From positions 1 to 36,020 of the forward strand of contig DULK01000076.1 of NCBI GenBank assembly GCA_012840385.1: DNA of 36,020 nt. Reading direction: 5' to 3'. Under the pieces are notes generated by a model. It was not told the origin of the DNA, ran no database searches, and saw nothing but the letters and a program-made list of their open reading frames with translations. Position 1 is the stretch's first letter. The number at the start of each line of letters is the position of its first letter. The DNA is from Syntrophomonadaceae bacterium. GTDB lineage: Bacteria > Bacillota > DSM-12270 > Thermacetogeniales > Thermacetogeniaceae. The position numbers and the translations under genes were made by a program. Positions 1 through 36,020 of this stretch are shown here, piece by piece.

Positions 1-1
1 C

Positions 2-64
2 GGATATGATCCTGTGGATGTCTACCTTAAGCCACTGCCCTGGTATCCGGGGCGTGATAAATGA
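2..64 (+). CDS. C-terminal end of an unidentified protein (cut by window edge)
   Basis: An open frame enters from the left edge and stops at TGA 62-64. The 20 visible residues end in LPWYPGRDK and match nothing I recognise. The next gene is in the same frame 30 bases on, with further stops at 86-91 between them, so the two could once have been one reading frame. Nothing more can be said from so short a piece. Confidence 0.35.
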   Translation, partial: GYDPVDVYLKPLPWYPGRDK

Positions 65-94
65 GTTTTAATTGTCGTCGATAAATAATAGGAA

Positions 95-1000
95 ATGGAA
101 TATTCTGGCACGCGGAATATCGGTTTTAATATAACAGAGCTAAATTTAGAAAAGTATATATCACTTCAAAAACTGGGTGACTTATATGCCGAGCGTATTA
201 GGGGTGAGGAAAGCAACAAAGATGAAAGATTTATTGAAAAGACCACTTCTTCTATTCACGATGCAAATGATCTTTACGAATTCTTCGAAATTGCCACAGA
301 AATTGAAATACATGAAAAAATGCCCTGGCTATTATATCATCCTTTTAGGTATATTTACTGGAATACCAGCTCATATAGATTTCGATATATGTATAAATTA
401 AACAATGAAAGAGTCCGGCTCTTGATTGAATCTCTATCAGCAGCAACATTAATTCGAGAGATTTCATTGGCAGCTTATCATATTGGAGCTTCAATTCGGT
501 GGTTTGAATACGACAGTACGACAAGTAGCGGAGGCTATCCGAATTTATTAATACCTGTAAATGCTCGCGAGATATCTTATATTCGGCGTCGTCGCTGGAC
601 TGCTCTCCAGTATCTTGCTCTTACAACGTCAAATAAACAAAGTCTTGTTTTCCGTACGCCAAAACACGATGATACCCCTTCTATTCTCTTTACATCAGAT
701 TCGGATCTTTCTTTTCGTCAGGATATTCCTTATAATGATGGGATGATCATTACAGCACCACATCACGGTTCTGAGGCTAATCGGAATGTTTATCGCCGTT
801 TTACTCATGATAATATAATCTGGGTACGCAGTGATGGCCGTTTCAGAACCAGACCTGGGAAGTCATACTTGAATACACATGGGAAACACTTCTGCACGCT
901 GTGTCGCGGTAGTACGTATCCTAAACAAGATGTGCGTCTCGTCCTCATTTCAGGAAAATGGACACCCATCTATACAAGACCATGTTGCTGTGTTAGATAA
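95..1000 (+). CDS. Unidentified protein with a metallo-beta-lactamase-like C-terminal half
   Basis: A 301-aa protein of unknown role. The only recognisable part is in the C-terminal half. A strand followed by TSDSDLSF, then IITAPHHGSEANRNVY near residues 215-240, and a later hydrophobic strand resemble the distal half of ComEC-type metallo-beta-lactamase folds, where PHHGS supplies a metal histidine. The N-terminal half lacks the HxHxDH motif that would complete the metal site, so that part may lie in the upstream frame or be missing. The C-terminus is Cys-rich (HFCTLCRG and PCCCVR). The start ATG has only a weak GGAA upstream. The gene is fairly AT-rich with no neighbour suggesting a role. 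It may be a truncated DNA-uptake or defence-type nuclease, but this is uncertain. Confidence 0.5.
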   Translation: MEYSGTRNIGFNITELNLEKYISLQKLGDLYAERIRGEESNKDERFIEKTTSSIHDANDLYEFFEIATEIEIHEKMPWLLYHPFRYIYWNTSSYRFRYMYKLNNERVRLLIESLSAATLIREISLAAYHIGASIRWFEYDSTTSSGGYPNLLIPVNAREISYIRRRRWTALQYLALTTSNKQSLVFRTPKHDDTPSILFTSDSDLSFRQDIPYNDGMIITAPHHGSEANRNVYRRFTHDNIIWVRSDGRFRTRPGKSYLNTHGKHFCTLCRGSTYPKQDVRLVLISGKWTPIYTRPCCCVR

Positions 1001-1214
1001 TTGATCAACAAAGATTCATAATATAAGTTTAATACCTCGAGATTGCGACCGGATACATAATGATCATACAAAAAAGCCAGCACCTATTAGTATTAGTATA
1101 GAAATCCAACATGCATTTTAGGCCGATACATGAAGATGGCGTTTATAATACATTTTTTATAAAGGTACTCCAGGCTTCATCCTGAAGTTATTTAAGGAGC
1201 CGTGATTCACCCCG
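1001..1214. other. Intergenic stretch, nothing identified
   Basis: AT-rich sequence between two plus-strand genes. I see no convincing terminator, promoter or remnant coding frame in it. Confidence 0.4.
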
Positions 1215-1880
1215 ATGGCGTCCGGTGAAAACAAAAAAGAACGCACCTTTATAGTGGAGTTCTGGGCAAAGGTCTTTGATGTTTTGCGGTGGGTGTCGCT
1301 TTTTCAGCTGCTTTGTCTGCTTGCCCGAAGGCGGCCTACATACCTTTTTGTGGACGCCTGGGTTCTGGGACACCTGTTGGCTTCTCTCTTGGCCGTGATT
1401 TACGTTAGGTTTTCGGATGCCAATGCCTTCTGGTATTTCATTTTGTTTTACTCCTACCTGCGGGTGTTCGAGATCATCGTCTACCAGGTCAACGTCCTTC
1501 TGTTCGACGAGCATAGAGCCTCTTTGCGCGGACACGACTACTACTTGCGGAGCTACCGGCGCACCGTTCTCCTGCTGCTGCACAACTACTGCGAAATCGT
1601 TTTCTGGTTTGCAGCGTCCTATCTGGTGCTGGCCGGCCAGTTCAGCTTTGGAAAGTTTCACGGATCCCTGATCGGTGTGGTATACTCCAGCTTTGCGGTG
1701 ATGACCAATATGGGCTCCGGGGAGATCAGTGCGAAGACCCTGGCCGGACTGTACGTTTTGTGGGCCCAGTCGCTGATCGGCCTTTTTATGACCCTGATCA
1801 GCCTTGCCCGGTTTATCTCCATCCTCCCTGCGCCGCGGTCTCTTGAGGAAAAGGAAGATGGGACAGAACATCATAAATAA
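1215..1880 (+). CDS. Integral membrane protein, possibly ion-channel-like
   Basis: A 221-aa protein with about four to five hydrophobic helices (roughly residues 22-36, 45-66, 70-92, 118-142 and 178-205). Between the last two lies a re-entrant-looking stretch, SSFAVMTNMGSGEI, in the position of the pore loop of two-TM potassium channels. The canonical TVGYG filter is absent (TNMGSG instead), so an ion-channel role is only a suggestion. The C-terminus is charged and cytoplasmic-looking. The start ATG is preceded by AAGGAG at a long distance (about 16 nt). The 3' end overlaps the convergent HEPN gene by 10 bases, so the two transcripts would be antisense at their ends. Confidence 0.6.
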   Translation: MASGENKKERTFIVEFWAKVFDVLRWVSLFQLLCLLARRRPTYLFVDAWVLGHLLASLLAVIYVRFSDANAFWYFILFYSYLRVFEIIVYQVNVLLFDEHRASLRGHDYYLRSYRRTVLLLLHNYCEIVFWFAASYLVLAGQFSFGKFHGSLIGVVYSSFAVMTNMGSGEISAKTLAGLYVLWAQSLIGLFMTLISLARFISILPAPRSLEEKEDGTEHHK

Positions 1881-2275
1881 CCCTTCTCTTTCAGGTATCT
1901 CCTGACGGCATCCCCAACTTCTACCGCCTCTTCCCTTAATTCAAGATATTCATCCTCTGAAAACAAAAAAGCCGGGTTGCAATCCGCTTCCTCTCTGTAC
2001 TTCATCAGCCTCGAAAAGACCCTAGAGGTCTTTGCAGCAAGGATTCCCGGCTTGACAAAACGAATCCCTACCAACCTCGATATCCCTTCATGGGTTTTCG
2101 GCTCCAAATCCTCCGATAAAAGCAACGCCCTGAAATGATAAAAAAGATAATAATACAAACGGGAAACTGCATCGTTGTAAAAACCGCCCGCGCTTAAATA
2201 GTCCGCAGCATCGAGGAGATTATTTGCCCTGTTGATTTCCTCCCTGATATTTTCTCGCTTGTTCTCATCGGTCAC
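1871..2275 (-). CDS. HEPN-domain protein, UPF0332 family
   Basis: An all-helical HEPN protein of the UPF0332 type. The family signature is visible: a tyrosine-rich helix (RLYYYLFYHFRALLLSEDLE), then PKTHEGI, then a segment ending in FVKPGIL, then the C-terminal Glu-rich helix with RRYLKEKG. HEPN proteins partner with minimal nucleotidyltransferases, and several pairs act as toxin-antitoxin modules in which HEPN is an RNase. The usual RxxxxxH catalytic motif is not obvious here, so nuclease activity is not assured. I prefer GTG at 2275, preceded by GGGGTGAG, over the longer TTG frame starting at 2299. It lies 42 bases after the nucleotidyltransferase gene on the same strand, so the two are probably co-transcribed. 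Confidence 0.8.
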   Translation of the reverse strand: MTDENKRENIREEINRANNLLDAADYLSAGGFYNDAVSRLYYYLFYHFRALLLSEDLEPKTHEGISRLVGIRFVKPGILAAKTSRVFSRLMKYREEADCNPAFLFSEDEYLELREEAVEVGDAVRRYLKEKGYL

Positions 2276-2317
2276 AGAACTCACCCCGCCGGTCCTCAAA
2301 AATGACTTAAAAAGAAA

Positions 2318-2653
2318 CTATAAAAGAGGCACACCTTCTCTTTCGATATCCAGAGCTATCCTTCTCTCCCGCCGCTTCAAAAACTCGAACTGCTCCTCGG
2401 AAAGAACCAGTGTTGAAAGGCAGACGCCGTGCTCAAGCTCGATATCGGCAGCCCTGTCGAATACGGCGCTTTTTAAATTTCTCGTCAGCCCTTGCACGAT
2501 CACCGCAATGTCAATATCAGAACCGGCACCGTAATCCCCCCTCGCCTTGGAGCCGAAGAGATAAAGCCCTACCAGCCGGTCCCCCAGCATATCCCGAAGC
2601 GCTTCTTTTAACTCGGCAACCGCCTCTTTTTCACCGGCAGTCAGATATTCCAT
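2318..2653 (-). CDS. MNT-type minimal nucleotidyltransferase (HEPN partner)
   Basis: A 111-aa protein of the DNA polymerase beta-like minimal nucleotidyltransferase family. The active-site pattern GS-x10-DxD is complete: G34-S35 in LFGSKARGDYG, then D46 and D48 in GSDIDIAVIV, which bind Mg2+ and nucleotide. In MNT/HEPN modules this protein is usually the antitoxin and AMPylates or masks the HEPN toxin. The ATG at 2653 follows AAAGGCGG at a good distance. A longer frame to 2689 has no better site. It is the first gene of a two-gene unit with the HEPN gene downstream. Confidence 0.85.
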   Translation of the reverse strand: MEYLTAGEKEAVAELKEALRDMLGDRLVGLYLFGSKARGDYGAGSDIDIAVIVQGLTRNLKSAVFDRAADIELEHGVCLSTLVLSEEQFEFLKRRERRIALDIEREGVPLL

Positions 2654-2689
2654 AACGATCCCGCCTTTCTCAGCCCGGTTCTCCCTCAT

Positions 2690-3103
2690 CCTTCTTAAGA
2701 GGCTTTAAGCAGAGCTGCGCGCCTCTCCCTTTCTTCCTCAAGCCTCGATGCGTCCACCCGGAACCACCCGCCCCAACAAAACTTTTCCCATTTCTCACCA
2801 ATAGTTTATCATAAATTATGCCGGTCAAAACCATGCCCCCGCTCAACCGCCCTGGAGCCCTCACCAACCTCACCGCCTGGTTCGCTCATTAAAGACTCGC
2901 CAATCCGGCACCATCTCAACCCATCCGGCACCAATTGGGCACCAGTTGAAGGCGATGTATATATTTCCTCTGAAAAGCAGCAAAAAATTCCGCCGCAGGC
3001 CCGGGGTTGTGGCCATCAGCAACGCCCTCTGGCTCGCGGCGGATACCTGCCGACGGCTGACGGCCGGACTGCCGGGCAGCGCCCGCAGCAAAGATATCCT
3101 TTA
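2690..3103. other. Gene-free stretch with GGTGCC repeats, possible IS21-type end
   Basis: No gene is convincing here. Around 2901-2947 the hexamer GGTGCC (minus strand) recurs three times in GGTGCCCAATT, GGTGCCGGATGGG and GGTGCCGGATTGG. IS21-family ends often carry such repeated transposase-binding boxes, and an IS21 istB fragment exists at 6663-6839, but no transposase adjoins this site. Small frames across the stretch show no family signature. Confidence 0.3.
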
Positions 3104-3300
3104 TTACTTTTCGTTACCCCTTGCTTCAATGAAAGGAAGAAACCTTTCAAGTTCCCCTTTTGTGCGCTCCCAAACTTCCGCAAGGTTATCTACTAAAGGC
3201 TTTATGCGGGCAGGAGAAAGACTGCCCGGTCGACGGCCTGCTGGATTTCAGCGAGTTCATCCCGGATGCGGCCGGCCAGGGCGAGTAACTTCTTTTTCAC
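3104..3300 (-). pseudogene. Internally deleted HepT-like (HEPN) gene remnant
   Basis: The frame opens with GTG at 3298-3300, overlapping the stop of the nucleotidyltransferase pseudogene in the usual pair layout, and reads KKKLLALAGRIRDELAEIQQ, the first helix of HepT-like proteins. It stops after about 32 residues. In another frame, the sequence to TAA at 3104-3106 reads RIKPLVDNLAEVWERTKGEL..., which matches the last helix of the same family (valine-glutamate-leucine, then WxRxKxELExFLxF). The middle two thirds, including the catalytic RxxxxxH region, are gone. This is a deletion remnant and would not make an active toxin. Confidence 0.6.
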
Positions 3301-3667
3301 AGCTCGACCCCTTCGCTTTCAATAGCGCTGCGCAAAGATGTGCGACAATCTTCCGGGTCTACCAGGTCAACTTTAAATTTTTCACTAATACCCGTCACCG
3401 CCCCACTGCGGCATAGAACCGATCGACCAGAATACCCCATGCTGCCAGGTCAACATCGGACCAGCGCGTAAAGCGGGTGCGGTCGACAAGCGAGCCGAAA
3501 GCCTCCACTTTTTGGGCGCCATATCGCTCTTTTAAGATGGCTGCAGCCCTGGCAGCAACCTGCCAGGCTTCCTTATAACGCTCTGTCAGGGAGGGGTCAG
3601 TTTCTGAAAAATCATCGACAAAGGTCAAAGGGTATTTTTTCGCGTAATAAGCAGCCAGTTCGTCAGT
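3297..3667 (-). pseudogene. Frameshifted nucleotidyltransferase (antitoxin partner of HepT-like gene)
   Basis: The central part reads ELAAYYAKKYP..., then ILKERYGAQKVEAFGSLVDR and RFTRWSDVDLAAWGI, a GS-x10-DxD nucleotidyltransferase that accompanies HepT-like RNases. The frame stops after FYAAVGR at 3395. One frame over, it continues without a gap as AVTGISEKFKVDLVDPEDC... to TGA at 3297-3299, which is the expected C-terminus, so a single-base shift near 3395-3405 breaks the gene. The 5' end is also damaged: an ATG-containing start segment lies before in-frame stops around 3675-3700. If the shift is a sequencing error the gene would be nearly intact apart from its start. Confidence 0.7.
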
Positions 3668-3897
3668 TTGTGTACCTATTTATAAAACCCCCTACATAGA
3701 TTTAGACATCTCATCCCCCATTTACTTTCCCGCAACACGTCAATTTAAGTATACCATAAGTTAATTAATTATGGTACTATTTTCCACTACTTGGACGCGG
3801 ATCAGGGAGGCCGCCTGGGTGAGAATACGTTGGCGGAATACAACATACATTTTAAAACAAAAATTAGTTACATGCGTCGCAAAAAAGTCGCAAAATT
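3668..3897. other. AT-rich intergenic stretch, nothing identified
   Basis: Strongly AT-rich from about 3740. A minus-strand -10-like TATACT occurs near 3747, but without a convincing -35. No coding frame or hairpin with a T-tract stands out. Confidence 0.3.
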
Positions 3898-4104
3898 CTA
3901 TTTAAAAACTCTAGCCATCTGCAGCACTGCATATATTATCCACACGAAACTAGAAAGCTCGATAATAATTCTTTTTAAAAAGCTAGGTATCGGCAAAAAT
4001 CTAATCACTAAAACAATTGCTACTACTGGCAGAAACACCCACACAACAAGCCAGTAGGCAAGCTTGCTACCTATTTGACGAAAAGCTTGCGCTACAGCAT
4101 CCAT
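3898..4104 (-). CDS. Small two-helix membrane protein, unknown
   Basis: A 68-aa protein with two likely membrane helices: residues about 16-33 (LAYWLVVWVFLPVVAIVLVI) and about 44-63 (IIIELSSFVWIIYAVLQMA). Arg and Lys lie in the linker and at the ends. The start is well supported, with GAAAGGGGGC upstream of ATG at a good distance. No family is recognised. It is a single-gene unit that points away from the hicAB operon. Confidence 0.6.
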   Translation of the reverse strand: MDAVAQAFRQIGSKLAYWLVVWVFLPVVAIVLVIRFLPIPSFLKRIIIELSSFVWIIYAVLQMARVFK

Positions 4105-4195
4105 AGAAAAGCCCCCTTTCTAACCTTAGTCTTCGGCAGAAAAGAGACTTTCCCTTTTTAAATACGTAAGCTGCCCTATACATCATCAAAGAAAA

Positions 4196-4209
4196 GAGCC
4201 TTACGGCTC
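4196..4209 (-). terminator. Candidate hairpin terminator, minus strand
   Basis: On the minus strand GAGCC-GTAA-GGCTC is followed at once by TTTTCTTT, the form of a factor-independent terminator. No gene upstream on that strand obviously needs it, so it may be a leftover or may block read-through from hicAB antisense. Confidence 0.4.
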
Positions 4210-4210
4210 G

Positions 4211-4226
4211 TATTTCACGTGAAATA
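4211..4226. promoter_or_regulatory. parS-like palindrome (ParB/Noc-type site)
   Basis: TATTTCACGTGAAATA is a perfect 16-bp palindrome. It differs from the Firmicute parS consensus TGTTTCACGTGAAACA only at the symmetric second and fifteenth bases, and keeps the CACGTG core with flanking TTT/AAA. ParB/Spo0J binds parS and spreads from it. The core also resembles Noc sites, which have a different second-half pattern. No parAB genes are in the window. Confidence 0.5.
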
Positions 4227-4279
4227 AAGATCCCGGAAGCTCTTTCTTACTTGCCCTAAATTAAACCACTAAGACAATA

Positions 4280-4308
4280 TTGACACGTATTTTAATACGT
4301 GTTACAAT
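4280..4308 (+). promoter_or_regulatory. hicAB promoter with embedded operator palindrome
   Basis: TTGACA at 4280-4285 and TACAAT at 4303-4308 are separated by exactly 17 bases, a near-consensus sigma-A promoter. The spacer and the -35 edge form a 20-bp inverted repeat (4283-4302; arms ACACGTATT and AATACGTGT, 9 bp each around two central T bases). A regulator bound there would exclude polymerase. HicB carries a ribbon-helix-helix domain and is the likely ligand. Confidence 0.75.
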
Positions 4309-4319
4309 TATTTCGCGAG

Positions 4320-4523
4320 GTGAGGGAAGTAAAAACTTATACATCCAGGGAACTAATCCGCATGATACAGGAAGCCGGTTGGGTACTTGTCAGAGTCAGC
4401 GGCAGTCACCACCAATTCAAGCATCCTACAAAACCAGAATTAGTCACCATCCCTCACCCGAGAAAAAGCCTGCCTATTAAGACAGTCAAAAGTATCCTTA
4501 AGCAAGCAGGTTTAGACGAGTAA
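4320..4523 (+). CDS. hicA: HicA-type mRNA interferase toxin
   Basis: A 67-aa HicA toxin, a double-stranded-RNA-binding-fold RNase that cleaves mRNA in translation-dependent or independent fashion. Family marks are YTSRELIRMIQEAGW, VRVSGSHHQFKHP with the catalytic histidine in GSHHQF, then VTIPHPRKSLPIKTVKSILKQAGL. Start choice is difficult. A longer frame from 4299 begins inside the promoter spacer, so it cannot be used by this transcript. GTG 4320 would be only a few bases into the mRNA. GAGGTGAGG (4317-4325) looks like a ribosome binding site, but the codon after it (4329) is GTA. It is followed by hicB after a 26-base gap. Confidence 0.88.
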   Translation: MREVKTYTSRELIRMIQEAGWVLVRVSGSHHQFKHPTKPELVTIPHPRKSLPIKTVKSILKQAGLDE

Positions 4524-4549
4524 TAACGTAACGAAAGGAGGCCCAAATT

Positions 4550-4963
4550 ATGGCCAAGGACAGATATATATATCCTGCCATCTTTAATTATGCAGATGAC
4601 GGCATATCAGTAGAATTTCCTGACTTGCCCGGATGCTACACCTGCGGTGACACCGATGAAGAAGCTCTGCGTATGGCTAAAGAAGCGTTAGCCCTTCATC
4701 TCTACGGGTTGGAGGAGGACGGCTACCCCATACCCGAGTCCAGTCCTGCAAGTAAAATAAAGATTCAACCAAACCAGGTTGTTGTTCTCATTGAAGTATG
4801 GATGCCGCCCTTTCGCGACGAAATGAAGCATCGGGCTGTCAAGAAAACGTTGACAATACCCAAATGGCTCGATGATCTAGCTCGGGAACATAATGTAAAT
4901 TTCTCTCACTTACTGCAAAATGCCCTGAAAGAGTATTTAGGTATAAACGAAAAGCAGCCATAG
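4550..4963 (+). CDS. hicB: HicB-type antitoxin with ribbon-helix-helix domain
   Basis: A 137-aa HicB antitoxin. The N-terminal half is the partial RNase H fold that caps HicA: YPAIFNYADDGISVEFPDLP, then GCYTCGDTDEEAL and a helix ending ALALHLYGLEEDG. The C-terminal 45 residues (AVKKTLTIPKWLDDLAREH..., ending ALKEYLGI) form a ribbon-helix-helix DNA-binding domain. That fits autorepression at the palindrome in the hicAB promoter. AAAGGAGG before ATG 4550 is a strong ribosome binding site, stronger than that of hicA, so antitoxin should be made in excess. Its stop codon lies in the loop of the downstream terminator. Confidence 0.9.
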   Translation: MAKDRYIYPAIFNYADDGISVEFPDLPGCYTCGDTDEEALRMAKEALALHLYGLEEDGYPIPESSPASKIKIQPNQVVVLIEVWMPPFRDEMKHRAVKKTLTIPKWLDDLAREHNVNFSHLLQNALKEYLGINEKQP

Positions 4964-4978
4964 TTGGCTGCTTTTGTC
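4952..4978 (+). terminator. hicAB terminator, probably bidirectional
   Basis: A 9-bp perfect stem, AAGCAGCCA / TGGCTGCTT, closes a TAGT loop that includes the hicB stop codon, followed by TTGTC TT. The reverse strand also has an A/T-rich tail, so it can serve the convergent gene ending at 4979. Confidence 0.8.
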
Positions 4979-5261
4979 TTAAAAACTGAGTTTATTATCT
5001 CTTAAAACCTGGTGCAATACCTCGCTCAAAATACACAGCTTGGAATGTTCCAGTCCTAACTCCAGTCGGTAGTTTATAGCCTCCAAAATTTCATGCAACA
5101 AAATCACCATTTGCCCACTCAGCGTCAATTCTTTCCCGATCTGGATCACATTCAGGTAATTATTAACTTCCCCCCATCTCTCCACCCGACTGAACTACAT
5201 AGTTTTCTTCCGGTAAAATCTTATATTCATGCCCTAATATCTCTACTGAATCAGGTAACAC
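4979..5261 (-). pseudogene. Frameshifted small zinc-peptidase-like protein
   Basis: The 3' part (4979-5185) reads VERWGEVNNYLNVIQIGKEL, then LLHEILEAINYRLELGLEH, an HExxE...H pattern typical of small phage or ImmA-like zinc-peptidase-fold proteins, and ends LRDNKLSF. The 5' part is present in another frame: GTG 5259-5261, preceded by GGAG, reads LPDSVEILGHEYKILPEENY and VVQSG. The two join if one G is removed from a GGG run near 5192. So this is either a one-base frameshift pseudogene or a sequence error. The full product would be about 93 residues, normal for the family. It converges on hicB across a shared terminator. Confidence 0.6.
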
Positions 5262-5304
5262 AGGATCTTCACTCCAGCTTTGTTATAATTATCATGGGTG
5301 CCGT

Positions 5305-5493
5305 AGTGGGGCCGTTCCACCTATTATTACCACCTCCGGGGTCAACACAGAACCAGACGTGGGGGTGGGCGGCCAATAGCAGGCTATTCGTTCAACAGTG
5401 AAGGCCAGCGAATCGACGATGATCAGATTAAGGAGTGGCTGCTGCAGCTGATTCAGGGTGAGGGGAATGCCTACGGTTACCGGTTCCGGTTGT
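5305..5493 (+). pseudogene. IS3-family transposase (OrfB) fragment
   Basis: A frame with no start reads RSTYYYHLRG, then GGGRPIAGYSFNSEGQ and IKEWLLQLIQGEGNAYGYR. This matches the N-terminal part of IS3/IS150-type OrfB, where RSTYYY and the EGxxYGYRK motif lie just before the integrase core. The frame is lost after YGYR, where the sequence meets the methylase fragment on the other strand, and at its 5' end, where it meets the peptidase-like gene. The catalytic DDE core is absent. Confidence 0.7.
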
Positions 5494-5608
5494 GCTTTTT
5501 GATCCTGCCGTACTGGATGAGGTAGCCGATGTTGGTCGGCGTGACGTTTTTGTTTGTAAAACCTGAAGCCCATGCGGCGGCTTCGTTTAAATCCAGCATA
5601 CCGTCCAT
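5477..5608 (-). pseudogene. N-terminal fragment of a DNA modification methylase
   Basis: ATG 5608, preceded by GGAAGG, starts a 43-residue frame: MDGMLDLNEAAAWASGF then VTPTNIGYLIQYGRIKKHN. This looks like the helix-turn-helix start of type II-like DNA modification methylases. It stops at 5477-5479, where the transposase fragment begins, so the methyltransferase domain (FxGxG, NPPY/DPPY motifs) is missing. It is judged a truncated remnant. Confidence 0.45.
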
Positions 5609-5755
5609 AATCCTTCCGGCCCCCGTTTGTTACCTTAAATACAAGGAATTACCGGCCTTGTGGCAGCCTCTGCATCTCTGCCCCTGCTGAGGCGAAGCCC
5701 CACACCTAAGAAGTTTTACTCCAGAGCCGCAAACTCCTTCATCTTGGGCTTAACC

Positions 5756-5836
5756 GACGGGATATTAAGGTATCTTCAGGAACTCCCGGGGCATAAAAGT
5801 TCAAATCTTCCGCCAAAGAAGAGGGATTATCGGTGA
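5756..5836 (+). pseudogene. C-terminal scrap of a tyrosine recombinase
   Basis: The frame DGILRYLQELPGHKSSN resembles the LRYIQELLGHKSSKTTEIY box of phage-type integrases, including the GH histidine. It degenerates before the catalytic tyrosine and stops at TGA 5834-5836. Nothing upstream in the same strand continues the gene. Only about 17 residues match, so the call is tentative. The rest of the 5609-5962 interval shows no gene. Confidence 0.35.
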
Positions 5837-5962
5837 ACTTGCCGTAACCAATTATAGCTTCGGGAAGACTGATGGTGCAGATCGCTTGTGGAAGCGAGGT
5901 ATTTCGCCAGGTGATTGAAAGGATTTTGGATGTACCCTGGAAATATGCGAGGTGGAGGAAAA

Positions 5963-6664
5963 ATGGAGTTAACCAAGGAAATCAAGGAATTTCTGCTGGA
6001 GCAGGGGGCCGATCTGGTAGGAGTCGCCGCTGCTGAGAGCCTTAACGGAGCTCCTGAAGGTCACCGACCCACCGACTACCTGCCCGGAGCCAGGAGTGTT
6101 ATTTCCTTTGCCTATGCTCTCAACCGGGGGGCGGTCTCGGAATTACCCAAAAGTAGAAACGAATACATGCTGGAATTTGAACAAGCCAACGCCTTTTTGA
6201 ACAGTTTGGGTCACCGGGGGGCCCGTTTCCTGGAACGAAAGGGTTTTACCAGCATCGCTTTTCCGGCTACGGACAGTATCGGTGACGCGGCACGGTTAAA
6301 GGGCGACCTCTCCATCAAGCACGCCGCCGTTGCCGGGGGACTGGGACTCTTCGGATTGAACAACCTGGTCCTCACCCCCCAGTTCGGCAGCCGCGTCCGG
6401 CTGGGAGCCATCGTCACCGAGGCGGAGTTAATTCCGGACAAGCCGCTGGAGGAGAACCCCTGCGACCGCTGCGGCAAGTGTATCAAGTCCTGCCCGGTTA
6501 ACGCTTTGCGGGGGTGGAAGGATACTTACAGTCCCCGGGAAGGCTGGAGCATGGACAAGGAAAAATGCTATCATTATATCTTTGTCCGGCTGGCCGGGAA
6601 GCGCTGCGGCATGTGTATTGCCTCCTGCCCGGCGAGCAATGGGAAACAGTCTCCCTTTGGGTAA
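5963..6664 (+). CDS. QueG-like double 4Fe-4S cluster protein
   Basis: A 233-aa cytoplasmic protein related to the C-terminal and central parts of epoxyqueuosine reductase (QueG) and other corrinoid-type reductases. Visible marks: GADLVGVAAAESL at the N-terminus, a central SIKHAAVAGGLGLFG and LLTPxFGSRVRLG-type core, then ferredoxin motifs CDRCGKCIKSCP and RCGMCIASCP, each followed by a proline. It is shorter than full QueG (over 300 aa) and belongs to a family of shorter homologues of unknown substrate. The start at ATG 5963 follows GGTGGAGGAAAA, much better than the frame beginning at 5915. The end abuts an IS21 fragment, so the last few residues may not be original. Confidence 0.75.
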   Translation: MELTKEIKEFLLEQGADLVGVAAAESLNGAPEGHRPTDYLPGARSVISFAYALNRGAVSELPKSRNEYMLEFEQANAFLNSLGHRGARFLERKGFTSIAFPATDSIGDAARLKGDLSIKHAAVAGGLGLFGLNNLVLTPQFGSRVRLGAIVTEAELIPDKPLEENPCDRCGKCIKSCPVNALRGWKDTYSPREGWSMDKEKCYHYIFVRLAGKRCGMCIASCPASNGKQSPFG

Positions 6665-6839
6665 AGTAGAGAAGCAGTGGCTAAAGCAGGACCTGGTAGT
6701 GAGAGATGAACTGGGCTACGTTCCCTATGCTCCTGAGGGAGCTCAGCTTTTCTTCCGTTTTCTCGCCAGACGTTACGAAAGAGGAAGCGTGCTTATCACT
6801 TCCAATCTGGAGTTCGGCGAACGGGGTCAGATATTTGGG
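6663..6839 (+). pseudogene. IS21-family IstB (ATPase helper) fragment
   Basis: A start-less frame reads LVVRDELGYVPYAPEGAQLF, FRFLARRYERGSVLITSN and LEFGERGQIFG. This is the Walker B / sensor part of IstB (LLIVDELGYxP...GAxLLFQ...YERGSxxxTSNxxFxxWxxxF). The Walker A region and the C-terminus are missing. It is wedged between the Fe-S protein gene and an ATPase fragment on the other strand. Confidence 0.75.
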
Positions 6840-7314
6840 GTTTCTTCGGGTGTTTTTAATAGGTGTTCTATTTTTACACTATATGGAAGATTGCTGTATT
6901 CGTCATAATAAAAAATTTTTGGGGTCAACTGCCAAATATATTTAAAAAGCGCCTCGTCGAAGGTAGAATCTTCTAGCACACTGTTTACGCGCGTCATAAT
7001 TAATTGAGAAACTTTTATATCTTCATCGTTGTCATTCGATGAAAGTTCTTCTGCGTATTTGATTAAATCACTAAATTGTTGCTTCCATTAGCTAGATGCA
7101 AATCAGAAACAATTCTTTGGACAGCTATTTTTTCATTGTAGTCGATTTTCCAATATAAGATACCACTAAAATCCCGCTTAAATGCAACTAAGTTGGAAGC
7201 TAATACACCTTGACCAAAACGTTCTTCAATTTTTTTTCTATCTTTTTCTTCGATTTCAAAAACCGCTTCAATAAATTTGGTGAGGCCGGCGAAAGGAATC
7301 CTGACTCTGTGCAC
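6840..7314 (-). pseudogene. Fragment of an AAA/OLD-like ATPase, frameshifted
   Basis: Two frames join across about 7065-7090. The first (7063-7314) reads IEAVFEIEEKDRKKIEERFG and LYWKIDYNEKIAVQRIVSDL. The second reads QFSDLIKYAEELSSNDNDED, then FDEALFKYIWQLTPKIFYYD and EYSNLPYSVKIEHLL. The phrase 'TPKIFYYDEYSNLP' resembles the middle region of SMC/OLD-like ATPases found in restriction and defence systems (LPKFxYFDDYxxLPG). Walker A, Walker B and any nuclease (TOPRIM) part are absent. The low-GC composition differs from the flanking genes. It is a decayed defence-type gene, cut on the 3' side by the IS21 fragment. Confidence 0.5.
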
Positions 7315-7351
7315 GCTGTACTACCCTAACGAGATCCGGGAGGTTGAAGGA

Positions 7352-7384
7352 TCAGCACGTAAGGCGCCTTAAACCAGGCGCTTT
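7352..7384 (+). terminator. Hairpin downstream of mazF
   Basis: GCGCCT-TAAACC-AGGCGC with extra flanking A-T pairs, followed on the plus strand by TTTATTTAA. The T-rich side lies on the plus strand, not on the mazF strand, so its use as the mazF terminator is doubtful. Confidence 0.35.
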
Positions 7385-7391
7385 ATTTAAT

Positions 7392-7730
7392 CTATAAACC
7401 CAAACTCAATTTGATTGCCACGTCAACTTCGGACATTCTCTCGCTTGAGAGAGATCCCAGTTTTCTTTCTAACCTGGCTTTATCTATTATGAGAATCTGT
7501 GCCAAGTTAACTGCGCTTTCTTTCTCTAAACCACCTTCCCCTGCACTCAGACGAACCATGAAAGGATAAATTTTATCAACTGCAGTAGTTATGGCTGCTA
7601 CGATTATTGTGCTGCTGTACTTGTTGCCGATGTTATTTTGTATAACAACAGCGGGCCTATAGCCCGCTTGCTCGCTCCCCCGCGAGGGGTTGAAATTTAC
7701 TAAGAAGATATCACCGCGCTTAATGTCCAT
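7392..7730 (-). CDS. mazF: MazF/PemK-type endoribonuclease toxin
   Basis: A 112-aa MazF-family toxin that cleaves single-stranded mRNA at short sequences. Family marks: IKRGDIFLVNFNPSRGSEQ with the catalytic arginine, then GYRPAVVIQNNIGNKYSSTI, the TTAVDKIYPFMVRL strand, the conserved E-x-S-AVNLAQI, and the DKxRLExKLGSL end. The length is typical. Its start overlaps the antitoxin gene by 11 bases, which implies translational coupling. Confidence 0.9.
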   Translation of the reverse strand: MDIKRGDIFLVNFNPSRGSEQAGYRPAVVIQNNIGNKYSSTIIVAAITTAVDKIYPFMVRLSAGEGGLEKESAVNLAQILIIDKARLERKLGSLSSERMSEVDVAIKLSLGL

Positions 7731-7959
7731 TTCGCGTCAACACCTCGTACTGCGCCGGAAGAAAGGTTTCTGCTTCTTCCCTGCTGTTTTCAGATAAAGC
7801 AGTATACCCCTCCTCCATCTCTTTTTCTATTTCTTCCTGTTCCGACCTCCGCAACAGCTCAGCTACCGCACCGCTCCTTGTCGTCTCCCACTTCCTCGCA
7901 AGCCGGTCAAGCCGGAGCAGCAAAGATGGCGGCAGGCTCACGGTTATTTTCGCAGCCAT
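7720..7959 (-). CDS. MazE-like ribbon-helix-helix antitoxin
   Basis: A 79-aa protein. The N-terminal 45 residues (AAKITVSLPPSLLLRLDRLA, then TTRSGAVAELLRR) form a CopG/MazE-like ribbon-helix-helix domain. The acidic tail (EEIEKEMEEGYTALSENSRE) ends with a short segment that would neutralise MazF. GGGAGGTG stands just before ATG 7959. A GTG nine bases upstream is inside that ribosome binding site and can be discounted. It is the first gene of the pair and probably represses its own promoter at a palindrome. Confidence 0.85.
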   Translation of the reverse strand: MAAKITVSLPPSLLLRLDRLARKWETTRSGAVAELLRRSEQEEIEKEMEEGYTALSENSREEAETFLPAQYEVLTRNGH

Positions 7960-7978
7960 TTTCGGCACCTCCCGGTTT

Positions 7979-8009
7979 TATGATATCATACCAGGAGGCA
8001 TACCGTCAA
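7979..8009 (-). promoter_or_regulatory. Promoter and palindrome upstream of the MazE-like/mazF pair
   Basis: On the minus strand TTGACG (8004-8009) and TATCAT (7980-7985) are 18 bases apart. The -10 region sits in a perfect 12-bp palindrome, TATGATATCATA (7979-7990), a natural operator for the ribbon-helix-helix antitoxin. The leader before the ATG would be short, about 15 bases. Confidence 0.5.
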
Positions 8010-8209
8010 TCATACTGCATATCATCCAGAACCCGCGCCCCCAGTATTTACCAACCCTACATTTCAACAGCCACAAGGCTTCCAGCTACAGCACCTGGTA
8101 AAGAGTGTAAATAACCCCCTTTCCCTAAATCACCTATTTTTTCAGGGAACATTTTCGAAGAATCTTATTTGTCATGGTGCCTGCTACATCCCAAAAAGTC
8201 GCCTTTACA

Positions 8210-9469
8210 CTAGCTTGTGTCAAAGAGATACTGCGCCAGGCTCCTGTCCCTGATATACTCCAGGGCATTGCGCATCTTTTCCGCTATCTCTCTTGCGCTG
8301 AAACCACTATCAGCATAGCTGCGCCTGTTCCTGTACAGAAACAGCCAGAAGAGGTTAACCGCCAAAAGCATGAACCATAGAATTACCTGAGAGGCGACTT
8401 CCTGATGGATGTAGCAGTGTTCCATGTTCCAGTTGCCCTTGAGTTCATGAAAGCCCGTGTTTTCTATCTCCCACCTCCGGTGGATGATCTCCCGGATTAG
8501 TTCCGGTGTTGCTTCCTGTTTGCTCATGGTGGTAGCTACCAGGATCTCCCGCTTCTGTATCGCTTCTTGACGTTTGCCGCCTACTATTGCATAGCCGTGC
8601 TTGATCTCGATGAACTTGACGACTCTTAAGGGTTTTTCTACTCCGTCCCAGGTTTCGAAATGTTCTTCATCCCAGGCGGAGATGTCTGTATGAGTGGTGG
8701 AGGTCTTGTCCTCACGCCATGTCTTGGCTGGTACCTGATGGCTGAATACCCCTTCCGCATCCCTGACTATGTGCATGCGGTCATCTTTGAGACGGACTAC
8801 TACATGGATCTTTTTGCTAAGCAAATAATTGATGAAAGGGGCCTTGGCAAAGCCGGCGTCAACCACCACTACGTCGGCAAAGTGCTTGTAGACCTTATAG
8901 AGCCAGTCAATCAGCCTCTTGGCAGCAGTGGTCTCGCCTTCCCCCGGCAAAATCGGCTCATGACCTAAGATGAGCGGCGGTTTGCCGCCCACCACCTGGC
9001 AGGTGACGACTTTGTGTTCGTAGGTGACCGTCCCGTCTTGGTGGTGCACCTCATGGCAGAGAGGACAGCAGCGGCTCCGGGTAGAAAAAAGGCCGGTGCC
9101 GTCGATGGCCGCTACACGATAATATCGGATTGACGGTAGCATCTTGCTGCGGCGTGCTTTGTTGATTACTGCCGCAAACAGATTTTTGACCGTGGCCAGC
9201 TCCATCCCAATCGAGCTGTGACGGATAGTATCCGCCGAGGGCGGCCTCTGTTTCCTGGGCAGGAGCTTTTGAAAATTCTCTTTCGCTCTGCGCTCAAGTT
9301 CCTCCAGACTCTGCACCTGCAGGATAAAACCAATTAAAAGCGTTACCCAGATAGTGCCCGGTTCTATCTCGGGATCTTTTCTTTCATCTTTTGCCCATTT
9401 GGTCCAGCCCTCAGGCAGGAAAACTTTATGCATGTATCGAAGAATATCTCTAAGCCACCGTTTCGCCAT
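8210..9469 (-). mobile_element. DDE transposase of an IS4-like insertion sequence
   Basis: A 419-aa transposase that appears intact. The DDE residues are visible in context: D in VAAIDGTGLFST, D in VVVVDAGFAKAPF, and E in RRWEIENTGFHELK, the last being the YREK-type signature of IS4-like enzymes. A Cys/His cluster (RCCPLCHEVHH) follows the first Asp. The C-terminal RDRSLAQYLFDTS is complete. AGGAGGTG precedes ATG 9469. No clear terminal inverted repeats or target duplication were found by eye in 8115-8209 or 9482-9600, so the element limits are not set. It sits alone between the mazF operon and a gene-free stretch. Confidence 0.85.
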
Positions 9470-9481
9470 CGGTGGTGACAC

Positions 9482-9955
9482 CTCCTGGGGATGTGAATCG
9501 TGTGTTTATTTCCAGGAGGTTTTTGCTATTTATGGGGTATTTTCCTGCCTGTCAGGGTCAAAAAATGCGAATTTATAAAGTTTTGCCTTGATACCGCCTT
9601 TCTTGCGCTGCAAGGGCTTCAGGGATTAGATGCGGAGTTTCTGCATATCATCCTCAAACGTACCACTCCGGGTAGTCCATCCATTCCCTCAGCTACACGC
9701 ATTGGTTGTATTCTTTCGAATCCGTGCGCAATTGGCCTTCACGTGGCCTTCACGATCTCCCGGTCTTTGAAGGAGCTAGTGGTGAAGATTTTGCCAATGT
9801 CCGTTTAACCGTAGCCAAATAGAAACTGGGAAAAGAGAATTGTTTGTTTCATCATGGTGATCCAGTCGAAACTCTTTATTTATGACTCTTTTCGGAGAAA
9901 ATCACGGATAACGGATTATGTCTAAAAACTGCGGTAAAATCAATTGAGGCCTGAT
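9482..9955. other. Gene-free stretch beside the insertion sequence
   Basis: No gene can be supported. A minus-strand frame near 9560-9700 (RKKGGIKAKLYKFAFFDPD) and a plus-strand frame ending at 9830 (DLPVFEGASGEDFANVRLTV) look peptide-like but match no family I know. Both lack starts. They may be scraps of genes disrupted with the rest of this region. Confidence 0.35.
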
Positions 9956-10275
9956 TCACGAAGTTCTAACAATCTCATCATATAGGTCACGGATCGACTC
10001 TCTGCTTAGTTGATAGCATTCCAGATATTAATACAACTTTTTAGGTCAATATTGCTATCTTTATGTGCTGCGATCTTATCCCTAATGAACCGAAATTTAT
10101 ATTTTTTCCTAAACGCTCTATCTCTTTAAGCATATCTTGGCACTCGAGAGTTGTGCATATTCTTTATTTAAATCCTTAAGTTTACTCAGTAAACCAAAAA
10201 TACTGTTCAATTCCACCACGAAATATTTGCCGATCAACTTTTTGTCATAGTCGTAAAAGAAGCGGTATTTTTGAA
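9956..10275 (-). pseudogene. Multiply frameshifted unknown gene (C-terminal part)
   Basis: Four short frames read as one protein when joined: FQKYRFFYDYDKKLIGKYFV then NSIFGLLSKLKDLNKEYAQL; QDMLKEIERLGKNINF; FIRDKIAAHKDSNIDLKSCI; LSRESIRDLYDEIVRTS. The phrase RxKIAAHKD near the C-terminus is typical of HEPN-like/AbiV-type or DUF helical proteins (the 'RNxxxH/RDKxAAH' kind). At least three shifts are needed, so it is dead. Its 5' end is lost exactly where the GC-rich region begins. Confidence 0.5.
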
Positions 10276-10279
10276 ATTC

Positions 10280-10304
10280 GGCCGGGCCGGAGGGGCGCCC
10301 GGCC
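10280..10304 (+). terminator. GC-rich hairpin at the composition boundary
   Basis: Stem GGCCGGGC / GCCCGGCC with a 9-base loop, followed by TTCTCATTTCT on the plus strand. It could stop transcription into the DUF1659 operon from the left, or be the 3' end of a lost gene. Confidence 0.45.
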
Positions 10305-10572
10305 TTCTCATTTCTCAAATTCGCATCCTCTCTCCTTTCCCGCCCGCACCGGGGCTCTCCCCGCGCCCGCGCCCAAAGGGCACCCGGCACCCGCCTCGGC
10401 TCCGAAGCCCTTTCCGGGCGGTCTTCCGGAAACCTCTGCATTTTTAAAATTCGCCCAGGGATCAGCCGCCGCATTCGAGAGATGCGGTTTTTGCCCGCCG
10501 GCGCCGCCCCCCCTTAAAATGTAATCGCAGCGGGGAAGTTCCCCGGCAAAATGAGGAGAGGAGGTGGTTCAA
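10305..10572. other. GC-rich intergenic stretch with one copy of the GC-rich repeat
   Basis: No gene is seen. It contains the leftmost copy of the dispersed repeat (10361-10393, core GCGCCCAAAGGGCACCCGG) and the upstream region of the DUF1659 gene. I cannot point to a clear promoter. Confidence 0.4.
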
Positions 10573-10797
10573 ATGGCCGTCAACGCCGTACCCGTGAGCT
10601 CTACACTCCGGATCGTGGTTCAGACCGGTACCGACGCGAACGGCAACCCGGTGCTCCGCACCCGTTCCTTCCGCAGCGTGAAGGCGGAAGCCCCGGACGA
10701 GGACGTACATGCCGTGGGGCAGGCCCTCGCCGGGCTGCAGGCGAACCCGGTCAACGCCATCCAAAGGGTGAACGAGCTGGAACTGATCACCGTCTAG
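10573..10797 (+). CDS. DUF1659 family protein
   Basis: A 74-aa protein of the DUF1659 family, found in Bacilli and Clostridia next to DUF2922 and YvrJ genes; the function is unknown. Visible: [20 protein letters not shown], then [18 protein letters not shown] with the conserved R-S-x-x-x-V-K, and a C-terminal [23 protein letters not shown] is ideally placed for ATG 10573; a GTG nine bases earlier is inside it. It is followed 43 bases later by the DUF2922 gene, with which it shares length and overall pattern (both end in a D/E-L-ITV-like strand). Confidence 0.85.
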
Positions 10798-10840
10798 TCA
10801 CCTGACGCAGCTTACCAAACCGGAGAGGAGGTGAACTTAA

Positions 10841-11062
10841 ATGCTGAGCAAGACGCTGGTGCTGGTCTTCCAGACCGCCGGCGGGGGGAGGATGCGGCTT
10901 TCCGTGCCCGACCCCAAGCCGGGCCTGACTCCTGATGAGGTGAACGCCGCCATGAACACCATCCTGTCCAAGAATATCTTCACGTCGAGGACGGGTAACG
11001 CCACGGCAATTCTCGGCGCTCAGATCGTCAGCAGGGAGACCACCGATGTGATCACGGTTTAA
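10841..11062 (+). CDS. DUF2922 family protein
   Basis: A 73-aa protein of the DUF2922 family. Visible: KTLVLVFQTAGGGRMRLSVP, then the PKPGLTPDEVNAAMNTILSK helix, and GAQIVSRETTDVITV. GGAGAGGAGGTG precedes the ATG. Its role is not known. The fixed neighbourhood DUF1659 - DUF2922 - YvrJ - amidase suggests a shared envelope- or phage-tail-like function, but this is only an inference from gene order. Confidence 0.88.
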   Translation: MLSKTLVLVFQTAGGGRMRLSVPDPKPGLTPDEVNAAMNTILSKNIFTSRTGNATAILGAQIVSRETTDVITV

Positions 11063-11067
11063 GGGAC

Positions 11068-11117
11068 GGGGCCTGCCCGCCGGGCGGTTTATCCCGCAGC
11101 CGCGGCGGGCAGGCCCC
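11068..11117 (+). terminator. Long hairpin between DUF2922 and YvrJ genes
   Basis: A perfect 14-bp GC stem (GGGGCCTGCCCGCC / GGCGGGCAGGCCCC) encloses 22 bases and is followed by TTCATAATT. It is strong enough to end or attenuate the two-gene transcript. A weak T-tract means partial read-through to yvrJ is likely. Confidence 0.6.
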
Positions 11118-11244
11118 TTCATAATTGACGGCGCGCCCGCGCCCAAAGGGCAGCCCGGCAGCCGCTGCCCGCGGCAGGGGGCCGCTTCTGCGGGCCGGGG
11201 CCAAGAAACGGCGGCAGAGCGCCGGAAGAAAGGAGGGAATGCAG

Positions 11245-11472
11245 GTGCAGGACATGCTGGTCCAGATCGGCAACTACGGCTTTCCGATGGTTGTGGCCGT
11301 CTACCTGCTGGTGCGGGTGGAGAAGAAGCTCGACGCCCTGACCGGGGCGATCAGCCGCCTGGAGCAGGTGCTGGCGGCCTGCCTGAAGGTTCCGGGCCCC
11401 GGAGGGGCTTCCGGGGGCGGTGAAGCCGTTTTCCCGGGGTACGCAGGCACCCGCCCTGCGGCCGCGCCCTGA
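11245..11472 (+). CDS. YvrJ family small membrane protein
   Basis: YvrJ proteins are about 45-55 residues with one membrane helix. Here VQDMLVQIGNYGFPMVVAVY then LLVRVEKKLDALTGAI matches the family fully (GFPxxVxxYLLVRxE). The frame then runs on for about 30 Gly/Pro/Ala-rich residues and stops at a TGA that belongs to a copy of the GC-rich dispersed repeat (11459-11490). So the tail is probably not original. Among possible starts, GTG 11245 stands 7 bases after AGGAGGG; ATG 11239 is too close to it and ATG 11254 too far. Confidence 0.8.
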   Translation: MQDMLVQIGNYGFPMVVAVYLLVRVEKKLDALTGAISRLEQVLAACLKVPGPGGASGGGEAVFPGYAGTRPAAAP

Positions 11473-11540
11473 GGGTACCCCGCACCCGGCAGGAAGCGAG
11501 ACCTATTGAAAACTCAGGATAAGGGCTGGAGGTGAAGCTT

Positions 11541-12134
11541 ATGAGTAAACCGAACTGGACGCACATCATCGTCCACCACACCGGGGCGGAGGAAAAGGAC
11601 GCCGAGCAGGTGCGCCGCTACCACCTTTCCCTGGGATGGCGGGACATCGGCTACCACTATGTGATCGAGCGGGACGGGAGGGTGGTGCCGGGGAGGAGCC
11701 TCGGCCTGCCCGGGGCGCACTGCAAGGCCGCCGGGATGAACTTCAAGGGGATCGGGGTTGCCGTCCTGGGAAACCTCAACAACCATCCCCCGCTCCCGCC
11801 GCAGGAAGGCGCCCTGGAAAACCTGGTCCGCGCCCTGCAGCAGCGCTTCGGGATACATCCCGCAAACGTGCTGGGCCACAGGGAGGTGCCGGGGGCGGCG
11901 ACCGACTGCCCCGGGCGCTGCCTGGACATGGAAAGGCTGCGCAGCCTGCCGGAGCGGCCGGATCGGGCGGCGCGCCCTGAGGGCACCGGGCGCGGCACCC
12001 GGAGCGGAAAGATCTACCGCGTCCAGGCAGGGGCATTTTCGGTGCGGGAGAACGCCGAGGCCCTTGCGGAGAGGCTGAGGGCCGCCGGTTTTGAGGCGGT
12101 TGTCGTGGCCGGTGACGGGGAGCCGACTGCTTGA
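11541..12134 (+). CDS. N-acetylmuramoyl-L-alanine amidase (Amidase_2/PGRP) with short SPOR domain
   Basis: A 197-aa zinc amidase that cleaves the bond between MurNAc and the L-Ala of the peptide stem. The zinc ligands are visible: His in IIVHHTGA, His in LGHREVPGA, and Cys in ATDCPGRC; the substrate-facing tyrosine lies in DIGYHYVIERDG. Residues about 1-140 are the catalytic domain. A linker with a GC-rich repeat (RPEGTGRGTRSG, 11971-12004) leads to a SPOR-like segment (YRVQAGAFSVRENAEALAER, LRAAGFEAVVV) that ends after about 42 residues, shorter than the usual 70. No signal peptide is present, so export would need a holin-like or other route, and YvrJ next door is a possible helper. GGAGGTG precedes ATG 11541. 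Confidence 0.88.
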   Translation: MSKPNWTHIIVHHTGAEEKDAEQVRRYHLSLGWRDIGYHYVIERDGRVVPGRSLGLPGAHCKAAGMNFKGIGVAVLGNLNNHPPLPPQEGALENLVRALQQRFGIHPANVLGHREVPGAATDCPGRCLDMERLRSLPERPDRAARPEGTGRGTRSGKIYRVQAGAFSVRENAEALAERLRAAGFEAVVVAGDGEPTA

Positions 12135-12160
12135 CATCGAACACTTGTTTGGGTTATGAT
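12131..12160 (+). promoter_or_regulatory. Promoter for the gene at 12191
   Basis: TTGACA (12131-12136) and TATGAT (12155-12160) are 18 bases apart, a strong sigma-A match in otherwise GC-rich sequence. The amidase stop codon lies inside the -35 box. The leader before the TTG start would be about 24 bases. Confidence 0.7.
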
Positions 12161-12190
12161 CAGGAAAAACAGCACCGGAGGTGGAAACTA

Positions 12191-12889
12191 TTGGACAAGG
12201 TTGATTTCCGAGAGATCTGGCCGCAGCTGATCGGCCTGGTGCCGGTTTACGGAAGGGACAGCAGCAACGGGACGGAGATTCGACTGGTAGACCGGCGCAG
12301 CCTGTACAGCCCCCTGCGAACGAAAACACTGCTCCGCAGGCTTGCCCGGGTTTTTACCATCGACCTGCGGGCCGCCCGGGATAAGTACTCGGCCCTCTGC
12401 GGCCGCTGCTACGCCGTCCCCATTCCCATGCGCCCCGGCCTCGTCTTGGTTCCGGTGCACGCCAGGTATGCCAGGTTCAAGGATGACGGGACCCGGGCCT
12501 ACCTGGTGAAATCAAAGATCGCCGGTTTAAACCGCCTGCCTCCCGGCGGCAGAGGCGGGTGCCGCGCCCTGAGGGCACCCGGCGCGGATACCGCCGGGGA
12601 CGGGCACGAGGAGATGCGGACGAGGCTGGTCTTCACCGACGGTTCGCACCTGGACGTGCCCCACGACATGCAGGGTATCCGCTCCCTCCTGCTCCTGGCG
12701 GAGAAGGTGGAGAGGGAGGCGGAACTTCCCGGCGGCGGCAAAATGCCCTGCAGGGGGGTAACCGGCGATACGGAAATGCCCTGCAGGGGGCTTCCCCGGC
12801 TGGGGCCGGGGCCTTCCTTCGTTTCCGAAAGGCCCCCGCACGACTGCATCTACCGGCTGTGGAGCTTCCGCCCGGAGGAACCGGAATAA
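12191..12889 (+). CDS. Unrecognised protein with inserted GC-rich repeat
   Basis: A 232-aa protein that I do not recognise. I chose TTG 12191 because GGAGGTGG stands 7 bases before it and the ORF's upstream part lies in the promoter. Residues 1-110 (REIWPQLIGLVPVYGRDSSN..., LLRRLARVFTIDLRAARDKY, CGRCYAVPIPMRPGLVLVPV) and 145-180 (TRLVFTDGSHLDVPHDMQGI) look like a conserved two-part protein. The alternation of strands and the VPxxxR...GSxLxVPxSxxG pattern remind me of ComK-type competence regulators, but this is weak. Between the two parts is an in-frame copy of the dispersed repeat (12561-12588). Residues about 183-205 contain a 17-bp direct repeat (aaatgccctgcaggggg at 12741 and 12774) that gives EMPCRG twice. 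Confidence 0.6.
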   Translation: MDKVDFREIWPQLIGLVPVYGRDSSNGTEIRLVDRRSLYSPLRTKTLLRRLARVFTIDLRAARDKYSALCGRCYAVPIPMRPGLVLVPVHARYARFKDDGTRAYLVKSKIAGLNRLPPGGRGGCRALRAPGADTAGDGHEEMRTRLVFTDGSHLDVPHDMQGIRSLLLLAEKVEREAELPGGGKMPCRGVTGDTEMPCRGLPRLGPGPSFVSERPPHDCIYRLWSFRPEEPE

Positions 12890-13116
12890 AAAACTACTCT
12901 AGTGAGAAGGAGCGGCCGAATCCGCAGGGGGTTCCTCAGGCACTCCGCCCTCGCCCCCCTGCGAAGCGTTTTCCGAGGGGTTTTCCTGGGGGTTCCCCTG
13001 CTCCCCCTCCGGAGGAGATACCACGGACTGCTGCGGCGCCGGCTGCGGTCCGATTTTCGCCGCCGGCTTCCGGGGCCCCCGCCTGGGGCAGTGTTCCGGC
13101 CGGCGGCTGCGTCAGA
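12890..13116 (-). other. Possible frame-shifted tail of the O-antigen-ligase-like gene
   Basis: Between the two convergent genes, a minus-strand frame reads PAAKIGPQPAPQQSVVSPPE, GEQGNPQENPSENASQGG and EEPPADSAAPSH, then TAG at about 12901. It uses GC-rich third positions like true genes of this region and has the look of a Pro/Glu/Gln-rich extracytoplasmic tail. It is out of frame with the stop at 13117 and reaches it only through a second frame (SNLTQPPAGTLPQAGAPEAG). It may be the lost C-terminal tail of the neighbouring gene. Confidence 0.35.
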
Positions 13117-16100
13117 TTACTGCCGGCTGGCGGAAAGATTTGATGCGGCCTTGCCGGCCGTACCCGCCGCAGGCCTGCCCGGAAGGATCTTCTCAATCCT
13201 CTCCCGCTCCTTCGCGAGATCCTGATTGAGCTTGAGGGCTTCCCCGATCAGCTTCTCGCCGTCTTTCCCCTGCCTGTTCAAGGCCAGGCCGTGCCAGAGG
13301 AGGGCCTCCGGTTTTAACATCGGATCCTGGGCGGCGGCTGCGAGGTAGGTTTCGGCCTGCGGCCATTTGCCCAGCAGCACCGCCGCTTCCCCCGCCTTCA
13401 GCTTGACAGAGGGGGAAACCGCCAGGAGCGGCGCCCGCCTCCAGAGCTTCAGGTGTTCCTTCGGAACCGCAGCCATCCGCGCCTCGATGCGGCCCGGCAC
13501 CTGCAGGGCCTTCTCCAGGTAGGAGCGTCCCTGAGCCCGGAGTTCCTCCACATTCCCGCCCTGGCCCCCGGCAGCCTGCCGGTTCTGGCCGGCCTGCTCC
13601 AGCAGGAAGCGCCCGGCCTCCAGGTAGCCAACGGCGAGGTTGTCGTAAACCTCCTGCTTGAGAGGCATAAGCGTCACGGCCTCTTCGAGCTGCCCTACAC
13701 CCTCTCTGACCTGCCCGCCGTTGAACAGCGCCCGGGCGTACAGGAGCCGCAGCTGGAAGTCTCCGCGGCTTTTCTGCACGGCGGCCCTGAGGGTTTCCTG
13801 GGCTTTGCGGATCGCCGCTCCGTCCTGCTGTTGAGTTCCCTGGTACAAAAGGATCTGGGCAAGCTGGGTCCGGTAGGATGTTGTCCAGGGATCGTAGCGT
13901 ATCGCCCTGTCGAGGTTTTCCACCGCCGCCCGGGCGTCCTGATTTTTGAGGGCAGCGGCTGCGGCCTGGGCATAGTTATCTCCCAGGGCCAGGGCCAGGG
14001 AGAGGAAGAAGAAGGCACCGGCAAGCACCCCCACGATCGCCCCCTGAACCCCGGGTGACAGCCGGGCCCCCGGATGCCTGACGACCTTTCCGGAAGCGTC
14101 CCGTTCCTCAAAGGTGGAGATGCGCTCCAGACCCCGCTCCAGGCCGAACAGCCCCCAGAGGAGGATGGCGACGGCTCCCAGGGAGAGGTTGAAGTCGATC
14201 AGCGAATGCAGGCCTAGGGCGAGTGCTCCGCTGAAGATCGCCCAGGCCGTTCCCCGCAGTGCCTGCTGCGATCTGTCGCCGGCGGCGCGCCATGTCCTGA
14301 CACTGCCGGCGAAGAAAAAGATCCATATGGCGATGAACGCCAGCAGGCCCGGGATACCGGTTTCCACACCCACCTGCATGAAGTGGTTGTGCACTTCGGT
14401 GGAAAAGTAAAGGTAATCCTGGTAGCGGTGGTAGAGGGCATTCCAGCCCCCGCCTCCTGCACCCAGGATGGCGTTGAGGGGACTGGAGGCCATGATCCGC
14501 AGGGCATCCCGGCTCCAGTTCAACCGGTCCTGGGCGTTTTCATCCTTGAGAGAGATGCTTTCAAGGCGCTGCACCCACGATTTCCAGACGGCTCCGGAGC
14601 CCGTGGCCGCAGGTGCAGCGGCCTGGCGGGCCAGGGCGAAGCCGCCGGCGGCTATAGCCAGGGCCAGAACCAGCCCCGCCGCCGGGAGCACCCAGGGCTT
14701 CAGGGTGCGCTGCACGGCCGGCCCCCCTTCCCCGGCAGGAAGCCTGATCCCGTTCTCCGCATAGTGCCACAGCAGCTGCAGCAGGGCAGCGACGGCAGCC
14801 CCCGCCAGCACCCACAGCCAGCCGGCAAGCTGGGAGTGGCTGTTGGCGGCGGCCATGACCTTCCCGAAAACGGCAAGGGCGGATACCAGCTGCAAGGCAA
14901 AGTGTCCCAGCACCCGCGCCGCCCCGCGCCACGCCGCGCCGCTCCGCCCCGGGAGCCCTCTGGGCGCGGCACCCGGCACCCGGCACCCGACATCTGCCGC
15001 TTTTTGCTTAGCGCCCGGCTCCTGCACCCCTCCTGTCAGTCCGAGCAGCAGCACCAGCAGCCCGAGCGGGTAGATGAGCAGGGCGCCTCGGGACTGGGTA
15101 CCCAGGAAAGTCAGGAACAGCAGGTAGTTCCCCACCGACAGGAGCAGTTTTGATGCCAGATGCCGGGCCTCCGCCCAGAGGTAGAGCCCGAACAGGTTGA
15201 TGGCGGTCAGGAACGCCGCCAGGGTGTTCGGGTACTGCAGGCTGGAGTAGATTCTCCCCCCCACGAAGGCATCCTTGTAACGGAAGGTACCGAAGGCGGC
15301 GCCCAGCCCCAGTACGGCCACCCCGGTGCCGCTGGTGAAGAAGACGGCCAGGTAGTTGCGGACGGCGCTCAGGGAGCGCACGCCGTAGGCCAGCATCCAG
15401 TAGACCGCGGCGTAGTTGGCCATTTTCAGGATCGCCCCGACGGCGTCCCGGGCGTTCCACGCCGCAATGCTGGAGGTGGTGTATAAGGCGAGCAGGGCCA
15501 CGATCGCCCAGTCAAGGGGATGCCGGGAGAAAAGGGGCTCCCGGCGGTATATCTTGTAAAAGGCCAGAAGGGCAAAGAGCATTGCCGTAAAGATGTGGGT
15601 CGGCAGCAGTTCCCGCGCAAAGAAAAGGCCGCGGAAGTAAGGAGGATAAAAGAGGAGTACCGCCAGGAGAATGGCCACCAGCCCGTCCACGGTTGCGGCC
15701 TGCCTGAGCAGGGCCTGGAGGCGCGGGCAGCGTTCTCCAAAGGCCTGCCAGTACCCGGCAAGGGTGGATGCCCTGCGCCCGGCTGCCGTCCGGCGGGCGG
15801 CCGGGATGCCCCTCCCTACAGCCGGCCTCGCCTGGCGCCCCTTTCCCCTCTGCAGGGACGCCCTATTTCCCTCTACCGGCGGCGCCGCTTTTCCGGCGCG
15901 GCTCAGGCGCAGCCGGATTGCCAGCTCCCGCCAGGTCCGGCTCAGCCCCTGCCGGGCCTTCTCCATTCCCCCGCCGGCCCCCCCGGGCAGGCGGAAGCGC
16001 AGCCGCCTGGCCCCGGCGGCAGGAGCAGCAGCGGCTTCCCGCTTGCTCTTCTGCCGGGTGCCTTTCGTCCGGGCCTTTGCGGTGATGGGAACGACCTTCT

Positions 16101-16131
16101 TCCCTTTGCTCTTCTGCTTTTTTCTGGCCAT
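13117..16131 (-). CDS. O-antigen-ligase-like (Wzy_C) polytopic membrane protein with TPR tail
   Basis: A 1004-aa protein. Residues 1-115 are a long Lys/Arg/Ala-rich cytoplasmic segment, with low complexity. From about 140 to 700 there are some 12-14 membrane helices, with the Wzy_C/O-antigen ligase landmark HNHFMQVGVETGIPGLLAF (about residue 555) and a large periplasmic-type loop before it (WKSWVQRLESISLKDENAQD). Residues about 720-990 are TPR-type helical repeats (NLDRAIRYDPWTTSYRTQLA, LLYARALFNGGQVREGVGQL, LAVGYLEAGRFLLEQAGQNR). Such proteins join or polymerise sugar chains on the cell surface. The ATG at 16131 has AAAGGGG upstream; the ORF's TTG at 16158 is not preferred. An in-frame GC-rich repeat (about 14929-14985) disrupts a loop (VGCRVPGAAPRGLPGRS). 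Confidence 0.85.
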   Translation of the reverse strand: MARKKQKSKGKKVVPITAKARTKGTRQKSKREAAAAPAAGARRLRFRLPGGAGGGMEKARQGLSRTWRELAIRLRLSRAGKAAPPVEGNRASLQRGKGRQARPAVGRGIPAARRTAAGRRASTLAGYWQAFGERCPRLQALLRQAATVDGLVAILLAVLLFYPPYFRGLFFARELLPTHIFTAMLFALLAFYKIYRREPLFSRHPLDWAIVALLALYTTSSIAAWNARDAVGAILKMANYAAVYWMLAYGVRSLSAVRNYLAVFFTSGTGVAVLGLGAAFGTFRYKDAFVGGRIYSSLQYPNTLAAFLTAINLFGLYLWAEARHLASKLLLSVGNYLLFLTFLGTQSRGALLIYPLGLLVLLLGLTGGVQEPGAKQKAADVGCRVPGAAPRGLPGRSGAAWRGAARVLGHFALQLVSALAVFGKVMAAANSHSQLAGWLWVLAGAAVAALLQLLWHYAENGIRLPAGEGGPAVQRTLKPWVLPAAGLVLALAIAAGGFALARQAAAPAATGSGAVWKSWVQRLESISLKDENAQDRLNWSRDALRIMASSPLNAILGAGGGGWNALYHRYQDYLYFSTEVHNHFMQVGVETGIPGLLAFIAIWIFFFAGSVRTWRAAGDRSQQALRGTAWAIFSGALALGLHSLIDFNLSLGAVAILLWGLFGLERGLERISTFEERDASGKVVRHPGARLSPGVQGAIVGVLAGAFFFLSLALALGDNYAQAAAAALKNQDARAAVENLDRAIRYDPWTTSYRTQLAQILLYQGTQQQDGAAIRKAQETLRAAVQKSRGDFQLRLLYARALFNGGQVREGVGQLEEAVTLMPLKQEVYDNLAVGYLEAGRFLLEQAGQNRQAAGGQGGNVEELRAQGRSYLEKALQVPGRIEARMAAVPKEHLKLWRRAPLLAVSPSVKLKAGEAAVLLGKWPQAETYLAAAAQDPMLKPEALLWHGLALNRQGKDGEKLIGEALKLNQDLAKERERIEKILPGRPAAGTAGKAASNLSASRQ

Positions 16132-16489
16132 AAAAGCATAAACCCCTTTCCTTAACAAATCATGCAGGTGAATCCAAACACAATTTTTATACTGTTCGAC
16201 GCCGGCGGCCCGAATCCTGCTTCCATTTAATAGAAGTCTGGAGCAGGAGGGCGGGTGCCGGGTGGATCACGCCCGGAGAAGGAGGCCGAAGGCCGGGTGA
16301 ATCGCGCCTGGAGAAGGATGCCGGATGCCGCAATCCTGCAGGAGCGGTGCCCGGGAGGGCCGGGTGACTGCCGGCAGCTTTTCCGGGGGTACCTGCCGGG
16401 TGCGGTGGAGGCCACCAGGCGCGAAAAAGCCCGGCCTTTGGGGGACCGGGCCGAGACAACAGATTTTCCGCCGCAGCCTCTTCATCCCT
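16132..16489. repeat. Gene-free stretch with 35-bp tandem repeat and terminator
   Basis: Units starting at 16257 and 16292 share GCCGGGTG(G/A)ATC(A/G)CGCC and then TGGAGAAGGA or CGGAGAAGGA, a 35-bp period, with a degenerate third unit near 16327. No gene is supported in either strand. It separates the HD-domain gene, which ends at 16490, from the upstream end of the O-antigen-ligase-like gene. Confidence 0.55.
16423..16453 (-). terminator. Terminator of the HD-domain gene
   Basis: On the minus strand GGCCCGG...CCGGGC folds around CCCCCAAAGG with a bulge and is followed directly by TTTTTCGC. The position, about 40 bases after the stop at 16490, is right for the HD gene. Confidence 0.75.
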
Positions 16490-17038
16490 CTACAGCCCCA
16501 GGGAAGGGGCGATCTCCTGCATGGCCTTGAGGGCGATCTCGATGAATTCCTCCAGCGGCAGACCGAATTCCTCGCAGGTCCTGATCTGATCCCGGTTGGC
16601 TCCCCGGGCGAAGGCCTTGTCCTTGAACTTTTTCCTCACCGACTTCACCTGAACCTCCGCCAGGGTGCGGGACGGCATCATGTAGGCCGTGGCGGTGATC
16701 AGGCCGGACAGGGGGTCTGTTGCGTACAGGGCCTTGTCCAGCAGGGAGGCCCGGGGGATGTCGTGCGGGCCGTGGGCCTTGACGGCGTGAACCAGCTCCC
16801 CGTCCAGTCCCAGCTCCTCAAGCCACTCCGCCCCCACGATGCTGTGGCGGTCGGGGTCGTCCTTCGTCACCTCGTAATCGATATCGTGCAGCAGGCCGGT
16901 GAGGTACCACTTCTCCTCGTCCTCTCCGAACCGCCGGGCCAGCCCCCTCATGATCGCCGCGGTTGCCAGCATGTGGTGGACCAGGTTGGTGTCGTGCACC
17001 CTTTCCTTCACCAGAGCAAGAGCCTCGTCTTTGGTCAT
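16490..17038 (-). CDS. HD-domain metal-dependent phosphohydrolase-like protein
   Basis: A 182-aa cytosolic protein of the HDIG/HDc type. The metal pattern is clear: H in NLVHHMLATAAIM, then the HD pair in LTGLLHDIDYEVT, the His in DPDRHSIVGAEW, and the later VKAHGPHD and DPLSGLI. The C-terminus has a conserved KFKDKAFARG and CEEFGLPLEEF, as in small standalone HD proteins of Clostridia, whose substrates are mostly unknown (nucleotides or cyclic nucleotides). GGGGAGGAAGC precedes the ATG. It is a single-gene unit that ends in a terminator. Confidence 0.88.
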   Translation of the reverse strand: MTKDEALALVKERVHDTNLVHHMLATAAIMRGLARRFGEDEEKWYLTGLLHDIDYEVTKDDPDRHSIVGAEWLEELGLDGELVHAVKAHGPHDIPRASLLDKALYATDPLSGLITATAYMMPSRTLAEVQVKSVRKKFKDKAFARGANRDQIRTCEEFGLPLEEFIEIALKAMQEIAPSLGL

Positions 17039-17061
17039 ATATGCTTCCTCCCCGATATATT

Positions 17062-17342
17062 AAAAATAAAGGTCGCTCCCCCGCAACGGCTATTTCTGTG
17101 CCGGCACCGGATGTGGTGATAATAGGTGGAACGGCTCACCAAGGATCCGTAGAACTACAGTCGCCTTATAGCCTGAATCAATCCATTTCATGGCTATAGC
17201 TACTTTATCTGCAAGTGTGGGTTTGTTGTTTACTATGTTTGAGGCAATTTGTATCTTCTGGCTACCACAGCACAGTTACCGGTTTCCAGACATTCCTGAA
17301 TGATCTTCATTTTAGTTCTATTGGATATTGCTTCCTATTCAC
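17062..17342 (-). pseudogene. IS3-family OrfA/OrfB remnant
   Basis: From GTG 17342, VNRKQYPIELK shifts frame to MKIIQECLETGNCAVVARRY and KLPQT, the helix-turn-helix start of an IS3 OrfA. After a gap the frame TLADKVAIAMKWIDSGYKAT and VVLRILGE gives the start of OrfB, and after another shift RSTYYHHIRCRHRN follows. The RSTYY part is the DNA match with the fragment at 5305-5493. At least three frame changes and large deletions make it inactive. It marks the boundary between the GC-rich block and the catabolic island. Confidence 0.65.
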
Positions 17343-17416
17343 TAAATAACCCCCCTTCTCCTTGACTCTACCAGATGGAAGGCTTTTGTTCAAGGTAGTT
17401 AGGGGGCTAAATAGTA

Positions 17417-18676
17417 CTAAAAGGTTCGAGCTAAAATCTGTACCGGATGCAGAACCTCAACAGAGTTTAAAGAAAACGCTCTCTTTCCATAATCAAGCTG
17501 CATTAAACAGGCCGGGCAACCTGCAGTCACATACTGGGCTCCGGTAGACTTAACATTATCCATTTTTCTCTGCAGGATTTTTTGGGAAATATCATGGTGT
17601 TGAAAGGAATAAGACCCAGCAGCCCCACAACACCAATTGGCTTCAGGCATTTCCTTGTACACAACACCTGGTATGCTCATTAGTATTTTCCGCGGTTGGC
17701 TGAAGATCTTTTGACTTCTATTTAAATGACAGGAATCATGATAAGTTACGCTGCATTCCTTTATGGGTTTTGGCCCAACCTTCAAACCAACAATATCAAC
17801 AAGAAACTCATTAATATCAAACACTCTGCTAGAAAACGCTTTTGCCTTCAACTTCTCTTCGTCATGTATCCAATCGTAGTTTTGATATTCTTTTAAGGCG
17901 TGGCTACATGTGCCGCAGTCAGTTACAATATAATCTACCTGTTTTTGCAGAAAAGCTTCTATATTTCTGGTAGCTATTTTCCGGCTTCGTGCTATGTCAC
18001 CATAAGATTGGTGTGGCAAGCCACAGCAATCATATTCCTCAGGAACAATCACTTCACAGTCATGATTTTCCAATACCTTTATTATGTCAAAGACTAATGA
18101 GGGAAATAATGCATTAGTTAAGCAGCCAACAAAGTACCCAACCTTGTATTTTCCAGGTGAGTTTTTCATCTCTCTTTTTCTATGTGTAAAGTATAAATCC
18201 CTAAAAGACTTTTTAGGGATTTCCGGTATAATTTGTTCAGTAGCCTTTATCATACCAGGAAGTAATTTGGTAATCCCCAGTTTTCGGTTTATGCTAAACA
18301 ATTTAATGATATTACGAAAACTTTGCGGACTGGCAAGTACCCTTTTTAGTAATAAACTATCAATTACAGGCATACCATATTGTTTGATCATCTCTATTTT
18401 CATTAGTCTAACGAGCTCTGGCGTCTCAATACGAGCAGGGCATGCATCAAGGCAGGCTCCGCAACCAAGGCATAAATTATTGTATAGCTTAAATCGTTTA
18501 CTGAGCTGTAGATTCGCCTCTACGTACTCCCTAACAAGTTTTATCCGTCCCCTAGCGAGCATCGATTCTTTTAGTGTCACTTTGTAAGTAGGGCATACTG
18601 CACTACACCGCCCGCACCTGACGCAGCGGTCGGTCCTTAAGTACAACTCCCGAAGTCGTTCATCAACCGTCCTCAT
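17417..18676 (-). CDS. glcF: Fe-S subunit of a 2-hydroxyacid (glycolate/lactate-type) dehydrogenase
   Basis: A 419-aa protein of the GlcF/LutA/HdrD-like family that carries electrons from the flavoprotein partner. Residues 18-28 (CVRCGRCSAVC) and 69-79 (CLGCGACLDAC) bind two 4Fe-4S clusters. Two CCG-type domains follow: FVGCLTNALFP with DCCGLPHQSYGD and TDCGTCSHALKEY, then HDSCHLNRSQ with WCCGAAGSYSF and AGCPACLMQLDYG. The family uses these for a non-cubane cluster or quinone/heterodisulfide chemistry. AAGGAGG stands before the ATG. It is transcribed with the FAD subunit gene at 19034 but separated from it by 357 bases containing an IS200/IS605-like remnant, an unusual gap for a heteromer. 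The true substrate is unknown; lactate, glycolate or another 2-hydroxyacid are possible. Confidence 0.82.
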   Translation of the reverse strand: MRTVDERLRELYLRTDRCVRCGRCSAVCPTYKVTLKESMLARGRIKLVREYVEANLQLSKRFKLYNNLCLGCGACLDACPARIETPELVRLMKIEMIKQYGMPVIDSLLLKRVLASPQSFRNIIKLFSINRKLGITKLLPGMIKATEQIIPEIPKKSFRDLYFTHRKREMKNSPGKYKVGYFVGCLTNALFPSLVFDIIKVLENHDCEVIVPEEYDCCGLPHQSYGDIARSRKIATRNIEAFLQKQVDYIVTDCGTCSHALKEYQNYDWIHDEEKLKAKAFSSRVFDINEFLVDIVGLKVGPKPIKECSVTYHDSCHLNRSQKIFSQPRKILMSIPGVVYKEMPEANWCCGAAGSYSFQHHDISQKILQRKMDNVKSTGAQYVTAGCPACLMQLDYGKRAFSLNSVEVLHPVQILARTF

Positions 18677-18688
18677 ACTTTGGCCTCC

Positions 18689-18973
18689 TTATACCATAGA
18701 GACAGATTTATTTAGCTCAAGCCAATAGACGCAACCCTTAACAATACATAGAAATCCCGGGACAACTCGGATAAATATTTCTCGTAGAGGCAGGGGGCTT
18801 CGTTCAACCTTATGAAGCATTAGCTGCCCCGATTGAGAGAGTGAAGCCCCCCATACAAGTGAGCTCGAATAAGCACGTTGTGAATACAGCAAGCTGCATG
18901 TTGCGAATTGCCGCGCAAGGTTTAGTGGCTCGTAAGAGTTGCGGGAACTCTGCCTAAATTCAATAAAGACCAC
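18689..18973 (-). mobile_element. IS200/IS605 (TnpB) 3'-end remnant, candidate omega-RNA region
   Basis: On the minus strand, from about 18850 the sequence reads GGGGGGCTTCACTCTCTC, then AATCGGGGCAGCTAATGC, TTCATAAGGTTGAACGAAGC, CCCCTGCCTCTACGAG. This is the characteristic layout after tnpB in many Firmicute IS605 elements: a G-rich arm, CAGxTAATGCxxCATAAGGTTGAACGAAGCCCC, then a terminal hairpin. No tnpB frame with RuvC residues remains, so only the 3' end seems left. The frame across it (QLMLHKVERSPLPLREIF) is not a real protein. It sits between glcD- and glcF-like genes. Confidence 0.45.
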
Positions 18974-19033
18974 GATCCCTATGTGGATGTTAAAGATCTT
19001 TTAACTTTAGTCTATTGCCTTTTTATAGCACGT

Positions 19034-20407
19034 CTAAAATGCCTTACCTGGGTTCAAGATATTGTTGGGGTCGAATACCTTCTTGATCCCTGCCATCAAC
19101 CGTAGATTAGACTCCTTATGTTGCAGGGGCATCAGCCGTTTTTTCGTAATTCCGATTCCGTGTTCCCCGCTGACGGTGCCTCCTAGGGCGAGGGCCGCCA
19201 TATATATCTCATCCTCGATCTTTTTTACACTTTCCGTTTCGTCAGGATTTCTAGGATCATAACAGATATGCGGATGAGCATTGCCGTCTCCAACGTGACC
19301 AAATGTGGGGATAAGCACCCCGTATTTCTTGGCGATATCCTGAATCTTATCCATCATCTCCGGTAGCTTGTTACGCGGGACAGTACAGTCCTCCGGAAGA
19401 ACCACTGGTTTATATGCTGCCAAGGCCGCAAAGCCTGACTTTCTTCCCGCCCATATCGCTTCTGCTTCTTCGGGAGTATTTGCCAATCTAATCTCTCTGG
19501 CACCACAGGAACAACAGATTTCTTTCACTTTAATGATTTGGCTATCTACCTCCGATTTACTACCGTCAACCTCTATCAGCACGATAGCCTCGGCATCTGT
19601 GGGGTAACCAACATCCATATATTTCTGGATCAATTGAGCGCTGGTTTTATCCAACAATTCCAGCATTGAAGGAATGACCTTGTTGTTGAGAATCCGGGTA
19701 ACTGCTACGGAGGCGTCTTTGAGATTGTTGAAGACGCACATCATAGTCCTTTTGGCCTCCGGCATAGGCAGCAACCTGAGGGTGACCTCGGTAAAAACGC
19801 CCAGGGTACCCTCGGAGCCGATCAAAAGCTGGGTGAGATTATATCCGCTGACGTCTTTCATAGTCTTTCCGCCGGTCTTTATTAGTTCGCCGGTCGGTAG
19901 GACCGTCTCCAAACCTAGAACATAATTCCTGGTAACTCCATATTTTACGGCCTGCGGCCCCCCAGCATCTGTAGCTATGGTACCACCAATGGTACACATG
20001 TCCATGCCCTGTGGGTCTGGTGGATAAAAAAGTCCCACCTTGGCTACCTCCGCTTTAAGATCAGAAAGAATAACTCCAGGTTCGCAGACAGCGATAAGGT
20101 TTTCTGTATCGATTTCGCGGATTTTATTCATAGATACAAGGTCGATAACGATCCCGCCATTTATCGGAACTGTAGCACCACAGTTGTTAGTAGCTGCACC
20201 TCGGGGAACCACGGGAATCCTCTCGCGATTGGCAATTTTCATCACATTTATAACATCTTCTTTGGTTTCCGCTCTTACAACTATATCAGGCTTATGATTA
20301 TAGATTGAAACATCATACGAGTAACAAACAAGATCTTCTAAAGCAGTGGTAACTTTGTTTCTCCCAATGGAATTGGCTAATTCTCTAGCTACCTGTTCGG
20401 TCTTCAA
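19034..20407 (-). CDS. glcD: FAD-binding subunit of a 2-hydroxyacid (glycolate/D-lactate-type) dehydrogenase
   Basis: A 457-aa flavoprotein of the GlcD/DLD family that oxidises a 2-hydroxyacid to the 2-oxoacid. The PCMH-type FAD-binding domain covers about 35-215 (VVPRGAATNNCGATVP, GGTIATDAGGPQAVKYG with the FAD-contacting Gly-rich loop, VLPTGELIKTGG). The FAD-oxidase C-terminal domain has HVGDGNAHPHICYDP and SGEHGIGITKKRLMP, whose His residues bind the substrate or a metal, and it ends with DPNNILNPGKAF. Length is typical. The start is a TTG with GGGAGAGGA upstream. It lies next to the livF gene and upstream of the Fe-S subunit; both probably belong to the liv operon. Confidence 0.88.
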   Translation of the reverse strand: MKTEQVARELANSIGRNKVTTALEDLVCYSYDVSIYNHKPDIVVRAETKEDVINVMKIANRERIPVVPRGAATNNCGATVPINGGIVIDLVSMNKIREIDTENLIAVCEPGVILSDLKAEVAKVGLFYPPDPQGMDMCTIGGTIATDAGGPQAVKYGVTRNYVLGLETVLPTGELIKTGGKTMKDVSGYNLTQLLIGSEGTLGVFTEVTLRLLPMPEAKRTMMCVFNNLKDASVAVTRILNNKVIPSMLELLDKTSAQLIQKYMDVGYPTDAEAIVLIEVDGSKSEVDSQIIKVKEICCSCGAREIRLANTPEEAEAIWAGRKSGFAALAAYKPVVLPEDCTVPRNKLPEMMDKIQDIAKKYGVLIPTFGHVGDGNAHPHICYDPRNPDETESVKKIEDEIYMAALALGGTVSGEHGIGITKKRLMPLQHKESNLRLMAGIKKVFDPNNILNPGKAF

Positions 20408-20495
20408 TAAAATCCTCTCCCATTCTTTTATTAATTAAGTATTTTGACATAACAGGTTCGAAGTCTAGGAAGGCATATTTCCTTTTCATAGATTA

Positions 20496-21224
20496 TTAAA
20501 TACAGGTACGCCGCCCTCCCAAGTATGCTTCTCGTACTTCAGTATTATTGAGCAAATCACTTGCCTTGCCTTCCAGTACGATCCGTCCGTTCTCTATAAC
20601 ATAACCTCGGCTTGCTACAGAAAGTGCAATAACAGCATTTTGTTCCACTACAAGCACCGTAGTACCCATTGTCTCGTTGATCTGCTTAATGACGGAAAAC
20701 ACTTGCTGAACAACAATCGGACCTAACCCTAAAGACGGTTCGTCCATTAGCAATATCTTCGGGTGTGCCATCAAACTGCGCGCGATAGCAAGCATTTGCT
20801 GTTGACCGCCGGACAAAGTCCAACCTAGTGCATTTTGTAACTTTTCGAGGTCTGGAAATATCTCGAACATTTTTTTAATGTCGGAAGTTAATTCCACCTT
20901 ATTTACTCTGCGACGGTTCGAGGCGCCAAGGATTAGGTTTTCTCGTACAGTTAGACCGGGGAAAATCCGCCGTCCTTCCGGTACATGAGCAACTCCTAAG
21001 CGTGCTATAGCCTCTGGGGAGAGATGATGTATGGGCTTGTCTTCTAAACAGACTTTACCCTGTAGAGGGTGTATGAGACCGGAGATTAGGCGTAATGTCG
21101 TCGTCTTACCCGCACCGTTCGCTCCCAGAAGACACACGATTTCCCCTTGATTAACCTGCAAAGAAACTCCGCGGAGGACTACAACGGAATCATAAGCGGC
21201 GTGGACGTTATCAAGTTTAAGCAC
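20496..21224 (-). CDS. livF: LivF-type ABC transporter ATPase
   Basis: A 242-aa nucleotide-binding subunit of a branched-chain-amino-acid/HAAT-type importer. Walker A GANGAGKTT (about 33-41), signature LSGGQQQMLAIARSLM, Walker B ILLMDEPSLGLGP and the switch histidine region (VLVVEQN) are complete. The start is GTG 21222-21224, inside the stop of the livM::livG gene (8-base overlap). The homologous LivF families also serve amides, short carboxylates and urea, so the liv name does not fix the substrate. Confidence 0.92.
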   Translation of the reverse strand: MLKLDNVHAAYDSVVVLRGVSLQVNQGEIVCLLGANGAGKTTTLRLISGLIHPLQGKVCLEDKPIHHLSPEAIARLGVAHVPEGRRIFPGLTVRENLILGASNRRRVNKVELTSDIKKMFEIFPDLEKLQNALGWTLSGGQQQMLAIARSLMAHPKILLMDEPSLGLGPIVVQQVFSVIKQINETMGTTVLVVEQNAVIALSVASRGYVIENGRIVLEGKASDLLNNTEVREAYLGGRRTCI

Positions 21225-22983
21225 CTAACGCCACCTCCTTTTTTCCTATGTATGCCTCTACAACCACAGGATCCTGAAGTACATGTTCCATCGTACCTTC
21301 AGATATTTTCTTACCAAAGTTGAGAACAGTAGCCTGATTGGATATTTGAGCCACCAGGGACATATCGTGTTCAATCAAAACCATGGTTAGACCCATGGCA
21401 TTAAGTTTCTTGAGCAACTCAACTAGATCTTGTTTCTCAGTCTGGTTTAAACCTGCTGCCGGTTCGTCCAACAGTAATAGCTTAGGTCTGCCTGCCAAGG
21501 CGCGGGCTAATTCAACTAATTTCTGGTGTCCATAGGGCAGGTTTTTACACTGTTCGTGAACCTTCTCCCTAAGCCCAACAAATTCGATAGCCGCTATGGC
21601 TCGTTCGTGTACTTCCTCAATACTGCCCCCAGACCGTTGCGAAGCGACTAAAACGTTTTCATACACGGTAAGAGTATTAAACAAGCGCAGGTTTTGGAAT
21701 GTCCGGGATAGTCCCATTTGAGCTACAGCGCACGGCCGCATACCAGTGACCTCTTTACCAAGGAACTTCACGTTGCCAAAAGTGGGTGAATAGACCCCTG
21801 ACACAACATTAATTAAGGTTGATTTACCTGAACCGTTTGGTCCGATGAGAGCATGGACTTCCCCTCGTTTAACAATGAAATCCACTCCGTCCAGAGCTTT
21901 CAGCCCGCCAAAATATTTACCCAAGTTTTCTACTTGTAAAACTATATCTGTTTCAGGTATATCCAGACTTAACGGTTGTTTAGACACTGGAATCGGTCTT
22001 GGCTTCGCTAATTTCCGATATAATAAATTAACGAACCCCCATAAACCTTCAGGTATAAACACAATCACGAAGATAATAATACATCCATAAACAACCAAGT
22101 AGATGTTCTTCAATTGTCGTAGCCATTCCGGTAAAAAGTACAACAACCAAGCACCTAGCATCGAACCTATAGCCGATTCAGTGCCACCCGTTAAACACAT
22201 AGCAAGAAATTGAACAGATTGATCAAATGTAAATGCATCCGGGCTAATGTATAAAGAACCAGAAGCATAAATCGCCCCTCCCAGGCCGCCAAACACAGCA
22301 CTCAAAATGAAAGCAACAACTTTGATCTTTAATGTATCTACTCCCAAGACTTGCGCAGCCAGTTCATTCTCCCGTACGGCTCGCATGGCTCGACCAAGAG
22401 GCCTGTCTTTTAAGTTCCAGACGAAAGTTACGGCCACTAGCAAAACCGCTAAACAAAACCACTCAAAATTACGGGATGTCGACAGAGATACAATAAATTC
22501 CGGACGATGTATACCACTAATGCCATCCGGGCCACCGGTTACGGCCTTCCAGTTTGTTGCAATCAAAGTAAATATGATCTGCACACAGATTGTGACAACA
22601 GCCAGATAATGCCCGCTAACCTTTAATGTAGTTATGCCTAGAATTAACCCAATTAGTGCAACAAAAGCCATGCTCAATATTAGGGCTATCCACCAATTGA
22701 GTCCCCATCTAGTAGTACCAAGGGCGATTCCATAGGCACCAATTCCATAAAAAACAGCATGGCCTAAGGAGACCAGACCAGTATAACCTAACAAAACTGT
22801 CAGCCCTAGAGTGGAGATACCTACCGCCGAAGCAAGTATTATTAGGTTAACGGTGTAACGGCTTGTGAAAATCAACGGTAATAATATGACTATAATAACC
22901 CCTACAGCAAAGGCTAAATAGCTAACAGATGGGTTGAACCCTATATTTGTTGTGCTTGAGCTATTTTTTTTAAGTATAGACAT
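21217..22983 (-). CDS. livM: LivM-LivG fusion: permease plus ATPase of HAAT-type importer
   Basis: A 588-aa protein that fuses two usually separate subunits. Residues about 20-325 are a LivM permease with some eight to ten membrane helices and the family's GLTVLLGYTGLVSLGHAVFY and AVRENELAAQVLGV. Residues about 345-588 are a LivG ATPase: Walker A IGPNGSGKST, signature-like LPYGHQKLVELARAL, Walker B LLLLDEPAAGLN, and VLIEHDMSLV. The linker has SKQPLSLDIPETD. The ATG at 22983 has AAGGAGG. Fusions of LivM with LivG are known in some groups. The ends overlap livF by 8 bases and follow livH closely, so translation is coupled. Confidence 0.93.
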   Translation of the reverse strand: MSILKKNSSSTTNIGFNPSVSYLAFAVGVIIVILLPLIFTSRYTVNLIILASAVGISTLGLTVLLGYTGLVSLGHAVFYGIGAYGIALGTTRWGLNWWIALILSMAFVALIGLILGITTLKVSGHYLAVVTICVQIIFTLIATNWKAVTGGPDGISGIHRPEFIVSLSTSRNFEWFCLAVLLVAVTFVWNLKDRPLGRAMRAVRENELAAQVLGVDTLKIKVVAFILSAVFGGLGGAIYASGSLYISPDAFTFDQSVQFLAMCLTGGTESAIGSMLGAWLLYFLPEWLRQLKNIYLVVYGCIIIFVIVFIPEGLWGFVNLLYRKLAKPRPIPVSKQPLSLDIPETDIVLQVENLGKYFGGLKALDGVDFIVKRGEVHALIGPNGSGKSTLINVVSGVYSPTFGNVKFLGKEVTGMRPCAVAQMGLSRTFQNLRLFNTLTVYENVLVASQRSGGSIEEVHERAIAAIEFVGLREKVHEQCKNLPYGHQKLVELARALAGRPKLLLLDEPAAGLNQTEKQDLVELLKKLNAMGLTMVLIEHDMSLVAQISNQATVLNFGKKISEGTMEHVLQDPVVVEAYIGKKEVALGA

Positions 22984-22995
22984 CAAAGGACCTCC

Positions 22996-23889
22996 TTACG
23001 CTTTCTCCGCAACCTTTTCACCAAAAATACCTTGCGGGCGGATAAGTAAGAACAAAAGCAATAGTAATAAAGAAAATGCGTCTTTGTATACAGTAGAAAT
23101 AAAAGCGGCTCCAAAAGACTCAATTACACCCAAGGCTAACCCACCCAGAATAGCACCGCGTACGTCCCCGAATCCTCCGCAAATCGTAGCCGCAAAGGCC
23201 TTCAAGCCAAGCATCACGCCCATCTTATGAGTAACAAAAAAGATCGGAGCTACTAGCATTCCGCTCAGACCACCTATTACGGTACTGTATATATATGTGA
23301 GAGCAATCATAATTGAAACAGGAATGCCTAACATTCTTGCCATGTCTTTATCCTGGGATGTCGCTTGCATTTTTTTACCGAGCACCGTGTACTCGAAAAA
23401 AAGATACTGCAAAAGCACTAATGCCAGGGTAACCACCAAAATTACGATGTATTGGTAATCAAAAAATACGCCACCCAAGGTAATGCCGCCGTTTCCGCTC
23501 GCGTAAATAACAGGACGAACTTTTTGAGGCATAGGGCCAAAGATAGCTAAAGCACCATTTTGGAACATAATGCTAGCACCAATTGTTGCGATAACTACCG
23601 GTAAAAAAGAACGATTCCGCAACGGGTAATAAACTCCGAGTTCAAACAGTAATCCTAACACTGCCATAACCACAAGGGCTAGAAGAAATGCGACAAAAAA
23701 GTTAATCTTTTCCCCATTGGACAAAGCAAATAAGACATAGGCCCCGAGCATCGTAAAGTCACCTTGAGCAAAATTGACGACATTAGTTGCGCGATATATT
23801 AACACTATTCCTAATGCTACCAGTGTATAAACGCCACCAATGGCAAGTCCGGCGAACAAGATTTGCCCTATAAGGGATAACGTAGACAT
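22996..23889 (-). CDS. livH: LivH-type ABC permease
   Basis: A 297-aa polytopic protein, the partner of LivM in HAAT importers. Landmarks: SLIGQILFAGLAIGGVYTLV near the start, LIYRATNVVNFAQGDFTML, ATIGASIMFQNGALAIFGPM, and the cytosolic AxSQDKDMARMLGI with the EAA-type loop, then GLKAFAATICGGFGDVRGAI. About eight helices. GAGGAGGTAGGAC precedes ATG 23889. It is 233 bases after livK, with an intervening hairpin. Confidence 0.93.
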   Translation of the reverse strand: MSTLSLIGQILFAGLAIGGVYTLVALGIVLIYRATNVVNFAQGDFTMLGAYVLFALSNGEKINFFVAFLLALVVMAVLGLLFELGVYYPLRNRSFLPVVIATIGASIMFQNGALAIFGPMPQKVRPVIYASGNGGITLGGVFFDYQYIVILVVTLALVLLQYLFFEYTVLGKKMQATSQDKDMARMLGIPVSIMIALTYIYSTVIGGLSGMLVAPIFFVTHKMGVMLGLKAFAATICGGFGDVRGAILGGLALGVIESFGAAFISTVYKDAFSLLLLLLFLLIRPQGIFGEKVAEKA

Positions 23890-24072
23890 GTCCTACCTCC
23901 TCGTATAATAGTTTTTTGTAATCCTTAATTATCAATTTCTTAACCCAAAACAAAACCAAATAAGGGAAAAAGCTCTTTGAAAAACTGGTAATCAGTATTT
24001 ACTTTTGTTTGGGGCCCAGGTGTAATGTTGTTGTGATAAACCGCACAAAAATACGTTCGTATCTTCATTAAC

Positions 24073-24101
24073 TCGGCCCAAGATTGTTCATCTTGGGCCG
24101 A
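24073..24101 (-). terminator. Stem-loop between livK and livH
   Basis: A perfect 12-bp stem (TCGGCCCAAGAT / ATCTTGGGCCGA) with a 5-base loop, 22 bases after the livK stop and without a T-tract. Such hairpins usually leave livK mRNA more abundant than the permease mRNA by protecting its 3' end or partly stopping transcription. Confidence 0.65.
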
Positions 24102-24122
24102 TGTAAGTCTTAATCTTAAATC

Positions 24123-25283
24123 TTAACGTTGGGCTTTAATTGTTTTAACTAATTTGATAACATCATTGACGTTTTGGACAACGTTATACTGGTCAAGACC
24201 ATCCCCGTTTTGATCAAAGTTATATATACCTTCAGCCCCTTGGAAGCCTCTAATATTCAGTAAAGCCTGGCGAATGCTCTCCGGTTTCAGATCGGGAGCC
24301 TTTTTCATAGCTTCGGCAAATACATATACGGCGTCATATGTCCAGGATGAATAAAAGTCAGGGTCCTTCCCGAATTTTGCCTTGTATGCATCTGCAAATT
24401 TTTTGGCTTTGTCATTCGCATCAGGGTGGTAATCTGCTACAGCATATGTCCCGTACAGAGCTTCCCCTGCTAATTGACGAGCGGGAGTTGCCGTGACGGA
24501 CGCAGATCCAATCCAGTTGATCTTTAATCCTTGTTGCTTAATTTGTTTGGCTAATATACCAACATCAGGTGAGAAGGTCATATAGGTAATCATGCCAGTA
24601 GCACCTGACTTTTTGAGTGCATTAATGACAGCAGTGAAGTCTTTTTCATCGTTGTTATAGCCCAGATCGAGAACTGGAGTGACACCTAATTTTTTCAACG
24701 CGGCTACTGCCAAATCTCTGCCTCCGTTGCCAAAAGCGTCAGTGGAATGAACTATCGCCACTTTTTTTTGTTTGAGGTCATTGACCATAAAACTTGCCAT
24801 AGCTTGAGCACTCATTCCATCGTGTGGGCGGAAGCGGAACAACCATTGGCAACCGCTGTGGGTCAACCCGTAATTGGTACCTCCGGTTGCCACCGGAATT
24901 TTAGCATCGTTAATCGTCGGAAGCATCGCCGCTATTTGAGTTGATGGGCTGGGGCCAATAATTACTGCAATGTCCTTATCCTCTAAAAGCTTATGAAAAG
25001 CCTGGACAACACCCACATTGCTGCTTTGTCCATCTTCTTGGACCAAAATTAGCTTACGGCCATTGATACCTCCGGCAGCATTAATCTCTTCAACTGCCAA
25101 TATAGCTCCGTTTTTCTCTTCTCCACCTGCCTCTACCGCCGATCCCGTCATATGAACGATATGCCCAATCTTAATTGGAGCAGTAGCTTTATCCCCACTA
25201 GATTTACTGGTCTTACCACAACCGGTAATAAATAGTGTGAGAACCATCACAGCAGCAACCAACAAAGCTAAACGTTTATTCAT
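24123..25283 (-). CDS. livK: LivK-like substrate-binding lipoprotein
   Basis: A 386-aa periplasmic-binding-fold type I protein that delivers substrate to the LivHMGF importer. The signal peptide is MNKRLALLVAAVMVLTLFIT with the lipobox ITGC (Cys22), then a linker of Ser, Lys and Gly. Core marks: IKIGHIVHMTGSAVEAGGEE, NGAILAVEEINAAGGINGRK, IIGPSPSTQIAAMLPTINDA and VATGGTNYGLTHSGCQWLFR. The binding-site residues SPST and the Tyr/Phe pattern resemble LivJ-like proteins, but the ligand cannot be read from sequence. GGGAGG lies upstream of ATG 25283. As the first gene of the operon, after a long structured leader, it should be highly expressed. Confidence 0.92.
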   Translation of the reverse strand: MNKRLALLVAAVMVLTLFITGCGKTSKSSGDKATAPIKIGHIVHMTGSAVEAGGEEKNGAILAVEEINAAGGINGRKLILVQEDGQSSNVGVVQAFHKLLEDKDIAVIIGPSPSTQIAAMLPTINDAKIPVATGGTNYGLTHSGCQWLFRFRPHDGMSAQAMASFMVNDLKQKKVAIVHSTDAFGNGGRDLAVAALKKLGVTPVLDLGYNNDEKDFTAVINALKKSGATGMITYMTFSPDVGILAKQIKQQGLKINWIGSASVTATPARQLAGEALYGTYAVADYHPDANDKAKKFADAYKAKFGKDPDFYSSWTYDAVYVFAEAMKKAPDLKPESIRQALLNIRGFQGAEGIYNFDQNGDGLDQYNVVQNVNDVIKLVKTIKAQR

Positions 25284-25352
25284 TAATTAGCAACCTCCCT
25301 TTTATTCTTTAATTAGACCTTCATGCCGCTCGTATGGCACCATCAGGAGAAT

Positions 25353-25578
25353 GAAAATAGTGTTTATCCTTGCAGACGCAGCAACCTTACAGAGGCTGTT
25401 ACCTCGCCCCCGACGAGAAGCAGCTAACGGCAGCCGAATCAAAACAAGAAGTTGAGCAGGCAACTATGCGCTACGGAGGGCATTATAGGAGTTGATCGGC
25501 TGCCGTCTGCGACGAGTCTTAGAGCGAGTTCAACCGGAGTTCCGGAGCGAGCGCAAGGATAAGCCGGAACACATTTTC
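25353..25578 (-). repeat. Fold-back structured element in the livK leader (novel RNA or MITE)
   Basis: About 226 bases with nested complementary arms. P1: TTATCCTTGC (25364-25373) with GCAAGGATAA (25553-25562), 10 of 10. P2: GCAGACG (25372-25378) with CGTCTGC (25504-25510). P3: CGGCAGCCGAATCAA (25428-25442) with TTGATCGGCTGCCG (25492-25505), 14 pairs and one bulged A. Outer arms GAAAAT...GTGT and AACAC..ATTTTC extend it. Inside are small hairpins (CTCG/CGAG 403-417; CCGG-AGTT-CCGG 534-545). P2 and P3 share bases at 504-505, so they may be alternative. It ends about 70 bases before the livK ATG. No known riboswitch consensus (T-box, B12, TPP, SAM, lysine, glycine) was seen. It could equally be a small non-autonomous transposon. 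Confidence 0.6.
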
Positions 25579-26470
25579 ATGGTAGTTTAATGAATAATAT
25601 AGGTCACATTGATATTGATAATGACAACAGTTCGAATAGGTGCCCCCCTTTCTTAAAAATCAATTTAATACTGATGTCATTCTGACTAGTTATTTTATGC
25701 TCCGATACCCCCCCTTTTTTTTGGCCCAAGTATGACCACCACACAGATTTTGAATCATTTACTCTTAAAATTATAAAACTTAAGATACTTAGACCATTAT
25801 TTAATTTAAAAAATTGTCAAATATACTCTACTCAGAACCAACTTCTAAAGTATTTGGAATATATGTAATACGGGCTTGAACTGGATCTTCTAGCCACAAA
25901 CATCGCTGGGCTGTTCAATGGCAGCGTTATTAAGCAAGTGGATGCCGCTAAAGTTTTTCTCTTTCAAAATCTCTTTTTGTCAAGATATACAACTGGTATA
26001 CCAGATAACCGACATTTTCTCTTTATATTTTTTGACCACTTATTCAACTCGCCTTCATGCTTTGCATTGAGGCACCGTTAATTATTTGGAAACCAGTTTG
26101 TATTTAATTAAGAACTTCCTTTACGGTTAGCGAACTGACAGATATCCCTTTCATTTTGAGCATTTTAAGCTATTTACAGCCCCACGATGGATGTTCTAGA
26201 CTAACGGCCAGAATTTGGAGATGTAGTATGCGTGTGGATGTGATGGATGGGTGGCAAATCTTTTAATCTTTCAATGCCATGCGTTTGAATCTGCGTTTTC
26301 ATTCTTAGAAGGTGGTAGGTCCATTCCCATGCGTTTACATGTAGCTGATTACCATGCTTCCGCTAACTCCAGAACACTCAAACGATGTTGAGCGAGCTTC
26401 ATGACAGGTCCTTTGGTTGTTACTTTGCTCTTCTTCTGTTAGACAAGAAGTTTTTAGCTATACAGACTAC
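25579..26470 (-). other. Gene-free stretch with decayed transposase-like sequence
   Basis: No gene is supported over about 0.9 kb. On the minus strand 26150-26440 reads QTHGIERLKDLPPIHHIHTH and then SLEHPSWGCK and KMKGISVSSLTVKEVL, which recalls the helix-turn-helix region of IS481-type transposases (GLEGLKD..PHxTP...HPSWGxxRLS...LKxxGxxVSxxTVxxIL). Stops and shifts break it. A candidate operator lies at 25987-26004. Confidence 0.45.
25987..26004. promoter_or_regulatory. Candidate GntR/FCD operator
   Basis: ATACAACTGGTATACCAG contains the perfect 12-bp palindrome CTGGTATACCAG, the TGGTATACCA type bound by FCD-class GntR regulators. Sixteen of 17 bases match a second site at 27147-27163 just upstream of the gntR gene. 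It falls inside transposase-like remnant sequence, so function is unproven. If used, it would be about 700 bases upstream of livK. Confidence 0.45.
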
Positions 26471-27100
26471 TTAATAATGTACTAAAATATGTTTGCCGTA
26501 TTCCAAGTGATTAGCCATTTCTTTAGCTGCATCTTCTTCTTTCCGTTTGATTATCAATTCGAATATACAAACGTGATGTTCATACATCTTGCTTATTGCG
26601 TCTGCGTTTTTGTACAAGACCCTAAGGGCATTAATTCGAAGCTTATCATAATTTTGATTAATAATCCCAACTATCTCATCATTTCCATATATTTGTGCAA
26701 GCAATAAATGATATTCTGTGTCTTTATTAATAAAAGTGTCTTCATCCCGTAATTCCATCCACTTTTTTTGTTCTTCAAGGTTTTGACGAACTAAAGAAAT
26801 TTCAGCCTCTTTTAGCCCTCTTATACTTAGTTTACGAACAACGTATGACTCCAACGCAACACGTAAGTCATAGATGTCCACTACTTTCTTTATTGACATT
26901 TCCTCAACAATAATTCCTTGATTAGGAGACACCTTTATAAAACCTTCGACTTGAAGCCTTTCTAACGCCGAACGAATTGGGGTGCGGCTCATACCAAGTT
27001 TTTCTTCTAAAAAACGTTCAGAAAGGAACTCGCCCGACTTGAGTTCTCCGTTTATTATTTGCCGTCGTAACTGCTTGTAAGCTTGTTCTTTTAACGTCAT
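26471..27100 (-). CDS. GntR-family transcriptional regulator, FCD subfamily
   Basis: A 209-aa regulator. The N-terminal winged helix-turn-helix covers residues 1-70 (AYKQLRRQIINGELKSGEFL, then LGMSRTPIRSALERLQVEGF). Residues 80-205 are the all-helical FCD domain, with the metal-binding His/Asp arrangement suggested by DTEYHLLLAQIYGN and MYEHHVCIFELI. FCD regulators sense carboxylates such as lactate, glycolate or pyruvate, which fits the neighbouring hydroxyacid dehydrogenase. ATG 27100 follows AAGGAAGGAG. It lies on the same strand as its likely targets and has its own promoter with an operator in the -35 region. Confidence 0.9.
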   Translation of the reverse strand: MTLKEQAYKQLRRQIINGELKSGEFLSERFLEEKLGMSRTPIRSALERLQVEGFIKVSPNQGIIVEEMSIKKVVDIYDLRVALESYVVRKLSIRGLKEAEISLVRQNLEEQKKWMELRDEDTFINKDTEYHLLLAQIYGNDEIVGIINQNYDKLRINALRVLYKNADAISKMYEHHVCIFELIIKRKEEDAAKEMANHLEYGKHILVHY

Positions 27101-27123
27101 AACATACTCCTTCCTTTATTATG

Positions 27124-27163
27124 ATGATAACATAAAAATTATTAAAATACAACTGGTATCCCA
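27124..27163 (-). promoter_or_regulatory. gntR promoter with overlapping operator
   Basis: On the minus strand TTGTAT (27147-27152) and TATCAT (27124-27129) are exactly 17 apart. The -35 is part of ATACAACTGGTATCCCA (27147-27163, plus strand), an imperfect copy of the palindrome at 25987-26004. Binding of the product there would give autorepression. Confidence 0.6.
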
Positions 27164-27193
27164 ATAAATTTAGATTTCGGGCTCACTATAATC

Positions 27194-27226
27194 GAGGAAG
27201 AGGGGGCGGTATGCCCCCTCTTCCTC
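27194..27226. terminator. Perfect 14-bp stem-loop after the second panB-like gene
   Basis: GAGGAAGAGGGGGC and GCCCCCTCTTCCTC pair perfectly across GGTAT. It lies between the panB-like gene ending at 27450 and gntR, where the first catabolic transcript should end. There is no T-tract on either side, so it may act as a processing or protection hairpin. Confidence 0.55.
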
Positions 27227-27449
27227 TCCAACTACTGGTCGTATCGTTCGGTATTTGGCTGTTCGTTCAAACCATACTCGATGAATGCTTTGGTAACACT
27301 CGGCCAAACTCCTCAGGCAATAAATGTGGGTTTTTGCTGTCTTTGCCTTTGTCTTTTGCACAAACTCATCGGATTCAAACTTCGATAGGAAGGTCTTTGC
27401 GTAACCCGGTGTACTTTTTTTATTAAAAGCTCCTTGCCCTGAACCTGTT
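27227..27449. other. Spacer with an unassigned open frame
   Basis: A minus-strand frame runs through (GYAKTFLSKFESDEFVQKTK, IHRVWFERTAKYRTIRPVVG) but has no ribosome binding site of its own and overlaps the panB-like gene in another frame. I see no family match. It may be a scrap of a transposase. Confidence 0.3.
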
Positions 27450-28298
27450 TTATTTGAATTCTTCAAACATTTTTTCAAATTCTTCTTTCGGTTCCTGTAT
27501 ATGATACACATACTCATCAGTGGGAAAGGCTCCACTTTTAACATCACGGATATATTCTCTGAACGCATTAATCGTTATCTCTGCCAGATTTGCATACTTC
27601 TTGACAAACTTCGGTGTAAAGGCCTGAAATAAACCTAACATGTCACCGCAGATGAGCAACTGTCCATCGCAGGGACCCCCTCCAATACTGTATACAGGTA
27701 TCTCCAGCTTTTTAGCAATAAAGCCGGTAACTTCAGGAGGCACCGCTTCAATCAAAAGCATTTGAGCGCCTGCTTCCTGAACGGCCAGAGCATCTTTGAT
27801 CAGATTACGGGCGCTGTTTACATCCCTACCTTGAGCCTTGAATCCACCCAACTGACCGGTACTCTGGGGGGTAAGACCGATATGCCCCATAACCATGATC
27901 CCCGCGTCCGTGATGGCTTTTATGCGGCTCGCTACTCTCATCCCACCTTCCAGTTTAATGCAATCCACTTCTGCTTCTTTAATAAACCTTCCGGCATTGG
28001 CGACCGCGTCTTCGTCCGACTTCTGGTAAGACATAAACGGCATATCCCCGATTACAAAAGTATTGGGTGCTCCCCGCCGCACGGCCTGGCAATGAGAGAT
28101 GCAGTCGTCCATCGTAACCGGGTTGGTCCCGGAGTATCCGAGAACCACCATTCCCAATGAATCTCCCACCAGGATCATGTCCATACCGGCCTGCTCTGCA
28201 AAAGAAGCCATAGGATAATCGTAAGCCGTGACCCAGGCCACCTGCTCACCCGCTTTTTTCATCCTCATAAAATCAACAATCGTTTTTTTCTTCGCCAT
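27450..28298 (-). CDS. PanB-like ketopantoate hydroxymethyltransferase family enzyme (copy 1)
   Basis: A 282-aa TIM-barrel protein of the ketopantoate hydroxymethyltransferase family (2-oxoacid + methylene-THF <-> hydroxymethyl-2-oxoacid + THF). The metal and catalytic residues are kept: D46 in VGDSLG, D85 in IGDMPFMSY, K115 and E117 in IKLEGG, E184 in LLIEAVP. The usual TDGQxLVxHD region becomes CDGQLLICGD, which loses the His. The C-terminus is longer than in E. coli PanB. GGAGGAG precedes the ATG. There is no panC, panD or panE around, and a second, diverged copy lies two genes away, so a role in pantothenate synthesis is unlikely. It may run in the reverse, C1-releasing direction on another 2-oxoacid. 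Confidence 0.85.
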   Translation of the reverse strand: MAKKKTIVDFMRMKKAGEQVAWVTAYDYPMASFAEQAGMDMILVGDSLGMVVLGYSGTNPVTMDDCISHCQAVRRGAPNTFVIGDMPFMSYQKSDEDAVANAGRFIKEAEVDCIKLEGGMRVASRIKAITDAGIMVMGHIGLTPQSTGQLGGFKAQGRDVNSARNLIKDALAVQEAGAQMLLIEAVPPEVTGFIAKKLEIPVYSIGGGPCDGQLLICGDMLGLFQAFTPKFVKKYANLAEITINAFREYIRDVKSGAFPTDEYVYHIQEPKEEFEKMFEEFK

Positions 28299-28369
28299 GA
28301 TATCTCCTCCAGTTGTTCCATATATTTTTCGTCTTTATTCAGTTAATCGCACAACCGTTACCGGACCGG

Positions 28370-29008
28370 TTAGAATCCCAAATCTTCTCCCACCATGACG
28401 ACGGTAATATCGCTTGACATCGGTCTTCTCACCATGACCGAGTAAACCCGGCAGATCCTGCTGTTGCTCGCACAGTCCATGCAGGTCCCGGTTTTGACGC
28501 AGGGATTGTCCAGGTTCAACCGCTTGCAATTCATCGGTGCCGCCAGAGTTTTGATCCGGTTCATTGCCGCATGGATGTCACTGCAGATTTTGTTCTTTCC
28601 GACGAGCGTGATCACTTTTTTGGGCCCGAATGTCAGAGCGGCAACCCTGTTCCCTACTCCATCTACGTTGACCAGCCATCCTTCGAGCGTGATCGCATTA
28701 ACGCTACAAAGAAAGAGATCGCTGATGATTTCCTCTCGCTGAATCTTGAGCTTTTCTGCCGGAGTCAGTCCCGGACGGTTGTGGTTCAGCACAATTCCAC
28801 CCTTCGCTTCAACCTTTTGAGCCAGTTGAAGCGTCTCCAGAGTCACAGAACCACCGAAGCCAACCCTGCTTCCCCTCTGTACATGCTGCAATACATAGTC
28901 AACAGCCTCATTACATGAGGGGCAATAAACGGCGTCAAAACCGTTCTTTTTGAGAGCCTCAACCAGTCTTTGTCCAAGTACCTCGTCATGCCACTCCACT
29001 ACAGTCAT
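28370..29008 (-). CDS. LUD-domain protein (LutC/YkgG-like, DUF162)
   Basis: A 212-aa protein of the LUD (lactate utilisation) family. Marks: GSRVGFGGSVTLETLQLAQK, LSLNAITLEGWLVNVDGVGN-like (SVNAITLEGWLVNVDGVGN), RVAALTFGPKKVITLVGKNK, and the C-terminal Cys set NPCVKTGTCMDCASNSRICR followed by VVMVGEDLGF. LutC-type proteins belong to oxidative hydroxyacid utilisation, and stand-alone LUD proteins of this Cys-rich type are found widely in anaerobes with unknown chemistry. ATG 29008 is preceded by AAAGGAGG; the longer frame to 29038 starts before it. It lies between the two panB-like genes, which suggests it works with them. Confidence 0.85.
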   Translation of the reverse strand: MTVVEWHDEVLGQRLVEALKKNGFDAVYCPSCNEAVDYVLQHVQRGSRVGFGGSVTLETLQLAQKVEAKGGIVLNHNRPGLTPAEKLKIQREEIISDLFLCSVNAITLEGWLVNVDGVGNRVAALTFGPKKVITLVGKNKICSDIHAAMNRIKTLAAPMNCKRLNLDNPCVKTGTCMDCASNSRICRVYSVMVRRPMSSDITVVMVGEDLGF

Positions 29009-29047
29009 TCTCATCCTCCTTTCCTGAAGATCTTTCATCCCGCTATC

Positions 29048-29890
29048 TTAGTTGCAACAAGTGAGCTTCTTTAAAACATCCTCGTCTATACTGAAGCCGT
29101 GCTTATCCTCCGGGTATACTCCTTTATCGATCTCGGCACACCATGTATTGAAAACCTCGGTCATCTGCCTGCCCATCTGGGCATATTGTTTAACGAACTT
29201 GGGCACAAACTTATCGAAAATACCCAGCAGATCGTAGGCGTTCAGATTCTGCCCTGTGGTATAAGGCCCGGCACCACAACTGATGGTGGCCATCTTCACT
29301 TTTTCATCGATCAGTTTCGCCAACAGGGACGGTATGCATTCCAGGACGATGGCAAAGGCTCCCGCTTCATCCAGAGCTATTGCTTCGTTCAGCAGTCGCT
29401 GCGCTGCCTCCGCATTTTTGCCCTGAACCTTAAAACCGCCCATCATCGCCGCGGTCTGCGGAGTAAGACCGATATGTGCGATTACCGGAATCCCCGCATC
29501 CACCACTGCCCGCACTGTATCTACCACTTTCATACCGCCCTCAATCTTGACGCAGTCTGCTCCGGCTTTAAGGATCAACCCGGCATTCCTGATGGCTTCT
29601 TCCCTGCTCACCTGGTATGACAGGAACGGCATGTCCCCTACGACAAACGTGTTTGGTGCTCCCCTCCGCACCGCCTTCACATGGTAGAGCATATCTTCCA
29701 GGTTGACCGGAATGGTTCCATCATGTCCCTGGATAATCATCCCCAGGGAATCTCCTACCAAGATCGCCTGAGCCTCTGAGCGATCAACCGCCTGCGCCAT
29801 CGGGTAATCATAGACGGTAATCATCTTAAATTTCTTTCCCGTCCGTTTCATCTCCAACAAATCAGGGATCGTCATCTTAACTTTTTCCAT
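29048..29890 (-). CDS. PanB-like ketopantoate hydroxymethyltransferase family enzyme (copy 2)
   Basis: A 280-aa paralogue of the protein encoded at 27450, clearly diverged from it. D47 (VGDSLGM), D86 (VGDMPFLSY), K115/E117 (VKIEGG) and E184 (VLECIP) are kept, so the metal site and catalytic base are intact. The TDGQ loop is changed to TTGQNLNAYD, with Asp to Thr and His to Tyr at its ends. The two copies thus differ from PanB and from each other in the part that should touch the 2-oxoacid. AAGGAGG precedes ATG 29890. They may form a heteromer or act on two different intermediates. Confidence 0.85.
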   Translation of the reverse strand: MEKVKMTIPDLLEMKRTGKKFKMITVYDYPMAQAVDRSEAQAILVGDSLGMIIQGHDGTIPVNLEDMLYHVKAVRRGAPNTFVVGDMPFLSYQVSREEAIRNAGLILKAGADCVKIEGGMKVVDTVRAVVDAGIPVIAHIGLTPQTAAMMGGFKVQGKNAEAAQRLLNEAIALDEAGAFAIVLECIPSLLAKLIDEKVKMATISCGAGPYTTGQNLNAYDLLGIFDKFVPKFVKQYAQMGRQMTEVFNTWCAEIDKGVYPEDKHGFSIDEDVLKKLTCCN

Positions 29891-29942
29891 GCTTTTTCCT
29901 CCTTAAAATACTTTATGGTGAATTATCAAACTATCTACCCCG

Positions 29943-31613
29943 CTACCACCTTTTGAAGACGGCTCCGGTCATTGCCGATTCAACAAGTTTCGAGTACCTG
30001 TCAAGATAGCTCCCCGGTTTTATATAATCCTTTACCGGTTTGACCCACTTTTGCTTTCGTCTTGCCAATTCTTCATCGCTAACGTGCAGGGTTACCTTGC
30101 CTGCCGGGATATCGATCTCGATGCTATCCCCTTCTTCCACCAGGGCAAGCGGCCCACCCTCGGCAGCCTCAGGTGAAACGTGTCCGATTGCCGCTCCCGA
30201 GGTTGCGCCGGAAAACCTGCCATCGGTCACCAAAGCGACATTCTTGTCGAGTCCCATTCCTACGATGGCTGCCGTTGGTGTAAGCATCTCTCTCATGCCA
30301 GGGCCCCCTTTGGGCCCCTCGTACCTGATTACAACAACATCGCCGGGCTTAATTTTTCCTCCATAAATTGCTGCTACAGCCGGCTCCTCCTGATCGAATA
30401 CCCGCGCCGGGCCCTTGTGCCTCAGGATGGACTGATTAACTGCGGCACTCTTGCATACAGCTCCCTCCGGAGCTAAATTTCCGTATAGTATCTGAATGCC
30501 TCCCCGGGCAGAGTAAGGATTGTCCATTGGCCTAATAACATCTGCTTTCCAGACCCTGGCTCCCTTAACATTCTCGCCCACCGTCTTCCCCGTTACTGTT
30601 ATACATCCGGTGTGCAGGAGCCCATGCTCCGCCAGTTGCTTCATCAGTGCTGCAATCCCACCTGCATTATGAACATCTTCGGGATAATGCCCGCCTTCGG
30701 CAGGTTTCATCTTGATCAGGTGCGGAACCTTTTTCGCCATCTCGGCAAAAATATTCACATCGAAGTCTATTCCGGCTTCATGGGCCAGGGCAGTCAAATG
30801 GAGCACGGTATTCGTAGATCCACCGATCGCCAAGTCAACACAGATGGCATTTTCGATTGCTTCTTTGGTCACAATATCCAACGGCTTGATATTCTTTTGA
30901 TATAGATCCATAATCTTCATACCGGTCTGTTTGGCCAGCGCCAATCTCGCACCCGACCCCGCAGGTGTTGTGCTACCGGGGAGAGCCATTCCCAACGCTT
31001 CGGTCAGGAAATTCATCGAATTCGCCGTACCCAGCAGGTTGCATGCTCCACAACCCGGCAATGCCACCCTTTCCCATCTGGCCAGCTCTTCTTCGGTCAT
31101 CAACCTTCTGGCCACATCCCCTTGAGCGGCCATCAGATCTGAATAACCGATCTTCTTCCCATCGACGCGGCCTGTTGCCATTGGCCCGCCGCTTACCAGT
31201 ATTGCAGGCAAATTAAGCCTGACCGCCGCCATCAAGGCACCGGGCGTAACCTTATCGCAATTTGTTACAATTACCATTGCGTCAAACTGGTGAGCGTTCA
31301 TCATGCACTCGATCGAATCGGCGATTAGTTCCCTGCTGGCCAACGGGTAGTGCATCCCGAAGTTCCCCTGGGCGATTCCGTCACATATGGCAATTGTCGA
31401 AAATTCGATCGGAGTGCCACCGGCCATCAGGATTCCGTCTTTAACGGCACGAGCAATATTATCCAGGTGAATGTGCCCGGGCATGGTTTCGTTCTGAGTG
31501 TTCACCACAGCCACAAGGGGACGGTCCAGTTCCTCCGGCAGGTGCCCCATCGAGTAATACAGCGCCCTGTGCGTTGCTCTCTCCAACCCTTTGGTCGTTG
31601 CATAGCTTCGCAT
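29943..31613 (-). CDS. IlvD/Edd-family dehydratase
   Basis: A 556-aa dehydratase with a catalytic Fe-S cluster. Marks: [40 protein letters not shown] with the family's [62 protein letters not shown] and the C-terminal [20 protein letters not shown]. The cysteine in NCDK, that in GCGAC and the one in CDGI fit 4Fe-4S or 2Fe-2S ligation. IlvD itself dehydrates 2,3-dihydroxyacids to 2-oxoacids; relatives dehydrate C4-C6 sugar acids. The start at ATG 31613 has AAGGAG eleven bases before it; the ORF's upstream frame runs into it. No ilvBCE neighbours are present, which favours a catabolic role over valine synthesis. Confidence 0.88.
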
Positions 31614-31810
31614 CTTTTTATCCACTCCTTGGCGCTTCTTACCTATCAATGGTTTTAGTTCTTCATTACCTTAGACAGACAGCCGGCAGTTATCCGGACC
31701 TAATGCTATTTTCGGTCATTCCCATCCCCCTTCCATCAAATTTTGCGATAAGACATCTATATCAACTTAATCTTATAAGGATTAAGCTTTCACAAAGGCG
31801 TTTTCTTGAC
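31614..31810. other. Spacer between ilvD-like and larA-like genes
   Basis: A weak hairpin CTTAATC-TTATAAG-GATTAAG (about 31769-31789) is visible. Otherwise there is no promoter or gene that I can support, so the two genes may be co-transcribed. Confidence 0.4.
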
Positions 31811-33079
31811 TCAGGTCTGAACAAGATTACCGGCCTCGTCAAATCGCATAGCTGCAGGTTCGCCGACAATCTCGATCCCCCTGGCTCTCGCTTCATCAAT
31901 CAGTGCTTCAGAAATCTGGATCTCAGCAAGGTGCAAAGTATTTTTGATCCTGATGACCCGCTCTCGGCCCGGCTTCGTTCTCAAACAGGTCCGTAATCCG
32001 ACTGCGATGGCTTCCCTATCGTTTTCAACGACCATTGGCACCTTGACCAGGCCCAAAACGATCTTTGAGGTGTAAGCATTCATGTACATCTGGTGGTAAT
32101 CCAATATCTCATAAAGGTGCCTTGGTATCACATCCGCCATTCCGATACCGATGGCGTTACCATGGGTTTCTGGTGTCAGCCCGAGCACCACTAAACGCTG
32201 ATAGGAAGGCCCTCCGCTCAACCAATCAACACAGTATCTCCCGGTGATATTTGGGTCCATCCCATCGCCGCTGATATTTTTGCCGATCTGATCCACGATC
32301 AAAACATCAAACTCGTCGATGAGAATTCGAGGCATCATTGCCCGGGCTTCTCTTAGCAACTCGGCTTCTCGCCGTTCGATTTCCGCTACAGGTATGGCCT
32401 CAATATGAGCAACATGCTCATGTGCATCTTCCACTGTGGCAACACCGAAAATCACCGGAACTTTGGAACAAATCACCCGAAAAGCATCGACAAGAATGGT
32501 TCCAAAGCGGTCTGGTCCCATCCAGTGAAGCATACTTGCGCCCTTTTGTTTCCCGGCACCAATTGTCAGCATCTTAATTAAACCGCTCTCATGTTCGGCT
32601 CTGAAGGCAGTGTGTGGTTTTATCCTGTTCACCGGAATAACAGCATCAGCTTTACAGGCGTTACGGTCAAAATAAATCGGTTCTCCTGTCGGATGATGGC
32701 CGATTATTACCGGATCCATATCGGATAAAATAGGAACTCCCATGCTTTCTTCCGTGATGCCGAGACTTGCCAAGACGTTTATTTGCCCTTCAGCGGTAGC
32801 CCCTCCGTGACTCCCCATTGCGGGAACAATGAAAGGGGAAGCACCACGCTTCTTAATTTCTACCACGACCTTTTTTATAATTTCGCTGTACCTAGCAACG
32901 CCTCGGCTTCCGGCCAATACAGCAATTCTCTGGCCTGGTTTGATCGTTGAGACGATCTCAGGCCGGGCAAACTGCTTTTCGATCTCCTCAGCGAGATCGA
33001 CCACTTCATGCACTTCAAATTTCTGTCTCGCTCTCACCATTTTCGGAAACGGTTCTTCAAAAAGATCGGGAAACATCAT
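31811..33079 (-). CDS. LarA-superfamily 2-hydroxyacid racemase/epimerase-like protein
   Basis: A 422-aa protein of the lactate racemase (LarA, DUF2088) superfamily, which interconverts 2-hydroxyacid enantiomers with a nickel-pincer nucleotide. Two catalytic-type His are visible: H91 in MGSHGGATAEGQ and H156 in RIKPHTAF; K178 in GAGKQKGA sits where the pincer is attached. Relatives act on lactate, malate, phenyllactate or on C2 of sugar acids. No larB, larC or larE genes are in the window; they would have to be elsewhere. ATG 33079 with AAAGGTG upstream is favoured over the ORF's TTG at 33124, which overlaps the promoter. As the first gene after a sigma-54 promoter, it opens the catabolic operon. 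Confidence 0.8.
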   Translation of the reverse strand: MMFPDLFEEPFPKMVRARQKFEVHEVVDLAEEIEKQFARPEIVSTIKPGQRIAVLAGSRGVARYSEIIKKVVVEIKKRGASPFIVPAMGSHGGATAEGQINVLASLGITEESMGVPILSDMDPVIIGHHPTGEPIYFDRNACKADAVIPVNRIKPHTAFRAEHESGLIKMLTIGAGKQKGASMLHWMGPDRFGTILVDAFRVICSKVPVIFGVATVEDAHEHVAHIEAIPVAEIERREAELLREARAMMPRILIDEFDVLIVDQIGKNISGDGMDPNITGRYCVDWLSGGPSYQRLVVLGLTPETHGNAIGIGMADVIPRHLYEILDYHQMYMNAYTSKIVLGLVKVPMVVENDREAIAVGLRTCLRTKPGRERVIRIKNTLHLAEIQISEALIDEARARGIEIVGEPAAMRFDEAGNLVQT

Positions 33080-33123
33080 GGCGATCACCTTTAGCTTGGA
33101 TTCCCATCCCCCATATCTTATCA

Positions 33124-33140
33124 AGCAATTAACATGCCAA
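33124..33140 (-). promoter_or_regulatory. Sigma-54 (-24/-12) promoter for the larA-ilvD-panB operon
   Basis: TTGGCATGTTAATTGCT on the minus strand matches the YTGGCACGRNNNTTGCW consensus at all but two positions, with the obligatory GG (33137-33138) and GC (33125-33126) ten bases apart. The expected start, near 33113, gives a leader of about 34 bases to ATG 33079. The divergent neighbour is a sigma-54 activator. Confidence 0.85.
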
Positions 33141-33223
33141 TTATCGATGAGTTTTTGAACTTGATTTGAGCTTTAAAAGAAGGGATTTTTCGTATAAAGT
33201 CAAATTTATTTAGTGATGCATCT

Positions 33224-33247
33224 TGTTGCACTGTTGCAATCGCAACG
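33224..33247. promoter_or_regulatory. Candidate enhancer (UAS) for the sigma-54 activator
   Basis: GTTGCA occurs at 33225-33230 and 33233-33238, followed by the inverted GCAAC (33242-33246); the second and third elements form TTGCAATCGCAA. This lies about 100 bases upstream of the -12 box, the usual distance for an activator site, and just before the regulator's own ribosome binding site. Confidence 0.55.
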
Positions 33248-33284
33248 TTCAAAAAGCAAACTGCTGCAATAGAGGAAAGGCCCG

Positions 33285-35234
33285 ATGAATAAGATCCTGG
33301 TTGTCTCCCCATTCGAGGAATTTACAAACCTGGTTCTCCAGGTAAAAAAAGAATCTGACTTCGATTTTGACATACTCTACGACAACATCGGAATGACCGA
33401 ACTAGAATTTTTCGAATATTCCACTGAACAGGCCAAGCGATTTGCCCAAGAGTCGAGATATGAGGCAATCGTCACCCGGGGTGGTACTTATCTGGAAATC
33501 AAGAAAAATGTTGATATTCCGGTGGTAGAAGTCAAGATAACAATGCTTGATGTGTTGCGTACTGTACACAGCTTGAAGAAGAATAAGATAACCCGTATTG
33601 GATTAATGGGATATTTGAATATCATCCAAGATGATAAAGAGTTGGGGGAACTACTAGGTGTAAAAGTCTATCCGGTACATCACGGTACCGATGAGGAGCT
33701 AGAGCAGTTAATCCATAAAGTCCTTAATGATGATATAGAAATAATTGCTGGAGATGGCCTTTCCGTAAATTTCGCGGCTAGGTATGGCCTGCAAGGTGTT
33801 AAATTGATGCCACAAAAGGAGGCGGTCATCGAGGCCCTCCACACCGCCAAGACAATCCTCTATGCACGCAAGCAGGAAAGACTCAGACACAGCCAGTTCG
33901 CCGCCATTCTCAATTCTTCCTCAGAGGGGATCATGGCAATCGATGAGCAAAACCGGATTACCATGTTTAATCCTAAGATAGAAGAACTGTTTGGCCTCAA
34001 CCGGAAAGAAGTTATAGGGAAACAGGTAACCGATGTCTTCGCATCCCAGCCAGGCCTGGTAAAACTGCTGCAGGCCAAGGAGGAGAACTCGGGCGATGTC
34101 ATCGAGTTAAACGGAAATCATTTTGCTTTGAAACTAACACCCATAGTGATCAACGATCAGTTTCTGGGTATGGTAGCCAATTTCCAGGATGTCACCCGCC
34201 TGCAGATGCTGGAACAGTCGGTACGCCGGAAAATGGCGGCTACCGGCTTGAAAGCCAAAAACACCATAGACAACCTGATCGGTGAGTCGAAAGCAATGCA
34301 AGAGGTCAAACAGAAAATCAGGTGTTATGCCCGGTATGATTCGACCGTTCTGATCTATGGCGAGACGGGTACCGGCAAGGAAATTATCGCCCAAAGCATC
34401 CATAACCTCAGCGAACGACGTTACGGCCCCTTTGTCGCAGTCAATTGCGCGGCATTGCCCGAAAATCTTCTTGAAAGCGAATTATTTGGATATGCCCCCG
34501 GTGCATTCACCGGTGCACTAAAAGATGGCAAGGCGGGTCTCTTCGAATTGGCTCATAACGGTACGATTTTTCTTGACGAAATCGGTGAAATGCCGATTTC
34601 GCTGCAGGCCAGGCTTCTGCGGGTGATCCAGGAAAAAGAAGTAATGAGGCTGGGAGGGAACAAGGTAATTCCAATCAACATAAAAATAATTGCGGCAACC
34701 AACCGCAACTTGAAACAGGCGGTTATAGAAAATACATTTCGTGAGGATCTATATTACCGGCTCAACATTCTGACCATCACCGTTCCACCGCTTAAAGACA
34801 GAATCGATGACATACCGGTTCTGTGTGAACACATCTTAAAAAAGTTTTGTCAACGCTACAAAAAAATTGTCCCGACTCTTCCGGGTACTCTCCAGGAATT
34901 ATTTCAACAATACACATGGCCGGGCAATATCCGTGAACTCGAAAATATTTTGGAAAGAATTGTCGTTATGTCAATCAATGGCGTTATCCCTGAGTTTGTT
35001 ATTAATGAGATAATAGGTGAATTGTCTGAAAAGAATCTCGACAGTCAATTTGCAATTATCAAAGAGGATACACATTCCTGTTTCAAACCGGTTCCGGAGA
35101 TGGAAGAACAGGAGTTGATTCTTGCGACCTTGAAAGAAACAAGCGGCAATAAAACCCTGGCCGCCAAACGCCTGGGGATGAACAGAACCACGCTTTGGAG
35201 AAAGCTTAAAAAGTTTAATACCGCCAGAACTTGA
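33285..35234 (+). CDS. Sigma-54-dependent activator with PrpR-type sensor, PAS, AAA+ and Fis HTH
   Basis: A 649-aa activator. Residues 1-190 match the PrpR_N (propionate catabolism activator) sensor fold (KILVVSPFEEFTNLVLQVKK, IVTRGGTYLEIKKNVDIPVV, HHGTDEELEQLIHKVLND, VNFAARYGLQGVKLMP). Residues about 200-310 are a PAS domain (ILNSSSEGIMAIDEQNRITM). The AAA+ domain (330-565) is complete, with Walker A GETGTGKE near 359, the sigma-54-contacting GAFTGA near 406 and Walker B FLDEIGEM. A Fis-type HTH ends the protein (AAKRLGMNRTTLWRKLKKF). GAGGAAAGG precedes the ATG. PrpR_N domains sense small organic acids or intermediates, fitting control of the divergent operon. Confidence 0.95.
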   Translation: MNKILVVSPFEEFTNLVLQVKKESDFDFDILYDNIGMTELEFFEYSTEQAKRFAQESRYEAIVTRGGTYLEIKKNVDIPVVEVKITMLDVLRTVHSLKKNKITRIGLMGYLNIIQDDKELGELLGVKVYPVHHGTDEELEQLIHKVLNDDIEIIAGDGLSVNFAARYGLQGVKLMPQKEAVIEALHTAKTILYARKQERLRHSQFAAILNSSSEGIMAIDEQNRITMFNPKIEELFGLNRKEVIGKQVTDVFASQPGLVKLLQAKEENSGDVIELNGNHFALKLTPIVINDQFLGMVANFQDVTRLQMLEQSVRRKMAATGLKAKNTIDNLIGESKAMQEVKQKIRCYARYDSTVLIYGETGTGKEIIAQSIHNLSERRYGPFVAVNCAALPENLLESELFGYAPGAFTGALKDGKAGLFELAHNGTIFLDEIGEMPISLQARLLRVIQEKEVMRLGGNKVIPINIKIIAATNRNLKQAVIENTFREDLYYRLNILTITVPPLKDRIDDIPVLCEHILKKFCQRYKKIVPTLPGTLQELFQQYTWPGNIRELENILERIVVMSINGVIPEFVINEIIGELSEKNLDSQFAIIKEDTHSCFKPVPEMEEQELILATLKETSGNKTLAAKRLGMNRTTLWRKLKKFNTART

Positions 35235-35636
35235 GCACTCAGTGTTCCCTTGCGGGATGCCGCCAGGGCATCAAGAACCTTTAGTGAACTACTCCTCCCT
35301 TACAGGAGGAACTTCTCGTTTCATCCAGGCACTATTCTCGTGCCGGATTCGTATTCCGACCCCATGACTGCAGGTAGACACTTTTCTATATTGTATTGTA
35401 CCAGGGAAAGGAGAATGGAACAAATGAGGCGTACGAGTTCGCTGCTTTTACTTTGGAAAATAATATTTGGAAATAAGAAGGAAATAAAGTACATTTGTTG
35501 AATAATTTTTGGACACGGATAAAGCTGCCCACCGTCTCAATGGGTAACAGAACCTGCATGCAGTATCGGCTTCATGGCAGTACTTGCCAGGCAACAGAAA
35601 AGTCATTGAATTGCCGGGAATGAAAGGATAGTGTTG
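35235..35636. other. Intergenic stretch with hairpins, possible IS200/IS605 end
   Basis: A stem GATGCC-gccag-GGCATC (35256-35272) follows the regulator. On the minus strand 35284-35312 reads GTTCCTCCTGTAAGGGAGGA then GTAGTTCAC, like the terminal hairpin and end of IS200/IS605 elements. Next to it is GGCAC-tattctc-GTGCC. No tnpA or tnpB remains. No gene is supported up to 35636. Confidence 0.35.
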
Positions 35637-36020
35637 ATGGAAAACGAGGAATTCCAGGAAGTAGTTTTGCAGCAGATCAAGAAGATTTCTGATACGCTGG
35701 TTTCACTTTCTGAAGGGCAGAAACGGCTTGATTCTCGCCTGGATGGTCTGGATTCACGGCTGGAAAACGTTGAAAAAGGCCAGGCAGAGCTCACCGAACG
35801 GCTGGTAAACGTTGAAAAAGGTCAGGCCGAGCTGGCCGTACGGCTGACAAATGTGGAAAAAGGTCAGTCGGAGCTCGCCTCGCGCCTGCAAAACGTGGAG
35901 AAAGGTCAGGCCGAACTCGCCTCGCGCCTGGAAAACGTGGAAAAAGGTCAGTCGGAGCTCGCCTCGCGCCTGCAAAACGTGGAGAAAGGTCAGTCGGAGC
36001 TCGCCTCGCGCCTGCAAAAC
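35637..36020 (+). CDS. Coiled-coil protein with 14-residue repeats (runs off window)
   Basis: Open frame from ATG 35637 (GAAAGGATAG upstream) to the window edge, 128 residues visible. After a head MENEEFQEVVLQQIKKIS and a first Leu/Arg heptad part, six copies of a 14-residue unit follow (VEKGQ(A/S)EL(A/T)xRLxN), each 42 bp, beginning at 35769, 35811, 35853, 35895, 35937 and 35979. Two heptads per unit, with Val/Leu at the core positions, predict a long straight coiled coil. The last units are nearly identical at DNA level, so copy number should vary between strains. No role is known. Confidence 0.75.
   Translation, partial: MENEEFQEVVLQQIKKISDTLVSLSEGQKRLDSRLDGLDSRLENVEKGQAELTERLVNVEKGQAELAVRLTNVEKGQSELASRLQNVEKGQAELASRLENVEKGQSELASRLQNVEKGQSELASRLQN

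What the first reader, a model, noticed from the sequence alone, without database searches (positions are those of the whole stretch)
25353..25578. Nested fold-back element in the livK leader: candidate novel structured RNA or MITE
Three nested complementary arms (10, 7 and 14 pairs), the last two partly sharing bases and so possibly alternative, plus small internal hairpins, lie about 70 bases before livK. No known riboswitch consensus is visible. A metabolite-sensing leader for a hydroxyacid uptake operon is plausible, as is a small transposable element.
Basis: partly seen in the sequence, partly recalled or inferred. Interest (0 to 1): 0.68.

Follow-up and report, generated by a model that had tools for sequence, protein, structure and literature searches.

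The report
Scattered copy of TwoAYGGAY RNA
The fold-back next to livK is one of about 80 scattered copies, in this bacterium, of a poorly understood folded RNA (TwoAYGGAY) wrapped in inverted repeats; it is not a private switch for the transport genes, and it probably relates to the RNA-binding regulator CsrA.

Summary
The fold-back is real (window 25315-25585), but it is not a livK riboswitch. It is one member of a dispersed, intergenic repeat family: 79 copies of its core in this genome, 32 in Thermacetogenium phaeum, and some in 12 of the 20 genomes held of its class. The copies lie in either orientation to genes. The roughly 170-nt core has a strongly covarying RNA structure. Distant relatives and several sister copies score above the Rfam gathering cut-off for TwoAYGGAY (RF01731), an orphan RNA; the window copy itself is too decayed to do so. 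The RNA sense strand is probably the + strand, opposite to livK. Both hairpin loops carry the CsrA-type GGA motif (ANGGAN in the second, with N free to vary). TwoAYGGAY presence goes with a csrA gene (34 of 35 genomes, against 179 of 264 without the RNA). This supports a published but untested guess that the RNA sequesters CsrA. The apparent novelty is that TwoAYGGAY occurs as high-copy fold-back repeats here and, with different arms, in two other Firmicutes. The mobilising enzyme is unknown; no long target duplication was found in this family. CsrA binding and expression are inferred, not shown.

The parts
25315..25585 (+). whole fold-back element: X-type wrapper plus TwoAYGGAY-like core
   Evidence: boundaries AGACC... 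/ ...GGYAG shared by sister copies
25325..25338 (+). hairpin of the left wrapper (GCC...GGC here; GCCGCC/GGCGGC in most copies)
   Evidence: alignment of copies; the wrapper module also occurs without the core
25351..25358 (+). outer arm ATGAAAAT, pairs with 25573-25580
   Evidence: inverted repeat I13
25573..25580 (+). outer arm ATTTTCAT
25364..25373 (+). P1 5' arm TTATCCTTGC
   Evidence: compensatory changes in copies; 95% paired across copies
25553..25562 (+). P1 3' arm GCAAGGATAA
25380..25549 (+). core homologous to TwoAYGGAY RNA (RF01731)
   Evidence: model R1 built from 36 copies; R1 relatives and sister copies exceed the RF01731 gathering score
25380..25400 (+). P2 hairpin, with G-U pairs that are fixed in the family
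   Evidence: pair table
25427..25437 (+). P4 5' arm, pairs with 25496-25506
   Evidence: 5 of 11 pairs with two-sided changes
25496..25506 (+). P4 3' arm
25443..25453 (+). P5 hairpin, first AYGGAY/GGA loop; here decayed to AAGAA
   Evidence: loop GGA 92/97/100% conserved in the family, lost in the window copy
25469..25481 (+). P7 hairpin, second AYGGAY/GGA loop (here ACGGAG)
   Evidence: A-N-G-G-A 100/44/94/100/97% conserved
25534..25545 (+). P8 hairpin CCGGAGTTCCGG
   Evidence: 3 of 4 pairs with two-sided changes
24123..25283 (-). livK-like periplasmic binding protein gene, read on the strand opposite to the RNA
   Evidence: Pfam Peripla_BP_6, E = 2.4e-64

Best explanation
The element is one partly decayed copy of a dispersed, intergenic fold-back repeat whose cargo is a TwoAYGGAY RNA, probably read from the window's + strand, away from livK. 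Shown here: many copies, a conserved RNA structure, homology to RF01731, either orientation to genes, and a csrA gene in the genome. Inferred: at least some copies are transcribed, and the two GGA hairpin loops bind CsrA, so that the pool of copies titrates CsrA as CsrB-type RNAs do in Proteobacteria. Also inferred: the copies spread as non-autonomous elements, perhaps through a Y1 (HUH) transposase acting on hairpin ends. The window copy has lost one of its two GGA loops and is probably inert or weak, so any effect on livK would be incidental. My separate estimates are about 0.93 that the core is TwoAYGGAY and about 0.45 for the CsrA role.
For: 45 DNA matches in its own genome and 79 core copies by covariance model. 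20 of 51 pairs have two-sided changes against 7.9 +/- 1.7 in shuffles, and 60 such cells against 18. RF01731 gathering score is 43: L207 57.3, L206 55.5, L016 54.4, L213 52.5, L055 48.7, L017 48.4, L060 47.1, L061 46.2, L052 45.9. G-U outnumbers A-C 130:22 in well-paired columns, and 43:22 without the fixed G-U pairs, which points to the + strand as RNA. 80 of 81 copies lie outside long ORFs, with neighbouring-gene orientation mixed 15/18/13/10. Loops keep GGA, and the second keeps ANGGA while N varies. csrA is present in G000. Over 299 genomes of the phylum, 34 of 35 TwoAYGGAY genomes have csrA against 179 of 264 others, Fisher p = 5e-5; by family p about 0.005. The CsrA hypothesis was made earlier from the Rfam alignment (PMC4333381), and the discoverers scored the RNA as probably real and probably not cis-regulatory (PMC2864571).
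Against: The window copy itself does not match RF01731 at all and lacks GGA in P5. No expression data were available. Random orientation means no shared promoter arrangement. G-U excess is modest once the fixed pairs are set aside. The csrA association is confounded by relatedness and genome size. GGA count per copy is only slightly above dinucleotide shuffles. Some copies have P5 replaced by another fold-back, so not every copy is constrained.
Confidence: 0.6

Rival explanations
1. It is only a selfish fold-back DNA element (MITE/REP type). The hairpins serve transposition as single-stranded DNA, and the RNA-like core is a passenger with no present function.
For: High copy number, both orientations, sharp ends (left Y|AGACC, right GGYAG|), nested modules and tandem units. 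A single-copy Y1_Tnp gene is present in G000.
Against: The core keeps compensated helices and near-invariant GGA loops across families and beyond. G-U exceeds A-C on one strand. The same RNA is wrapped in unrelated arms in other Firmicutes, so the core and not the arms is what is kept. The Y1_Tnp gene is not flanked by the modules.
Confidence: 0.3
2. It is a cis-regulatory leader (riboswitch-like) of livK or of genes beside each copy; Rfam files TwoAYGGAY as Cis-reg.
For: It lies 32 bases upstream of the livK start codon. Rfam gives the type as Cis-reg.
Against: Sense strand probably opposite to livK; no orientation preference over 81 copies. No liv, glc or gntR relatives near other copies except one generic ABC ATPase and one GntR. 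Relatives sit between purN and purH, or beside deoC and a molybdate riboswitch (gene names read from the ORFs). The discoverers marked it as not cis-regulatory.
Confidence: 0.03
3. The RNA acts in the mobility of the element itself, as guide or scaffold RNAs do in IS110 or IS605 families.
For: A structured RNA of similar size sits inside a mobile repeat; copies tend to insert beside hairpins.
Against: IS110 is absent from G000 and G001, which have the most copies. No transposase gene was seen inside the element ends examined. The csrA link would be unexplained.
Confidence: 0.07

Closest known systems
TwoAYGGAY RNA (Rfam RF01731)
   Same: Two hairpins with AYGGAY-type loops side by side inside a closing helix; sister copies and relatives pass the gathering score; Firmicutes hosts.
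   Different: Here it is a divergent lineage in about 80 dispersed copies, wrapped in a fold-back module; the window copy has lost one loop and scores below threshold.
CsrB/RsmZ-type CsrA-sequestering RNAs
   Same: GGA in hairpin loops; host has csrA; proposed for TwoAYGGAY in PMC4333381.
   Different: Only two conserved loops per copy, many loci instead of one to three, no binding data, Firmicutes and not Gammaproteobacteria.
MITEs and REP/BIME repeats
   Same: Short, intergenic, multi-copy, hairpin ends, no coding capacity.
   Different: Carries a conserved structured RNA; no long target duplication found; no parent transposase identified.

Membership tests
TwoAYGGAY RNA (RF01731) | covariance-model score at or above gathering (43 bits) | tested here: met
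   Met by sister copies in G000 and T. phaeum (48.7, 47.1, 46.2, 45.9 bits in L055, L060, L061, L052) and by family members L016 and L017; NOT met by the window copy itself
TwoAYGGAY RNA (RF01731) | two hairpins with AYGGAY loops | tested here: met
   family consensus P5 ACAGGAUGU / CAUGGAUG and P7 ANGGAN; in the window copy P7 is ACGGAG and P5 has lost GGA
TwoAYGGAY RNA (RF01731) | two hairpins enclosed by a covarying closing helix | tested here: met
   P3/P4 with two-sided changes, 20 of 51 pairs in all
CsrA-sequestering RNA | A(N)GGA in hairpin loops | tested here: met
CsrA-sequestering RNA | host encodes CsrA | tested here: met
   G000 C104:21960-22112; 34 of 35 TwoAYGGAY genomes
CsrA-sequestering RNA | binds CsrA and antagonises it | not testable with these tools
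   needs binding and genetic assays
MITE / transposon-derived repeat | many dispersed copies without coding capacity | tested here: met
MITE / transposon-derived repeat | target-site duplication | tested here: not met
   direct repeats between the flanks of this family's copies are with one exception (L008, which is a neighbouring module) no clearer than in shuffles; a 2-3 bp duplication cannot be excluded. In the unrelated genome G135, 6 of 8 copies lie between duplicated hairpins
MITE / transposon-derived repeat | ends shared with an autonomous element carrying a transposase | tested here: inconclusive
   no transposase gene found between element ends; Y1_Tnp gene present but not flanked by the modules
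livK riboswitch | conserved position upstream of and sense to functionally related genes | tested here: not met

The most novel reading that the evidence does not exclude
TwoAYGGAY is a mobile CsrA-binding RNA. It spreads through Firmicutes genomes as a fold-back element that prefers hairpin or terminator sites, and its copy number (up to about 80) tunes how much free CsrA the cell has.
Probability: 0.22. Interest if true: 0.8.

Novelty: new variant of a known kind. Interest (0 to 1): 0.5.

Why it matters
TwoAYGGAY was described in 2010 and no paper found here gives it a tested function. A genome with about 80 copies, loops in which only the non-GGA position is free, and co-occurrence with csrA make the proposed CsrA link directly testable in a cultured organism (T. 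phaeum, 32 copies). If the copies are expressed, this would be a global regulator titrated by a dispersed repeat, a way for mobile elements to reset a regulatory network. It also warns that Rfam's cis-regulatory label for this family is doubtful.

Tried and rejected
Riboswitch for liv/glc genes: rejected on strand, orientation and context. Rfam hit in the window: none at gathering; the only hit at E<=5 was a snoRNA at E = 1.9. Group II intron or reverse-transcriptase mobilisation: RT genes are few and absent in two genomes with copies. IS110/bridge RNA: absent in the richest genomes. RAYT flanked by the repeat, as for classical REPs: not found. Empty site by orthologous livK region in sister genomes: that region is not conserved at DNA level, so no empty site was obtained. 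A first G-U/A-C count on a misaligned matrix gave no asymmetry outside P2; the re-aligned count gives 43:22, so this line is only moderate.

Full report
Observation. The 277-nt stretch folds better than shuffled sequence on both strands (z about -4.0 and -4.6). Comparison with sister copies sets the element at 25315-25585, 32 bases before the livK start (livK is 24123-25283 on the - strand). The outer 10-bp and inner 11-bp arms pair in 95% and 92% of cells across copies. The 7-bp arm that was thought to be an alternative pairing does so in only 56%.

Copies. A DNA search of the genome returned 45 matches. A covariance model of the core (R1) found 79 in this genome, 69 and 37 in two sister genomes, 32 in genome G005, and some in 12 of the 20 genomes held of the class. 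G005 is a single contig of 2,939,057 bp, the size published for Thermacetogenium phaeum (PMC3551663). Of 81 copies examined in this and related genomes, 80 lie outside long ORFs, and the flanking genes are oriented +/+ 15, -/- 18, -/+ 13, +/- 10 with respect to the RNA. Some copies are at the same place in sister genomes (L002/L010, L004/L021, L049/L099), so at least part of the repeat is inherited in place.

Anatomy. A core of about 170 nt is closed by P1 (TTATCCTTGC/GCAAGGATAA, or an unrelated pair GGCGAAATTTAAG/TTTAAATTTCGCC in some copies) and wrapped in module X (hairpin GCCGCC/GGCGGC, then a stem GAAAA.../...TTTTC). X also occurs without the core (42 matches to X in all). Other small fold-backs (CCAGCACTCACC...GGTGAGTGCTGG; CCCCGCACTCAA...TTGAGTGCGGGG) replace the tips of P2 or P5 in some copies. 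Ends are sharp: left flank Y then AGACC, right end GGYAG, with no right-flank preference and no long target duplication.

RNA structure. RNAalifold on 49 copies gave 47 pairs, 22 with two-sided changes. On a trimmed set of 36, 20 of 51 pairs show two-sided changes against 7.9 +/- 1.7 when partners are shuffled, and 4-6 when the structure is slid. G-U exceeds A-C 130:22 in well-paired columns (43:22 where G-U is not the usual pair). A first count on a less well aligned matrix did not show this outside P2, so the strand assignment rests mainly on the fixed G-U pairs in P2, and I hold it with moderate confidence. RF01731 itself matches the same strand of every sister copy. The sense strand is thus the window's + strand, and a livK transcript would carry the complement.

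Identity. R1 also hit three of the sampled genomes outside the family (G036, G142, G166). cmscan of those loci gave RF01731 TwoAYGGAY at 57.3, 55.5 and 52.5 bits (L207, L206, L213; gathering 43). Sister copies and other members of the family also pass (L016 54.4, L055 48.7, L017 48.4, L060 47.1, L061 46.2, L052 45.9). The window copy does not, and its first loop reads AAGAA in place of AGGAU. So the family is TwoAYGGAY, and this copy is a decayed member.

How it may work. I found no tested function for TwoAYGGAY. Its discoverers rated it probably an RNA, probably not cis-regulatory (PMC2864571). A later paper noticed CsrA-binding motifs in its two loops and proposed that it sequesters CsrA (PMC4333381). 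Here the second loop is A (100%), N (44%), G (94%), G (100%), A (97%), and the first is G, G, A at 92, 97 and 100%: what varies is what a CsrA site lets vary. Over 299 genomes of the phylum, RF01731 was found in 35, of which 34 also have csrA; 179 of the other 264 have it (Fisher p = 5e-5). Counting families, all 19 with the RNA have csrA against 93 of about 120 (p about 0.005; the total of 120 is read from the family numbering). Relatedness is not corrected for, and the RNA search used stricter filters, so this is support, not proof. Binding and expression are untested.

Elsewhere. In two other Firmicutes families the same RNA is again a multi-copy fold-back, with quite different arms: G135, 8 copies mostly 91-97% alike, and G258, 8 copies with outer arms of about 40-80 nt. 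In G135, 6 of 8 copies lie between two nearly identical copies of a terminator-like hairpin, for example ACCCGCAGCAACTAACTGCGGGTTTTTTG, as if the target hairpin had been duplicated. I found no paper that describes TwoAYGGAY as a dispersed repeat, but the library is limited to open-licence papers and the supplement of the 2010 paper could not be read.

Mobility. No transposase gene was seen inside the element ends. G000 has one Y1_Tnp (RAYT-like, 260 aa) gene without the modules beside it. IS110 is absent. A Y1 enzyme would suit the absence of duplications and the conserved left-flank bases, but this is inference.

Verdict. The finding is real, but not what it seemed: a decayed copy of a known orphan RNA, dispersed as a fold-back repeat. 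The interest lies in the family, not in livK.

Noticed in passing
G135 loci L228-L235: TwoAYGGAY copies in an unrelated Firmicute lie between duplicated terminator-like hairpins (14-29 bp, 6 of 8 copies), suggesting insertion at terminators with a large duplication.
   Followed up: partly
L046 140-560, L045 1220-1560, L148 3560-4330: Other fold-back modules (TIR CCAGCACTCACC and CCCCGCACTCAA) replace hairpin tips P2 or P5 of the core; one in L045 is flanked by GCGAC on both sides.
   Followed up: partly
L148 3560-4330 (sister genome, contig CADDZD010000076.1): Two whole units stand head to tail (354-bp period), joined as ...CAGGGCAG|ACGATCACGCC...
   Followed up: no
G006 loci L028-L043: In this genome the same ends enclose different, longer middles (arms CCAGGCAAGC/GCTTGCCTGG), with 400-500-nt nested fold-backs.
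   Followed up: partly
window 27450-28298 and 29048-29890: Two PanB-like (ketopantoate hydroxymethyltransferase) ORFs close together with IlvD-like and LarA/DUF2088-like ORFs and a sigma-54 activator; an unusual hydroxy-acid gene cluster beside livKHMGF and glcDF (names from reading the sequences, not searched).
   Followed up: no
window 8210-9481: DDE_Tnp_1 transposase gene (E = 1.4e-16); not tested as source of the repeat.
   Followed up: no
L213 2990-3330 (genome G166): A TwoAYGGAY fold-back sits between purN and purH with two competing outer 3' arms for the same 5' arm.
   Followed up: no
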